Below, piece by piece: positions 1 to 56,389 of a stretch of DNA of 56,389 nt. The notes under the pieces are model-generated. The model saw only the letters and a program-made list of their open reading frames with translations, was not told the DNA's origin and did no database searches. Source of the stretch: Acidimicrobiales bacterium (GTDB taxonomy: Bacteria > Actinomycetota > Acidimicrobiia > Acidimicrobiales > MedAcidi-G1); the NCBI GenBank assembly GCA_014239855.1, contig JAAZXY010000010.1:1-56389 (forward strand), given 5' to 3'. Within the stretch, counting starts at the first letter, position 1, and each line of letters starts with the position of its first letter. The position numbers and the translations under genes are program-made.

Positions 1-253
1 CTCCGTCTTGGAGCAGCCCCGGCAGAAGCCGGAGGACCTCCCTCTCATAGGTCCCCTCGTACGAACCGCGACACGTCCAGTCCGACGGTTCATGGATGAT
101 CGGGGTGCCATCGCCGAGCAGCACGACGCCGGGAACCGGCTCGGAGGCCAACGCCCGAGCCACACGCCAGTACCACGATGCACCCCGGAGGCCCGAGGCC
201 GCCATTCGACGAGCCACCCGGTGCGACAGGGGAAGGCTGGGCATCTCGCTCAT
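1..253 (-). CDS. N-terminal fragment, FkbM-like methyltransferase (partial)
   Basis: The gene reads leftward from an ATG at 251-253 and runs off the window edge, so only about 84 N-terminal residues are visible. The fragment is open throughout and ends in GTYEREVLRLLPGLLQDG. That resembles the stretch just before the SAM-binding glycine loop in FkbM-type methyltransferases, which transfer a methyl group from SAM to sugars or other metabolites. The SAM motif itself lies outside the window, so the family call is tentative. The start lies 13 bp downstream of the P450 stop, so the two genes are probably co-transcribed. No membrane segment is visible in the fragment. Confidence 0.5.
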   Translation of the reverse strand, partial: MSEMPSLPLSHRVARRMAASGLRGASWYWRVARALASEPVPGVVLLGDGTPIIHEPSDWTCRGSYEGTYEREVLRLLPGLLQDG

Positions 254-266
254 TCGGGGGTGCCCC

Positions 267-1553
267 TCATTCCGGGGTGTATGCGCAGGGGAGGTGCTTG
301 ATGCCGTTCACGAAGTTGGACCGCAGGCGGTCCGGCTCGGCGGTGGCGTGGATGTCGGGCAGACGGGTGAACAGCTCCCGGTACATCACCCCGATCTGAC
401 GTCTGGCCAGATGGGCCCCCAGGCAGAAGTGGGGACCCGGTCCGCCGAAGCCCACGTGGGGATTGGGATCCCGGGTCACGTCGAATCGGTCCGGATCGGC
501 GAACACCGTCTCGTCCCGGTTGGCCGAGGCGTACCAGAGCACCAACTTCTCGCCGGCCTTGAACTCGTGGTCCCCGAGTCGCACCCCGTCGGCCGTCGCC
601 GTCCGGCGGAAGTGGATCACCGGGCTGGCCATCCGGACGATCTCGTCCACCGCGGTGGGGGTAACCCCCTCGATGTCCGCCATCCACCGGTCACGCTGGT
701 CCGGGTTGGTGGTCAGGAAGTGCAGCCCCCACGACATGGCGTTGCGGGTCGTCTCGTTGCCGGCCACGCACAGCAGGACGAAGAAGGCGGACAGTTCCTC
801 GGTGGTCAGCCGTTCGCCATCCACCTCGGCGTTGACCAGCAGTGAGGTGAGGTCCTCGCCGTCACCACCGCGCCGGTCCGCCGCGGTCTCCTGCATGATG
901 GCCGCCAGGCCCGCTCCGGCGGCCAGAAAAGCCTCCAACGGGTTGACGTCTTCCGGGATGTACTCCGGGTCGCCCTGACTGAGCACGATGTTGGACAGGT
1001 CGAACACCTCGTCGTGGCGCTCCGGGGCGATACCCATCATCTCGCAGATCACCACCAGCGGAAGTCGGGCCGCCACCTCGGTCACGAAGTCACACGAGCC
1101 GAGCCCGGCCACCCGGTCCACGATTCCGGCGGCCGTGGACGCCACCCCGTCCTCCAGCGACCGCATCATGCGAGGGGTGAACCCCGCGGAGACGATCTTG
1201 CGGAACCGGGCGTGCCGCGGATCGTCCATGCTGATCATCGACCCGAAGAACTCCCGGAACTCCGGTGGGAGGTCGGCAATGTTGGTGCCCTCGCCCGAGC
1301 AGAACGCATCGGGACGACGACTGGCCTCCACCACGTCGGCGTGGCGGGTGACCGCCCAGTAGCCCGGGCCGGCGGCCAGGTACTCGGTGTCCTGCTCGGC
1401 GAAGAAGCGGATCGGATCGTGGCGGCGCAACGCGGAGAACCCGTCGAGTCGCTCCTCCATCGGACCGGACCAGAGCGGGTCGATCCGCGACAGGTCCAGA
1501 TCCTCGAGGGCCGGATCTTCGAGAGGACGGCCGGCGGCAGAAGTGTTCGTCAT
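267..1553 (-). CDS. Cytochrome P450
   Basis: A haem-thiolate monooxygenase of 428 residues, the normal length for a soluble bacterial P450. The I-helix oxygen-activation motif AGNETT is at 264-269, the K-helix EIVR at 304-307, and the haem loop FGGPGPHFCLG at 369-379 with Cys377 as the iron ligand. The C-terminal half resembles P450s of the steroid/terpenoid-oxidising type, such as the CYP125/142 group, but the substrate cannot be fixed. It needs ferredoxin and reductase partners that are not in the window. The start at 1553 was chosen because a TATGGT hexamer stands 7 nt upstream (leaderless start). An ATG at 1565 overlaps that hexamer and is less likely. It is divergent from the SnoaL-like gene, with several CoA/SDR genes nearby that suggest lipid or terpenoid breakdown. 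Confidence 0.93.
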   Translation of the reverse strand: MTNTSAAGRPLEDPALEDLDLSRIDPLWSGPMEERLDGFSALRRHDPIRFFAEQDTEYLAAGPGYWAVTRHADVVEASRRPDAFCSGEGTNIADLPPEFREFFGSMISMDDPRHARFRKIVSAGFTPRMMRSLEDGVASTAAGIVDRVAGLGSCDFVTEVAARLPLVVICEMMGIAPERHDEVFDLSNIVLSQGDPEYIPEDVNPLEAFLAAGAGLAAIMQETAADRRGGDGEDLTSLLVNAEVDGERLTTEELSAFFVLLCVAGNETTRNAMSWGLHFLTTNPDQRDRWMADIEGVTPTAVDEIVRMASPVIHFRRTATADGVRLGDHEFKAGEKLVLWYASANRDETVFADPDRFDVTRDPNPHVGFGGPGPHFCLGAHLARRQIGVMYRELFTRLPDIHATAEPDRLRSNFVNGIKHLPCAYTPE

Positions 1554-1560
1554 GAGCGTG

Positions 1561-1566
1561 ACCATA
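1561..1566 (-). promoter_or_regulatory. -10 element TATGGT for the P450 gene
   Basis: On the minus strand TATGGT ends 7 nt before the ATG at 1553. This is the spacing seen before many starts in this window and implies a leaderless transcript. It supports 1553 over the in-frame ATG at 1565, which lies inside the hexamer. Confidence 0.5.
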
Positions 1567-1616
1567 GGCACCGGACCGGGTTGGGGCCCGATCCGGTGGC
1601 CGCCCGATAACAGCCC

Positions 1617-1622
1617 TAGGTT
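1617..1622 (+). promoter_or_regulatory. -10 element TAGGTT for the SnoaL-like gene
   Basis: TAGGTT is followed by 6 nt and then the ATG at 1629. A leaderless mRNA is expected. The P450 promoter is about 55 bp away on the other strand, so the two genes share a short divergent control region. Confidence 0.5.
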
Positions 1623-1628
1623 CGCCAC

Positions 1629-2045
1629 ATGGACCTGCATGCTCTTGCCGACCGGATCGCCGTAGAGGACCTCCTCACCCGGTACGCCACCACGGTGGAC
1701 CGCCGCGACTGGGACGGCTACCGCAACGTCTTCACCGACGACGCCGAGATCGACTACACGTCGGCCGGCGGGATCGCCGGCACCGTCGACGAGGTCGTCG
1801 AGTTCCTGTCGACCACGCTGGACATGTTCGAAATGACCCAGCATCTGGTGTCCAACATCGACGTCAGCGTCGATGGCGATACGGCCACGGTGACCGCCAT
1901 GTTCAACAACCCGATGCGCCTGCCCGGCGGCGAGGTCTGGTTCACCGGCGGCTGGTACCACCACGACCTGGTCCGCACCACCGACGGATGGCGCAGCCGA
2001 CGCCTCCGCGAGGAGAGCGCCTGGTTCGACCGGGCGCCCTTCTGA
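1629..2045 (+). CDS. SnoaL-like / NTF2-fold protein
   Basis: A 138-residue single-domain protein of the SnoaL-like NTF2 superfamily. The N-terminal helix (ADRIAVEDLLTRYATTVDRR) followed by DWDGYRNVFTDDAEIDY is the usual opening of this fold, and a conserved beta-sheet region with GGWYHHDLVRTTDGWR follows near the C-terminus. Family members are cone-shaped barrels that act as small hydrolases, isomerases or cyclases, or simply bind hydrophobic ligands. The reaction cannot be read from sequence. It lies between a P450 and an SDR, which fits a role in modifying a lipid- or terpenoid-like substrate. No signal peptide is visible. Confidence 0.85.
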   Translation: MDLHALADRIAVEDLLTRYATTVDRRDWDGYRNVFTDDAEIDYTSAGGIAGTVDEVVEFLSTTLDMFEMTQHLVSNIDVSVDGDTATVTAMFNNPMRLPGGEVWFTGGWYHHDLVRTTDGWRSRRLREESAWFDRAPF

Positions 2046-2129
2046 CCCGGACGCCACCAACACGCCCCACCCCTCCCACCCGTCCCACAGCACACGACCC
2101 GCCTGCCCGATACCGGAGACGAACCCGCC

Positions 2130-2963
2130 ATGACCACACCGCCGCTTCTCGACTATTCCGGCCGGACCGTCGTGGTGACCGGCGCGGCCACCGGCATGGG
2201 TGCCGAGACCGTCGCCCTGCTGCTCGACGCGGGCGCCGAGGTCCACGCTCTGGACATCGCCGAGGTGACCGCCCCGGTGGCCGCCAGCCATCAGGTCGAC
2301 CTCGGAGACCCCACCTCCATAGACGGGGTACTCGACGGCCTCCCGGAGCGGATCGACGCGCTCATGCACTGCGCCGGCATCCCCGGCGGCACCCGCTTCG
2401 ACCCGCTCACCGTCATGCGGGTGAACTTCTTCGGGTTGCGACACCTCACCGAAGCCGTGTTCGGCCGGTTGTCCGGTGACGCCTCGATCACCAGCATCGC
2501 GTCGCTCGCCGGTGGCGGCTGGCCCGGCCACACCGCTGAGCTGTCCGAGCTGATGGCCACCGACGGTTTCGCCGGCGCCGAGGCATGGATGGACGGACGG
2601 GACGACCTGGTCGGCGACGGCTACGGCCTGTCCAAGGAATGCGTCCAGTACTGGACGATGTGGCGATCCACCACGGCCATCCGGTCCGGGGTCCGGGTCA
2701 ACGCCATCTGCCCCGGCGTGACCGACACCAAGATCATGGTCGACTTCCGTCAGGCCATGGGTGACGCGGCCATCGACATGACGGCCGACGCCGGCATCGG
2801 ACGACTCGCCGAGGCCGCCGAGATGGCCCCTGCGATGCTCTTCCTGGGCCACCACCGGGCCGCCAGCTACATCAACGGCGTGAACCTGGACATCGACGGT
2901 GGATTCATGGCCGCCATGACCACCGGTCAGGTCGACTTCTCCAAATACGCGTTGGGCGGCTGA
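2130..2963 (+). CDS. SDR-family oxidoreductase
   Basis: A 277-residue classical short-chain dehydrogenase/reductase. The cofactor loop TGAATGMG is near residues 18-24, the strand-4 motif is HCAG (80-83) instead of NNAG, and the catalytic YGLSK gives Tyr165 and Lys169. An insertion of about 30 residues between the SIAS strand and the catalytic Tyr resembles 3-alpha-hydroxysteroid dehydrogenase/carbonyl reductase-type SDRs. The substrate is unknown. A clear Shine-Dalgarno (GGAGACGA) precedes the ATG. The last 18 bp including the stop codon are repeated exactly 26 bp further on (see the repeat at 2947-2990). Confidence 0.9.
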   Translation: MTTPPLLDYSGRTVVVTGAATGMGAETVALLLDAGAEVHALDIAEVTAPVAASHQVDLGDPTSIDGVLDGLPERIDALMHCAGIPGGTRFDPLTVMRVNFFGLRHLTEAVFGRLSGDASITSIASLAGGGWPGHTAELSELMATDGFAGAEAWMDGRDDLVGDGYGLSKECVQYWTMWRSTTAIRSGVRVNAICPGVTDTKIMVDFRQAMGDAAIDMTADAGIGRLAEAAEMAPAMLFLGHHRAASYINGVNLDIDGGFMAAMTTGQVDFSKYALGG

Positions 2964-2990
2964 GAAACCCGCACGCGTTGGGCGGCTGAG
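2947..2990 (+). repeat. Direct repeat copying the SDR gene's 3' end and stop
   Basis: The 18-bp unit ACGCGTTGGGCGGCTGAG occurs at 2947-2964, where it contains the gene's TGA stop, and again without mismatch at 2973-2990. The period is 26 bp, so the second copy is out of frame with the first. Confidence 0.9.
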
Positions 2991-3002
2991 GCACCAGCCC
3001 CG

Positions 3003-3827
3003 TCAGGGAGCGGCCGTCGGGTTCCGTCCGGCCTGCAGGTCCTCGAACCGTCGGGCGGCCACCGGCACCGTGACGTCGTGGGTGAACACCCAGAACCGGT
3101 CCGCACGGACCGCGTCGACCACCCGCTCGGCCACCAGATCGGTCCCGATCCCCCGGTCATCCAGCAACTCGGCCAACGAGCCCTGGGTGGCGTCGTTGGA
3201 CTCGTGCACGTCGACCCAGTCGGGTCGCACCCGGGCCACGTCGAAGATGGCCGTGGACACCAGTTCGGGACACAGGCACGACACGCCGACCGGCGTGGCC
3301 TCCAGTTCCCGGTAGAGCGCCTCGGACAGTCCGACCACGGCGTGCTTGCTGGCCGCGTACATCCCGAGGAACGCGTTGGTCATCAGTCCGGCCTGGGATG
3401 CCACGTTCACGATGTGACCGGCACCGGCCGCGACCATCCGGGGAGCGAAGGCCAGCACACCGTGGGCCACGCCCAGCACGTTGACCTCGAAGGTCCAACG
3501 CCACTCCGCTGCCGTGGTATCCAACATTGCTCCGGCCGGACCGACCCCCGCGTTGTTGCACAACACGTGGACCGCTCCGTGGCGGTCCCACGCCGTGTCA
3601 GCCAGAGCGGTGACCGCATCCGGGTCGGTCACGTCGCACACCACACCGCTGGCCCGGTCGCCGACCTCGGGGGTCAGCCGACCCACCTGCGCGTCGAGTG
3701 CACCGGCATCGACGTCGGACAGGACGACGTTCATCCCCTCGGTCAGGAACGCCTCGACCATGGCCAGGCCGATTCCGGACGCCGCTCCGGTCACCACGGC
3801 AACCCGGCCGTTCAGATCCTCGATCAT
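3003..3827 (-). CDS. SDR-family oxidoreductase
   Basis: A 274-residue classical SDR. It carries TGAASGIG at 13-20, NNAG at 91-94, Ser144 in NVAS and the catalytic YAASK (Tyr157, Lys161), so all catalytic residues are present. NAD(P) is the cofactor and the alcohol/ketone substrate is not predictable. The ATG at 3827 was preferred over an upstream in-frame ATG at 3887 because it starts the Rossmann fold after a few residues and follows a strong purine-rich ribosome site (GAGGGGGAAC). It converges on the preceding SDR and diverges from the CoA-transferase. Confidence 0.92.
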   Translation of the reverse strand: MIEDLNGRVAVVTGAASGIGLAMVEAFLTEGMNVVLSDVDAGALDAQVGRLTPEVGDRASGVVCDVTDPDAVTALADTAWDRHGAVHVLCNNAGVGPAGAMLDTTAAEWRWTFEVNVLGVAHGVLAFAPRMVAAGAGHIVNVASQAGLMTNAFLGMYAASKHAVVGLSEALYRELEATPVGVSCLCPELVSTAIFDVARVRPDWVDVHESNDATQGSLAELLDDRGIGTDLVAERVVDAVRADRFWVFTHDVTVPVAARRFEDLQAGRNPTAAP

Positions 3828-3934
3828 CAGGTTCCCCCTCGGGACGGCGTAGTCGTAGCCGCCATTGCGGGGAACCGTAGGCGTCATCGATCGTCCGGAC
3901 CGTCTCCGGCTGCTCCCATGGGGAGTCCCCCGAC

Positions 3935-3940
3935 TACCGT
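3935..3940 (+). promoter_or_regulatory. -10 element TACCGT for the CoA-transferase/NUDIX unit
   Basis: TACCGT is followed by 6 nt and the ATG at 3947. This is the leaderless spacing typical of the window. Confidence 0.45.
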
Positions 3941-3946
3941 CGCCGC

Positions 3947-5134
3947 ATGCCCGGCCCCCTCGACGGCATCCGCATCGTCGACCTCTCCGTCGCCCTGACC
4001 GGCCCGCTGGCCGCCGGCATGCTCGTCGACCAGGGCGCCGAGTGCATCAAGATCGAACAGGCCCCCATCGGCGACGTCGTGCGGTGGCTCGGGTCCACGG
4101 TCGGCGGCATCTCGGCCATGTTCCAGGTGGCCAACCGGGGGAAGCGGTCGGTGGTGCTCGACCTGCGCCAGCCCGAGGGGCGGGCCATCCTCGACGACCT
4201 CATTCTCGAAGCCGACGTGCTGGTGCAGAACTTCCGCCCGGGCGTCGCCGAACGGCTCGGCATCACCTACGACGAGGTGGCCGCCGTCCGGCCCGACGTC
4301 GTGTACGCCGACCTGACGGGATTCGGCCCCGACGGGCCGTACAGCCACCGGCGGGTCTACGACACGGTGATCCAGGCCCAGTCGGGTCTGGCCGCCAGCC
4401 AGACGGGCCTCAACGACGACCAACCCCGGTTCCTCAAGCAGCTGGTGTGCGACAAGATCACCGCCTACACGGCCTGTCAGGCCATCACGGCCGCCCTGTT
4501 CGCCCGGGAACGGGGCGCCGGCGGACAGCACATCGAGTTGTCGATGCTGGACGCCTGCATTGCCTTCCTCTTCGTGGATGGCGCCGACCATGAGGTGATC
4601 CTCGAGGGGGACCACTCCGGACCACAGTCGGTGGCGGCCAACAACACGCCGCTGGCCTTCGACGGCGGATTCGCGGCCATCGCCGTCCCCACCGACGACG
4701 AGTTCCACGGGTTGGCCCGGGCCCTGCGGGTCGACAGCTCGGACCCCGATGTGGCCACCATCGGCGACCGGGCAGCCAACCGCCCCAAGTCGATGGCCAT
4801 CCACCGCGAGGTCCGTGAGAACGCCACCCGCATGACCGTCGCCGAGGGTGAGGCACGCATGGACGACAACCAGGTGCCCTTCGGCATCGTGCGGGCCGTC
4901 GAGGAGGTGGCCGCCGATCCTCAGGTGGTGGCCAACGGCCTGTTCACCGAGTTCGACCATCCGGCGGCCGGACGGGTCCGCCACCACCGTGTGCCGGCTC
5001 ATTTCCATGGTTCGCCAGCCGAGTTCCGTGAGCCGGCCGCACCCACGCTCGGCCAGCATTCCGACGAGGTGGTGGCCGAGACGGGCCGGGGCGAACGGAT
5101 CGCCGAACTCCGGGCCGCCGGGGTGATCCGATGA
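3947..5134 (+). CDS. Family III (CaiB/BaiF) CoA-transferase
   Basis: A 395-residue family III CoA-transferase, which moves CoA between a donor acyl-CoA and a free carboxylic acid. The N-terminal LDGIRIVDLSVALTGPLA and GKRSVVLDLRQPEGR are standard for the family. Asp139 in VYDTVIQAQSGL is in the position of the catalytic aspartate. The donor and acceptor cannot be told from sequence. Its stop overlaps the start of the NUDIX gene (ATGA), so the two form one transcription unit. With the P450 and SDR genes upstream it fits activation of an oxidised carboxylate for degradation. Confidence 0.92.
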   Translation: MPGPLDGIRIVDLSVALTGPLAAGMLVDQGAECIKIEQAPIGDVVRWLGSTVGGISAMFQVANRGKRSVVLDLRQPEGRAILDDLILEADVLVQNFRPGVAERLGITYDEVAAVRPDVVYADLTGFGPDGPYSHRRVYDTVIQAQSGLAASQTGLNDDQPRFLKQLVCDKITAYTACQAITAALFARERGAGGQHIELSMLDACIAFLFVDGADHEVILEGDHSGPQSVAANNTPLAFDGGFAAIAVPTDDEFHGLARALRVDSSDPDVATIGDRAANRPKSMAIHREVRENATRMTVAEGEARMDDNQVPFGIVRAVEEVAADPQVVANGLFTEFDHPAAGRVRHHRVPAHFHGSPAEFREPAAPTLGQHSDEVVAETGRGERIAELRAAGVIR

Positions 5135-5904
5135 CGACACGACCGGGTTCCACGCCGGGCGACGGTGGGCACCGCGACCACCGCCGCTATGACGCCTACG
5201 CCCGACACCACGCCGAGCACGGGGATTCCGTACTGATCCCGGCGGCCACCGTGGTGGTGGTGCGCGACGGAGAAGCGGGCGTCGAGACCCTCATGCTCCG
5301 CAAGAACTCCAAGATCGCCTTCGGAGGCATGTGGGTGTTCCCCGGCGGGAAGATCGATACCGCCGACCAGGTCGTCGGCGATGACGGAGCGACCGACGAA
5401 CTGGCCACCGCGGCAGCCGCTGCGGTCCGCGAGGCAGCCGAGGAGGCTTCGGTCGCCGTGGATCCGACGGCACTGGTCTGGTTTGCCCACTGGGTCCCGC
5501 CTCCGGTCATGCCGAAGCGGTTCGCCACCTTCTTCTTCGCGGCCCGCCACGAGGGTCCGGCGTCGGAGGTCACCATTGACGACGGCGAGATCACCGAGCA
5601 TGAGTGGATGCGGCCCGTCGATGCCCTGGCGCGACGGGACGGCGGCGACATCGAACTGGCCCCACCGACCTGGATGACCCTGAACCGGCTGGCGTCGTTC
5701 GCCACGGTCGCCGAGGCCCTCGAGGTGCTCGACGGCGAGGAGCCTCCGTTCTACGAGACCCACATGGCCCGGACCGACGACGGACCGGTCGCCATGTGGG
5801 CCGGCGATGCCGGCTACGAGACCAACGACCCTGCCATCGAGGGACCCCGCCATCGCCTCACCCTCGTCGAGGACGGCTACGTGTTCACCGACACCCGGGA
5901 CTGA
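5131..5904 (+). CDS. NUDIX hydrolase
   Basis: A 257-residue protein with a NUDIX domain. The box begins GGKIDTAD and continues after an insert to REAAEEASV, giving the metal-binding REXXEE core. The insert in the first half makes the box longer than the 23-residue consensus, as in NUDT19/RP2-type proteins, some of which hydrolyse CoA and acyl-CoA to 3',5'-ADP and phosphopantetheine. A CoA-related substrate would fit the translationally coupled CoA-transferase, but this is inference. It starts inside the ATGA overlap. Confidence 0.88.
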   Translation: MTTRPGSTPGDGGHRDHRRYDAYARHHAEHGDSVLIPAATVVVVRDGEAGVETLMLRKNSKIAFGGMWVFPGGKIDTADQVVGDDGATDELATAAAAAVREAAEEASVAVDPTALVWFAHWVPPPVMPKRFATFFFAARHEGPASEVTIDDGEITEHEWMRPVDALARRDGGDIELAPPTWMTLNRLASFATVAEALEVLDGEEPPFYETHMARTDDGPVAMWAGDAGYETNDPAIEGPRHRLTLVEDGYVFTDTRD

Positions 5905-5917
5905 CGTTTCAGGAACC

Positions 5918-7372
5918 TCACCACTTGGAACAGGTCGCCGAGAGCAGTTGGCCACCGATCTGCGGGTCGAAGTCGCCGTAGTAGATGATCCGGTCCCCAC
6001 CCGGTAGCCGGAGCACCTCGGGATCGTTTCCGAAGTAGAGACCCGTGTAGGCCTCCTCGGTGAAGGTCAGACCATCGACCGACACCGTCCGGTAGAGGCC
6101 GTCAGGCGCACCCCCGGTCGATGCCCGGAACTTCCCGTAGAACAGCGATACCGACCCGTCCGACCCGGCCACCGGGAAGGGATGTTCGGCCGAATCGGTG
6201 AGCGCCGGCGCCCCCTCTCCGAGCCGCCAACCAGGCTCGACCGTCCAATTCATGAGGTCGACCGACGTGGCGCTACCCACCCGCTTGCCACCCGGACCCG
6301 TACCCGGGATGGCCAGCGTCGAGTAGTACATCCGCCAACGGCCCGGCTCGAGTTCGATGATCGACGGACTGCTGATGGCCGGAAGACCGGCTTCCGACGC
6401 CGTGAGCCGGGCGCCGGCATCCCGGGTGAAGACCAGGCCGTCCACGCTGGTGAACGACACGATCTCCCGGACCTTGCTCACGTAGAGACGCCAACGCCCA
6501 TCATCCAGACGCCAGATCCGGGGCTGTCCCCCATCGGTTCCCGCTACCCGGACGCCCGGCTCCTCGGTAAAGGACCGCCCGTCGACCGACACCGCACTCA
6601 CGATGCCGATGTCCTGGGCGTAGGCGTAGAGGCGGATCCGGCCGTCGTCGAGTACGGCCGCTGTCGGATCGGCCAACGGGTCGCCCACCACCACGCCGAA
6701 GTCCGGGGGTTGCATGAACACCCCATGGCTGGTGCAGATCCTGGGACCGTCCCAGTCGGGCTCCCCGCCGGACCCGGGTGCCGGAGCCTCGCCCGGTACC
6801 GGTGGCTCGGGCTGATCGGGTGGCGGTGGCGGGTCCGGATCGCCGCCGGGGTCCCCGAAGCAACGCAGGGACCGTTCGGCCTCGACCATGTCCATGGGGC
6901 GGGTCCGCAGTGCGGTGATCGTGGCATCGCCCAGTTCCCGACGGAGACAGGCCTCGTTCCCGGCGAACAGGTGGTTCAGGACGTTGCTGTCGTCCTGCCG
7001 GTAGTCGTAGTCGGCCGGGACGGGCGCCTCACCAGGGGCAGCGACGGTCGTCGATGCGGGAGCGGTGGTCGGCACCGGGACCGTGGTCGGAACGGCGACC
7101 GTCGTGGGCGCCAAAGTGGTGGTCGAAACCGGCGCGGTCGTCGGGGTCGGCACCGTGGTCGAAACTGACTCCGCCGTCGACGCAGTGCCCGTGGTGGTGG
7201 TCGGGACCGTCGTGGCAGATGGAGCCGTCGTGGAGGCCGCGATCGTCGAAGGCGGCGCCGTGGCGGAAGAAACCGTGGTCTCGGCAACGGCGACCGGTGC
7301 CGACACGTCGGATCCGCCACCACACGCCGAGGCCGCCCACATGACCATCATCGCCGTCACCGCCACTCGCAT
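5918..7372 (-). CDS. Secreted lipoprotein with beta-propeller-like domain
   Basis: 484 residues. The N-terminus MRVAVTAMMVMWAASACGGG is a lipoprotein signal peptide with Cys17 as the probable lipidated residue. About 90 residues of Thr/Pro/Val-rich linker follow (TTVPVPTTAPASTTVAAPG-like). The C-terminal 280 residues contain four or five repeats built around DGRxRLY and SVDGxxFT, as in five-bladed beta-propellers of glycosidase-type (GH43/GH32-like) proteins. No catalytic acid could be assigned. The export signal sets the start at 7372, not the upstream ATG at 7483. It is divergent from the P-type ATPase and probably anchored on the outer face of the membrane. Confidence 0.75.
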   Translation of the reverse strand: MRVAVTAMMVMWAASACGGGSDVSAPVAVAETTVSSATAPPSTIAASTTAPSATTVPTTTTGTASTAESVSTTVPTPTTAPVSTTTLAPTTVAVPTTVPVPTTAPASTTVAAPGEAPVPADYDYRQDDSNVLNHLFAGNEACLRRELGDATITALRTRPMDMVEAERSLRCFGDPGGDPDPPPPPDQPEPPVPGEAPAPGSGGEPDWDGPRICTSHGVFMQPPDFGVVVGDPLADPTAAVLDDGRIRLYAYAQDIGIVSAVSVDGRSFTEEPGVRVAGTDGGQPRIWRLDDGRWRLYVSKVREIVSFTSVDGLVFTRDAGARLTASEAGLPAISSPSIIELEPGRWRMYYSTLAIPGTGPGGKRVGSATSVDLMNWTVEPGWRLGEGAPALTDSAEHPFPVAGSDGSVSLFYGKFRASTGGAPDGLYRTVSVDGLTFTEEAYTGLYFGNDPEVLRLPGGDRIIYYGDFDPQIGGQLLSATCSKW

Positions 7373-7474
7373 GTGCCCAGTGTGACACCTCCTCTCCACG
7401 GTGTCCCGGGTCCACGCCTCCGTCTCCGTCCAGCGGTCGGACCTCCGGCGACCGGACTCCCGGGGACACCCGCC

Positions 7475-7480
7475 TACGAT
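7475..7480 (+). promoter_or_regulatory. -10 element TACGAT for the P-type ATPase
   Basis: TACGAT is followed by 8 nt and the GTG at 7489, so a leaderless start is likely. Confidence 0.45.
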
Positions 7481-7488
7481 CATCGGTC

Positions 7489-9867
7489 GTGGATGCTGAG
7501 ACGACCGTGCAGGGACTGACCGATGCCGAGGTGGCGGAACGGGTGGCCGACGGTCGGGTCAACGACGTGCCCGACGCACCGGTTCGGACCACCAGCGAGA
7601 TCCTCCGGGCCAACGTCCTCACCCCGGTCAACGCCATCATGGGCACCCTCCTCGTCCTGATCCTGGTGGCCGGCTTCCCGGGTGACGCCCTGTTCGCCGG
7701 GGTCATCGTCTCCAACAGCGTGATCGGGACCATCCAGGAACTCCGGGCGCGGCGAACCCTGGCCGAGTTGGAGGTCCTGTCTGCCCCGCGTGCCCGGGTG
7801 CTCCGCGACGGCGAGACCCTCGACCTCGAGGTTTCCGGCGTGGTGGCCGACGACCTGCTGGTGCTGTCTCCCGGCGACCAGGTGGTGGTCGATGGAACGG
7901 TGGTCGACGCGGCCGGCCTGGAGATCGACGAATCCCTCCTGACCGGCGAAGCCGACCCGGTCGACAAGGGGTCCGGTGACGAGGTGCTGTCCGGGAGCTT
8001 CGTGTCGGCCGGCTCCGGTCGGTACCGGGCCACCCGCATCGGCAGCGGTTCGTACGCCGCCACCCTGGCCGAGGAGGCCCGGCGCTTCACGCTGGTGGAC
8101 AGCGAACTCCGGTCGGGAGTCAACCTGGTTCTGCGTTGGCTGACCATGGTCATCCCCCCGGCCGCCGGCCTGCTGCTGCTGCGCCTCCTGGTCACCGAGG
8201 ATCTCTGGCAGGAGGCCCTGCGGGGCACGGTGGCCGCCGCGGTGGCCATGGTCCCCGACGGCCTGGTGCTCCTGACCAGCCTCTCGTTCATCGTCGGGGT
8301 GATCGCCCTGGCCCGACGACGGGCCCTGGCCCGGGAGTTGGCCTCGGTCGAACTCCTGGCCCGGGTCGACACCCTGTGTCTCGACAAGACGGGCACCATC
8401 ACCACCGGTGAGATCTCGCTCGACGGTCTGGAGGTCATCGGAGCCACCACGGATGCCGATGCTGCGGCGGCCGTCGGTGCCATGGCCGGCGCCGACCCGT
8501 CGCCCAACCCCACCCTGGCCGCGCTGGCCGCCGCCCTGCCCGACCCCGGCTGGACGGTGGTCGACGCCGTGCCGTTCTCCTCAGCACGCAAGTGGGCCGC
8601 CGCCACCTTCGCTCCCCACGGACCCGACGATGCCGCCCGGGTCGTCCTCCATCTGGGCGCCCCCGACGTCCTGCTGCCGGTCGGCGAGTGGTCCGTGGCT
8701 CGTGACCGGGTGGCCGAACTGGCCGACGACGGGCGCCGGGTCCTCGTCGTGACCCGGTCGACCTTCGACCCCGAGGCCCCCACCGATGAACTCCCGCGGG
8801 CCCGACTGCCCCTGTGTCTCGTGCTGCTCACCGACACCATCAAGGCCGAGGCACCGGAGATCCTCGCCTGGTTCGTCGAACAGGGCCTGGACCTGAAGGT
8901 CATCTCGGGCGACCATCCGGCCACCGTGGCCGCCGTGGCCCGCCGGGCCGGCATTCCCGGTGCCGATGACGGCGTGGATGCCCGAACCCTCCCCGACGAT
9001 CCCGACGAGCTGGCCGAGGCCCTGACCGGCGAGTTGGCCGGCCGATCAGTGTTCGGCCGGGTCACTCCCCACCAGAAGCGGGCCATGGTCCGCGCCCTGC
9101 AGGCCCGTGGCCGGACGGTGGCCATGACGGGCGACGGCGTCAACGACGTCCTGGCCCTCAAGGACGCCGACATGGGCATCGCCATGGGCTCCGGCAGTTC
9201 GGCATCGAGGGCCGTGGCCCAACTGGTTCTCCTCGACGACCGCTTCTCGACCCTGCCCCGGGTGGTGGCCGAGGGCCGACGGGTCATCAACAACATCGAG
9301 CGGGTGGCCAACCTGTTCCTCACCAAGGCCACCTACGCCGTGCTGCTGACCGCCCTCGTCGGGCTGTTCGGCGTGCCGTTCCCGTTCCTGCCCAAGCAGC
9401 TCACCCTCATCGGCACCGTGTCGATCGGCCTCCCGGGCTTCTTCCTCGCCCTGGCGCCCGACGACTCACTGGTCCGGCCCGGCTTCCTTCCCCGGGTGCT
9501 GCGATGGTCCCTGCCCGCCGGGCTGGCCGCGTCGGCGGCCACCTTCATCTGCTACGAGGTGGTCCGCCGTTCGGACGCTTCGCTGGCCGAGGCCCGCACG
9601 GCAGCCACCCTCACCCTGCTGGGGGTGGGACTGGCCATCCTCGTGGGGATCAGCCGACCGCTCCGCCCCTGGAAGCTGGCCCTGGCCGCCGCCATGGGAG
9701 GGCTCTACGCGCTGACCATGGTGTGGCCGTTCGCCCGCGACTACTTCGAGTTGGTGGTCCCGCCGGACTCCGCCTGGTTGACCGCGGCGATCTGCACGGC
9801 CGCCGGTGGCCTCCTGGTGGCCGCGGTACCGAGGATCACCGCTCTCCTCCAGAGGGGGTCCTCCTGA
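7489..9867 (+). CDS. ctpE: CtpE-like cation-transporting P-type ATPase
   Basis: A 792-residue P-type ATPase with a GTG start. Motifs in order: the actuator loop SLLTGEADPV (TGEA instead of TGES), a membrane motif VPDGL (the PEGL position), the phosphorylated Asp299 in DKTGT, the hinge TGDGVND, and C-terminal membrane helices. The TGEA and VP(D/E)GLVL signatures, the length and the N-terminal LTDAEVAERVADGRVND match the actinobacterial CtpE group, reported as a calcium-uptake pump in mycobacteria. No N-terminal heavy-metal domain or CPC motif is present, arguing against copper or zinc export. Ion specificity is inferred from the family only. Confidence 0.93.
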   Translation: MDAETTVQGLTDAEVAERVADGRVNDVPDAPVRTTSEILRANVLTPVNAIMGTLLVLILVAGFPGDALFAGVIVSNSVIGTIQELRARRTLAELEVLSAPRARVLRDGETLDLEVSGVVADDLLVLSPGDQVVVDGTVVDAAGLEIDESLLTGEADPVDKGSGDEVLSGSFVSAGSGRYRATRIGSGSYAATLAEEARRFTLVDSELRSGVNLVLRWLTMVIPPAAGLLLLRLLVTEDLWQEALRGTVAAAVAMVPDGLVLLTSLSFIVGVIALARRRALARELASVELLARVDTLCLDKTGTITTGEISLDGLEVIGATTDADAAAAVGAMAGADPSPNPTLAALAAALPDPGWTVVDAVPFSSARKWAAATFAPHGPDDAARVVLHLGAPDVLLPVGEWSVARDRVAELADDGRRVLVVTRSTFDPEAPTDELPRARLPLCLVLLTDTIKAEAPEILAWFVEQGLDLKVISGDHPATVAAVARRAGIPGADDGVDARTLPDDPDELAEALTGELAGRSVFGRVTPHQKRAMVRALQARGRTVAMTGDGVNDVLALKDADMGIAMGSGSSASRAVAQLVLLDDRFSTLPRVVAEGRRVINNIERVANLFLTKATYAVLLTALVGLFGVPFPFLPKQLTLIGTVSIGLPGFFLALAPDDSLVRPGFLPRVLRWSLPAGLAASAATFICYEVVRRSDASLAEARTAATLTLLGVGLAILVGISRPLRPWKLALAAAMGGLYALTMVWPFARDYFELVVPPDSAWLTAAICTAAGGLLVAAVPRITALLQRGSS

Positions 9868-9948
9868 TGGGCCGCACCCGGGGCCGCTAGCGTCGCCGGT
9901 GCGACCGGGGGTCAACGGCGATCCCCGTCCGACCCGAAGGGTCTCCCC

Positions 9949-11217
9949 ATGTCCGATTCCCCCACCAGCCTGTTCGCCACCGCGCTGGACCAGTTCAATC
10001 GCGGCGCAGACCTGATCGACCTGTCCGACGACCTGCGGTCGATCCTCTCCCAGCCCAAGAACGAGATCATCGTCAACTTCCCGGTACGTCTCAACAACGG
10101 GACCTACCGGGTCTTCCGCGGCTACCGCATCCAGCACTCCAACCTCCTGGGTCCGTACAAGGGAGGCGTGCGTTTCCACCCCATGGTCGACCTCGACGAG
10201 GTCAAGGCCCTGGCCTCGTGGATGACGTGGAAGTCGGCCCTGTGTGACATCCCGTTCGGCGGCGCCAAGGGGGGCATCTCGTTCGACCCGAGCGGGCTGG
10301 AGACCGACGAGTTGGAGCGGGTCGTGCGTCGCTTCACCCACGCCCTGGGCGGCAACATCGGTCCCGACCACGACATTCCGGCGCCCGATCTGGGATCCAA
10401 CGCCCAGTCCATGGTCTGGATGATGGACACGTACGCCAACTCCACCGGGGTCACCGAGCGACAGAACGTCAAGCGCATCGTGACCGGCAAGACGCTGGAG
10501 ACCGGCGGAAGCCCGGGACGGGAGAAGGCCACCGGCCAGGGCGTGGTGTTCTGCCTTCAGCACTGGGCCGATGAGGTCGGCTTCAACCTGTCGGGCGCCA
10601 CGGTCAGCATTCAGGGCTTCGGCAACGTGGGTAGTGCGACGGCCCGGATCCTCCAGGTGCACGGCGCCCGGGTGGTGGCCGTGTCCGACCATGCCGGCAC
10701 GGTGGCCGACGAGGACGGCATCGACGCCTTCGAGTTGACCGACTGGGTCCGTGAGCGGGGTTCGGTGGCCGGCTTCCCGGGTGGCATGTGGATCGACACC
10801 GACGACTTCTGGGCGGTTCCGGCCGACATCGTCATCCCGGCGGCCCTCGAGAACCAGATCACCGCCGACAACGTGGGCCGGATCCAGGCCAAGGTCATCG
10901 TCGAGGCGGCCAACGGTCCGACGACGCTGGACGCCGAGAAGATTCTCGCCCAGCGGGGCATCGAGGTGCTGCCCGACATCCTCGTCAACGCCGGTGGCGT
11001 CGTGGTCTCGTACTTCGAGTGGCTGCAGAACCGTTCGGCCCAACGGTGGAACCTGGACGACGTGGACTTCAAGCTGCGCGAGACCCTGTGGAAAGCATGC
11101 GACGCGGTGGTCGACCTGCGGGCCGAACTCGAGGTGACCTCGCGTCGGGACGCCGCCTACGCGGTGGCTCTGCGGCGGCTGCAGGTGGTCTACGGACAGC
11201 GGGGCATCTTCCCCTGA
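9949..11217 (+). CDS. gdhA: Glutamate dehydrogenase (Glu/Leu/Phe/Val family)
   Basis: A 422-residue glutamate dehydrogenase interconverting glutamate and 2-oxoglutarate plus ammonia. Lys71 in GPYKGGVRF and Lys107 in PFGGAKGGI are the substrate-binding and catalytic lysines, and a dinucleotide loop GFGNVGS lies in the second domain. The length fits the hexameric small GDH class. It probably uses NAD or both cofactors, which is not decidable here. A TAGCGT hexamer at 9888-9893 gives a short 5' UTR with a GAAGGG ribosome site. The stop overlaps the next gene's CTG start, so it heads a three-gene unit. Confidence 0.93.
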   Translation: MSDSPTSLFATALDQFNRGADLIDLSDDLRSILSQPKNEIIVNFPVRLNNGTYRVFRGYRIQHSNLLGPYKGGVRFHPMVDLDEVKALASWMTWKSALCDIPFGGAKGGISFDPSGLETDELERVVRRFTHALGGNIGPDHDIPAPDLGSNAQSMVWMMDTYANSTGVTERQNVKRIVTGKTLETGGSPGREKATGQGVVFCLQHWADEVGFNLSGATVSIQGFGNVGSATARILQVHGARVVAVSDHAGTVADEDGIDAFELTDWVRERGSVAGFPGGMWIDTDDFWAVPADIVIPAALENQITADNVGRIQAKVIVEAANGPTTLDAEKILAQRGIEVLPDILVNAGGVVVSYFEWLQNRSAQRWNLDDVDFKLRETLWKACDAVVDLRAELEVTSRRDAAYAVALRRLQVVYGQRGIFP

Positions 11218-11903
11218 TCCGGACCCTGCTCATCGGATCAGGACCGTTCGTCGACGCCCTCGTCGACGGGCTGGACGTCCGCGGTCACGCCACCGCCACG
11301 GTCGAGCCGGGCCGGGACCGGTCGGCTTCTCCTGAGGGGTTCCCTGAGCTCGACGCCGTCGGACCGGGCCTGCGGGCCGCCGTCGGCCTGCTGGGCATGC
11401 CCGACCTGGTGGTCCACATCCCGGCGGTCACCGACGGCCCGGTGGCCGTCAACGACCAGGAGCCGCACGCCTGGGCCGCGGCATGTGAGGCCCCGATGGT
11501 CGAGGCCATCGGGGTGGCCCGAACCATCGGCAGCCTCGCCGACCCGTCGCCGGACACCGGAACTCGCCGCCTGGTCTGGATCCTCCCCACGACGGCACTG
11601 GGCGGGAGCGCCGGGTTCGTGGGGGTCGGCGCCGCTGGGGAGGGCATCCGGGCCCTGGCCAAGGGCGCAGCGAAGCAGTGGGGGCCGTCGTGCACCACCA
11701 CCGTGCTGGCCGTCTCGCCCGCCCTCCTGTTCGCCGGCCCGGGACCATCTGACGAGGGGTCGTTGTCCGCGCCGGCCCTCGGAGGCCCGGGCGACGTGGT
11801 CACCGACGTGGCCTCTCTGGTCGACCTGCTGGCCGACCCCCGGAACCGATTCACCACCGGCGGCACGTTGGTGGCCGACGGCGGCACCTGGATGGCCCCG
11901 TGA
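11214..11903 (+). CDS. Degenerate SDR-like protein with CTG start
   Basis: A frame of 229 codons between glutamate dehydrogenase and an SDR. It opens with a strand-glycine motif (IRTLLIGSGPFVDAL) and ends like an SDR (TTGGTLVADGGTWMAP). At the position of the catalytic YxxxK it has GVGAAGEGIRALAKG, so it lacks Tyr and is probably not an active classical SDR. No ATG, GTG or TTG exists near the N-terminus. The CTG at 11214 forms a C-TG-A overlap with the upstream TGA, exactly like the G-TG-A overlap at its own 3' end. A regulatory or structural partner role is possible, and the function is unknown. Confidence 0.65.
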   Translation: MIRTLLIGSGPFVDALVDGLDVRGHATATVEPGRDRSASPEGFPELDAVGPGLRAAVGLLGMPDLVVHIPAVTDGPVAVNDQEPHAWAAACEAPMVEAIGVARTIGSLADPSPDTGTRRLVWILPTTALGGSAGFVGVGAAGEGIRALAKGAAKQWGPSCTTTVLAVSPALLFAGPGPSDEGSLSAPALGGPGDVVTDVASLVDLLADPRNRFTTGGTLVADGGTWMAP

Positions 11904-12709
11904 ACGCGTCGGCCGGCCCGTCGGGCACCAGTTCAGATAGCAGCCCAGGCGCGAATCTCCTGGCCGGGCGGGTGGCGCTGGTCACCGGGGGCGGAGCCGG
12001 GATCGGTCTGGGAATGGCCGCCGCCATGGCCCGTCACGGCGCATCGGTGGTGCTGGCCAGCCGGCGATCCGAGGTCGGCGAGGCGGCGGCGGCCGGGCTC
12101 CGGGCCGAGGGCCTGCAGGCCTCGTGGGTCCGGTGTGACGTGACGGTGCCCGACGAGATCACCGCGGCAGTGGACTCCACCGTCGAGGAGCAGGGTCGTC
12201 TGGACTGCCTCATCCACAACGCACTGGACGGCTCGGCCAGCGGTCCGCTGGAGAACGCCACCGACGGGGACTGGGCCGCGCTGGCCGCCACCTCGGTCCG
12301 GGCGTCCTACGACTGTGCCCGCATCGTCCATCCCCATCTGCAGGCGACCGGCGGATCATTCGTCCTGCTGACCTCGGCCGCCGGCATGGAAGGCAGCGCA
12401 GCCCGGCCGCTCTACGCCATGGCCAAGGCCGCCCAACGGGGGTTCGCCAAGGGGTTGGCCGCTGAATGGGGTCCGGACGGGATCCGGGTCAACTGCATCG
12501 CACCGGTGGCCATGACCCCGGCGCTGGCCGGGGCGATCCGCCACGACCCGTCACTGGGCGAGCGGCTGGTGGCCCGGACGCCTCTGGGCCGCATCGGCGA
12601 TCCGGCCGACGACGTGGGTCCGGTGGCGGTGTTCCTGGCCGGAGATCTCTCCCGCCACGTGACCGGCCAGACGCTGGTCGTGGACGGTGGTGGGTTCCGG
12701 GGCTTGTAG
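11900..12709 (+). CDS. SDR-family oxidoreductase
   Basis: A 269-residue SDR starting with GTG in a GTGA overlap with the preceding gene. TGGGAGIG is at 29-36 and catalytic YAMAK gives Tyr172 and Lys176. The strand-4 motif is HNALDG, a divergent NNAG. The C-terminus GQTLVVDGGGF is typical of FabG-like and enoyl-reductase-like SDRs. Translational coupling to the degenerate SDR-like gene suggests the two make a heteromer, as is known for some paired SDRs. The substrate is unknown. Confidence 0.9.
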   Translation: MNASAGPSGTSSDSSPGANLLAGRVALVTGGGAGIGLGMAAAMARHGASVVLASRRSEVGEAAAAGLRAEGLQASWVRCDVTVPDEITAAVDSTVEEQGRLDCLIHNALDGSASGPLENATDGDWAALAATSVRASYDCARIVHPHLQATGGSFVLLTSAAGMEGSAARPLYAMAKAAQRGFAKGLAAEWGPDGIRVNCIAPVAMTPALAGAIRHDPSLGERLVARTPLGRIGDPADDVGPVAVFLAGDLSRHVTGQTLVVDGGGFRGL

Positions 12710-12721
12710 CCCCAGGGACCA

Positions 12722-12759
12722 GGGAACCAGTGACCCGGGAACCAGTGACCCGGGAACAG
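12722..12759 (+). repeat. 15-bp tandem repeat between SDR and whiB
   Basis: GGGAACCAGTGACCC occurs at 12722-12736 and 12737-12751 without mismatch, and a third, decayed copy starts at 12752. It fills the gap between the convergent stop codons of the SDR gene (12709) and whiB (12766). Confidence 0.85.
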
Positions 12760-12765
12760 GGTGGG

Positions 12766-13104
12766 TCAGCCGACCTCGGCGAGTGCGGCGGCGGCCCGGC
12801 GGGCGGCCACCTGGCGACGACCGATGATCGGCGTGGTGGGGGCGAATCCCGCGGTGGCCCGCTCAGCCTCCGACTCGCCGCCCCAGAAGCCGAGTTCCCG
12901 GTTGTCACGTGCGTGCTGCTTGCAGGAGTCCATGGCCGGGCATGCGGCGCAGAGTTGGGCGGCACGGGCCTCACGGCGTACGCGGGCCTCGGGACGCTCG
13001 GCGAAGGGAGCGAAGAACAGGTCGCTCTTGCCTCGGCAGAGGACGTCGTCCACCCACCGCATCTCCTGTGAGTCGACGTACAGGTTCGCCGCTGCATCTG
13101 ACAT
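12766..13104 (-). CDS. WhiB-family iron-sulfur transcription regulator
   Basis: A 112-residue WhiB-like protein. It has the four cluster cysteines of the family: one in DDVLCRGKS (near residue 23) and three in LCAACPAMDSC (CxxCxxxxxC). The G[V/I/F]WGG turn follows as GFWGGES. WhiB proteins hold a [4Fe-4S] cluster, bind the primary sigma factor and act as redox- or NO-sensitive regulators. They occur only in actinobacteria and their phages, so this gene also supports the lineage. A strong ribosome site (CGGAGGGAG) precedes the ATG. Which WhiB subfamily it belongs to is not clear. Confidence 0.93.
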   Translation of the reverse strand: MSDAAANLYVDSQEMRWVDDVLCRGKSDLFFAPFAERPEARVRREARAAQLCAACPAMDSCKQHARDNRELGFWGGESEAERATAGFAPTTPIIGRRQVAARRAAAALAEVG

Positions 13105-13478
13105 GGTGTGCTCCCTCCGGGACGCATTTGGAGACCCGGGTTCCGGAGATGGGGCGGATTGCCCCTCCCTCTCACCCGGCCGCCCCTCCGACGTCCCGCG
13201 ATCCGATTGCTGGTTGCCAACTGCTTGTCAATACGACGGCCCGTCACCAGGCCGCTTCGCGATGGTAGGAACAGGCGCCGCCGCGCTCCAGCGTTTCGCG
13301 ATGATTGTTAGAGAACCTATCTATCTGTGTTGATGATAGATCACTCGCCTGTGGATACCTCCCCACGATGACCACCCGGTAGTAACCAGGGGCGGCAGGC
13401 ACCGGCAGCGACCAACCAGACGGTAACGGCCAGCCGCCGGTCTCCCCATGGGACCCCTCCGGCTGGCAGAGTGCACAG
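13105..13478. promoter_or_regulatory. Intergenic control region upstream of whiB and the Meh-like gene
   Basis: 374 bp with no convincing gene. It contains an unusually AT-rich patch (13301-13345) with a perfect 7-bp inverted repeat ATCTATC (13319-13325) / GATAGAT (13335-13341), 9 nt apart, and a possible minus-strand -10 TAACAAT at 13304-13310 for whiB. A CAGAGT hexamer at 13467-13472 lies 6 nt before the GTG of the downstream gene. The rest shows nothing I can interpret. Confidence 0.5.
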
Positions 13479-14507
13479 GTGCAGGATCAGGCCCCCGAGA
13501 ACCCACCCCCCAGCAACCGCGACGGCCCGTACTTCGATGAACTGTCCGTGGGGCAGGTCCTCGACCCGGCCCCGGCGGTCACCATCGGCTCCGGGGAGGC
13601 CGCCGCCTACCAGGCCATCTGCGGCGACCCGCTGGCCCTGCCGCTGAGCCGGCCGCTGGCCGAGGCCGTCACCGGCCACCCGGGCGCCCTCGTCAATCCG
13701 GCACTGGTGCTCCACGTGTCCATCGGGCAGAGCACGGTGGCCACCCGCACGGTCATCGCCAACCTCTTCTACCGCGGGGTGGCCCTTCGCCGGCCGGTCC
13801 GCCAAGGCGAGACCCTGCAGAGCACGGTCACCATTCGGGGCCTACGCGAGCTGTCACGCAGGGATGACCGGCCGGCCCGGGGGCTGGCCCTGCTCGGCAT
13901 CCGGACCATCTGCCTCGACGACGGCGCCGAGGTGGCCGACTACGAGCGGTGCGCCATGCTCCGGTTCCGCAACCCCGACGCGGTGACCGGCCATGACGAC
14001 GACCTCGGCGGGGTCGACACCGACATCGACCTGGCCGCCTGGACCGATCTGGTACCCGACAGCTGGGACCCCGCCCCGCTGAGAGCCGCCGCGGCGACCA
14101 CGCCGACCTGGACCCGCGGCGACCCGGTCACCGACCCCATGCGGGACACGGTCACCAATGCGCCCGAGCTGGCCCGTCTCACCCAGAACCTGGCCCCGGT
14201 ACACCGCGATCCGTCGCTCGGCCCCGGCGGTCGACGGCTGGTCTACGGCGGTCACACCATCGGCCTGGCCCAGGCCTCGATGAACCGGCTGCTCCCCGAC
14301 ACGGCCACCGTCCTGGGTTGGCAGTCGTGCGACCATCCGGCACCGGTGTTCGAGGACGACGTGCTGTCGTTCCGGCACACGTTGCTCGACGAACTCCCGT
14401 CCAACGGCGGGCGCCTCCGGGCGCTGCAGACCCAGGTCGACGCCCAACGGGCCGACGGATCCACCGACACCGTCCTGGACTGGCGACTGGTGAGCTGGGG
14501 CGCCTAG
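13479..14507 (+). CDS. meh: MaoC/FAS1-like dehydratase, resembles mesaconyl-C4-CoA hydratase
   Basis: A 342-residue double hot-dog hydratase. The second half has LTQNLAPVHRD in the place of the hydratase-2 motif, followed by GGRRLVYGGHTIGLAQ. It resembles mesaconyl-C4-CoA hydratase (Meh) of the 3-hydroxypropionate bicycle, which makes citramalyl-CoA; the QN...VH...GRRLIYGGH stretch is the main similarity. The neighbouring convergent gene resembles Mct, the enzyme acting just before Meh, and this strengthens the call. The stop codons overlap by 2 bp. Other FAS1-like dehydratases of this size also exist, so a different acyl-CoA substrate is possible. The start is GTG with a leaderless-type hexamer. 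Confidence 0.7.
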   Translation: MQDQAPENPPPSNRDGPYFDELSVGQVLDPAPAVTIGSGEAAAYQAICGDPLALPLSRPLAEAVTGHPGALVNPALVLHVSIGQSTVATRTVIANLFYRGVALRRPVRQGETLQSTVTIRGLRELSRRDDRPARGLALLGIRTICLDDGAEVADYERCAMLRFRNPDAVTGHDDDLGGVDTDIDLAAWTDLVPDSWDPAPLRAAAATTPTWTRGDPVTDPMRDTVTNAPELARLTQNLAPVHRDPSLGPGGRRLVYGGHTIGLAQASMNRLLPDTATVLGWQSCDHPAPVFEDDVLSFRHTLLDELPSNGGRLRALQTQVDAQRADGSTDTVLDWRLVSWGA

Positions 14508-15733
14508 CCCAGAGCCACTGCTCCCCGGTCCACCAGGGCGCCGAGTTCAGCGCCCGTGAGACCCAACTCGCCGGTCAGGATCTGCTCGGAATGCTCGCCC
14601 AACCGCGGCGCCACCATGGCACCACGGTCCACGGCGTCGGGTCCACCGAAGGCCAGCGGCGACCCGGGCACGAGGTGGCGCCCCACCCCGGGCTGGTCCA
14701 GATCGGCGAACAGCGGGTTGGCCGTCGAGGCCCGCGGATCCTCGGCCACCAGTTCGGCCACCGTCCGGTACGGACCCCAGCACACCCCGTGCTCGTCCAG
14801 CGAGGTCGCCACCTCGGCCAACGTCCGGCTGGCGAACCACGGCTCGAACAGGGCGCACAACTGGTCGGTGGCCAGATAGCGCTCGCTCTCGTCGGCCAGA
14901 TCGACCCCCAGGTCCCCGGCCAGCGCGGCCACCGCGTCGGCGGTACCGGTGGCGGCCTGGAGGCCCGCCCACTGCTTGGCGGTGATGGCCACCACCATGG
15001 CCCGACGATCGTCGCCCGTCACGAAGTCCCGGCCGAAGGCCCCGTAGATGGCGTTGCCCACCCGGTCGCGTTCGGTGCCGTTGACCTGGGCCTCGGCCAG
15101 GTTCCCGAGGGCGCCCACGGTGGCCAACGCCACATCGGCCAGGGCAATGGTGACCAGGCCTCCGCCGCCGCCCAGCAGGCGCCGTCGGTCGGCAGCCAGC
15201 AACCCGGTGGCCGCCATCTGCCCGCACACCAGGTCCCACGCCGGCACGACGTTGTTGACCGGTCGGGGGTCGTCGGCGTGACCGGTGATGCCCGGATAGC
15301 CCACCGCACAGTTGACCGTGTAGTCCAACGCCGTCGTGCCGTCGTGGCTACCGGTGACCACCACCATGACCAGGTCGACGTGGCCCAGTTCCCGGGCCCT
15401 CGTGGTCAGGCGCTCGGGGTCCATCCAGCCCCGGGCCGGGAAGTTGGTCAGGAAGTTCCCCGCCCCGGCGATGAGCTCGGTCAGCAGTTCGGTGACCTCG
15501 CCGTCCCGGAGGTCCACGGCCAACGACCGCTTCCCCTTGTTCAGCCCGTTCCAGTAGAGGCTCACCCCGTCAGCGGTGAGTGGCCAACGACGGTGGTCGA
15601 TGCCGCCACCGATCTGATCAAAACGGATGACGTCGGCACCCAACTGGGCCAGTGTCATACCACCGGAAGGCGCGGCCACGAAGGCCGTCCCCTCCACGAC
15701 CCGCAGGCCGGCCAGCGGCCCGGAGGCGGTCAT
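14504..15733 (-). CDS. mct: Family III CoA-transferase, Mct-like (2-methylfumaryl-CoA isomerase)
   Basis: A 409-residue family III CoA-transferase. It keeps the N-terminal signature I associate with mesaconyl-CoA C1-C4 CoA transferase: VVEGTAFVAAPSGGMTLAQL, then IGGGIDHRRWPLT, SLYWNGLNKGKRS, NFPARGW, and later PAWDLVCGQMAATGLLAA. Asp137 in ALDYTVN is the probable catalytic residue. Mct moves CoA from C1 to C4 of mesaconate within one molecule. The match is stronger here than for generic CaiB proteins such as the one at 3947. It lies 23 bp downstream of the peroxiredoxin gene on the same strand and is convergent with the Meh-like gene. Confidence 0.8.
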   Translation of the reverse strand: MTASGPLAGLRVVEGTAFVAAPSGGMTLAQLGADVIRFDQIGGGIDHRRWPLTADGVSLYWNGLNKGKRSLAVDLRDGEVTELLTELIAGAGNFLTNFPARGWMDPERLTTRARELGHVDLVMVVVTGSHDGTTALDYTVNCAVGYPGITGHADDPRPVNNVVPAWDLVCGQMAATGLLAADRRRLLGGGGGLVTIALADVALATVGALGNLAEAQVNGTERDRVGNAIYGAFGRDFVTGDDRRAMVVAITAKQWAGLQAATGTADAVAALAGDLGVDLADESERYLATDQLCALFEPWFASRTLAEVATSLDEHGVCWGPYRTVAELVAEDPRASTANPLFADLDQPGVGRHLVPGSPLAFGGPDAVDRGAMVAPRLGEHSEQILTGELGLTGAELGALVDRGAVALG

Positions 15734-15756
15734 CGGATCACGCCATCAGAAGTGCG

Positions 15757-16209
15757 TCAGGAACGGGCCCGGATGTCGTCGAGCACCGCCTGAGCGTGTG
15801 CCTCGAGGTCCTGACCGGCCAGGTCATAGGTGGCCGCGATGGTGCCCTCGGGGTCGATCAGGTAGGTGATGCGGCGCGGATAGCCCTTCTCGGGCTGGTC
15901 GGCCTCGTAGGCCTGCCCCATCACCTTGTCGGTGTCGGCCAGCAGCCGGTAGGGAAAGCCCTGGTCGTCGGCGAAGTGCTTCTGCGCCTCGACGGTGTCG
16001 AAGCTGGCGCCCACGATGATGGCGCCGGCCTCACTGAACTCCGGGGTTCGGTCACGGAACCCCCCGCCCTGGATCGTTCAACCAGGGGTGGAGGCGACCG
16101 GGTACCACCACAGGGCCACCCAGTGGCCACGGAGGCTGTCCAGCGTGACCACCTCACCGTCCTGGTCGGGCGCCGAGAAGTCCGGCGCCTTCGTTCCCAC
16201 ATCCAACAT
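15757..16209 (-). CDS. Selenocysteine-containing peroxiredoxin (Bcp/AhpC-TSA type)
   Basis: Read with TGA at 16078-16080 as selenocysteine, this gives a 150-residue thiol/selenol peroxidase. The catalytic loop is WWYPVASTPG-Sec-TIQGGGFRDR, where the family has TPGCT..xGFRD, so Sec44 stands exactly at the peroxidatic cysteine. The frame is uninterrupted otherwise. It has the N-terminal APDFSAPDQDG and a C-terminal thioredoxin fold including TYLIDPEGTIAATYD. No cysteine occurs anywhere, so Sec44 is the only redox chalcogen and the resolving Cys is absent (Gly at +5). A SECIS-like hairpin follows the TGA. The start at 16209 has a GGAGGACG ribosome site. A truncated pseudogene is the alternative, but the hairpin and the intact downstream frame argue against it. 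Confidence 0.85.
16043..16063 (-). promoter_or_regulatory. Bacterial SECIS-like hairpin after the in-frame TGA
   Basis: On the minus strand GGGGTTC (16063-16057) pairs perfectly with GAACCCC (16049-16043) around a 7-nt loop CGTGACC. The loop begins 21 nt after the TGA and has G as its second base. Both features fit the published bacterial SECIS rules (loop 16-37 nt after UGA, a G among the first two loop bases), under which SelB inserts selenocysteine. Confidence 0.75.
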
Positions 16210-16239
16210 GTGTCGTCCTCCGCTGATCGCTACCTGATG

Positions 16240-16245
16240 ATTATG
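16240..16245 (-). promoter_or_regulatory. -10 element CATAAT for the peroxiredoxin
   Basis: CATAAT on the minus strand, 30 nt before the peroxiredoxin ATG, would give a 5' UTR of about 23 nt holding the GGAGGACG ribosome site. It suggests the peroxiredoxin (and perhaps the Mct-like gene) is transcribed separately from the upstream aldehyde dehydrogenase. No clear -35 was found. Confidence 0.4.
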
Positions 16246-16287
16246 GACGGTGGGCGGCGCCGAGCACGACACCGGTCGCCAGCCGCG

Positions 16288-17760
16288 TCAGGCCAGCCAG
16301 GAGATGGACTGCATTTCGCTGTAGGCCTCGAGTCCGGCGATGCCGCGGTCGCGGCCGATGCCCGACCGCTTGAAGCCGCCGAACGGGGCATCAGGATGGG
16401 GGACCACGCTGTTGAGTGCCACGTTCCCGGTCTGGATCTGCTGGGCGATCCGCAGGGCCCGGGCGTTGTCGCCGCTGTAGACGTAGCTGTACAGCCCGTA
16501 GTCCGAGTCGTTGGCCAGGGCCACCGCCTCGTCGTCACCGTCGTGTGCCAGGACGACGACGACCGGACCGAAGGCCTCCTCCCGCACGGCGTGCATGTCG
16601 GCCGTGCAGTCGGCCAGCAACGTGGGAGCCACGAAGTAACCGGGCAGGTCGGGTCGCTCGCCGCCGCACACCAACGTGGCGCCGGCGTCGACGCCTCCCC
16701 GGATGAAGGCTTCGACGCTGTCGCGCTGCGCTTCGCTGACCAGCGGGCCGACCAGCGTGTCGCGCTCGGTGGCGTCGCCCACCTTGAGCATCCCGGCCAC
16801 CGCTCCCAGCGTGGAGACCAGTTCGTCGACCTTGCTGCGGTGGCAGATCACCCGGGTGGGTGCCGTGCAGATCTGTCCACTGTGAAAGCCCCACACGCTG
16901 GCGATGGCTCCCACGGCCTTGCCCACGTCCGCGTCGTCGGTCATCACCATGGCGCCCTTGCCGCCCAGTTCCATGAGCACCCGGGTCATGGACGGCGCAC
17001 CGTCGGCCATGATGCGCGCCCCCACCGATGACGATCCGGTGAAGCTCACCATCTGCACGTCGGGCGACGAGATGAGGGCCGCCGGGGCCTCGGTGCCCGC
17101 CGAGGTCAGGATGTTGACCACACCCGGTGGGAAGCCCGCCTCGACCACGGCCTCACCGAGGCGCAGGACGGCCAGGGGGTCCTGGGGAGCGGGCTTGATG
17201 ATGCAGGTGTTGCCCATGGCCAGCGCCGGGGCCAGCTTGCCGGCCACGTTGACCAGCGGGAAGTTGTACGAGGTGATGCAGGCCACCACGCCGACCGGGC
17301 GCCGGTACACCGCGGCGCCCACCAGGCCGGCCGGGCCGAGGGCCGAGGCCGCCTGGGTGACCGGCATCTCGGCACGGTCGAGGTTGCGGGGAATGGCGTA
17401 CTGGCCGTAGCGGTCAGCCAGATTGGGGCCGACCTGCATGGTCTCGGCCACGTTGATGGTGGCCCCCGTCTCGGCCTGGACCAGTGCCGACCAGGTCGGG
17501 GCTTCCCGACGCAACACGTCGGCCAGACGCTGGAGCATGGCGCCCCGTTCGGCCGGCGACGTGGCCGCCCACCCGGGGAGTGCGGCCTTGGCCGCCGCGA
17601 TGGCCGCCTCGGCATCGGCCACCGTGGCGTCGGGAGCGTGACCCACCACGTTGGTGGTGTTGGGGTCGATGATCTCGTAGGTGGACGCGGTGGCCGTCCA
17701 CTCGCCGCCGATGAGGAGGCGCCACTGTTCCTGGGGGTCGATGGTCCTGACGTCACCCAT
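16288..17760 (-). CDS. NAD(P)-dependent aldehyde dehydrogenase
   Basis: A 490-residue ALDH-superfamily enzyme oxidising an aldehyde to a carboxylate. The catalytic Glu lies in LMELGGKGAMV and the nucleophilic Cys in HSGQICTAPTRV. The cofactor loop FTGSSSVGARI and C-terminal PFGGFKRSGIGR are standard. It resembles the benzaldehyde/vanillin and betaine-aldehyde-like group, but no substrate can be named. The ATG at 17760 follows GGGAGGCC, and an upstream in-frame ATG at 17853 is ignored because it adds residues outside the fold. It is divergent from the amidohydrolase, with three inverted repeats between them. Confidence 0.93.
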   Translation of the reverse strand: MGDVRTIDPQEQWRLLIGGEWTATASTYEIIDPNTTNVVGHAPDATVADAEAAIAAAKAALPGWAATSPAERGAMLQRLADVLRREAPTWSALVQAETGATINVAETMQVGPNLADRYGQYAIPRNLDRAEMPVTQAASALGPAGLVGAAVYRRPVGVVACITSYNFPLVNVAGKLAPALAMGNTCIIKPAPQDPLAVLRLGEAVVEAGFPPGVVNILTSAGTEAPAALISSPDVQMVSFTGSSSVGARIMADGAPSMTRVLMELGGKGAMVMTDDADVGKAVGAIASVWGFHSGQICTAPTRVICHRSKVDELVSTLGAVAGMLKVGDATERDTLVGPLVSEAQRDSVEAFIRGGVDAGATLVCGGERPDLPGYFVAPTLLADCTADMHAVREEAFGPVVVVLAHDGDDEAVALANDSDYGLYSYVYSGDNARALRIAQQIQTGNVALNSVVPHPDAPFGGFKRSGIGRDRGIAGLEAYSEMQSISWLA

Positions 17761-17777
17761 GGGTGCTGGCCTCCCGA

Positions 17778-17791
17778 AATCGGTTCCGATT
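17778..17791. promoter_or_regulatory. Inverted repeat AATCGG-tt-CCGATT
   Basis: A perfect 6-bp palindrome with a 2-nt centre, 18 bp upstream of the aldehyde dehydrogenase start. Candidate operator. Confidence 0.45.
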
Positions 17792-17795
17792 GATT

Positions 17796-17810
17796 CTGAC
17801 GGTCCGTCAG
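17796..17810. promoter_or_regulatory. Inverted repeat CTGACGG-t-CCGTCAG
   Basis: A perfect 7-bp palindrome around one base. Its form is typical of TetR-family operators. It lies between the divergent aldehyde dehydrogenase and amidohydrolase genes. Confidence 0.5.
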
Positions 17811-17839
17811 GTCGTCTGGCCATCGTACCGATGGGCCCC

Positions 17840-17871
17840 GTGAGGTCCCTCACCGGCCTGCTGACTACGGT
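17840..17871 (+). promoter_or_regulatory. Inverted repeat and -10 element for the amidohydrolase gene
   Basis: GTGAGG-tc-CCTCAC (17840-17853) precedes a TACGGT hexamer (17866-17871) that lies 8 nt before the ATG at 17880. The repeat covers the region where a -35 or an activator site would be expected. The transcript is expected to be leaderless. Confidence 0.4.
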
Positions 17872-17879
17872 CCCGGACC

Positions 17880-19604
17880 ATGTACGACATGCTGATCCAT
17901 GGTGGCTGGGTGGTCGACGGAACAGGCGGCGAACGCCGACTGGCCGACGTGGCCATCACCGACGGCCGCATCACGGCCATCGGCCCCGACCTCGGGGGTG
18001 CAGCGCCCGCCGACGGGGCCCACACCGTGCTCGATGCCACCGGCCGGGTCGTCTGCCCGGGCTTCATCGACGTCCACACCCACTACGACGCCCAGGTGTT
18101 CTGGGACGGCACGCTCAGCCCGTCGCCCCTGCACGGGGTCACCACGGTCATCGCCGGCAACTGCGGCTTCACCATCGCCCCGCTGTCCGACGATCCGGCC
18201 GACGGCGAGTACCTCATGCGGATGCTGTCGCGCGTCGAGGGCATGCCCCTGGAATCGCTCCGCGAAGGCGTGCCGTGGAACTGGCGGACCACCGCCGAGT
18301 ACCTCGACGCCGTCGACCCGCTGCTGGCCATCAACGCCGGCTTCAAGGTCGGCCACTCGGCCATCCGACGGGTGGTCATGGGTGACGAGGCCACGGAACG
18401 CGAAGCCACCGACGACGAGTTGGCCGCCATGACCACCCTGCTCAGCGACGGGCTGTCGGCCGGCGCCATGGGCTTCTCGTCCACCTGGTCGATCACCCAC
18501 AACGACGCCGAGGGTCGGCCCGTCCCCAGTCGCCACGCCTCCCGGGACGAGGTGCTGGCCCTCTGTTCGGTTCTCGTCGACCACCCGGGCACCAGCCTCG
18601 AGATGCTGGCCGCCGCCGGCGGGCCCACCGACGAGGAGTCCCGGGCCCTGCTCTGCGACATGTCGCTGGCCGCCGGCGGTCGCCAGGTCAACTGGAACGT
18701 CATGCAGGTCACGGCCGGAAACGTCGACGAGTGCTTCGAAAAGCTCGAGGCCTCCACCTACGCCGCCGAGCGGGGCGGCCGGGTGGTGGCCCTCACCGTT
18801 CCCATGGTCATCGCGGCCCGCCTCTCGATGGCCAGCGGGTTCGTGCTGGACGCCATCCCCGGATGGGCCGAGGTCATGTTCCTCCCCCACGAGGACAAGA
18901 AGCAGGTGCTGGCCGACCCGGCCGAACGTCGACGCCTCGACGACCTGGCCCAGAGCGACCATCCGTTCCGGCGTCTGGCCAACTGGGGCACCATGACCAT
19001 CTTCGACACCGTGGCGCCTGCCAACGAGGGTTGCGACGGTCGCACGGTGGCCGAAATCGCCGCGGAGCGAGGCTGCAGCGAGTTCGACGCCCTCCTCGAC
19101 GTGTGCCTGGCCGATGACCTCCTCACCTCGTTCGGCCGGGCCGACGTCCCGTCGACGGTTGCCGACTGGCAGGCCCGGGTCGACGTCTGGCGTGACGGTC
19201 GGGCGGTCATCGGTGCGTCGGACGCCGGGGCACACCTCGACCTGCTGGCCACCTTCAACTACCCGACGCGGGTTCTGGCCGAGCCGGTACGCCAGCACGG
19301 GCTCCTCTCCCTGGAGGAGGCGATCCACCGGATGACCGCCGTGCAGGCCGACCTGTACGGGCTGGTCGGCCGGGGCCGTCTCGTGGAGGGCGCCCACGCC
19401 GACGTGATCCTGATCGACGAGTCCACCGTGGACTCCGACCCCATTGCCATGCGGCCCGATCTGCCCGGCGGGGCAGCCCGCCTCTACGCGGGCGCCACCG
19501 GCATCGACGACGTCCTGGTGGCCGGGGTCCCCGTGGTGGCCGGCGGGGAGTTCACCGAGCACCGACCCGGGCGGGTGCTGCGAAGCGGCACCGACAGCCG
19601 CTGA
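17880..19604 (+). CDS. D-aminoacylase-like amidohydrolase
   Basis: A 574-residue member of the amidohydrolase-3/N-acyl-D-amino-acid deacylase group. The metal-binding DVHTHYD follows the N-terminal beta-sandwich strand (VVCPGFI). GNCGFTIAP, the KVGHSAIRR stretch and the C-terminal GASDAGAHLD with metal-binding Asp are all family features. Zinc hydrolysis of N-acyl-D-amino acids or a related cyclic amide is expected, but the true substrate is unknown. It is followed after 10 bp by the O-methyltransferase, probably in one transcript. Confidence 0.88.
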   Translation: MYDMLIHGGWVVDGTGGERRLADVAITDGRITAIGPDLGGAAPADGAHTVLDATGRVVCPGFIDVHTHYDAQVFWDGTLSPSPLHGVTTVIAGNCGFTIAPLSDDPADGEYLMRMLSRVEGMPLESLREGVPWNWRTTAEYLDAVDPLLAINAGFKVGHSAIRRVVMGDEATEREATDDELAAMTTLLSDGLSAGAMGFSSTWSITHNDAEGRPVPSRHASRDEVLALCSVLVDHPGTSLEMLAAAGGPTDEESRALLCDMSLAAGGRQVNWNVMQVTAGNVDECFEKLEASTYAAERGGRVVALTVPMVIAARLSMASGFVLDAIPGWAEVMFLPHEDKKQVLADPAERRRLDDLAQSDHPFRRLANWGTMTIFDTVAPANEGCDGRTVAEIAAERGCSEFDALLDVCLADDLLTSFGRADVPSTVADWQARVDVWRDGRAVIGASDAGAHLDLLATFNYPTRVLAEPVRQHGLLSLEEAIHRMTAVQADLYGLVGRGRLVEGAHADVILIDESTVDSDPIAMRPDLPGGAARLYAGATGIDDVLVAGVPVVAGGEFTEHRPGRVLRSGTDSR

Positions 19605-19614
19605 GGAGACCCCC

Positions 19615-20271
19615 GTGGCCGACCATCGCTCCTTCTTCCTGGATGACGACCTCCACGACTACGTGATCGCCCACACCACCCCGGCCGATCCGGTCCGCCG
19701 GTCGCTCACCGAGGCCACCGCGGCGCTCGGTCGGTGGGCCGGCATGCAGGTGGCCGACGATCAGGCCGCCCTGCTCTCCACGCTGGTGGCGGCCGTCCGC
19801 CCCACCCTGGCCGTCGAGATCGGCACCTTCACCGGTTCGTCGTCGTTGGCCATCGCCCGGGCGTTGCCTTCCGGTTCCCGCCTCCTGTGCTGCGACGTGT
19901 CCGAGGAGTGGACGGCCATTGCCCGCCACCACTGGGAGGCGGCCGGCGTCGACGACCGGATCGACCTGGTGATCGCCCCGGCGCTCGAGACCCTGCAGGG
20001 GTTGGGCGACGCGGTGGTCGACTTCGCCTTCATCGACGCCGACAAGACGGGCTACCTCGCCTACTACGAGGAACTGGTCCCCCGCCTGTCGCCCCATGGC
20101 CTGCTGGCCATCGACAATGTCCTGTGGAGCGGCCGGGTACTCGACGAGACGGCGCAGGACGACGACACGGTGGCGCTACGGGCCCTCAACGACCGGATCG
20201 TGGCCGATAACCGGGTCGAGGTGGTGATGCTGTCGGTGGGCGACGGGCTGACCCTCGTCCGGAGGACCTGA
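19615..20271 (+). CDS. SAM-dependent O-methyltransferase (family 3)
   Basis: A 218-residue class I methyltransferase of the caffeoyl-CoA/catechol O-methyltransferase type. VEIGTFTGSSSLAIA is the SAM-binding motif I. FIDADKTGYLAYYEE contains the metal-binding aspartates and the lysine typical of the Mg-dependent family, and AIDNVLWSGRV follows. The acceptor is probably a vicinal hydroxyl on an aromatic or similar small molecule. The GTG at 19615 was chosen for its GAGGAGA ribosome site. The upstream in-frame ATG at 19444 lies inside the previous gene. Confidence 0.9.
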   Translation: MADHRSFFLDDDLHDYVIAHTTPADPVRRSLTEATAALGRWAGMQVADDQAALLSTLVAAVRPTLAVEIGTFTGSSSLAIARALPSGSRLLCCDVSEEWTAIARHHWEAAGVDDRIDLVIAPALETLQGLGDAVVDFAFIDADKTGYLAYYEELVPRLSPHGLLAIDNVLWSGRVLDETAQDDDTVALRALNDRIVADNRVEVVMLSVGDGLTLVRRT

Positions 20272-20312
20272 GTCACACCTCTCCGGCTGGGATCCGGACA
20301 CCGTCCCACCGG

Positions 20313-20337
20313 TAGAATCGGTTACCGGCCGGTAACC
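20313..20337 (+). promoter_or_regulatory. Promoter and 18-bp palindromic operator of the thiolase gene
   Basis: TAGAAT (20313-20318) is immediately followed by the perfect palindrome GGTTACCGGCCGGTAACC (20320-20337), which covers the expected transcription start. This is a classic repressor layout, for example of the TetR type common for fatty-acid genes. A T-rich stretch follows the palindrome, so it could alternatively act as a terminator for the O-methyltransferase gene. Confidence 0.55.
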
Positions 20338-20403
20338 CGCCGGTCTTTCTTGTCAACGTTCGATTCCATCGATCCCCTTCCCACTGAGCAGGAGCCCAAT
20401 CCC

Positions 20404-21606
20404 ATGGCTGAAGCCGTCATCGTCGCCACCAGTCGCACCGCCATCGGGCGGGCCGGAAAGGGCGGCCTCGTCGAGGCCCGTCCCGACGACCTGTCCGCCT
20501 TCATCATCGACGACGTGCTGTCCAAGGTGCCCGACCTGCCCCGTGACCAGATCGAGGACGTCATGTGGGGTACCGCCCAGCCGGGTGGCGAGCAGGGCTA
20601 CAACCTGGGCCGCGTGGCCAGCCTGCTGGCCGGCCTCGACGCACCGGGCACCACCGTGAACCGGTACTGCTCGTCGTCGCTGCAGACCATCCGCATGGCC
20701 GCCCACGCCATCCGGGCCGGCGAGGGCGACGCCTTCGTCTCCGGTGGCGTGGAATGCGTGAGCCGCTTCCAGTTCGGCGCCGCGGACACCGGCTCCCACA
20801 ACGCCCGCTTCGCCGACGCCGAGGCCCGCACCGCGGGACGCACCGGTGAGGGCACGGGTGCATGGGCCGACCCCGAGGGTCTGCCCGACATCTACATCGC
20901 CATGGGCCAGACGGCCGAGAACGTGGCCGAGCACAAGGGCGTGTCCCGTCAGGCCCAGGACGAGTGGGGCGTGCGTTCCCAGAACCGTGCCGAGGCCGCC
21001 CAGGCCCGCGGCTTCTTCGAGCGCGAGATCACCCCCTACACCCTGCCCGACGGCTCGGTGTTCAGCTCCGACGACGGCATCCGGGCCGGCACCACCTACG
21101 AGAAGGTGTCCCAGCTCTCACCGGTGTTCCGTCCGGACGGCACCGTCACGGCCGGCAACGCCTGCCCGCTCAACGACGGCGCCGCCGCGGTGGTCGTCAT
21201 GAGCGACACCCGGGCCGCCGAGTTGGGCATCAAGCCCCTGGCCCGCATCATCTCGTCGGGCGTCTCGGCGCTCAGCCCCGAGATCATGGGCCTCGGTCCC
21301 ATCGAGGCCATCCGTCAGGCCCTCGGTCGGGCCGGCATGACCGCGGCGGACATCGACCTGTTCGAGATCAACGAGGCCTTCGCCGCCCAGGTGCTGCCGT
21401 CGGCCGACGAGGTCGGCATCGACCTGGACAAGTTGAACGTGAACGGCGGGGCCATCGCCCTGGGCCACCCGTTCGGCATGACCGGTGCCCGCATCATGAC
21501 CACGCTGCTCAACGGCCTCGAGGACTCCGACAAGGAGTTCGGCGTCGAGTCCATGTGCGTGGGCGGCGGCCAGGGCATGGCCATGGTGGTCCAACGCCTG
21601 AACTGA
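20404..21606 (+). CDS. Thiolase (acetyl-CoA C-acyltransferase)
   Basis: A 400-residue thiolase. It has the acyl-accepting Cys in NRYCSSSLQTI, the NEAFAAQ loop, the catalytic His in GGAIALGHPFGMTGAR and the C-terminal Cys in SMCVGGGQGMA. It cleaves 3-ketoacyl-CoA to acetyl-CoA in beta-oxidation or runs in reverse; chain length is not predictable. The ATG at 20404 follows an AGCAGGAG ribosome site, and an upstream in-frame TTG at 20350 was rejected. An operator-like palindrome controls the promoter. The last codons and stop are duplicated 48 bp downstream. Confidence 0.94.
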   Translation: MAEAVIVATSRTAIGRAGKGGLVEARPDDLSAFIIDDVLSKVPDLPRDQIEDVMWGTAQPGGEQGYNLGRVASLLAGLDAPGTTVNRYCSSSLQTIRMAAHAIRAGEGDAFVSGGVECVSRFQFGAADTGSHNARFADAEARTAGRTGEGTGAWADPEGLPDIYIAMGQTAENVAEHKGVSRQAQDEWGVRSQNRAEAAQARGFFEREITPYTLPDGSVFSSDDGIRAGTTYEKVSQLSPVFRPDGTVTAGNACPLNDGAAAVVVMSDTRAAELGIKPLARIISSGVSALSPEIMGLGPIEAIRQALGRAGMTAADIDLFEINEAFAAQVLPSADEVGIDLDKLNVNGGAIALGHPFGMTGARIMTTLLNGLEDSDKEFGVESMCVGGGQGMAMVVQRLN

Positions 21607-21656
21607 GCGGCGGCTGAACCGGTCCGGAAACGGGTGGTCCAGCGCCTGAACTGAGC
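21585..21656 (+). repeat. In-frame duplication of the thiolase 3' end and stop
   Basis: The 24 bp at 21585-21608, which encode the final VVQRLN plus TGA, are repeated at 21633-21656 with one mismatch. The period of 48 bp keeps the copy in frame. Readthrough of the first stop would add 15 residues ending in the same VVQRLN and a second TGA. Confidence 0.9.
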
Positions 21657-21692
21657 CACGGGTTCGCCGATCCGCGAGGAGCGAGCCGGGAA

Positions 21693-22499
21693 TCAGATGA
21701 CGAAGGGCTCGACCCGGTTGCGTAGGCACCGGGCCAGGTTCAGCGCCGCCATGGCGGACGTCTTCGGGTTGTCGGGAAGCGGCTGGTTGTCGATCGTGAC
21801 GGCCAGCCGACCGAAGTCGCCGGTGGCGGAGATCTCGTGTCGATTGCCGGTCGCCGCGGGATCGGCGACCAGCGTGACCTTCGTCCGTTCGGGGCCGATC
21901 CCTGCCAGGGCGGTCGTCATGGCCACGTTGGCGTTCAGTGGGAAGCTCGACGCCGCCTCGGATGCCGTGCCGCGGAATATCTCCACCGGCTCGTCGAGGG
22001 ACCCGAGGTCGTGCCCCTCCTCGGCCGGCGTTCCGAGCCATGCCCCGGGTGGCTTCACGATCCGATGCTCGACGTCGTCGATGCCCATTGCCCTCGCGGC
22101 CGACAGGGCGTCCACCCCACCGAGTGCCCCCGGCTGGACCACCACCCGGGCCCCGTTCTCGACGGCGAGGCCCTCCAGCTCGGCCCGCAACGCCTCATCG
22201 GCCAACGCCGAGGTGGAGGACACGACCAGGTCGGCACCCGAGCCCAGCGCGGCCCTTCCCCACGGTCCCACGGCATCGCGGCCCGCGGCCTCGACCACCA
22301 CGTCGGACTGCAGTTCGGCGAGGTCGTCGGGATCGATGAGCAGACGGGCCCCGGCGGGCAGATCGGGAGGGGCCGGCGTCCCGCGCCTCTCGGCGACCGC
22401 CACCACCCGGATCGGGGCATCGCCCAACAGTCCGACGGTGGCCCGGGCGATCGACCCCCACCCCACGAAGACGACCCTGAGCGGTTCCACGCCGGTCAT
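21693..22499 (-). CDS. nadX: Aspartate dehydrogenase-like protein
   Basis: A 268-residue protein of the NadX/DUF108 family. It has an N-terminal Rossmann loop (VGWGSIARATVGLL) and the family signatures ALGGVDALSAAR, FPLNANVAMTTALAGIG and PDNPKTSAMAALNLARCL. Known members oxidise L-aspartate to iminoaspartate, the precursor of quinolinate in NAD synthesis, or run in reverse. It is the last gene of the kynurenine operon, 11 bp after the DapA-like gene. Either it feeds NAD synthesis alongside 3-hydroxyanthranilate-derived quinolinate, or it acts on a related amino acid from tryptophan breakdown. The start at 22499 begins the Rossmann fold; the longer frame upstream overlaps the neighbour. Confidence 0.82.
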   Translation of the reverse strand: MTGVEPLRVVFVGWGSIARATVGLLGDAPIRVVAVAERRGTPAPPDLPAGARLLIDPDDLAELQSDVVVEAAGRDAVGPWGRAALGSGADLVVSSTSALADEALRAELEGLAVENGARVVVQPGALGGVDALSAARAMGIDDVEHRIVKPPGAWLGTPAEEGHDLGSLDEPVEIFRGTASEAASSFPLNANVAMTTALAGIGPERTKVTLVADPAATGNRHEISATGDFGRLAVTIDNQPLPDNPKTSAMAALNLARCLRNRVEPFVI

Positions 22500-22510
22500 T
22501 GTCGAACCCT

Positions 22511-23464
22511 TCAGGATTCGAGCCCGCACTGCTCGAAGGCCTCGCGGGTGGCCCGCTTCTCGGCTTCGGTCAACTCGAGCAGCGGTCCCCGGACCCGTCC
22601 ACCGACCTGGCCCAGCAGTTCCTGCCAGTACTTCTGGTGGGCGTGGGGCTTCTCCGCCGGGCGGGTGCCCTTCAGGGCGGCCCGCACCGGTTCGAGGCTG
22701 GCGCTGATCGACCGTGCGTCGTCGACCCGCCCCTCGAAGGCGGCCCGGGTGTAGTCGTGCATCCTCCGGTCGGTCGCCGTCTGAAGAAGGAACGGGGGTG
22801 ACGAACACAGGTACAACCGCCAGTCCAGTTCCAGGATGTTGTCCAGCCACTCGTCCTCGGACGCCGTGCTGACCTGGATGCGATCCGACGCCAGGGCCGT
22901 GAGCTCCGAGTACATCGACCTCGGGACGCTGTACTTGATGGCCACCACGGTCTCGATGTCGGCCAGGCGGTTGCACAGTTCCGGCGACATCAGGTAGCCG
23001 CTGTCGGGATGGCTCCACAGGGCGATGCCGATGTCGACCTGGGCGGCGATCTCCCGGTAATAGCCCAGCAACGTCTCGTCGCGGGCCGAGTGAAAATGGA
23101 GCGCCGGCGCGTGGACGACGATGTAATCGGCCCCCACGAGCTCGGCGTGACGGGCCAGGTCGATGACCACGTCCATGTTCTGGTCCGAACACGACATGAT
23201 CGTGTGGCCCCGGCCGCTGGTGGCCTCGACGGCCAGCTCGAACGACCGCTTGCGTTCCTCCACCGACATCGAGAAGAACTCGCCCTGCTTGCCGGTCACG
23301 AACAGGCCTTCGATGCCGAGGTCCTCGGTCCAGTGCCGGACGTTCTCCCGGAAACCGTCCTCGTCGATCCGCAGTTCCTCGGTGAACGGCATGAGGGCCG
23401 CGGCCCAGATGCCCTTCATGTTCGCCCGGGCGTACGCCTTGGCGTCACCTCTCGAGTAGTCCAT
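22511..23464 (-). CDS. Dihydrodipicolinate synthase-family aldolase/lyase
   Basis: A 317-residue TIM-barrel protein of the DapA/NanA family. Lys177 in ETVVAIKYS is the expected Schiff-base lysine. The substrate loop is VTGKQGEF instead of the usual GTTGE, and the tyrosine-bearing segments of true DapA are changed (VVHAPALHF and ALWSHPDSG). It is therefore probably not a lysine-biosynthetic DapA but a pyruvate-type aldolase, hydro-lyase or decarboxylase on another 2-oxo acid. Its place between an aldehyde dehydrogenase and an aspartate-dehydrogenase-like gene at the end of a kynurenine operon suggests a step after ring cleavage of 3-hydroxyanthranilate. Confidence 0.85.
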   Translation of the reverse strand: MDYSRGDAKAYARANMKGIWAAALMPFTEELRIDEDGFRENVRHWTEDLGIEGLFVTGKQGEFFSMSVEERKRSFELAVEATSGRGHTIMSCSDQNMDVVIDLARHAELVGADYIVVHAPALHFHSARDETLLGYYREIAAQVDIGIALWSHPDSGYLMSPELCNRLADIETVVAIKYSVPRSMYSELTALASDRIQVSTASEDEWLDNILELDWRLYLCSSPPFLLQTATDRRMHDYTRAAFEGRVDDARSISASLEPVRAALKGTRPAEKPHAHQKYWQELLGQVGGRVRGPLLELTEAEKRATREAFEQCGLES

Positions 23465-23496
23465 GTGGCGTGCTCCCGTCCCGGTGTGGCGCCGGC

Positions 23497-24933
23497 TCAG
23501 CCGATGTCCATGTTGTGCATGACGTTCTTGACCACCATGTAGTGGTGGAGGCCCTCGGTGCCGCCCTCACGGCCGTAGCCGCTGGACTTCACGCCACCGA
23601 ACGGCGTCTCGGGCAGCGACGCCTCCAGGGTGTTGATCGAGAAGTTGCCGGCCTCGACCCGGTCGACCATCCGGTCGACGTAGTCGGCCCGGTTGGTGAA
23701 GCCGTAGGAGGCCAGGCCGAAGGGCACCGAGTTGGCCCGGTCGATCGCCGTGTCCAGTGAGTCGACGGGGTTCACGATGGCCACCGGGCCGAAGGGTTCC
23801 TCGCTCATGATCCGGGCGTCGTCACCGACGTCGGCCAGCACCGTGGGCTCGAAGAAGTAGCCCGCGTCGCCAAGGGGTCGGCCCCCCGTGGTCACGGTTC
23901 CACCATGGGCGCAGGCGTCCTCGACCAGTTCGGCCACCGCGGCGATCCGGCGGTCGTTGGCCATTGGCCCCATCACGACGTCGGGATCGGTGCCCGGACC
24001 GACCGGGATGCCCGTCGCCCCCCGGGTGACCCCGTCGAGGAAGCGCTCGTAGACGTCCTGGTGGACGAAGAAGCGGGTCGGCGAGGTGCAGACCTGCCCG
24101 GCGTTGCGCATGGCACGATCCGCGGACAGCGCGGCTGCCGCATCCACATCGGTGTCCTCACACACGATCACCGGGGCGTGCCCGCCCAGTTCCATCAGCA
24201 CCGGCGTCAGGTGCTGGGACGCCAGCCCGGTGAGGTGGCGACCGACGACGGTCGAGCCGGTGAAGGCCACCAGACGGATCGCTTCGCTCGGGATCAGGTG
24301 GCGGGAGATCTCGTCCGGGACGCCGAAGACGAGGTTCAGCACGCCGGGAGGCAGCCCCACCTCGTGGAACGCCCGGGCAATGTGCGCGGCACCGGCGGGG
24401 GTCTCCTCTGCCGCCTTCAGGATGATCGAACATCCCGACGCCAGAGCGCCCGCCAGCTTGCGGGCCGGCTGGCTGACCGGGAAGTTCCAGGGCGAGAAGG
24501 CGGCGACCGGGCCGATCGGCTGGTGGTGGACGACGTTGCGGGAGTCGGGGCCACTCGGGATGACCCGGCCGTAGGTCCGCATGGCCTCGCCGGCGTCCCA
24601 CTCGAAGAACTCGACACCTCGGATCACCTCGGCCCGGGCCTCGCCGAGTGGCTTTCCGTTCTCACGGGTGATGGCGTGGGCGATCTCCTCCTGACGGGAC
24701 CGGAGGAGGGCGGTGGCGGCGAGGATCACCCGGGAGCGTTCCCGGGGTGGCGTGGCACGCCATGTCTCGAAACCGGCCACCGCGGCGGCCAGGGCGTCGT
24801 CGAGATCACCGGCTCCGGCCACGGCGACCCGGCTGACCTCCTGTCCGGTCGCCGGGTCGATGACCGGAAGATCGTCGCCGGTCGTCCGCCAGGCCCCATC
24901 GATGTAGAGCTGAGTGTCGGGGTTGGTCGTCAT
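23497..24933 (-). CDS. Semialdehyde-type aldehyde dehydrogenase in the kynurenine operon
   Basis: A 478-residue ALDH. The catalytic Glu lies in LMELGGHAPVI and the Cys in NAGQVCTSPTRF, and the C-terminal ETPFGGVKSSGYGREGG is characteristic of succinate-semialdehyde dehydrogenase-like enzymes. In known tryptophan degradation an ALDH oxidises 2-aminomuconate semialdehyde. That step needs a prior decarboxylase (ACMSD), which is not in this window. The role here is thus either 2-aminomuconate semialdehyde or another semialdehyde. It follows tryptophan dioxygenase by 69 bp, which hold a 13-bp tandem repeat. Confidence 0.92.
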   Translation of the reverse strand: MTTNPDTQLYIDGAWRTTGDDLPVIDPATGQEVSRVAVAGAGDLDDALAAAVAGFETWRATPPRERSRVILAATALLRSRQEEIAHAITRENGKPLGEARAEVIRGVEFFEWDAGEAMRTYGRVIPSGPDSRNVVHHQPIGPVAAFSPWNFPVSQPARKLAGALASGCSIILKAAEETPAGAAHIARAFHEVGLPPGVLNLVFGVPDEISRHLIPSEAIRLVAFTGSTVVGRHLTGLASQHLTPVLMELGGHAPVIVCEDTDVDAAAALSADRAMRNAGQVCTSPTRFFVHQDVYERFLDGVTRGATGIPVGPGTDPDVVMGPMANDRRIAAVAELVEDACAHGGTVTTGGRPLGDAGYFFEPTVLADVGDDARIMSEEPFGPVAIVNPVDSLDTAIDRANSVPFGLASYGFTNRADYVDRMVDRVEAGNFSINTLEASLPETPFGGVKSSGYGREGGTEGLHHYMVVKNVMHNMDIG

Positions 24934-24982
24934 GGTCGGGATCTCGTCTCTCGGATTCGGTGACCGGTACAGGAACGGGTGA

Positions 24983-25008
24983 ACGGGTTTCAGAAACGGG
25001 TGTCAGAA
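24983..25008 (-). repeat. 13-bp tandem repeat over the kynA stop codon
   Basis: ACGGGTTTCAGAA (24983-24995) and ACGGGTGTCAGAA (24996-25008) differ at one base. The second contains the tryptophan dioxygenase stop (25003-25005). A partial copy starts at 24975. The period is not a multiple of three. Confidence 0.8.
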
Positions 25009-25839
25009 GCCGGCTCGGATGGCCCACAGGTCGGGAAAGGCCGGCCGGAAGAGGGTGGTGGCCAGGTAGGCGGCACCGTCGGAACCGCCGGTGCCCATGT
25101 TCGTGCCGATGGTCCGGCGGACCATCATCACGTGCCGGTAGCGCCACTCCTGGAGCCCCTCGTCGAGGTCGGTGAGGGTCTCGCACAGGCTGGCGAAACC
25201 GTCGTCGGCGTAGCAGGCCACGATGGCGGCCTGGACCCCCTCGTCCTCGATGACCGCCTGACGGACGTCGCGTTGGAGGGCGGCGGCCGGCAGGTCGTAT
25301 CCGGCCCGATCCAGAAGGTGGAGGACGCCGTCCCACAGGGTGGGTGCCTCGTATCGGGTCCGCAGTCGCTCGCCGTCCGCTCCCTGGAACCAGTCCACCT
25401 GCACCCGGTCCTTGATTCCGAGGAGGAACTCGAGTTCGCGGAACTGCGCCGACTGGAAGCCACTGGCGTTGGCCAGGAACGACCGGAAGCTGGCGAACTC
25501 GGCCGGGGTCATCGTCTCGAGCACGTCGACCTGTCCGACCAGGGTCTTGAGGATCTTCAGCACCCGCTTGAGGCGGTGCCCGGAGGCCTGGACCTTGTCG
25601 GCGTCGAGCAGGGTCATGACGTAGTCCAGTTCGTGCAGGAGCTGCTTGAACCAGAGTTCGTAGACCTGATGGATGACGATGAAGAGCGTCTCGTCGTGCT
25701 CCGGCTTCCCGGTCGCCGGGTCGATCGACACGCAACGCTGCAACGACAGGAGTTCGGGCACCATCAGGTAGCTGCCGTAGGTCAGGTCGTCCCGGTTGCT
25801 GAACGGGCTGCCGAACGGGTTCTCGAGGGGAAGGTTCAT
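25003..25839 (-). CDS. kynA: Tryptophan 2,3-dioxygenase
   Basis: A 278-residue haem dioxygenase converting L-tryptophan to N-formylkynurenine, the first step of the kynurenine pathway. Family signatures are present: LTYGSYLMVPELL, IHQVYELWFKQ (57-67), RFRELEFL-like QFRELEFLLG, and RHVMMVRRTIGTNMGTGGS, where His236 is the haem ligand. The ATG at 25839 follows GATGAGG and lies 10 bp after the kmo stop. A longer frame from 25890 would overlap kmo. The gene order puts it fourth among the catabolic genes of the operon. Confidence 0.96.
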   Translation of the reverse strand: MNLPLENPFGSPFSNRDDLTYGSYLMVPELLSLQRCVSIDPATGKPEHDETLFIVIHQVYELWFKQLLHELDYVMTLLDADKVQASGHRLKRVLKILKTLVGQVDVLETMTPAEFASFRSFLANASGFQSAQFRELEFLLGIKDRVQVDWFQGADGERLRTRYEAPTLWDGVLHLLDRAGYDLPAAALQRDVRQAVIEDEGVQAAIVACYADDGFASLCETLTDLDEGLQEWRYRHVMMVRRTIGTNMGTGGSDGAAYLATTLFRPAFPDLWAIRAGF

Positions 25840-25849
25840 GCGATCGACC

Positions 25850-27223
25850 TCATCGGACCGACAGGGCTCTCGGGTCAGCCAACGGATCAAGGGCCGGGAG
25901 TTCGGGCAGCGCGGCGACCAGGCCGTCGACGTCGACCGTCGGGTCGTCCAGGGCCGTCGTGAGGAGTTCGGCCTGGCGCTCGGCCCGGAGCCGGGCCTCG
26001 GCGTAGGGCATGGTCGAGAACATCACCATGTTGTAGCGGGGGCTGAGGTGCTCGGGGTGGCGGCGTTCCAGCTCGAGGGCCAACGACCGCCGGGCCACGT
26101 GGTCCGGATCGATCACCCCGGCCCGCATCTCGAGGTAGTTGTCCAACGCCATGTCGGCAATGGCGTCGGCGTCCGGCTTGCGTTCGATTTCGTAGGCACG
26201 GAAGGCAGCAGCCGGGTCATCGGGGGAATCCCGCAGGTGGCGATCCAGCGCCCGGACCGATTCCATGGCCAGGTTCATCCCCTGACCGTGGAACGGGACA
26301 ATGGCGTGTGCGGCATCACCGACCAGCACCGCCCGGTCCTCGTGGCTCCATCCGGTGGCCCGCATGGTGCCCAACGGACCCGTGGGATTGGCCTGGAACT
26401 GCTCGACCAGGTCGGGAACCAGCGGGGCGAAATCGGCGAACTCAGCACCGAAGAACTCCCGGACGGCGTCCGGCGTGTCGAGCGAGTCCATGGTGGCCGT
26501 GGGGGCGAACAGGGTGACCGTGAAGTCGCCGGTCGGGTTGGCCAGGGCGATCAGCATGAACTCGCCTCGGGGCCAGAGATGGAGGGCGTTGGGGTCCAGT
26601 CGGTGGCTCCCGCTCCCGGCCGGGGGCAGCGTGAGCTCCTTGTAGCCGTGGTCCAACCAGTCGGTGGTGAACCGGCAGGTGCCCTGCCCGACCATGGCGG
26701 CCCGCACCCGGGAACCGGCACCGTCGGCTCCGAACACCACGCCGAACGACTCGGTCCGACCGCCGGCGAATCCCAGGAGGGACCGGTCGAAGTCGACCGA
26801 TTCCAGTTCGGCCCCGAACTCGATCCTGACCCGTCCGGTGGCCTCGGCGTCGTCGAGCAGGATGGCGTTCAGGTCGGTGCGGGAAATGGAGTGGATGACC
26901 TCGTGGTCCCGGCTCCCGTAGGGGTGCAGCGCCGGCTCCGGGTCGCCCACGGCGTGGACCATCCGGCCTCGCATGGGGATGGTGAGCTCGTCGACCCGGT
27001 CGATGACGCCGACGTCGACGAGGGGCACGATGCCCCGGGTGGCCAGGGCCAGGTTGATCGACCGCCCGGCACCGACCCGGGTGCGTCGCAGGTCGGGCCG
27101 GCTCTCGTAGAGGGTCACCTCGTGGCCCTGACGGGCCAGATAGATCGACAGCAACGCTCCGGCCTGCCCGGCGCCCACCACGGCCAACGGACCGGTCGTG
27201 AGGCGGGAACCCGAGCCGGTCAT
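25850..27223 (-). CDS. kmo: Kynurenine 3-monooxygenase
   Basis: A 457-residue FAD monooxygenase converting kynurenine to 3-hydroxykynurenine with NADPH and oxygen. The N-terminal GAGQAGALLSIYLARQGHEV is the dinucleotide-binding fold. GRSINLALATRG and the GDAAHAIVPFHGQGMNLAME region are diagnostic for KMO. Its ATG overlaps the kynureninase stop (ATGA), so translation is coupled. A weakly hydrophobic C-terminus is present, but I see no clear membrane anchor such as eukaryotic KMO has. Confidence 0.96.
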   Translation of the reverse strand: MTGSGSRLTTGPLAVVGAGQAGALLSIYLARQGHEVTLYESRPDLRRTRVGAGRSINLALATRGIVPLVDVGVIDRVDELTIPMRGRMVHAVGDPEPALHPYGSRDHEVIHSISRTDLNAILLDDAEATGRVRIEFGAELESVDFDRSLLGFAGGRTESFGVVFGADGAGSRVRAAMVGQGTCRFTTDWLDHGYKELTLPPAGSGSHRLDPNALHLWPRGEFMLIALANPTGDFTVTLFAPTATMDSLDTPDAVREFFGAEFADFAPLVPDLVEQFQANPTGPLGTMRATGWSHEDRAVLVGDAAHAIVPFHGQGMNLAMESVRALDRHLRDSPDDPAAAFRAYEIERKPDADAIADMALDNYLEMRAGVIDPDHVARRSLALELERRHPEHLSPRYNMVMFSTMPYAEARLRAERQAELLTTALDDPTVDVDGLVAALPELPALDPLADPRALSVR

Positions 27224-28470
27224 GAGACGGTCTGATCCAGGACGTCGACCAGACGGTCGATGTCAGCGAACGAGTTGTAGAGCGGGACGGGGGCGACACG
27301 GATCACGTCGGGCTCGCGCCAGTCGCAGAACACGTGCTCCTCCTGCAGGGCCCGGAAGACCCGTTGGCCGTCACCGGCCACCACCCGCAGCGCGTGCTGG
27401 CACCCGCGCTCGGCCAGCGCCTTCGGGGTGACGTTCTCGACCCGCCCGGCGAGCGTCTCGGTCAGCCGCCGGTCGAGGTAGTCGATCTGGCGCTCGGCCT
27501 TGGCTCGTAGCGCAGCCATGCCGCCGACCCGGTCGACGAGGTCGAGCGATGCGCGCAGGGCCGCCATGGGCAGGACGGGGGCGTTGGAGAGCTGCCACGA
27601 CTCCACGGTGGGGATGGGAACGAACCGGGTGGCCATCTCGAACCGGGTCGCCGGGTCGGTCCCCCACCAGCCGAGGAACTTGGGCAGGTCCTGGTCATCC
27701 ACGTGGTCGTGGTGGACGAATGCCCCACCCACGCCGCCGGGACCGCCGTTGAGGTACTTGTAGGAGCACCAGACGGCGAAGTCGACCCCCCAGTCGTGGA
27801 GCTCCAGTTCGATGTTGCCAATGGCGTGGGCCAGATCGAAGCCGACGAGGGCACCCACCTCGTGTCCGGCGGCCACGATGTCGGCCATCGGTAGGACCTG
27901 TCCGGTGTAGTACTGGACACCGGGCAGGAGAACCACGGCCAGTTCGTCACCGTGCTCGGCAATGGCCGCCAGCAGGTCCTCGGGCCGGAGCACCTCCTCG
28001 CCTTCACGCGGCGAGACGGTGACCAACGACGTCTCGGGGTCAAGACCCCGTTGGCGGATCTGGGACTCGACCGCGAAGTGGTCCGAGGGGAAGGCGTGGT
28101 CCTCGATCAGGATCTTGTGCCGGTCGGCCGTCGGTCGGTAGAAGCTGACAAGGAGCAGGTGGAGGTTGACGGTCAGCGAGTTCATGGCCACCACCTCGTC
28201 GGGTCGCGCCCCGGTGATGTCGGCCAACTGCCGGGTCAGCAGGTCGTGGTAGCCCTTCCACGCCAGGTCCCCGGTGAAGTGGCCCTCGCCGCCCAGCGTC
28301 GCCCAACGATCGAGTTCGACGTTCACGTGGTCGCGTGCGGCCCTCGGGAGCGCCCCGAGGGAGTTGCCGATGAGGTAGGTCCCGTCGGGAAGTTCGAACT
28401 CGTGGCGCAGGTCGGCCAGCGGGTCAGCCGCGTCCAGTTCGGCCGCCGTCAGGAGCGTGCCGAGGCTCAC
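27220..28470 (-). CDS. kynU: Kynureninase
   Basis: A 416-residue PLP enzyme cleaving 3-hydroxykynurenine to 3-hydroxyanthranilate and alanine. The PLP lysine is in CSYKYLNGGPGG. GFDLAHAIGN and the YLIGNSLGALP opening are typical. The GTG at 28470 overlaps the stop of the 3-hydroxyanthranilate dioxygenase gene (GTGA), and the upstream extension to 28632 lies inside that gene. At the 3' end it is coupled to kmo by an ATGA overlap. Confidence 0.96.
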   Translation of the reverse strand: MSLGTLLTAAELDAADPLADLRHEFELPDGTYLIGNSLGALPRAARDHVNVELDRWATLGGEGHFTGDLAWKGYHDLLTRQLADITGARPDEVVAMNSLTVNLHLLLVSFYRPTADRHKILIEDHAFPSDHFAVESQIRQRGLDPETSLVTVSPREGEEVLRPEDLLAAIAEHGDELAVVLLPGVQYYTGQVLPMADIVAAGHEVGALVGFDLAHAIGNIELELHDWGVDFAVWCSYKYLNGGPGGVGGAFVHHDHVDDQDLPKFLGWWGTDPATRFEMATRFVPIPTVESWQLSNAPVLPMAALRASLDLVDRVGGMAALRAKAERQIDYLDRRLTETLAGRVENVTPKALAERGCQHALRVVAGDGQRVFRALQEEHVFCDWREPDVIRVAPVPLYNSFADIDRLVDVLDQTVS

Positions 28471-29021
28471 AGCCGGGCCCCGCTCCCCGGGTGCAGGGTC
28501 CCGCAGTGGGGACAGGTCCGGGCATCCTCGTCGTCGTTGAAGGCGGCGAAGAGCGGTGGGAGGTCCTTGTCGATGGCCTGGACCTGGAGTTCCACCCGAT
28601 GGACGAGGTGGGCGCACGAGAAGCAGGCCCACTCGAATCCGTCCAGTTCCCCGATGGGTCGCTGGTACTCGACGACCAGGCCGATCGAGTCGGGATCCGG
28701 ACGCTGGGGCGAATGCCGGACGCCCGGGGGAAGCAGGTAGACGTCGCCCTCGCGGATCGGCATGTGGAAGGGCGCCGTGCCCTCCTCGGGCCAGATCACC
28801 AGGTCCATGTCGCCCCGGATCTGGTGGAAGAACTCCTCACGGGGGTCGTCGTGGAAGTCGTTGCGCTGGTTGCCGCCGCCGACGATCATCACGATCATGT
28901 CGGCGTTCCGCCAGATCTGCCGGTTGGCCACCGGCGGGGTGAGCTCCTCACGGTGGTCCCGGATCCAGGCCCCGAGGTTGAACGGCCGTCGATCCAACGG
29001 ATCCGGGTCGTACTCGGTCAT
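28467..29021 (-). CDS. 3-hydroxyanthranilate 3,4-dioxygenase
   Basis: A 184-residue cupin dioxygenase opening the ring of 3-hydroxyanthranilate to 2-amino-3-carboxymuconate semialdehyde (ACMS). NDFHDDPREEFFHQIRGDM carries the Fe(II) ligands. Two C-terminal CxxC pairs (CFSCAH and CPHCGT) form the rubredoxin-like iron site of the bacterial enzymes. ACMS cyclises to quinolinate or is decarboxylated. The ATG at 29021 follows GGAG; an upstream extension would only add the tandem-repeat leader. It is the second gene of the MarR-led operon. Confidence 0.95.
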   Translation of the reverse strand: MTEYDPDPLDRRPFNLGAWIRDHREELTPPVANRQIWRNADMIVMIVGGGNQRNDFHDDPREEFFHQIRGDMDLVIWPEEGTAPFHMPIREGDVYLLPPGVRHSPQRPDPDSIGLVVEYQRPIGELDGFEWACFSCAHLVHRVELQVQAIDKDLPPLFAAFNDDEDARTCPHCGTLHPGSGARL

Positions 29022-29034
29022 GTCCGTCTCCACT

Positions 29035-29079
29035 CTGCTGTCAGAGGCCGTGCCGTCAGAGGCCCTGCTGTCAGAAGCC
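29035..29079 (-). repeat. 3 x 15-bp tandem repeat between marR and the 3-HAO gene
   Basis: CTGCTGTCAGAGGCC, GTGCCGTCAGAGGCC and CTGCTGTCAGAAGCC stand head to tail. On the minus strand, if read in frame with the dioxygenase, each copy encodes ASDSR or ASDGT. A weaker related stretch reaches the marR stop. The repeat fills the 70-bp gap between the two genes. Confidence 0.85.
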
Positions 29080-29091
29080 CCGCTGCCGCCG

Positions 29092-29565
29092 TCACCGTGC
29101 CGGGGTCCGGTCGTCAGCCGCCGCGCTGGCCGCCGACTCCAGGAATGCCGTGACCTCCCGCAACCGTCGGACCAGTTCGGTGAGATCGCCCGCACCGGCC
29201 AGTGCCTCGGCTTCCAGCCGGGTCGCCTCGTCCATCAGGGACTCGGTCAACGCCGAGCCCTCAGGTGTCAGGGCCACGACCCGCTGGCGTCGGTCCTCGG
29301 GACTGACCGTTCTGGTGACCAGGCCCCGTTCCTCGAGTCGTCGCAGGGCATGGGTCACCGTCGGCTGGGGGCTCAGCGAGGCGGTGGCCAGCTCGGCGAC
29401 GCGGAGTTCCCCGAGGTCGGCCAGGACGGCCAGCACCCGCCACTCGGACCGGGCCACGCCGGACCGGGTGAGGGCGGTGTAGAACGGTGCCGACAGCGTC
29501 TGGTCGGCCTGTCGGAGCAGGTACGGGAGATAACGACCCAGAAAGGTTGCCCGGCGTGACGACAT
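29092..29565 (-). CDS. MarR-family regulator of the kynurenine operon
   Basis: A 157-residue MarR/SlyA-like winged-helix repressor. SEWRVLAVLADLGELRVAEL and SPQPTVTHALRRLEERGLV form the DNA-binding helices, and VSPEDRRQRVVALTPEG is the wing. It is the first gene of the tryptophan-degradation operon and divergent from kynurenine formamidase, so it very probably controls both. MarR proteins usually sense small aromatic acids, which fits kynurenine or an anthranilate as ligand. Characterised bacterial kyn operons are usually under the Lrp/AsnC-type KynR, so this is a different control type. The start at 29565 has a promoter directly upstream. Confidence 0.92.
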   Translation of the reverse strand: MSSRRATFLGRYLPYLLRQADQTLSAPFYTALTRSGVARSEWRVLAVLADLGELRVAELATASLSPQPTVTHALRRLEERGLVTRTVSPEDRRQRVVALTPEGSALTESLMDEATRLEAEALAGAGDLTELVRRLREVTAFLESAASAAADDRTPAR

Positions 29566-29572
29566 GGCTCGC

Positions 29573-29601
29573 AGAATATATTCATACGAATCTAATGTCA
29601 A
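29573..29601 (-). promoter_or_regulatory. Kynurenine operon promoter with MarR operator-like palindrome
   Basis: On the minus strand TTGACA (29601-29596), a 17-bp spacer and TATTCT (29578-29573) form a near-consensus promoter ending 7 nt before the marR ATG. Within it lies the imperfect palindrome TATATTC-atac-GAATCTA (29577-29594, 6 of 7 pairs). This is a likely MarR site that would block the polymerase and could also serve the divergent formamidase gene. Confidence 0.7.
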
Positions 29602-29662
29602 CCTGTCGACGCCCCCGGCCCCTACCCGGCCACCCGACCGACGGACCAGAGGGACCTCCCAC

Positions 29663-30544
29663 ATGACGCTGAACTGGCCGTCGATGACCGACGCTGACCG
29701 GCAACGCGAGTACTCGCCGAGTTCCCGTGTCCCCGACGGCGACATCCAGCCCTACCTGACGGAGTACCGCCGGGCCAGCGACGCCGTGTGGGCCCGCATC
29801 CGAGAGCGGACCGACGCATCGACCCACGTCATCGCCTACGGGGATGCCGACTCCCAGACCATCGACGTGGCGGTGCCCACCACCGACCGGCCCGTTCCGC
29901 TGCTGGTCTTCATCCACGGCGGCTACTGGCAGCAGCTTTCCGCGGCGGACTCGCGTTTCCCGGCCGACGCCTGCCTGGCCCGGGGATGGGGCTTCGCGGC
30001 GATCGACTACACCCTCGCCCCGGAGGCGTCGCTCGACCAGATCGTCGACGAGTGCCGCCGGGCCATCCGTGTCCTGGCCGACCGGGCCGACTCACTGGGC
30101 ATCGACGCCACCCGCCTGGTGGTGGCCGGCCATTCGGCCGGCGCGCACCTGACGGCCATGGCAGCCATCAACCCCGAAGGCGACGACGGCGACCACACCG
30201 GAATCGCCGGCGCGGTCCTGGTGTCGGGGATCTTCGAACTGGAACCGTTGATCGGCACGTCGATCAACGAACAGCTGGGCCTCGACCGGGAGGCGGCCCG
30301 CCGGAACAGTCCGCTGGGGCTCGACGCGGCCGGCATGGCGACCGCCCTCGTGGCCTACGGGGCCGACGAGACCTCGGAGTTCAAGGCGCAGTCCGATGCC
30401 TTCGCCCGGCACCTCGAAGCGGCCGGCACGACGGTCACCATGCTGGAGGTCGCCGGACGAAACCACTTCGACGTCATCCTCGAACTGGCCGAACCCGCCA
30501 CGCCCCTGGGGGACGCCGTCGACCGCCTCGTCAGGTCAATCTGA
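29663..30544 (+). CDS. Kynurenine formamidase, alpha/beta-hydrolase type
   Basis: A 293-residue alpha/beta-hydrolase. HGGYW at 85-89 is the hallmark of the animal/fungal-type arylformamidases. The nucleophile is Ser158 in GHSAG, and the C-terminal GRNHFD holds the catalytic His. It would hydrolyse N-formylkynurenine to kynurenine, the step missing from the divergent operon. Most bacteria use the unrelated metal-dependent KynB, so this is a less usual solution. The ATG at 29663 was chosen; the frame from 29564 has an unlikely N-terminus, and an ATG at 29684 is also possible. Confidence 0.85.
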   Translation: MTLNWPSMTDADRQREYSPSSRVPDGDIQPYLTEYRRASDAVWARIRERTDASTHVIAYGDADSQTIDVAVPTTDRPVPLLVFIHGGYWQQLSAADSRFPADACLARGWGFAAIDYTLAPEASLDQIVDECRRAIRVLADRADSLGIDATRLVVAGHSAGAHLTAMAAINPEGDDGDHTGIAGAVLVSGIFELEPLIGTSINEQLGLDREAARRNSPLGLDAAGMATALVAYGADETSEFKAQSDAFARHLEAAGTTVTMLEVAGRNHFDVILELAEPATPLGDAVDRLVRSI

Positions 30545-30557
30545 GAAGCAGCCTGCG

Positions 30558-30602
30558 TTACCCCTGGCCGCCGGAGGCGACTTATCCCTGGCCGCCGGAG
30601 GC
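30558..30602 (-). repeat. In-frame duplication of the ilvC 3' end and stop
   Basis: The last 21 bp of ilvC including TAA (30582-30602, encoding ASGGQG-stop) are copied at 30558-30578 with one mismatch. The period is 24 bp, so the second stop is in frame with the first. Confidence 0.9.
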
Positions 30603-31613
30603 GTCCTGGACCGAGACCTTGCCGGCGCTGATCCACGGCATCATGGCCCGCAGCTCGGAGCCGACCTTCTCGATGCGATGCTCCCGGCCCTCTTCCTCGA
30701 GGCGGTAGAAGTTCTCACGTCCACCGTGGGCCTCGGCGACCCACTCCTCGGCGAAGACGCCGGTCTGGATCTCGGTGAGGATCTGCTTCATGGTGGCCCG
30801 CACGTCGTCGTTGACGACCCGGGGTCCACGTGACAGGTCGCCGTACTCGGCGGTGTCCGACACCGAGTAGCGCATGCCGCCGATGCCCTGTTCGTACATG
30901 AGGTCCACGATCAGCTTCAGTTCGTGGAGGCACTCGAAGTAGGCGATCTCCGGCTGGTACCCGGCGTCGACCAGCGTGTCGAAGCCGCTCCGGACCAACT
31001 CGGTCATCCCGCCACACAGCACGACCTGCTCACCGAACAGGTCGGTCTCGCACTCCTCGGTGAACGTGGTCTCGATGACCCCGGCCCGGGCGCCACCCAC
31101 GCCGTCGGCGTAGGCCAGGGCAAGGGCCTTGGCGCCACCGGTCGGGTCCTGCTCCACGGCGATGAGGCACGGCACGCCGCCGCCCTCCTCGTAGGTCCGG
31201 CGCACCAGGTGGCCGGGACCCTTGGGGGCGACCATGATCACGTCGACATCAGCCGGCGGAGCGATCAGGTCGAAGCGGATGTTGAAGCCGTGGGCGAACG
31301 CCAGGGCGTCACCGGCCGACAGGTTCGGGGCGATGTGCTCCTCGTAGACCGCTGCCTGATCGGTGTCGGGCAGCAGGATCATGATCACGTCGGCCCATGC
31401 CGACGCATCCGACAGGGACTTCACGGCCAGCCCGGCCTCGGACGCCTTGGCGGCCGACGACGAACCGTCGCGCAGGCCGACGCACACGTCGATGCCCGAC
31501 TCCTTCAGGTTGAGCGCGTGGGCATGGCCCTGGGAGCCGTAGCCGAGGATGGCCACCTTGCGCTCCGCGATCGCTGAACGGTCGACGTCCTTCTCGTAGT
31601 AGATGTTCGCCAC
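30582..31613 (-). CDS. ilvC: Ketol-acid reductoisomerase
   Basis: A 343-residue class I enzyme converting acetolactate to dihydroxyisovalerate (and the isoleucine analogue) with NADPH and Mg. The N-terminal Rossmann loop is [13 protein letters not shown], with a C-terminal knotted helical domain containing the ECLHELKLI acid ligands. The start is GTG at 31613 with GGAG upstream. It is the third enzyme gene of the ilvBNC operon behind the attenuator. Its last codons are duplicated downstream. Confidence 0.97.
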
Positions 31614-31703
31614 TGGATTCTCCTGGCTTGTGGTCGGTCGGCCTCACGGCCGTATCGGTCTGGCTATCGGTAGATCTGAACTTCAGGGTGTTCGGTGGAC
31701 AGG

Positions 31704-32216
31704 TCAGTCCAGCGCATCGTCGAGGCTGGGCAGGGCCACCCGGCCCGTGCGCTGCAACTCGATGATGCCGTACTCGCGGAGCAGGTCCTCGAAATCGTCG
31801 ACCCGACGCGGCGGTCCGACGAGCGACAACATCATCCGGTCGGTGCCCAGGCTGAGGACCTTGCCGCCCGCCCGATCCAGGTGCTCCACGATCTCGTCGC
31901 GACGATCCGGTTCGGCGGTCACCGTGACCAGCATCAACTCGCGCTCCACGGAGTGGCCGGGGGCCAACTCGCGGATCTCGACCACGTTCACCAACTTGTC
32001 CAGCTGCTTGACGATCTGGTCCAGCGGGGCCGACTCGAGGTCGACCACCACGGTGATCCGACTCATGTCCTCGTCGTCGGTGGGCGCCACGGCCAGCGAC
32101 TCGATGTTGAAGGCCCGACGGGCGAACAGCGAGGCCACCCGGGCCAGCACGCCGGACTTGTTCTCGACGGTCACCACCAGCGTGTGGTAGCGGTGCTCCG
32201 GCTCGTGGACGTTCAT
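31704..32216 (-). CDS. ilvN: Acetolactate synthase small (regulatory) subunit
   Basis: A 170-residue regulatory subunit. The N-terminal ACT domain (VTVENKSGVLARVASLF) binds valine for feedback inhibition, and a second ACT-like C-terminal domain follows (ILREYGI-type end). Length and layout match IlvH/IlvN. It overlaps the ilvB stop by ATGA and so is translated with the catalytic subunit. 90 bp separate it from ilvC, with no separate promoter evident. Confidence 0.96.
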   Translation of the reverse strand: MNVHEPEHRYHTLVVTVENKSGVLARVASLFARRAFNIESLAVAPTDDEDMSRITVVVDLESAPLDQIVKQLDKLVNVVEIRELAPGHSVERELMLVTVTAEPDRRDEIVEHLDRAGGKVLSLGTDRMMLSLVGPPRRVDDFEDLLREYGIIELQRTGRVALPSLDDALD

Positions 32217-33955
32217 CGGGGCTGCCCCTCCTGGAACCCGGGCACCATGAGTTCAGAGTTGGTGGCACCCGACGGCACCATCGGGAAGACCTTCTCGGAC
32301 GCCGCCACCCGGAAGTCGATGACCACCGGCCGGTCGTCGATCTCGTTGGCCTTGGCGATGGCCACGTCCACCTCGTCGGGATCGTCGACCCGGATGCCCA
32401 CGCAGCCCATCGACTCGGCCCACATCTTGAAGTCGGGGACGTCGGGCGAGAGGAAGACCTCGGAGTACCGCTCGTCGTAGAACATCTCCTGCCACTGGCG
32501 GACCATGCCGAGGTAGGAGTTGTTGAGCAGCGCCACCTTGATGGGGATGTTCTCGACGGTGGCCGTGACCAGTTCCTGGGCCGTCATCTGGAAGCAGCCG
32601 TCGCCGTCAATGGCCCACACCTCCCGATCCGGGAAGGCCACCTTGGCGCCGATGGCCGCCGGGATGGAGAAGCCCATGGTGCCCAGGCCGCCGGAGTTGA
32701 TCCACGTGTAGGGGTGGTCGAACGTCCAGTACTGGCTGGCCCACATCTGGTGCTGACCTACGCCGGAGGCCACGATGGTGTCGTCCGGGGTGGCGTCACG
32801 CAGCCGCTCGATGACGAACTGGGGCTTCAGCGGATCGCCGGGAACCCACGGCTCGTAGGCCAGCGGGTAGCGCTCCTGCCAGCCGCTGATCCGCGACCGC
32901 CAGGCCGACCGGTCGGCATCGCCGGTGCCGTTGCCCGACAGCTCGTCGACCAGGGCTTCGATGGCCACCCGGACATCGCCCTGGATGGCCACGTCGGGCC
33001 GGCGCACCTTGCCCAGCTCGGCGGGGTCGATGTCGACGTGGATGATCTTGGCCTCGGGGGCGAACCCGTCGAGCTTTCCGGTGACCCGGTCGTCGAACCG
33101 GGCGCCGAGGGTGATGAGCAGGTCGGACTCCTGCATGGCGGTGACCGCCGTGTAGTTGCCGTGCATGCCCGGCATGCCGAGGCACAGTTCGTGGCTGTCG
33201 GGGAAGGCGCCCCGGGCCATCAGGGTGGTGACCACCCCGATCCCGGTCAACTCGGCGAGGGCGCGGAGCGCATCGGCGGCCCGTGCCTTGAGGATTCCGC
33301 CGCCCACGTAGAGCACCGGACGCTCGGCGGCCCGCATCAGGTCGGCCGCCGCCGCGATGAGGTCGAGGTCGACGGCGGTCTGCGGGTGGTAGCCCGGCAG
33401 GTCCATCTCCACGTCGTCGGTCCACGTCATGGCCGACCGGGGGTTGACGGGATCCACGATGTCCTTGGGAATGTCCACCAGTACCGGACCCGGGCGACCC
33501 GTGGTGGCGATGTGGAACGCCTCCTTGATGGTCCGCGGGATGTCCTGGGCCTCGGTGACCAGGAAGTTGTGCTTGGTGATCGACTGGGTGATGCCCGTCG
33601 TGTCGCACTCCTGGAAGGCGTCGGTGCCGATCGCCGCGTACGGGACCTGGCCGGTGACCACCACCATGGGCACCGAGTCGAGGTAGGCGTCGCACAGCGG
33701 CGTGACGATGTTGGTGGCCGCCGGGCCACTGGTCACCATGGCCACGCCCGGACGCCCCGTGGCATGGGCATAGCCCTCGGCCATGTGGCCGGCGCCCTGC
33801 TCGTGACGCACCAGCACGTGGCGGATCGACGAGTCGATGATCGGGTCGTAGACCGGCAGGATCGCCCCACCGGGCAGGCCGAACATCACGTCCACGCCCT
33901 CCTGCTCGAGGGCACGGATGAGGGCTCTACCGCCGTCCATTTCTTCTGTGGCCAT
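32213..33955 (-). CDS. ilvB: Acetolactate synthase large (catalytic) subunit
   Basis: A 580-residue thiamine-diphosphate enzyme condensing two pyruvates, or pyruvate with 2-oxobutyrate. The catalytic Glu lies in RHEQGAGHMAEGYA, the FAD/quinone-like middle domain follows, and the ThDP motif runs from GDGCFQM to NNSYLG. The ATG at 33955 is in the right place for the family; a longer frame to 34324 would run through the attenuator and was rejected. The gene lies behind a leader peptide, a terminator hairpin and a 12-bp tandem repeat. Confidence 0.97.
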   Translation of the reverse strand: MATEEMDGGRALIRALEQEGVDVMFGLPGGAILPVYDPIIDSSIRHVLVRHEQGAGHMAEGYAHATGRPGVAMVTSGPAATNIVTPLCDAYLDSVPMVVVTGQVPYAAIGTDAFQECDTTGITQSITKHNFLVTEAQDIPRTIKEAFHIATTGRPGPVLVDIPKDIVDPVNPRSAMTWTDDVEMDLPGYHPQTAVDLDLIAAAADLMRAAERPVLYVGGGILKARAADALRALAELTGIGVVTTLMARGAFPDSHELCLGMPGMHGNYTAVTAMQESDLLITLGARFDDRVTGKLDGFAPEAKIIHVDIDPAELGKVRRPDVAIQGDVRVAIEALVDELSGNGTGDADRSAWRSRISGWQERYPLAYEPWVPGDPLKPQFVIERLRDATPDDTIVASGVGQHQMWASQYWTFDHPYTWINSGGLGTMGFSIPAAIGAKVAFPDREVWAIDGDGCFQMTAQELVTATVENIPIKVALLNNSYLGMVRQWQEMFYDERYSEVFLSPDVPDFKMWAESMGCVGIRVDDPDEVDVAIAKANEIDDRPVVIDFRVAASEKVFPMVPSGATNSELMVPGFQEGQPR

Positions 33956-33985
33956 GTCGAACTCGGATCTGGGGGGAGGCTGTCG

Positions 33986-34033
33986 GGACTGGTACTTGAA
34001 CTGTTCTGGGAACTGGTGACTGAACTGGTGACT
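33986..34033 (-). repeat. 4 x 12-bp tandem repeat in the ilvB leader
   Basis: GAACTGGTGACT occurs twice without mismatch (34010-34021, 34022-34033). Two decayed copies lie before it (33986-34009). It lies between the attenuator hairpin and the ilvB start. Confidence 0.8.
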
Positions 34034-34043
34034 GCACCGGGTT

Positions 34044-34078
34044 GAAAAGTGGAAACGACCTCCCGCTGTGGGAGGTCG
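34044..34078 (-). terminator. ilv attenuator terminator hairpin
   Basis: On the minus strand CGACCTCCC (34078-34070) pairs perfectly over 9 bp with GGGAGGTCG (34064-34056) around a 5-nt loop, followed by the T-rich TTTCCACTTTTC (34055-34044). An upstream segment GGTGGGTC (34104-34097) can pair with GACCTCCC of the first arm, with one mismatch, as an antiterminator. GGCACGC (34126-34120) and GCGTGCC (34086-34080) can form a further competing stem. Confidence 0.8.
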
Positions 34079-34125
34079 AGGCACGCAACCGTCTGGGACC
34101 CACCGTGTGCGGGCGGGACGCGTGC

Positions 34126-34179
34126 CTACGGCAGTACTACTACCCGGGTGGGGAGGATGGAGGCGGGTGCGATCTGCAT
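34126..34179 (-). CDS. ilvL: ilv leader peptide
   Basis: A 17-codon frame encoding MQIAPASILPTRVVVLP. It contains two Ile, two Leu and three consecutive Val codons, as expected for a leader peptide whose stalling senses branched-chain aminoacyl-tRNA. Shortage would stall the ribosome at the Val codons, free the antiterminator segment and allow transcription into ilvBNC. The ATG lies 8 nt after the CATAAT hexamer, so the leader itself is leaderless. The downstream terminator completes the classical arrangement. Confidence 0.85.
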   Translation of the reverse strand: MQIAPASILPTRVVVLP

Positions 34180-34187
34180 GGTGCGCA

Positions 34188-34217
34188 ATTATGCGCCGGT
34201 GGCACCTCGGACCACAA
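34188..34217 (-). promoter_or_regulatory. ilvLBNC promoter
   Basis: On the minus strand TTGTGG (34217-34212) is followed by an 18-bp spacer and CATAAT (34193-34188). Transcription should start within a few bases of the leader-peptide ATG. Confidence 0.65.
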
Positions 34218-34240
34218 CCCCGACGTGAGAGGATCAGCCG

Positions 34241-34765
34241 ATGCGCACCGGGGTCCAGCCGGGGTCCTTCGATCCACCGACCCTGGCCCATCTGGCCATC
34301 GCCCACGGGGCGCTGCGCCATCACCGCCTCGACCGGGTGGTCTGGACGGTGTCACGGCGACCGTTGGGCAAGGACATCGGGCGGTCCGACGTCGACGACC
34401 GCCTTGCCGTACTTCGTGCCGTGGCCGCCGACCACCGCTGGCTGGCCGTCGAAATCTCCGATGCCCGGCTGGTGGCCGACATCGCCGACGGCCACGATGT
34501 GGTGGTCATGGGCGCCGACAAGTGGCACCAAATCCACGATCCGGCGTTCTACGCCGACGAGGCCTCCATGGCCGACGCGCTGGACCGCCTACCGACCTGT
34601 GCCGTGGTCTCCCGACTCAGCCTGGAGGTACCCGACGAGGTTCGCCTGGACGTCCCCGACTGGGTGGGCGGCCAGTCGTCGACCGACGCCGTCGACGGCG
34701 CCCCGTGGACGGCCCTGGCCGCAGCGCGTGCCAGTGGCCTGTGGCCCGGGCTCACGCCTGGGTGA
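34241..34765 (+). CDS. Nucleotidyltransferase of the NadD-like family, altered motifs
   Basis: A 174-residue protein with the start of a cytidylyltransferase/NadD fold: [20 protein letters not shown]. The HxGH nucleotide motif of the family is changed to TLAH, and the C-terminal ISSTxxR is replaced by QSSTDAV. The middle [12 protein letters not shown] resembles the GxDxxxxl of NadD. Adenylyl transfer to nicotinate mononucleotide is therefore uncertain, and a related substrate or loss of activity is possible. It is divergent from the ilv leader and its 3' end overlaps the ilvD 3' end by 14 bp. Confidence 0.65.
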
Positions 34766-36446
34766 CGGCGCCCTTCTCGGCCCCCTGCGCCAGTGCGGCG
34801 TACTTGGCCAGGAATCCCGACGTGTAGCGGGGCTCGAAGGGCTTCAGGTTGGCCCGGCGCTCGGCCAGGGTGGCGTCGTCGACCATCAGGTCCATGGTGT
34901 GGGCCACCACGTCGATCACGATGCGGTCGCCCTCGGCCACCAGGGCGATGGGACCGCCGTCGACGGCTTCGGGCGCCACGTGGCCCACGCAGAACCCGTG
35001 GGTACCGCCGGAGAATCGGCCGTCGGTGATGAGTGCCGCGTCTCCGCCCCGCCCGGCGCCCTTCATGGCCCCGGTGATGGCCAGCATCTCGCGCATGCCG
35101 GGGCCGCCCTTGGGCCCCTCGTAGCGGATGACCACCACGTCGCCGCCTTCGATGCGGCCTTCCAGCACGGCGGCCATGGCCGCGTCCTCGCCGTCGAACA
35201 CCCGGGCCCGACCATCGAAGCGGTCGAAGTCGAGGCCCGCCACCTTGACCACCGACCCCTTCGGAGCCAGCGACCCCCGCAGGATGGCCAGGCCACCCAG
35301 CGCGTTGATCGGATCGTCGAAGGCGTGGATCACGTCGCCATCGGGGGCCGGGACGTCCAGCATGGCCAGGTTCTCGGCCACCGTCTTCCCGGTGACGGTG
35401 ATCTCGTCGGCGTGCAGCAGGCCCTCGTCGTGGAGCATCTGCATGACCACCGGGACCCCACCGATCCGGTCGATGTCGACCATGTGGTACTTCCCGTGCG
35501 GCTTGGTGTCGGCCAGGTGGGGAACCTTGGCGGCCACCCGGTTGAAGTCCTCCAACTCAAGCTCCACGCCGGCCTCGAAGGCAATGGCCATGAGGTGCAG
35601 CACGGCGTTGGTCGAACCCCCGAGGGCCATGACCACGGCGATGGCGTTCTCGAAGGCCGCCCGGGTCATGATCTGGCGGGGCCGGATGCCGTCGCGCAAC
35701 AGGTTCATCACGGCGTGACCGCTGGCGAAGGCCACGTCGGCCCGACGCTTGTCAATCGCGGCGGCCGAGGCCGAGCCGGGCAGGGACATACCGATGGCCT
35801 CGCCGACCGAGGCCATGGTGTTGGCGGTGAACATCCCGGCGCAGCTGCCGATGGTCGGGCACGCCTCGCGCTCGATGGCCAGCAGCTCGGCGTCGTCGAT
35901 GCCGCCCACCGCATGGGCACCCACGGCCTCGAACACGCTCACGATGTCCAGCTTGGAGCCGTCGGTGTGCTCGCCGGGCATGATCGAACCGCCGTACACG
36001 AACACCGACGGCAGGTTGATCCGGGCGGCCGCCATGAGCATCCCGGGCAACGACTTGTCGCAACCGGCGAAGCTCACGAAGGCGTCGAGGCGCTCAGCGT
36101 GCATCACCGCCTCCACCGAGTCGGCGATGATCTCGCGGCTCACCAGGCTGGCCCGCATGCCCTCGTGGCCCATGGAGATGCCGTCCGACACCGCAATGGT
36201 GTTGAACTCCATCGGGAAGCCACCGGCCTCGGAGACCCCCTCCTTGCACCGCTTGGCCAGTGCATCCAGCGGGATGTTGCAGGGAGTCACCTCGTTCCAC
36301 GACGAGGCCACGCCCACCTGGGCCTTGGAGAAGTCGTCCTCGGTCATCCCGACCGCCCGGAGCATGGCCCGTGCGGGCGCCCGGTTCGGACCGTCGGTGA
36401 CCTCGTGGCTGCGGGGCTTCATCCCCCCGTGGGTGGCATCCGTCAT
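34752..36446 (-). CDS. ilvD: Dihydroxy-acid dehydratase
   Basis: A 564-residue Fe-S dehydratase making 2-oxoisovalerate and 2-oxo-3-methylvalerate, the step after ilvC. Cluster-ligand cysteines lie in [19 protein letters not shown] and [17 protein letters not shown]. The C-terminal part has [20 protein letters not shown]. The ATG at 36446 lies 8 nt after a TAGCCT hexamer. ilvD is separated from ilvBNC by the NadD-like gene and has its own promoter, so it escapes the attenuator. Confidence 0.97.
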
Positions 36447-36454
36447 GGGTATGC

Positions 36455-36486
36455 AGGCTAGGCCCCGCCTGTCACGGTCGTAGTCT
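36455..36486. promoter_or_regulatory. Divergent -10 elements of ilvD and the MATE gene
   Basis: Minus-strand TAGCCT (36460-36455) stands 8 nt before the ilvD ATG. Plus-strand TAGTCT (36481-36486) stands 6 nt before the MATE ATG. Only 46 bp separate the two starts, so the two promoters must overlap. Confidence 0.5.
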
Positions 36487-36492
36487 CCGCTG

Positions 36493-37827
36493 ATGCCCTC
36501 TCCGCCAGTCCGGTCCCGCCTGTCGGCCGACGGCCGGGAACTGCTCACCCTGGCCGTTCCGGCTCTCGGGGCGTTGATCGCCGAGCCGCTCTACGTGCTG
36601 GCCGACACCGCGGTGGTGGGCCGCCTGGGGACGGCGCCGCTGGCCGGCCTCGGCGTGGCGTCCGGCGCCCTGTTGTTCGGCTACGGACTGTGCGTCTTCC
36701 TGGCCTACGGCACGACCGCCGCGGTGGCCCGCCTGACCGGCGCCGGGGAGAGCCGACGGGCCGCCGACCAGGCCATCCAGGGCCTGTGGCTGGCTCTGAT
36801 CCTCGGCGTGCTGCTGACCGTCGTGGGGACCCTGTCGGCCGACGCCATCGTGTCCGGGTTGGGTGCCTCGGGCGACGTGGCCGAACAGGCCGCCATCTAC
36901 CTCCGGGTGAGCCTGCTGGGCGCCCCGGCCATGCTCCTGATGTTGGCCGGCGTGGGCTACCTGCGGGGCCTCAAGGACACCGTTCGCCCCCTGCAGGTGG
37001 CCGTGGGTACCGCGGTGCTGAACCTGGTGGTCGAGCTGGTCCTCATCTTCGGCATGGATCAGGGCATCGGCGCCTCGGCGGCCGCCACCGTGGTCGCCCA
37101 GTGGGTGGGGGCGGCCTGCTACCTGATCTGGATCGGACGCGACGTCCGCCGACGTCACGCCTCGCTGGCCCCCCGTTTGGGTTCCATCGGGAGGCTGCTC
37201 ACCGTCAGCGCGCAACTGCTGGTGCGGAACCTCTCGTTGACCGGGACCTTCCTGATCGGCACCTCGGTGGCCACCCGGATCGGCAGGGTCGACGTGGCCG
37301 CCCACCAGGTGGCCTTCCAGGTGTGGATGGTCACCGCCCTGACCATGGATGCAGTGGCCATCGCCGCTCAGGCCATGGTCGGCGAACGCCTGGGCGCCGG
37401 GGACGTGGCCCGGGCCGTGTCGATCGGACGCCGGGTCATTGCCTGGTCGGTGGCCATGGGCGTGGCCCTCTGCGTGGTCCTGCTGGCCGTCCGGACACCG
37501 GTGGCCGGCGTCTTCTCCGAGGATCCGGCGGTGGTGGCTCTGGCCGGGTTCCTTCTCGTCCACGTGGCCTTCATGGCCCCGCTCGGTGGCGTGGCCTTCG
37601 CCCTGGACGGCGTCCTCATCGGAGCCGGAGACCAGCGGTTCATGGCCCGGGCCATGGCCGGCTCAGCCGTGGTGGCCGCAACGGCCATGGTGATCGGCCG
37701 TCAGGCCGACCTGGGAATCGGCTGGCTCTGGGGGGCCATCTGGCTCTTCATGGGCGCCAGGTCGATCCTGCTGGGGCTCCGCTTCCTCGGCGACCGCTGG
37801 CAGGTGACCGGCGCGGAGCGCCAGTGA
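36493..37827 (+). CDS. MATE-family efflux protein
   Basis: 444 residues with about 12 hydrophobic segments. The N-terminal helices read [21 protein letters not shown] and [18 protein letters not shown], the signature of the DinF/MATE group. MATE proteins exchange protons or sodium for drugs or metabolites across the inner membrane. The substrate is unknown. The final codons are followed by 2.7 copies of a 20-bp tandem repeat that reaches the stop codon of the convergent gatB. Confidence 0.93.
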
Positions 37828-37864
37828 TCAGCGCCGAGCGCCAGTGATCAGCGCCGAGCGCTAG
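37811..37864. repeat. 20-bp tandem repeat across the MATE and gatB stop codons
   Basis: Unit GCGCCGAGCGCCAGTGATCA: copy 1 at 37811-37830 (one mismatch, contains the MATE TGA), copy 2 at 37831-37850, partial copy 3 at 37851-37864. Copy 3 ends in CTAG, which supplies the gatB stop on the other strand. Both genes end inside one repeat array. Confidence 0.9.
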
Positions 37865-39312
37865 CCGTTGGCCCGTCGGGCCAGCAACTGGTTCACGACC
37901 CGGCCATCGGCCTGACCGCTGGTGGCCTTCATGATCTGACCGACGAAGAAGCCCGACTTCTTCTTGCGTTCCTTCTCGTCGCCCGAGGTGAAGGCCGCCC
38001 AGTCCTCGGGGAACTGGGCGATGAGGCCGTCCACGATGGCTTCCAGCGCACCGTCGTCCATGGCCTCGAACCCCATGCCGGCAGCCACCTCGGCCGGATC
38101 CCCGCCGTCGGCCACCAACGCGGCCAGCACCGTCTTGGCCTGGGTGGCCGTCAGGTCACCGCCGACCTCCATGGCGACCAGCGCGGCGAACGAGTCAGCG
38201 GTGAGCGACCCGGAACCGTCGGCCAGGTTGTTCTCCACGTGGACCAGCACCCGGCCCGGATCGGCTCCGGCGGCCATGGCCTCGACCGCCAGGTCGTCCA
38301 TACCCCGCTCCACGGTCAACGCCGCGGTGGCCGTGTCCACGCCGGCCGCCTCGGCCAGGCGATGACGACGCACCCGGGGCAGCATCGGGAGGGCGGCACG
38401 CACCGATTCGATCCACTCGGCGGACGGATCCACGGGAACCAGATCGGGCTCCGGGAAGTACCGGTAGTCGAACGCCTCTTCCTTGGAGCGGAGCTTGTGG
38501 GTACGCCCCTCGTCCTCGTTCCAGTGGCGGGTCTGCTGTTCGATCCGCTCGCCCGACGTGAGCAGATCGACCTGGCGTCGGGCCTCGTAGACGATGGCCC
38601 GCCCGAGGGAACGCAGCGAGTTGATGTTCTTGACCTCGCAACGGGTGCCCAACTCGGGGTCGCCCACCGGCCGGACCGACACGTTGCAGTCCACCCGCAT
38701 CGACCCCTCCTCCATCTTTCCGTCCGAGGCACCAATGGCCACCAGGATGGAGCGGAGTTCGCTGACGTAGGCCCGGGCGTCCTCGGCCGACCGCAGGTCG
38801 GGGGCCCCCACGATCTCGATGAGCGGGACGCCGGCCCGGTTGTAGTCCACCAACGAGTGGCCGGCCTCGTGGATCCGACCGCCACCACCCACGTGCGTGC
38901 TCTTGCCGGTGTCCTCCTCCAGATGGGCCCGCTCGATGCCCACCCGGCGACCGTCGGCCAACTCCAGCCAACCCTCCTCGTTGATGGGCAGGTCGAACTG
39001 CGAGATCTGGAAGTCCTTGGGCATGTCCGGGTAGAAGTAGTTCTTCCGGGCGAACACCGATCGCTGGACCCGGCAGTGCAGGGACAGGCCGACCCGGATG
39101 GCCAGTTCGACGGCCTGTTCGTTGAGCACGGGCAGCGAACCCGGCAGGCCCAGGGACACCGGATCGATGTTGGTGTTGGGCTCGCCACCGAACTGGTTCG
39201 GGGCGGCGCAGAACAACTTGGTGGCCGTGGCCAGCTCGGCGTGGACCTCCAGGCCGATGACCGTCTCCCAGCCGGGAACGATCTCGGTGGCGGTGGCGGT
39301 GTCGTCGCTCAT
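37861..39312 (-). CDS. gatB: Asp-tRNA(Asn)/Glu-tRNA(Gln) amidotransferase subunit B
   Basis: 483 residues. GatB binds the mischarged tRNA and phosphorylates/transamidates the acyl group with ammonia from GatA. The N-terminal WETVIGLEVHAELATATKLF, PDMPKDFQISQFD and DYNRAGVPLIEIV are diagnostic, and a C-terminal YqeY-like helical domain follows. It overlaps gatA by ATGA. Together with gatA and gatC it indicates that Gln-tRNA and/or Asn-tRNA is made indirectly. Confidence 0.98.
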   Translation of the reverse strand: MSDDTATATEIVPGWETVIGLEVHAELATATKLFCAAPNQFGGEPNTNIDPVSLGLPGSLPVLNEQAVELAIRVGLSLHCRVQRSVFARKNYFYPDMPKDFQISQFDLPINEEGWLELADGRRVGIERAHLEEDTGKSTHVGGGGRIHEAGHSLVDYNRAGVPLIEIVGAPDLRSAEDARAYVSELRSILVAIGASDGKMEEGSMRVDCNVSVRPVGDPELGTRCEVKNINSLRSLGRAIVYEARRQVDLLTSGERIEQQTRHWNEDEGRTHKLRSKEEAFDYRYFPEPDLVPVDPSAEWIESVRAALPMLPRVRRHRLAEAAGVDTATAALTVERGMDDLAVEAMAAGADPGRVLVHVENNLADGSGSLTADSFAALVAMEVGGDLTATQAKTVLAALVADGGDPAEVAAGMGFEAMDDGALEAIVDGLIAQFPEDWAAFTSGDEKERKKKSGFFVGQIMKATSGQADGRVVNQLLARRANG

Positions 39313-40823
39313 GCGCCCGCTCCCCCCGCAGATCCGGTCGCGGTTCCACCCACCGCCGGATGCCCCGGAGGGGCGGCGGCCTCGAGGACCGCGGCGGCCC
39401 GGAACATGGTCGGCTCGCCGGTCGCCGGGGCCAGCACCTGCACTCCGACCGGCATCCCGTCGTCACCCACGCCGAACGGCACCGACATCGACGGATGTCC
39501 GGCCAGGTTCGACGGGATGGTGCACACGTCGTTGAGGTACATGGTCATGGGGTCGGCCGTCTTGGCGCCGATCGGGAAGGCCGTGGTGGGTGCCGTCGGG
39601 CTGAGCAGAAGGTCGAAGTCCTGGTAGGCCCGGGCGAAGTCCTCGACGATGAGCGTGCGGACCTTCTGCGACTTGCCGTAGTAGGCGTCGTAGTAACCGG
39701 CCGACAGGGCATAGGTGCCGAGCATGATCCGGCGCTTCACCTCGTCGCCGAAGCCCGCGGTGCGCGTCGCCGTGTGCATGTCGCCCGAGGTGGGGGCGTC
39801 GACCCGGAGGCCGAACCGCACGCCGTCGTAACGGGCCAGGTTCGACGACGCCTCGGCGGGGGCCACCACGTAGTACGCCGACAGGCCGTACACCGTCGAC
39901 GGAACCGAGGTGGTGGCCACCGTGGCGCCGGCCGCCTCCAACGCGGCGGCCGCCTCGTGCAGGCGGGCCCGGACGTCCACCGCGATGCCTTCCAGACCGT
40001 CGCCCGAGAGTTCCTCGATGATGCCGATGCGCAGGCCCTCGACGCCACGGTCCAGCACCGAACGCAGGTCGGGTGCCGGCTCGGGGATCGACGTGGAATC
40101 CCGGCGGTCGTGGCCGCCGATGACCTCCAGCATGAGCGCCGAGTCGGCCACCGTGCGGGAGAACGGACCGATCTGGTCGAGGCTGGAGGCGAAGGCCACC
40201 AGGCCGTAGCGGGACACCGCTCCGTAGGTGGGCTTGACGCCGACCACGCCGCACAACGCGGCGGGCTGGCGGATCGAGCCGCCGGTGTCGCTCCCCAGGG
40301 CCACCGGAGTGAATCCGGCGGCCACCGCGGCGGCTGATCCGCCCGACGACCCGCCGGGAACCTTCGTCAGGTCCAGCGGGTTGCGGGTCACACCGAACGC
40401 CGAGTTCTCCGTGGAGCTGCCCATGGCGAACTCGTCGAGGTTGGTCTTGCCGACCACCACGGCACCGGCCGCCGCCAGGCGCTCGACCACCGTGGCGTCG
40501 TACGGCGGTCGCCACCCCTCGAGGATCCGCGACGAACAGGTGGTGGGCACCCCACGGGTGCACATGTTGTCCTTCAGCGCCACCGGCACACCGGCCAGTG
40601 GACCGGGGTCCTGGCCGCCGGCCACCCGGGCATCGACGGCGTCGGCCGCCGCACGGGCCTCGTCGGCCAGCACCAGGTTGAAGGCGTGGACCTCGTCCTC
40701 GCGGGCCTCGATGGTCGCCAGATGCTCTTCGAGCACCGAGCGGGCCGACCGGGCTCCCGAACGGATGTCGGCAGCCAGATCCAGCGCCGTGGTCGCCGAG
40801 GGGTTGTCCACCGGATCGCTCAC
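39309..40823 (-). CDS. gatA: Aspartyl/glutamyl-tRNA amidotransferase subunit A
   Basis: A 504-residue amidase-signature enzyme releasing ammonia from glutamine. The catalytic triad is Lys in VALKDNMCTRG and the serines of KVPGGSSGGSAAAVAAG and GSDTGGSIRQPAA. The GTG at 40823 overlaps the gatC stop (GTGA). Translational coupling of gatC-gatA-gatB fits the heterotrimer. Confidence 0.98.
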   Translation of the reverse strand: MSDPVDNPSATTALDLAADIRSGARSARSVLEEHLATIEAREDEVHAFNLVLADEARAAADAVDARVAGGQDPGPLAGVPVALKDNMCTRGVPTTCSSRILEGWRPPYDATVVERLAAAGAVVVGKTNLDEFAMGSSTENSAFGVTRNPLDLTKVPGGSSGGSAAAVAAGFTPVALGSDTGGSIRQPAALCGVVGVKPTYGAVSRYGLVAFASSLDQIGPFSRTVADSALMLEVIGGHDRRDSTSIPEPAPDLRSVLDRGVEGLRIGIIEELSGDGLEGIAVDVRARLHEAAAALEAAGATVATTSVPSTVYGLSAYYVVAPAEASSNLARYDGVRFGLRVDAPTSGDMHTATRTAGFGDEVKRRIMLGTYALSAGYYDAYYGKSQKVRTLIVEDFARAYQDFDLLLSPTAPTTAFPIGAKTADPMTMYLNDVCTIPSNLAGHPSMSVPFGVGDDGMPVGVQVLAPATGEPTMFRAAAVLEAAAPPGHPAVGGTATGSAGGAGA

Positions 40824-41137
40824 GGGGCCTCCCCCAGCACCGGCGGGACCCGGAACTGTTCGTCCTCCACCGACGGGGCACTGGCCAGCACCTCGGACCG
40901 GTCGCTGGTCTCGCCGACCACGTCGGGACGCAACACGTTTCGCAGCGGCAGCGGATGGATCATCGGCTCCACGTCATCCAGGTCCAGGGCCTCGAGGTCG
41001 GCGGCATGGTCCAGCACGTCGGCCAACTGGCCGGTGAAGGCCTCGAGTTCGTCATCGGTCAGCGACAGGCGGGCCAGGTTGGCCACGTGGGCCACCTCGC
41101 TTCTGGAAATGCGACTTCTGGAGATGCGTTCGGTCAT
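40820..41137 (-). CDS. gatC: Aspartyl/glutamyl-tRNA amidotransferase subunit C
   Basis: A 105-residue subunit that wraps around GatA. VAHVANLARLSLTDDELEAF and the later MIHPLPLRNVLRPD are family signatures. The N-terminus carries a duplicated pentapeptide (RISRS-RISRS) from a 15-bp tandem repeat at 41099-41128. A GAGGCT hexamer lies 6 nt upstream of the ATG, so it is probably the first gene of the unit. Confidence 0.96.
   Translation of the reverse strand: MTERISRSRISRSEVAHVANLARLSLTDDELEAFTGQLADVLDHAADLEALDLDDVEPMIHPLPLRNVLRPDVVGETSDRSEVLASAPSVEDEQFRVPPVLGEAP
41099..41128 (-). repeat. 2 x 15-bp tandem repeat inside the gatC 5' end
   Basis: GCTTCTGGAAATGCG (41099-41113) and ACTTCTGGAGATGCG (41114-41128) differ at two bases. 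They encode the doubled RISRS near the GatC N-terminus. Confidence 0.75.
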
Positions 41138-41207
41138 CGGGGAAGCCTCGTCGGGCGGTCGGAGGGCGAGAAGGGGTGGAGTTGAAAGGCCGGCTGAACG
41201 ATACGGG

Positions 41208-43175
41208 TCAGGCGGGACGGACCACGAGGGTCACCGTGGTACTCGGCATCTCCCGTCGCCCGGCCGAAGGCGTCTGGGACGTCACCACCAGCGACGCCCG
41301 GTCGACGTCGTCGCCGTCGGGCAGGCCCTCGATGGCCACGCTGCGGAATCCCGAGGCGGCCAGACGGCTCTCGGCGGCGGCCAGGGAGAGGCCCTCCATG
41401 GATGGCACGGCCCGGGGCTCGGCACCGAGGGAGACCACCACGCGAACATCGTCACCCACCTCGATGCGGGTCCCACCGACCGGCTCGACACGGGACACCC
41501 GTCCGGCGGCCTCCCACTCGTCGTGCTCCTCACCCATTGTGGGAGCCAGACGAAGGGCGATGAGCTCGGCCACCACGTCGGCCGGCATCAGGCCCACCAA
41601 CCCCTCGGGCACCACCCGGGGCAGCGGTCCACCAGAGACCACCAGGTCGACGGCGGAACCCTGGGGCACCGTCTCCTCGATGGTGGCCACCGAGATCACC
41701 AGACCGGCCGCCACGGCTTCGTCCTTCTGGGCCGACACCGTGCCCAACGTCAGGCCGGCGTCGTCGAGGCGACGACCCGCCTCCTCGATGCTCACGCCGA
41801 CCAGGTCGTCGGGAACCGGCAACCGGGCCGGACCGAGTGACACCACCAGCACCACCGTTTCGCCGGCCTCCAGACGGGAGCCTCCGGCCGGTTGCATGGA
41901 CAGCACCTGACCCTCGACGGAATCGTCCTGCCGGTCGTAGCGCTCCTCTACCAGCCAACCCAGCTCGATGAGCAGGGACCGTGCGCTGTCGCCCGAGGTG
42001 TTCACCAGCGCCGGCACGGCCCGGGTGGTCGTACGACCGGCCGACAACAGCACGCTGCCGCCCACCACCACACCAACCAGGAGGGTGGCGACCAGTAGCG
42101 CCCCCCGCCAGCGGCGGCGGCGGGGCCGACTGGTCGGTGCGGACCGGACGGGCGCGTGCCCCCGGACCGGTGAGTGAGCCTGGATCGGGGAATGGGCCCG
42201 GGTGGCCGGGCCGGGATCGGCGAACACCGACGGCGCGCCATGCTCGGCCTCGCCGGGCATCGGGGCGGCACCGACCTCGCCGGGACCCACCAGGGGCAGC
42301 GGCTCGGGTCGGGACATGCGCCCGGCCACGTCGAGCAACAGGCGGCCCAGTTCCCGGGCCGAAGGCCGGTTCTCCACATCCGCGGTACCGGCGCTGGCCA
42401 CCACGGGGACCAACGGTCCGAGGGCATCGGGGATGGGGACGTCGCGCCCCACCCGGGCGGCCAGGGTGTCGGCAATGGTGTCGGCCACGAACGGGAGATG
42501 ACCGGTCACCGCCTCGACCATGCAGAGGGCGAGGGCGTAGACGTCGGACCGTCCATCCATCGGATGGCCCTGGGCCTGCTCAGGTGAGGCGTAGCGGGCC
42601 GTGCCGATGACCCCGCCGCCGCCGAACAACTCCCGGCTGGCCGTGCCGGTCAGGGCGTCAGCCAGGCCGAAGTCGGCAATGCGTAGGCGGGCGTCCTGAC
42701 CGAACAGCAGGTTCGCCGGCTTGACGTCCCGGTGGATGATGCCCTGACGGTGGGCGTGGTCGAGCGCCCGACAGGCCTCGAGGGCCACCATGAGCATCTG
42801 GGACGGCGTCAGCGTGCGACCCGACGAGAGGATGCTGCGGAGGCTTCCACCGCCCAGGTACTCGGTCACCAGGTAGGCCTGCCCGTCGACCCCCCAGTCG
42901 TAGATGGCCACCACGTGGGGATCGGCCAGCGAGGCCACCAGACGGGCCTCGGACCGGAACCGTTCCACGAACGCCTCGTCGCCGACCAGCGAGGAGTGGA
43001 GCACCTTGACGGCCACCTGACGACCCAGCGACAGGTCGTCGGCCAGGTACACGGTGCCCGAGCCGCCGGTGCCGATGACGCCACCGAGGCGATAACGGCC
43101 GCCCAGCATCCGGCCTGGCGCGGGCATGGCGCCGCCCGGGCCGGCGGGGGCCCCGTCGGTGAATCCGTCGGTCAC
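41208..43175 (-). CDS. PASTA-domain Ser/Thr protein kinase (PknB-like)
   Basis: A 655-residue membrane kinase. The cytoplasmic kinase domain (about 27-290) has the ATP loop GTGGSGTVY, AVKVL lysine, catalytic HRDVKPANL and DFGLA. A Pro/Ala-rich linker with PRRRRWR precedes one membrane helix (GALLVATLLVGVVVGGSVLL). Four extracellular PASTA repeats follow, each starting near VP(D/E)(L/M)xG, which bind muropeptides or lipid II in characterised PknB proteins. It probably controls cell-wall growth. The start is GTG with TAGCCT 6 nt upstream. It lies between gatC and a small membrane protein, not in the usual pstP-rodA-pbpA cluster. Confidence 0.94.
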   Translation of the reverse strand: MTDGFTDGAPAGPGGAMPAPGRMLGGRYRLGGVIGTGGSGTVYLADDLSLGRQVAVKVLHSSLVGDEAFVERFRSEARLVASLADPHVVAIYDWGVDGQAYLVTEYLGGGSLRSILSSGRTLTPSQMLMVALEACRALDHAHRQGIIHRDVKPANLLFGQDARLRIADFGLADALTGTASRELFGGGGVIGTARYASPEQAQGHPMDGRSDVYALALCMVEAVTGHLPFVADTIADTLAARVGRDVPIPDALGPLVPVVASAGTADVENRPSARELGRLLLDVAGRMSRPEPLPLVGPGEVGAAPMPGEAEHGAPSVFADPGPATRAHSPIQAHSPVRGHAPVRSAPTSRPRRRRWRGALLVATLLVGVVVGGSVLLSAGRTTTRAVPALVNTSGDSARSLLIELGWLVEERYDRQDDSVEGQVLSMQPAGGSRLEAGETVVLVVSLGPARLPVPDDLVGVSIEEAGRRLDDAGLTLGTVSAQKDEAVAAGLVISVATIEETVPQGSAVDLVVSGGPLPRVVPEGLVGLMPADVVAELIALRLAPTMGEEHDEWEAAGRVSRVEPVGGTRIEVGDDVRVVVSLGAEPRAVPSMEGLSLAAAESRLAASGFRSVAIEGLPDGDDVDRASLVVTSQTPSAGRREMPSTTVTLVVRPA

Positions 43176-43181
43176 CCCCGG

Positions 43182-43212
43182 AGGCTACCCGTCCGGACCC
43201 GGTGGATAGCCT
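43182..43212. promoter_or_regulatory. Divergent -10 elements TAGCCT (kinase and membrane protein)
   Basis: Minus-strand TAGCCT (43187-43182) lies 6 nt before the kinase GTG at 43175. Plus-strand TAGCCT (43207-43212) lies 6 nt before the GTG at 43219. The same hexamer and spacing occur on both sides of a 43-bp gap. Confidence 0.5.
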
Positions 43213-43218
43213 GCGCCC

Positions 43219-43632
43219 GTGACCCGACGCCGTGCCCTCGTCATCAGCGTGCTCATGGGCCTCGGCGTGGGCGTGCTCGTACTGGCCGCTCTGCTGCCCA
43301 GCGAGAACCTCGGCGACGTCTCGGTGTCGACCAATCCGGCCGTGTCCGAGCTCCTGCCCGCCCGGGGAGACACCGTGCTCCCCCAGGCCAACGTGGGCGC
43401 CATCCTCGCTCCCGGCTGGGCCGGCGAGATCCTCCACATCGGTGGGACGGCTGTTCCTTTTGACCAGCAGCGGGTCGAGAAGGCCCTGAACTCGGTGATC
43501 TTCCGACCCGACGCCGGCCTGGCCCTCGAGCGGCTGCCCTCCCAGCAGGTGTGCGCCACGGTGCGCTACTGGCCGGTTCGCAACACCGACCGCACCGCCA
43601 CCATCGACTGGTGCTTCCGGGTCGACGGCTGA
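43219..43632 (+). CDS. Membrane-anchored protein of unknown function
   Basis: 137 residues. An N-terminal positively charged stretch (TRRRA) and one hydrophobic helix (LVISVLMGLGVGVLVLAALL) suggest a signal anchor, with about 105 residues outside the cytoplasm. Two cysteines (in QQVCATVRY and IDWCFRV) could form a disulfide. I do not recognise the family. It is divergent from the PASTA kinase and convergent with ligA. The start is GTG with TAGCCT 6 nt upstream. Confidence 0.75.
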   Translation: MTRRRALVISVLMGLGVGVLVLAALLPSENLGDVSVSTNPAVSELLPARGDTVLPQANVGAILAPGWAGEILHIGGTAVPFDQQRVEKALNSVIFRPDAGLALERLPSQQVCATVRYWPVRNTDRTATIDWCFRVDG

Positions 43633-43658
43633 CCCGTTGCCAGGCTGACCCATTGCCA
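43627..43658 (+). repeat. 16-bp tandem repeat over the stop codon of the 43219 gene
   Basis: GGCTGACCCGTTGCCA (43627-43642, contains the stop TGA) is followed directly by GGCTGACCCATTGCCA (43643-43658). A weak third copy begins at 43659. The complement of GGCTGACCC recurs at the ligA stop at about 43681-43689. Confidence 0.85.
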
Positions 43659-43683
43659 TGCTGGCCGACCATCGGCGGTCGGG

Positions 43684-45822
<2,139 letters not shown>

Positions 45823-45828
45823 GGGGTG

Positions 45829-46773
45829 GTGGCCCGACGCTTCCTTCCTTCCATCGTCGCCGCGAGGTCCGACGACCATCCGGGACGTCGCGCCGAACGA
45901 CTCGACGTCTCCGGTCTACGGGCCATCTGGGTACTGCTCCCGATCCTGATCGGCCCGGCCGTCGCCGATGCCCTCCACGGGATGGACCCGGGACCCCGGT
46001 CGGCGACCTCAGCGGCCCTCTGGGCCTGCTGGGCGCTCTGCCTGACGGCCACCCTCGTGCCGCTGCCCGTCACCCTGACCGCGCTGCGCGTCGGCGGTCC
46101 GGCCGTTGCGGCACTCGCCGCGTGGAGCGCCACCGTCACCGACGACGTGGTGCACATCGTCTTCGGGCTGCTGGCCGGGATGCTCGTCATGCTCTCGTCG
46201 TTCGCCTCGCCGGTGGCCGACCGCTTCGTGGACGGTGCCTCCTACGGCGACGAGCGCCGCTTCCTGTTGCGGGCACCCGGACCGGTCGTCCTGATCCTCG
46301 GTCCCCTGTCCACCGCCGTGGCCGTGGGTGGTGCAGCCGTCGGCCCGCTCCTCCTGCTGCATTCCCGGTGGGCCGTCGGAGCGGTGGCCACCGCCATCGG
46401 CCTCCCGCTGGCCGCCCTCCTGATCCGATCGCTGCACCGGCTGACCCGCCGGTGGATCGTCCTGGTTCCCGCCGGGTTCGTGCTCCACGACCATCTCGCC
46501 CTGGCCGAGCCCACCCTCATACAGCGAGCCGGCCTGGATCGGATCGGTGGCGCGGACGCCGACACCGATGCCCGCGATTTCACCCAGCAGGCCCGGGGGC
46601 TGGCTCTCGAGGTGCGGTGTCGCCAGCCGCACGACGTGCTGCCCGTCGGTTCCCGCGGAGGGACCGAGGTACCGGTCTCCGAAGTTCAGGCGGTGGAGGC
46701 CTTCCTGTGTTCGCCGGCCCGACCCGACGTGGTCCTGGCCGAAGCGGCCCGCCGACGCCTGCCGGTGGGTTAG
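45829..46773 (+). CDS. Multi-pass membrane protein of unknown function
   Basis: 314 residues. There are about six hydrophobic segments between residues 30 and 230 (for example WVLLPILIGPAVADAL, VTDDVVHIVFGLLAGMLVML and VVLILGPLSTAVAVGGAAVG). A cytoplasmic or external C-terminal part of about 80 residues follows, with LALAEPTLIQRAGLDRI and a Cys. I do not recognise the family, and no transporter or enzyme motif was found. GTG at 45829 or 45826 starts the protein. It lies between ligA (divergent) and mnmA (convergent). Confidence 0.7.
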   Translation: MARRFLPSIVAARSDDHPGRRAERLDVSGLRAIWVLLPILIGPAVADALHGMDPGPRSATSAALWACWALCLTATLVPLPVTLTALRVGGPAVAALAAWSATVTDDVVHIVFGLLAGMLVMLSSFASPVADRFVDGASYGDERRFLLRAPGPVVLILGPLSTAVAVGGAAVGPLLLLHSRWAVGAVATAIGLPLAALLIRSLHRLTRRWIVLVPAGFVLHDHLALAEPTLIQRAGLDRIGGADADTDARDFTQQARGLALEVRCRQPHDVLPVGSRGGTEVPVSEVQAVEAFLCSPARPDVVLAEAARRRLPVG

Positions 46774-46795
46774 GTAACTGGCCTGAGCCAGCAGA

Positions 46796-47896
46796 TCAGG
46801 AGGCGGTCGCCCCGCCCACCACCTCGTCGCCGTCGTAGAACACCACGCTCTGACCCGGTGCCACCCGTCGATGGGATCGGGCCCACCGCACCAGCCACTG
46901 AGCCGGCCCGTCATCTGGCCCATCAGATGGCCCGTCCTCCGGCCCCGCATCCACGGTGACCGGTTCGGCCGTGCCGTGGGCGCTGGTCTGTGCCGTGAGG
47001 CTGACGGTCCCGACCGGGCCTCCGGTCCAGACCAGGCCGTCCACCGGGGTCTCGTCGACCAGCAGGTCGTCGGCCGACCCCACGGTCACGGTGGCTGTCG
47101 GCAGGTCCACGGCCACCGCGTAGCGAGGGGCACCCCCGCCGGCCAGGGCCATGCCCTTTCGCTGTCCGATGGTGACCAGCTCCACGGAATCCACCGCACC
47201 CACCTGGATGCCGTCGCCGTCCACCACCCGTCCCGGGGTCAGGGAGATACGTCGAGCCAGGAAGTCCTCCCGGCCGTGGGCCCGGGTGATGAAGCACACG
47301 TCCTGGCTGTCCGGCTTGTCGGCGGTTCGTAGCCCGATGGCCGACGCGTGACGCCGGACCTCGTCCTTGGTCAGGTCGCCAATGGGCAGCAGCAGACCGG
47401 CCAACTGCGCCTGGTCGAGCATGTGCAGCACGTAGGACTGGTCCTTGCCCGAATCGACGGCCCGGGCGATCCGACGGGTTCCGTCGGGCCGCTCCACGAT
47501 CCGGGCGTGGTGCCCGGTGGCGATCTGATCGAAGCCCAGGGCGGAGGCACGATGCCGGAGCCGGTTGAACTTGAGGTGCCGGTTGCACTCCACACACGGG
47601 TTCGGAGTGCGGCCTGCCGCATGGTCGGCCACGTAGGGCGCCACCACGTCACGCTCGAAGTCGTCGCCCAGGTTGAACACGTGGTGCTCGATCCCCAGGG
47701 CGTCAGCCACCCGTCGGGCGTCGTCGACGTCGGACACCGCGCAGCATCCCGAATCGGATTCCCCGCCCCACAGGCGAAGGGTCACCCCCACCACCTCATG
47801 GCCGGCGTCGCGCAGCAGAGCGGCGGCCACCGACGAGTCGACGCCACCCGACATGGCCACCATCACCGGCCCGCCGGAACGGTCCACGCCGGTCAT
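46796..47896 (-). CDS. mnmA: tRNA-specific 2-thiouridylase
   Basis: A 366-residue enzyme adding sulfur to uridine-34 of Lys, Glu and Gln tRNAs. The PP-loop SGGVDSS is at 16-22. The two catalytic cysteines lie in TPNPCVECN and SQDVCFI, and GHHARI, KDQSYVL and GLRTADKPDSQD are family motifs. Its ATG overlaps the stop of the cysteine desulfurase gene (ATGA), which supplies its sulfur. This is a common and functionally meaningful pairing. The frame upstream of 47896 lies inside the desulfurase. Confidence 0.97.
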   Translation of the reverse strand: MTGVDRSGGPVMVAMSGGVDSSVAAALLRDAGHEVVGVTLRLWGGESDSGCCAVSDVDDARRVADALGIEHHVFNLGDDFERDVVAPYVADHAAGRTPNPCVECNRHLKFNRLRHRASALGFDQIATGHHARIVERPDGTRRIARAVDSGKDQSYVLHMLDQAQLAGLLLPIGDLTKDEVRRHASAIGLRTADKPDSQDVCFITRAHGREDFLARRISLTPGRVVDGDGIQVGAVDSVELVTIGQRKGMALAGGGAPRYAVAVDLPTATVTVGSADDLLVDETPVDGLVWTGGPVGTVSLTAQTSAHGTAEPVTVDAGPEDGPSDGPDDGPAQWLVRWARSHRRVAPGQSVVFYDGDEVVGGATAS

Positions 47897-49077
47897 CTCG
47901 ACTGCACCGAGCGGGCGTGGGTCCGGAGGCGCTCCACGGCCGTCGGGATCACCGCCAGGGCGTGGTCCACGTCGGCGTCGGTGCTGGCCCAACCCAGGGA
48001 CAGGCGCAGCGATCCGGCGGCCGTCACCCGGTCGACCCCCATGGCGGCCAGCACCGGCGACGGTTCCTGGGCCCCGCTGGCGCACGACGATGCGGCGCTG
48101 GCTGCGATCCCGTCGCGTTCCAACAGGAACAGCAGTTCCTCGCTCTCGATGCCGTCGAAGCAGAGGTGCGCCACTCCCGGGGTCCGGGGCGTCCCGTCGG
48201 GCACCGTCCGGCGGACGCCGTCGATGGCGGCCACCAGCCCGTCCTCCAACCGGTTCCGGAGGTCACCGACGCGGTGGCCCATGGCGTCACGCTCGGCGAC
48301 CATCAGCCGGGCCGCCTCGCCGAGGCCCACGATGGCCGGCACGTTCTGGGTCCCGCTGCGCCGTTCCCGTTCCTGGCCGCCTCCCCGCAGGACGGCCGCC
48401 AACGGCACCCCGGCCCGGACCACCAGCGCACCGGCACCCTTGGGGCCGCCGAACTTGTGGCCCGTGATGCTGACCAGCCCGGCACCCCGGACCACGACGG
48501 GCAGGTCCAGCCACGCGGAGGCCTGCACGGCGTCGGTGTGCACCACGGCGTCCGGCGCGTGCTCGGCGACCACCGCGGCCACCGCGGCCACGTCGGTGAC
48601 CACGCCGGTCTCGTTGTTGGCCGCCATCGCCGACACCAGAGCGACGCTCGTCCCCGGGTCGTCAGCCGCAGCATCCAGCACCTCGGTCAGAACGGTGAGG
48701 TCGATGCGGCCGGCGGCGTCCGTCGGCACCACCGTCCCTCCGGAGTCGCGCACCGGTTCCAGAACCGCCGGGTGTTCGGCCGCGCTACACACCGGCAGGC
48801 CCCCGGTGGCCCGGACCACGCCGTCCACCGCCAGGTTGTCGGCCTCGGTCCCGCCGGAGGTGAAGACCACCTCGCCGGGCAGGCATCCCACGAGGACGCC
48901 CACGTGGTCGCGGGCGTCGTCGATGGCCCGCCGGGCCGCTCGGGCCGCCGCGTGGGAACCCGAGGGGTTTCCGGGGTGTTCGGTCAGCCACGGCACCATG
49001 GCGGCCACCACCTCGGGCCGGGCCGGCGTGCTCGCCGCATGGTCCAGGTAGACGCTCCGTTCCGAATCCGTACCCAC
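47893..49077 (-). CDS. iscS: Cysteine desulfurase (IscS/NifS-like)
   Basis: A 394-residue PLP enzyme taking sulfur from cysteine. YLDHAASTP at the N-terminus, SAAEHPAVL, the PLP lysine in SITGHKFGGPKG and the persulfide Cys in AASSCASGAQEPS are present; the short catalytic loop indicates the IscS class. GTG at 49077 was preferred over TTG at 49098 because TAGCCT lies 7 nt before it. It is coupled to mnmA, so tRNA thiolation is one certain use. Confidence 0.94.
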   Translation of the reverse strand: MGTDSERSVYLDHAASTPARPEVVAAMVPWLTEHPGNPSGSHAAARAARRAIDDARDHVGVLVGCLPGEVVFTSGGTEADNLAVDGVVRATGGLPVCSAAEHPAVLEPVRDSGGTVVPTDAAGRIDLTVLTEVLDAAADDPGTSVALVSAMAANNETGVVTDVAAVAAVVAEHAPDAVVHTDAVQASAWLDLPVVVRGAGLVSITGHKFGGPKGAGALVVRAGVPLAAVLRGGGQERERRSGTQNVPAIVGLGEAARLMVAERDAMGHRVGDLRNRLEDGLVAAIDGVRRTVPDGTPRTPGVAHLCFDGIESEELLFLLERDGIAASAASSCASGAQEPSPVLAAMGVDRVTAAGSLRLSLGWASTDADVDHALAVIPTAVERLRTHARSVQSR

Positions 49078-49084
49078 GGCCCCA

Positions 49085-49090
49085 AGGCTA
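49085..49090 (-). promoter_or_regulatory. -10 element TAGCCT for the desulfurase-mnmA unit
   Basis: Minus-strand TAGCCT ends 7 nt before the GTG at 49077, favouring it over the in-frame TTG at 49098, which lies upstream of the hexamer. Confidence 0.45.
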
Positions 49091-49139
49091 CGGCCCAACG
49101 GGTTTGGGGGCGATCGGCGGACCGGTCAGACTGCGAACC

Positions 49140-49910
49140 ATGGACGGCTACGGCAGCGAGACCTACGGCGAGCACTTCGCCCCGGTGTACGACGAGTGGT
49201 ACGGCGCCGATGGCGGGCTGGCCGTGACCCGGATCGGGTCCCCCGACGAGGTGGCCGACGCGGTGGCTGCGCTCGCCGGTCCGGCGGGTCGGGTCCTGGA
49301 ACTCGGCGTAGGCACCGGGAGGCTCGCCCTCCCATTGGCCGACCGAGGCCTGGCCGTCACCGGTCTGGATGCCTCACCGGCCATGTTGGACCGCCTCCGG
49401 GCCAAGCCGGGTGCCGACCGGCTGACCCTGGTGGAGGGCGACATGGCCGAACCGGCCGCCGTTGCCACGGGCATCGCCGACGACACCTTCGATGTCGTAC
49501 TGGTGGGGTTCAACACCTTCTTCAACCTGACCAGCGAAGCGGCCCAACAGTCCTGCCTGGGCGGGGTGGCCGCTCTGCTGGCTCCCGGTGGTCGGTTCGT
49601 CCTCGAGGGGTTCGTGCCGGCACCGGAGGCCCACGACGGCGTGACCGTCCGCGACGTGTCCATCGACCGGGTGATGCTGAACGTGGTGGCCATCGACGAG
49701 GAGGCCCAGACCATCACCGGTCAGACCATCGAGATGACCTCGGACGGCAACCGGTTCTTTCCCTACGTGCTGCGCTACGCCACGCCCGACCAGCTCGACG
49801 CCATGGCCGGCGCCGCCGGTCTGGAAGTGGCCGACCGGACCGAGGACTGGCGTGGCACCGCGTTCACCGATGACTCACCCACCCACGTCAGCACGTGGGT
49901 CCTGCCCTGA
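49140..49910 (+). CDS. Class I SAM-dependent methyltransferase
   Basis: 256 residues. Motif I is VLELGVGTGRLALPLA, followed by VTGLDASPAMLDRLR and VEGDMAEPA, a standard Rossmann methyltransferase. The C-terminal beta-rich part (TITGQTIEMTSDGNRFFPY) resembles the group that modifies small molecules, but no substrate is evident. The ATG at 49140 has CAGACT 7 nt upstream, and a GTG-initiated extension to 49104 was rejected. It is divergent from the desulfurase and convergent with the DsbA-like gene. Confidence 0.88.
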   Translation: MDGYGSETYGEHFAPVYDEWYGADGGLAVTRIGSPDEVADAVAALAGPAGRVLELGVGTGRLALPLADRGLAVTGLDASPAMLDRLRAKPGADRLTLVEGDMAEPAAVATGIADDTFDVVLVGFNTFFNLTSEAAQQSCLGGVAALLAPGGRFVLEGFVPAPEAHDGVTVRDVSIDRVMLNVVAIDEEAQTITGQTIEMTSDGNRFFPYVLRYATPDQLDAMAGAAGLEVADRTEDWRGTAFTDDSPTHVSTWVLP

Positions 49911-49922
49911 CCGGGCCGACCT

Positions 49923-49963
49923 GTCAGGACCGGCCAGTCAGGACCGGCCAGTCAGGACAGGGA
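49923..49963 (-). repeat. 14-bp tandem repeat over the DsbA-like gene's stop
   Basis: GTCAGGACCGGCCA occurs at 49923-49936 and 49937-49950 without mismatch, and a diverged third copy lies at 49951-49963. The stop codon of the minus-strand gene (49938-49940) is in the middle copy and the C-terminal codons are in the third. Confidence 0.85.
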
Positions 49964-50642
49964 GATCGAGGTGCTGGCGGTCGCTGCGCTTCAACTCGGA
50001 GAAGGTGTCGAATCGGCAGAGGGTGAGCGTGGCGTCGTAGAGGGCCAGGCACTCCTCGTCGGTCTCGGGCACCGAGGAGATGACCGGCCCGAAGATCGAC
50101 GGACCATCCGGTGGACCGAAGGTGATGATCGGCGTCCCCACGTCGCTCCCCGTGCGGCCCACCGCCTCAGCGGTCTCAGCCCGAAGTTCGGCATCCCAAG
50201 AGGGGTCGGTGGCCGCGTCGCCGTAGGCCGGATCAAAGCCGGCCCGATCCAACACGTCGGCAATGTGCTCCGGAGTGGCCACGTCGGACCGGTAGTCCGC
50301 TCCGGCGTCGATCACCCGGTGCCAGATCGAATCACCGAACGCCCGGTAGAGGCGATCCATGGCGGCGGATCCCTCGGTGGAACGCACCGCGGCGGCCACC
50401 CGCAGCATGCGGCGTCCCCGGTCGTGGGACTCCCGGTAACCCTCGGGGAACTCGGCGTCGTAGTCGCGCTCCTCATTCAGGATCGACAGGTTGATGAACC
50501 GCCACGCCACGGTGAGGCCCCGGAGGTCGGCCACCCGTCGCAGCCAACGCGACGTCTGCCAGGCGAACGGGCAGACCGGATCCCAGAAGAACTCCAGGTC
50601 CGGTGATCCGTCGGTCGTCTGGTCCTGTTGCTGATCGTCCAT
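49938..50642 (-). CDS. DsbA-family protein, mycothiol nitroreductase-like
   Basis: A 234-residue thioredoxin-fold protein with the helical insert of DsbA/FrnE proteins. FFWDPVCPFAWQTSRWL aligns with the active site of the actinobacterial Rv2466c group (mycothiol-dependent reductases), but the usual second Cys is Ala (CPFA instead of CPWC). A one-cysteine, mycothiol-type mechanism would still work. GTPIITFGPPDG has the cis-proline loop. The start at 50642 has GACGAT 6 nt upstream. A 14-bp repeat forms the C-terminus. Confidence 0.85.
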   Translation of the reverse strand: MDDQQQDQTTDGSPDLEFFWDPVCPFAWQTSRWLRRVADLRGLTVAWRFINLSILNEERDYDAEFPEGYRESHDRGRRMLRVAAAVRSTEGSAAMDRLYRAFGDSIWHRVIDAGADYRSDVATPEHIADVLDRAGFDPAYGDAATDPSWDAELRAETAEAVGRTGSDVGTPIITFGPPDGPSIFGPVISSVPETDEECLALYDATLTLCRFDTFSELKRSDRQHLDLPVLTGRS

Positions 50643-50668
50643 GACACGATCGTCCCCCGGGGACGGGC

Positions 50669-51604
50669 TCAACGCAGCACCGGGTCCCACCATTGCCCGG
50701 CCGCCCACACCGAACCCGCGGCGAAGGCGACCACCGCGATCCACGGCAGAGCGGCGACCAGCCCCCGGGGAAGGCCCCGACGCTCGGTGGCGTCGACCAG
50801 CCAGGCCACCAACGCGCCGCCCACCAGTCCGCCCAGGTGACCACCGATGCTGATGCCGGGGCGACCGAAGGTGAACACCACGTTGACCAGCAGCAGGCCA
50901 CCCAGTCCGGACCCCCACGGGCTGATCCCCCTCCGGAGCTGGTGGACCACCGCGGCGGCCATCAGCCCGAACACGGCGCCCGATGCACCCACCGTGAGGG
51001 CCTGGGGGTCGCGCAGCATCACCCCGAACGAACCGGCCAGCAACGACGCCAGGTACAGGCCGGCGTACCGGCCCGGACCGTGCGCGGCTTCCAACTGGCG
51101 ACCCAGCATCCACAGCAGGAACATGTTCACCAGCAGGTGGAGCAGGCCGGCATGCAGGAAACCACCGGTGAGCAGGCGGCCCCACTCCCCCTCGGCCACG
51201 CCGATGAGGACCGGCCCGGACCGGCCGATGCCCAGCAGGCCGTGGTCCACGGTGACCATCCCACCCCCGGAGGCGAACCGGTCGTAGACGGTGCCACCTC
51301 CTGGGCCACCACCCGAGCCACCCAGAAACACGGTGGCCAGGAACGCCGCCACGTTGAGGGCGACGAGCGCCAGGGTGGCCGGCGGCCCTTCCACCGGCCC
51401 CACCCGGACCTGTGTCACCCGCTGCTGACGCGCCGGACGACGACGCGATCCGGCCACACAGTCGGGACAGTGGAACCCCACCGAGGCCGTGTGCATGCAG
51501 AGGGCGCAGATCCGTCGGTCGCACCTCTGGCAACGCACCCCGGCCCGGTTCTCCGGATGGCGGTGACAGGCCGCGAACCCGGCCCCCGACAACGGTTCCG
51601 ACAT
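50669..51604 (-). CDS. Rhomboid-family intramembrane serine protease
   Basis: 311 residues. The N-terminus has a cysteine/histidine-rich zinc-finger-like segment (CHRHPENRAGVRCQRCDRRI, then CMHTASVGFHCPDC), common in actinobacterial rhomboids. The membrane part has about six or seven helices with HLLVNMFLLW (oxyanion Asn), the nucleophile Ser in VGASGAVFGL and the catalytic His in SIGGHLGGLVGG. It cleaves membrane proteins within the bilayer; the substrate is unknown. The ATG at 51604 lies 5 bp after the cupin stop, so the two are co-transcribed. Confidence 0.94.
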   Translation of the reverse strand: MSEPLSGAGFAACHRHPENRAGVRCQRCDRRICALCMHTASVGFHCPDCVAGSRRRPARQQRVTQVRVGPVEGPPATLALVALNVAAFLATVFLGGSGGGPGGGTVYDRFASGGGMVTVDHGLLGIGRSGPVLIGVAEGEWGRLLTGGFLHAGLLHLLVNMFLLWMLGRQLEAAHGPGRYAGLYLASLLAGSFGVMLRDPQALTVGASGAVFGLMAAAVVHQLRRGISPWGSGLGGLLLVNVVFTFGRPGISIGGHLGGLVGGALVAWLVDATERRGLPRGLVAALPWIAVVAFAAGSVWAAGQWWDPVLR

Positions 51605-51609
51605 CGAGC

Positions 51610-52269
51610 TCAGCGCCGGACGATGACCGGGATGCAGCCCGGGTCGGTCACCCACGCGAACAGCATCAGCAACGGCTCGTCACGGGTCACCGTGGCATGA
51701 CGGACCCCCGACCCGTGGTGGATCACGCCGCCCGGCCCCTCGACCCGCCACTGGTCGCCCATCTGCCAGTCCGACGTCCCGGCGGTCACCCAGAAGATCT
51801 CCTCGGACTTGTGGACGTGGGACGGATAGTCGCAGCCCGGGCCCTGCAGAACGAGGCCGACGAACACCTCGTCGCTCAGGTACGGGGCAGCCACCGCCCC
51901 ACCGGAGATGGCGTCCTCGGCGCTGCCGATGATCGGGGCGTACGAGTAGTTGGCCCGCATGGCGTCCATGTCGGGCTCACCGGCGTATTCCGGGTACGGA
52001 ACGGCCCAGCCCACCTCGTCGACCACCGAGGCGATCAGGTCGCCCGCCGTACCGACCGCGGCGGCCAGGGCGTCGGACAGGTGCCGCTCGACCACTGGCT
52101 GGGTGGGCGGCTGGGTGGGCGGCTGGGTGGGCTGAGCCGGACGACCGGCTGATGGAACCACCCGGGTGAGCGCATCACCCAGCAGGCCCATGGGCCGGGC
52201 CAGATCCGGATCACGGGCGCCCTCTGCTGCGGCGAAGGCGGACAACGCTTTGATGAACGGAATGGCCAT
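51610..52269 (-). CDS. DMSP-lyase-like cupin protein
   Basis: A 219-residue single-cupin protein. The C-terminal domain has GCDYPSHVHKSEEIFWV with probable metal ligands His151, His153 and Glu157, and SGVRHA with His191. WQMGDQW, HHGSGVRHA and DEPLLMLFAW match my recollection of the DMSP lyase (DddL/DddQ-type) cupin family, which cleaves dimethylsulfoniopropionate to DMS and acrylate. The residue after EEI is Phe where I expect Tyr, so activity is uncertain. Residues 46-58 are a QPPT repeat from a 12-bp tandem repeat. The ATG at 52269 lies 8 nt after TACGTT. Confidence 0.7.
   Translation of the reverse strand: MAIPFIKALSAFAAAEGARDPDLARPMGLLGDALTRVVPSAGRPAQPTQPPTQPPTQPVVERHLSDALAAAVGTAGDLIASVVDEVGWAVPYPEYAGEPDMDAMRANYSYAPIIGSAEDAISGGAVAAPYLSDEVFVGLVLQGPGCDYPSHVHKSEEIFWVTAGTSDWQMGDQWRVEGPGGVIHHGSGVRHATVTRDEPLLMLFAWVTDPGCIPVIVRR
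52097..52132 (-). repeat. 3 x 12-bp exact tandem repeat inside the cupin gene
   Basis: GGCTGGGTGGGC is repeated three times without mismatch. On the coding strand it gives a QPPT/QPT repeat between the N-terminal helix and the cupin fold. The number of copies is likely to vary between strains. Confidence 0.9.
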
Positions 52270-52277
52270 GGCGCGGC

Positions 52278-52283
52278 AACGTA
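52278..52283 (-). promoter_or_regulatory. -10 element TACGTT for the cupin-rhomboid unit
   Basis: Minus-strand TACGTT lies 8 nt before the cupin ATG at 52269, the leaderless spacing. Confidence 0.4.
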
Positions 52284-52325
52284 CACCCGGTGGGTGGCCG
52301 ACGAGGAGCGCCGGGCCTCCGGGGT

Positions 52326-53114
52326 TCAGGTGCCGGTGAAGCGGGCCTTCCCCGGTCCGTGCTCGAAGAACGACTCGACCCCCGCCCGGGCGTCGTCGGT
52401 CTCGAAGACCTCCATGAACAGGTCCAACTCGAGGTCGATGCCATCGGCCAGCGACAGGTCGACGCCCTCGTCGATGGCCCGCTTGGCCGCCCGGATGGCC
52501 ACCCGGGGGCCCGCCGCATACCCGGCGGCCAGCGCGCACGCCCGGTCCAGGATCTCGTCGTCGCCCACCACCTCGTCGGCCAGTCCCAGCGCCAGTGCCT
52601 CGGCGGCCTTCACCGGGGCACCGCCCCAGATGAGGCGCTTGGCCGTCGCCCGGCCCACCAGTCGGGTCAGACGCTGGGTGGCGCCTCCCCCGGGGATGAT
52701 GCCCAGCAGCACCTCGGGCTGGCCGAAGGCCGAACCCTCGCCGAGGATCCGCAGGTCACAGCACCAGGCCAACTCGGCGCCGCCCCCGAGGGCCAGGCCG
52801 TTGACCGCAGCAATGGTGGGGCACGGAATGCGCTCCAACGCACCGAAGGCATCCCGGAAGGCGTCGGCCTGCCCGGGTCGTAGCGCCGGGTCGGCGAAGA
52901 CGGCCAACTCGGCACCGGCTGCGAACATCCGGCCGGCCCCGGTGATCACCACGGCACCCGGCGGATCGTCGATGCACGAACGGGCGAAGGACTCCAGTGC
53001 ACGGAGCAGGGCGGTGTCCAGCGCATTGACCTTGGGGCGGTCCATGGTGGCCACGACAACGCCGTCGTCGCGGCGCTCGACGTGAAGCAGTTCCGGGGCG
53101 TTCGATTCGGTCAT
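52326..53114 (-). CDS. Enoyl-CoA hydratase/isomerase family protein
   Basis: A 262-residue crotonase-fold protein. The oxyanion segments are AGRMFAAGAELAVF and ALGGGAELAWCCDLRI. The second catalytic Glu position reads QPEVLLGIIPGGGATQRL, typical of true enoyl-CoA hydratases, while the first is Ala-Gly-Ala-Glu. It probably hydrates 2-enoyl-CoA in beta-oxidation. It lies 5 bp downstream of the NifU-type gene. The upstream extension to 53303 is inside that gene. Confidence 0.92.
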   Translation of the reverse strand: MTESNAPELLHVERRDDGVVVATMDRPKVNALDTALLRALESFARSCIDDPPGAVVITGAGRMFAAGAELAVFADPALRPGQADAFRDAFGALERIPCPTIAAVNGLALGGGAELAWCCDLRILGEGSAFGQPEVLLGIIPGGGATQRLTRLVGRATAKRLIWGGAPVKAAEALALGLADEVVGDDEILDRACALAAGYAAGPRVAIRAAKRAIDEGVDLSLADGIDLELDLFMEVFETDDARAGVESFFEHGPGKARFTGT

Positions 53115-53119
53115 CGGCG

Positions 53120-53467
53120 CTACAGGCTCACGGGCGTACCGGGGTCCGGGTCCGGAGCGTTCGGGTCCGGCGCGCCGATGGGGCCGTCGCCGGCCAGGGT
53201 GGCGCCCACGTTGAGCACCGACGTCACGCCGTCCACCCGGTCCTTCAGGATCCGTTCGATCCCCGCCTTGAGCGTCTGGTCCGAGGCCGGGCAGGTCACG
53301 CACGCCCCCACCAGTTCGACGGACACCTCGCCGGTGGCCTCGTCGACGTCATGGAGCACGATGTCGCCCTCGTCGGCCTGGATGGCCGGACGGATCACCT
53401 CGATGACCGTCTCCACCCGGGCCCGCAGTCCGTCGGTACCCGTGTCGGGGGCCACGTCGATCGTCAT
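53120..53467 (-). CDS. NifU C-terminal-domain Fe-S scaffold/carrier
   Basis: A 115-residue protein consisting of one NifU-type C-terminal domain. VIRPAIQADEGDIVLHDV and GACVTCPASDQTLKAGIE contain the CxxC that holds or transfers a [4Fe-4S] cluster. The C-terminal 20 residues are Pro/Asp-rich and probably disordered (PDPNAPDPDPG). It likely serves general Fe-S delivery; ilvD and WhiB in this window are examples of Fe-S clients. GAGACT lies 6 nt before the ATG. It is probably co-transcribed with enoyl-CoA hydratase. Confidence 0.93.
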   Translation of the reverse strand: MTIDVAPDTGTDGLRARVETVIEVIRPAIQADEGDIVLHDVDEATGEVSVELVGACVTCPASDQTLKAGIERILKDRVDGVTSVLNVGATLAGDGPIGAPDPNAPDPDPGTPVSL

Positions 53468-53549
53468 GGCCCCAGTCTCGCAGGACCGGCCACCGGTGCC
53501 ACCCCGGGAACCCGCAGCGCTCCGGCCGAGGCTCCCGGACGGGCGCCCC

Positions 53550-53555
53550 TAGGAT
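53550..53555 (+). promoter_or_regulatory. -10 element TAGGAT for the 50-residue membrane protein
   Basis: TAGGAT is followed by 6 nt and the ATG at 53562. It supports this small frame as a real, leaderless gene. Confidence 0.45.
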
Positions 53556-53561
53556 CCACCG

Positions 53562-53714
53562 ATGCCCACGCTGCCGATGTTGACCGCCCACCAGGGTGGC
53601 TGGGACGAGATATTGCTGGTCGCCGGACCGCTGGCCCTGGTCGCCGGCCTGCTCTGGTTGGCCGACCGCCGGGCCCGTCGCATGGGTGGGTCCAGCGAAC
53701 CGGATCCCGACTGA
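53562..53714 (+). CDS. Small membrane protein (50 residues)
   Basis: A short frame that fills the gap between the NifU-type gene and murA. It has one hydrophobic helix (ILLVAGPLALVAGLLWLA) followed by a basic stretch (DRRARR), the expected positive-inside flank, and a polar Ser/Pro/Asp tail. The hexamer TAGGAT lies 6 nt before the ATG, as for other genes here. The family is not recognised. It converges on murA with 9 bp between the stops. Confidence 0.6.
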   Translation: MPTLPMLTAHQGGWDEILLVAGPLALVAGLLWLADRRARRMGGSSEPDPD

Positions 53715-53723
53715 TCCGACCGG

Positions 53724-55046
53724 TCAGCCTCCGCCAGCCCCTGGAACACCGGTCGCAGGAACAAGATCCACGTCGGCTCCCAGTCGGACCAGGTTGCCCA
53801 CCAGGTCCTGGTAGCCGCGGGCCACGTGGTGGGCGTCGGCCACCAGGGTCTCGCCCTCGGCGGCCAGCCCGGCCACCACCAACGCCGCACCGGCCCGGAT
53901 ATCGGGAGCACGAACCGGCGCTCCCGACAGCGCCTCGACGCCACGGACCACCGCGTGGTGGCCCTCCACGCGGATGTCGGCCCCCATCCGGAGCAGTTCG
54001 GGGATGTACCGGAACCGTCCGGCGAACACGTTCTCGGTGAGGATCCCCACCCCGTCGGCCACCGAGAGCAACGCCACCAGCAGCGGCTTGTAGTCGGTGG
54101 CCACCCCCGGATAGGGCAGCGTCGCCACGTCCACCGAGGTGAGCCGACCGGGACGCTCCGGTGCCGTGGCCCACAACCGGTCGCCGCCGTCGTCGACCCG
54201 CAGGCCCATGGCCCCCAGCTTGTCCAGCAGCATCTCCATGTGGTCGGCCCGCGCCCCTTCGATGGCGATCGACCCGCCGGCCAGCCCCACGGCGGCCAGA
54301 TAGGTGGCCGCCTCGATCCGGTCGGGCACCACGGTGTGTTCGACCGGGTGGAGGCGCTCCACGCCCTCGATGGTGATGGTCGACCCGCCGGCACCGGACA
54401 CCTCCGCGCCCATGCCCACCAGGAAGACCGCCAGGTCGGCGATCTCGGGTTCCCGGGCCGCGTTGTCGATGATCGTGGTGCCCTTGGCCGTCACGGCGGC
54501 CATGAGCAGGTTCTCGGTCGCCCCGACACTCGGATACTCCAACAGGATCCGCGTCCCGAGGAGTTGCTCGGCCCGACCCTCGATCACCCCATGGCTGGTG
54601 GTGAACGTCGCCCCCAGATCCTCCAGCGCCCGGAGGTGCATGTCGATGGGGCGGTGGCCGAAGTCATCGCCACCGGGCACCGACACCCGGGCCTCACCGA
54701 ATCGGGCCAGCAGGGGCCCCAGCACCACGATCGACGCCCGCATCTTCTCGACCAGGTCGTACGGCGCCTCGGGAACCATCACGTCGGGCACGTCGATGGT
54801 CACCACATCGGGCTCCTCGGCTCCCCGGGTGACACGGGCACCCATGCGCTCCAGAAGTTCCGCCATGAGGGCGACATCGGCGATCCGGGGGACGTTTCGC
54901 AGGGTGTGGCGACCGGGGGCCAGCACGGCGGCCGCCATCAACTTGAGGGCCGAGTTCTTGGCGCCGGCCACCCGGACCGATCCCTCAAGGGGACCTGACC
55001 GACGGACGCGGATCACGTCCGCAGTGGCGTCACCGTCGCTTCCCAC
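53724..55046 (-). CDS. murA: UDP-N-acetylglucosamine 1-carboxyvinyltransferase (Asp-type)
   Basis: A 440-residue MurA transferring enolpyruvate to UDP-GlcNAc, the first committed step of peptidoglycan synthesis. GAKNSALKLMAA is the substrate-binding N-terminus, YPSVGATENLLMAA is conserved, and the catalytic loop reads PGGDDFGHRPIDMH. The position of the usual fosfomycin-target Cys (Cys115 in E. coli) is Asp127, as in mycobacteria, which predicts fosfomycin insensitivity. The start is GTG at 55046, 6 nt after CATACT. The frame upstream is not conserved. Confidence 0.96.
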   Translation of the reverse strand: MGSDGDATADVIRVRRSGPLEGSVRVAGAKNSALKLMAAAVLAPGRHTLRNVPRIADVALMAELLERMGARVTRGAEEPDVVTIDVPDVMVPEAPYDLVEKMRASIVVLGPLLARFGEARVSVPGGDDFGHRPIDMHLRALEDLGATFTTSHGVIEGRAEQLLGTRILLEYPSVGATENLLMAAVTAKGTTIIDNAAREPEIADLAVFLVGMGAEVSGAGGSTITIEGVERLHPVEHTVVPDRIEAATYLAAVGLAGGSIAIEGARADHMEMLLDKLGAMGLRVDDGGDRLWATAPERPGRLTSVDVATLPYPGVATDYKPLLVALLSVADGVGILTENVFAGRFRYIPELLRMGADIRVEGHHAVVRGVEALSGAPVRAPDIRAGAALVVAGLAAEGETLVADAHHVARGYQDLVGNLVRLGADVDLVPATGVPGAGGG

Positions 55047-55052
55047 CCTCTC

Positions 55053-55058
55053 AGTATG
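55053..55058 (-). promoter_or_regulatory. -10 element CATACT for murA
   Basis: Minus-strand CATACT lies 6 nt before the GTG at 55046 and decides this start. Confidence 0.45.
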
Positions 55059-55103
55059 GCCCCCATCGGTAGGGTGGATGCTTCGGGCGACCGGAGGGCA
55101 GCC

Positions 55104-56389
55104 ATGAGCACCAGTACGCCCCGGGCCCGCCGGACGGTCCAGTCGATCGTCCACGAGGTGGACGACGCCGGCCTCGCCGAGCTCCGCACGACCCGCGACG
55201 ATCTGGTCCGCGAGGAGGAGCACGGAGCCGACCGGTTCACGTTGGCCCACGGACCATTCATCGCCTGGGAGCGGACCCTCGAGGTCAGCCCGACGGACAC
55301 CGGTTCCCGGCGCCACCGGGTTGTCGAGACCATCGGGTACCGGGCGGCCGTCGGGCCGTGGCGCCCGCTGTTCGCCTGGCCCCTGCGTCGTGCCGTGCCT
55401 CGTCGCCGGACCCCGTGGTGGGCCCCGCCGGACCGCCTCGACGCCCGGGCCACCACCGTGCTCTCACTGCTGGCCTGCATCCAGGTCATCGACGGCTATC
55501 TGGGCACCGTCATCACCCAGACCATCACGTTCGCCAGCGACGAGTTCGGACGGAGCGACACCGCCCAGGGCGTCACGCTGGCCGTGGTCCGCCTGGGAAT
55601 CGTGGTGGCCCTCGCCGTGGTGTTCCTGGCCGACCGGCGGGGCCGTCGTCCGGTGCTGGTGGCCACCGCGGTGACCGCCGTCCTGGCCACCGGACTGGGA
55701 GCGGCATCGACCGACCTCTGGTTCCTGGGGGGCAGTCAGCTGGTGGCCCGGGGGCTCACCATGGGCATGGGCATCCTCATCGGGGTGTTCGCCGCTGAGG
55801 AACTCCCCCGGGGGTCCCGGGCCTACGGGGTGAGCGTGCTGGCCCTCTGCGCCGCGCTGGGCGCCGGCATGGCCGTCTGGGTCCTGCCGGTGGCCGACCT
55901 CGACCCGCGGGCGTGGCGGGCCGTGTACCTCGTCCCGCTGCTGGCCGTCCCGGCGCTGGTGGTCGTCGGAAGACGCCTCCCGGAATCGCGCCGCTTCACC
56001 GCCAATGTCGCGGCGTCGTCGACGCCAACCCCGAAACCGACCCCGAGCGGCCCTCCAGCGGACGGTGGCGACCCGTCCGGTGCCTCACGGCGACGCATCG
56101 AGGGCCGACGCCTGATGCTGCTGGCCGTGGCGTCGTTCCTGCTGCTGGTGTTCGCCGCCCCGGCCAGCCAGTTCCAGAACGACTTCCTCAAGGACCACCG
56201 GGGCTACACGGCGGCCGGCATCGCCCTGTTCACGCTGGCCACCAGCACACCGGCCGGCATCGGGATCTTCGTGGCCGGCCGTCTGGCCGACACGCGGGGT
56301 CGGCGGCCGGTGGGGGCCATCGGTCTCCTCGGTGGCACCGCCTTCATGGTGCTGGCGTACCACTCTTCGGTCGTCGCGCTGTGGGCCAG
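55104..56389 (+). CDS. MFS transporter (3' end outside the window)
   Basis: Open from the ATG at 55104 to the window edge (428 codons seen, no stop). About 110 N-terminal residues are hydrophilic, with EVDDAGLAELRTTRDDL. Membrane helices then begin at TTVLSLLACIQVIDGYLG. The MFS motif A occurs twice, as LADRRGRRPVL after the second helix region and GRLADTRGRRPVG in the second half, so the 12-helix symmetry is visible. A Pro/Ser-rich cytoplasmic loop (PTPKPTPSGPPADGG) separates the halves. The long N-terminal extension is unusual for MFS. A strong ribosome site (GGAGGG) precedes the ATG. The substrate is unknown. Confidence 0.88.
   Translation, partial: MSTSTPRARRTVQSIVHEVDDAGLAELRTTRDDLVREEEHGADRFTLAHGPFIAWERTLEVSPTDTGSRRHRVVETIGYRAAVGPWRPLFAWPLRRAVPRRRTPWWAPPDRLDARATTVLSLLACIQVIDGYLGTVITQTITFASDEFGRSDTAQGVTLAVVRLGIVVALAVVFLADRRGRRPVLVATAVTAVLATGLGAASTDLWFLGGSQLVARGLTMGMGILIGVFAAEELPRGSRAYGVSVLALCAALGAGMAVWVLPVADLDPRAWRAVYLVPLLAVPALVVVGRRLPESRRFTANVAASSTPTPKPTPSGPPADGGDPSGASRRRIEGRRLMLLAVASFLLLVFAAPASQFQNDFLKDHRGYTAAGIALFTLATSTPAGIGIFVAGRLADTRGRRPVGAIGLLGGTAFMVLAYHSSVVALWA

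Follow-up and report, generated by a model that had tools for sequence, protein, structure and literature searches.

Peroxiredoxins of the AhpC-TSA family that carry selenocysteine (Sec) in a TxxU motif have been recorded in several surveys, comprising 43 Sargasso Sea sequences (PMC1088965), 253 GOS sequences (PMC2398784) and 91 sequences in 78 organisms (PMC5029168), and they are also covered in a further paper (PMC13188914). The available passages of these publications mention neither Acidimicrobiia nor members devoid of Cys. Within a partial literature collection, the titles and abstract openings found for Acidimicrobi in combination with selenoproteins or selenocysteine contained nothing pointing to such a peroxiredoxin, and no Sec term occurred among the matches listed for Acidimicrobiia genera with Sec terms.

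Likewise Sec-containing is the peroxiredoxin PrxU (NF040737), a name linked to Eubacterium acidaminophilum and a paper of 2001. Among enzymes with Cys at the catalytic position, two groups are relevant here, namely the PrxQ/BCP enzymes and AhpE of Mycobacterium tuberculosis, the latter titled a 1-Cys peroxiredoxin.

Here, we describe a peroxiredoxin gene from a draft genome of an Acidimicrobiales bacterium, in which UGA codon 44 is almost certainly read as Sec and is neither a product of decay nor a sequencing error. The protein has both AhpC-TSA membership (PF00578/COG1225) and the TxxU motif in common with the recognised family of TxxU-type Sec peroxiredoxins; the gene is therefore a further member of a kind already known.

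Results

A peroxiredoxin gene with an in-frame TGA at the peroxidatic position

The window, by which we mean the whole stretch of 56,389 nucleotides that was analysed, comes from a 2.35-Mb draft genome (G000) that is 83% complete. The features of the locus are as follows:

15757..16209, minus strand: coding sequence of the putative Sec peroxiredoxin, 150 residues plus TGA stop (ORF reading; Pfam AhpC-TSA)
16078..16080, minus strand: TGA in frame at codon 44, the peroxidatic site, almost certainly read as selenocysteine (ORF reading; codon in relatives)
15757..15759, minus strand: terminal TGA, the stop of the peroxiredoxin gene (ORF reading)
16216..16221, minus strand: likely ribosome-binding site GGAGGA, ending 6 nt before the ATG (by eye)
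16043..16063, minus strand: predicted bacterial SECIS hairpin with a 7-bp stem and the 7-nt loop CGUGACC at 16056-16050 (folding, orthologue comparison)

A mechanical ORF list splits this gene into two pieces. The initial annotation had joined them in the same frame across the TGA, and the joined sequence indeed forms one 150-residue reading with a single in-frame TGA, at codon 44. Around that codon the translation (15760-16209, minus strand, TGA as Sec) reads WWYPVASTPG-U-TIQGGGFRDR. The TGA had been placed at the peroxidatic Cys of a TPGCT-type motif, and it aligns with the peroxidatic Cys of solved PrxQ enzymes. The initial annotation saw the conserved fold continue in the downstream piece. 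The protein matches Pfam AhpC-TSA at 114.3 bits (cut-off 26), and not one Cys is present in the 150-residue translation, as had been noted. The active-site pattern PxxxTxxC/U is represented by Pro37, Thr41 and U44, together with Arg113. Thr41 is kept in all 96 Sec genes assembled below and Pro37 in 95 of them, while Arg113 is invariant in both alignments (22 and 78 rows).

The structure model (pLDDT 95.4) finds its best PDB matches among PrxQ/BCP and AhpE structures, with TMq values of 0.82-0.93. AhpE (1xxu, 4x0x, 5id2) shares the fold (TMq 0.88-0.93, rmsd 1.5-2.7) and the logic of a single redox centre, such that the protein, with one redox residue in this fold, falls with the AhpE-like 1-Cys type; AhpE has Cys, however, where the window's protein would have Sec, and the two are 29-30% identical. 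The PrxQ/BCP enzymes (5iiz, 5epf, NF006960) are the best neighbours in sequence and fold, but Cys84, the resolving Cys of Xanthomonas PrxQ, aligns with Ala80, which sets the protein apart from the 2-Cys type, and its score against NF006960 is 86.4 bits where the cut-off is 140. The PrxU equivalog model gives 49.4 bits against a cut-off of 270, and none of the ten NCBIfam models that match the full protein does so above its own cut-off. The protein is very likely a peroxide-destroying enzyme with Sec as its sole redox residue.

Genes for a family III CoA transferase and an aldehyde dehydrogenase flank the peroxiredoxin (window 14504-17853, minus strand). Of 98 loci, 24 have an aldehyde dehydrogenase upstream and 21 have a CoA transferase on the downstream side, and the neighbour-gene clusters listed for these loci include no redox partner; the largest cluster is an artefact, consisting of the downstream part of the peroxiredoxin itself. 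A WhiB-type transcription factor (Pfam 45.9 bits) is encoded at 12766-13104 of the window, also on the minus strand.

Selenocysteine machinery in the genome and in the class

The initial annotation had held that a genome lacking selB and selC would point to a nonsense mutation or sequencing error. The draft carries tRNA-Sec, selA, selB and selD. A tRNA-Sec gene at C67:77914-78005 scores 67.5 bits (cut-off 47) and is called SeC (tca) by ARAGORN. On the same contig, C67, selA (388.7 bits, cut-off 267.9) and selB (265.6 bits, cut-off 242.25, with beta-barrel and SelB-wing_3 domains) adjoin each other, and selD (C111:72317-73237, L018; 356.2 bits, cut-off 125) has an in-frame TGA of its own in the motif HGAGUGCKL. 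Among 14 control genomes, matches over the cut-off numbered five for tRNA-Sec, two each for selB and selD and one for selA; loose matches to tRNA-Sec, selB and selD occurred in all 14, and to selA in four. The tRNA-Sec cut-off by itself is thus unspecific, since it was passed in five of the 14 controls and by a second sequence in the window's own genome (48.6 bits) that ARAGORN identifies as tRNA-Ser; it is the agreement of the two programs that supports selC.

At the level of the class, selA exceeds its cut-off in 200 of 296 genomes, contrary to the earlier remark that selenoproteins are uncommon in actinomycetes. Of the 22 genomes that have the TGA form of the peroxiredoxin, 21 are among those listed with a selA match, the exception (G188) being 79% complete. 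G190, a genome in one contig with a Cys form, is absent from the listed selA matches. In both genomes of the named TGC loci, and also in G265, which has a Ser form, selA was found; the disappearance of Sec from the peroxiredoxin is therefore not a simple consequence of losing the Sec trait.

Codon 44 in relatives and selection past the TGA

A search of the class found peroxiredoxin matches in 254 of 296 genomes. In the best 30 loci, the window's own included, codon 44 is TGA in 22, TGC or TGT in seven and TCA in one. Among named genomes, a scan yielded 295 confirmed relatives; in the best 80 of these the codon is TGA in 78 and TGC in two. Four of the 80 named loci duplicate class loci, which leaves 96 Sec genes, all distinct. 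The five nearest named relatives, at 77-81% identity, bear the title Acidimicrobiales or Acidimicrobiaceae, in line with an acidimicrobial actinobacterium as the most likely host. Compared with these five (L050-L054), the part downstream of the TGA shows dN of 0.149-0.198 and dS of 0.531-1.176, and the part upstream dN of 0.037-0.141 and dS of 0.565-1.073; the region downstream of the TGA is under purifying selection. The orthologue comparison called for in the initial annotation therefore finds relatives that are not all TGC and flanks that are not decayed.

In a tree of 65 loci chosen from 110, six Cys homologues are set apart at 100/100 from a group made up of the Sec genes, the TGC forms L121, L125 and L043, and L040, which has Ser. 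L121 and a Sec gene are sisters at 100/99, whereas L040, L043 and L042 form long branches whose placement is unsure. L121 (3001-3462, plus strand) encodes Cys (TGC), still has a 7-bp hairpin at +21 and has selA in its genome; it probably changed from Sec to Cys recently and keeps its SECIS as a relic. L040 (1492-1950, minus strand), on its long branch, has Ser at the peroxidatic position, lacks the +21 hairpin and comes from a genome with selA. The Sec peroxiredoxins L104, L111 and L119, from MAGs titled Deltaproteobacteria, are nested among actinobacterial genes, a placement that may reflect transfer or a binning mix-up.

Absence of Cys is usual in this clade, with none in 68 of the 96 Sec genes and one or two in the other 28, so that a one-Sec enzyme with no resolving Cys is not the rarity it had been taken for. 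The commonest extra Cys lies 19 residues after Sec (14 of 96 genes); at +36, where PrxQ has its resolving Cys, a Cys occurs in L128 alone.

A hairpin at fixed distance from the TGA

The hairpin pairs 16063-16057 with 16049-16043 over 7 bp, and its loop has G as the second base and U as the third. The earlier description of a 7-bp stem, a 7-nt loop and a G at the second loop position stands, with one correction: it had the hairpin starting 21 nt after the TGA, where in fact the loop begins, the stem beginning at 14 nt. Folded alone, the 21 nt have an MFE of -10.5 kcal/mol and a z of -2.09 (4 of 200 shuffles as good); the 44-nt stretch that holds them is no more stable than shuffled sequence (z 0.07, with 94 of 200 shuffles as good). 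When the window's gene was synonymously reshuffled, 1.5% of draws had a stem of 7 bp or longer in this position, and 6.7% had one of 6 bp or longer. Taken alone, the hairpin of this one gene is modest evidence.

In 92 of the 96 distinct Sec genes, the window's included, a loop exactly at +21 closes a stem of 6 bp or more, against 11.0 expected under synonymous shuffling, although these genes are related and do not amount to 96 independent events. When every hairpin of 6 bp or more with a G among its first two loop bases is counted, 93 of the 96 genes have one, against 23.3 expected. The 92 hairpin genes contain 30 distinct stems, and the exchanges CG/GC, UA/CG/UG and GC/AU/CG are compensatory; the 92 rows of the pairing count had been selected because their stems reach 6 bp or more, and full pairing of the six loop-proximal pairs therefore holds by construction. 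A single-register pair count over 22 sequences gave 74.0% and 80.5% of cells paired in two registers, neither clearly higher, and is blurred because the loops are 5 to 7 nt long; the variable-loop count was used instead. Codon 52 is CGU in 94 of the 96 Sec genes, though CGG and CGC are the commoner Arg codons there.

Four of the 96 Sec genes depart from the usual +21 hairpin. In L041 the stem seems bulged, as judged by eye, and in L104, L111 and L119 a hairpin with a GUU triloop at +17 was the best that could be found. Among ten non-Sec homologues, only L121 has kept the +21 hairpin.

The published bSECIS model specifies, in the part of the source available, a loop of 3-9 nt, a stem of 4-16 bp, G in the first two loop positions, a spacing of 16-37 nt and an MFE of -7.5 or lower (PMC13188914). 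The window's hairpin satisfies each of these constraints (loop of 7 nt, stem of 7 bp, G second in the loop, spacing of 21 nt, -10.5 kcal/mol). Of the Sec genes, 95 of 96 conform to the geometry, and 84 of 96 to the energy limit over the stretch folded. Six of the ten non-Sec homologues conform to the geometry too, and for this reason it was rejected as a discriminator on its own. An Rfam scan of the window returned no family at gathering thresholds.

Discussion

The Sec reading of codon 44 is supported by the ORF, the machinery genes, the conservation of the TGA, the hairpin and the catalytic residues, selection downstream of the TGA and the predicted fold, and from these we infer that Sec is inserted. 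Three other explanations of the codon deserve consideration. It might be a nonsense mutation in a decaying Cys peroxiredoxin, arisen by a TGC-to-TGA change; Cys homologues do exist, with TGC or TGT in seven of the best 30 class loci and TGC in two of the best 80 named relatives. Yet 96 distinct genes have TGA at this same codon, the sequence 3' of it is under purifying selection and the hairpin is conserved, all of which renders decay very improbable. An error of sequencing or assembly in a single draft would be conceivable for a genome that is 83% complete and in 144 contigs, but it is still harder to credit when the same TGA appears in 78 of 80 loci from separately named records. Finally, the continuation of the frame past the UGA would also fit its being read as some other residue, through a reassigned code or near-cognate readthrough. 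Against this stand the Sec machinery, the hairpin at fixed spacing and the Cys aligned with this position in solved homologues; moreover, UGA is the terminal stop in 54 of the 96 genes, including the window's, and TGA has therefore not simply been reassigned. Such a reading thus has as little chance as decay.

With codon 44 read as Sec, a catalytic cycle can be proposed. In a peroxiredoxin with a PrxQ/AhpE-like fold, SelB and tRNA-Sec, guided by the downstream hairpin, would decode UGA 44; the selenolate, held by Pro37, Thr41 and Arg113, would attack H2O2 or an organic hydroperoxide and become a selenenic acid; an external thiol would then resolve the selenenic acid to a mixed selenenyl sulfide, which a redoxin would reduce. 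In Cys-free members an external thiol would be needed, there being no Cys in the chain, and a cycle of the 1-Cys type, here 1-Sec, with an external thiol resolving the selenenic acid is likely.

A candidate reductant is mycothiol acting with a mycoredoxin-like protein. The window's genome contains an MshA-like gene (397.7 bits, cut-off 462.5), an MshC-like fragment (301.7 bits as MshC against 235.4 as cysS, below the MshC cut-off) and a mycoredoxin-like gene (80.3 bits, cut-off 89.5), all under their cut-offs, which makes mycothiol plausible and no more; we propose it tentatively as the reductant of this enzyme. Broadening this to the mostly acidimicrobial clade, with Sec at the only redox residue in its many Cys-free members, as mycothiol-dependent selenoperoxidases working through a selenenyl sulfide is a rather doubtful step. 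Alternatively, the protein may well be a selenoprotein in which thioredoxin or some other protein thiol, rather than mycothiol, resolves the oxidised Sec, a prospect only a little short of even. The PrxQ of Corynebacterium glutamicum is, by its title, thioredoxin-dependent (PMC5811025), and the same description is attached to the three NCBIfam models closest to the protein, all of which score below their cut-offs; on the other side, Ala80 occupies the place of the PrxQ resolving Cys, and AhpE fits about equally well.

Gene callers that stop at UGA end or split the gene, and a probable peroxide-defence enzyme of these uncultured actinobacteria is thus easily missed. Within the clade, moreover, Sec, Cys and Ser forms make up a natural series, which includes L121, a Cys form still with its hairpin, and is useful for asking when and why Sec gets replaced.
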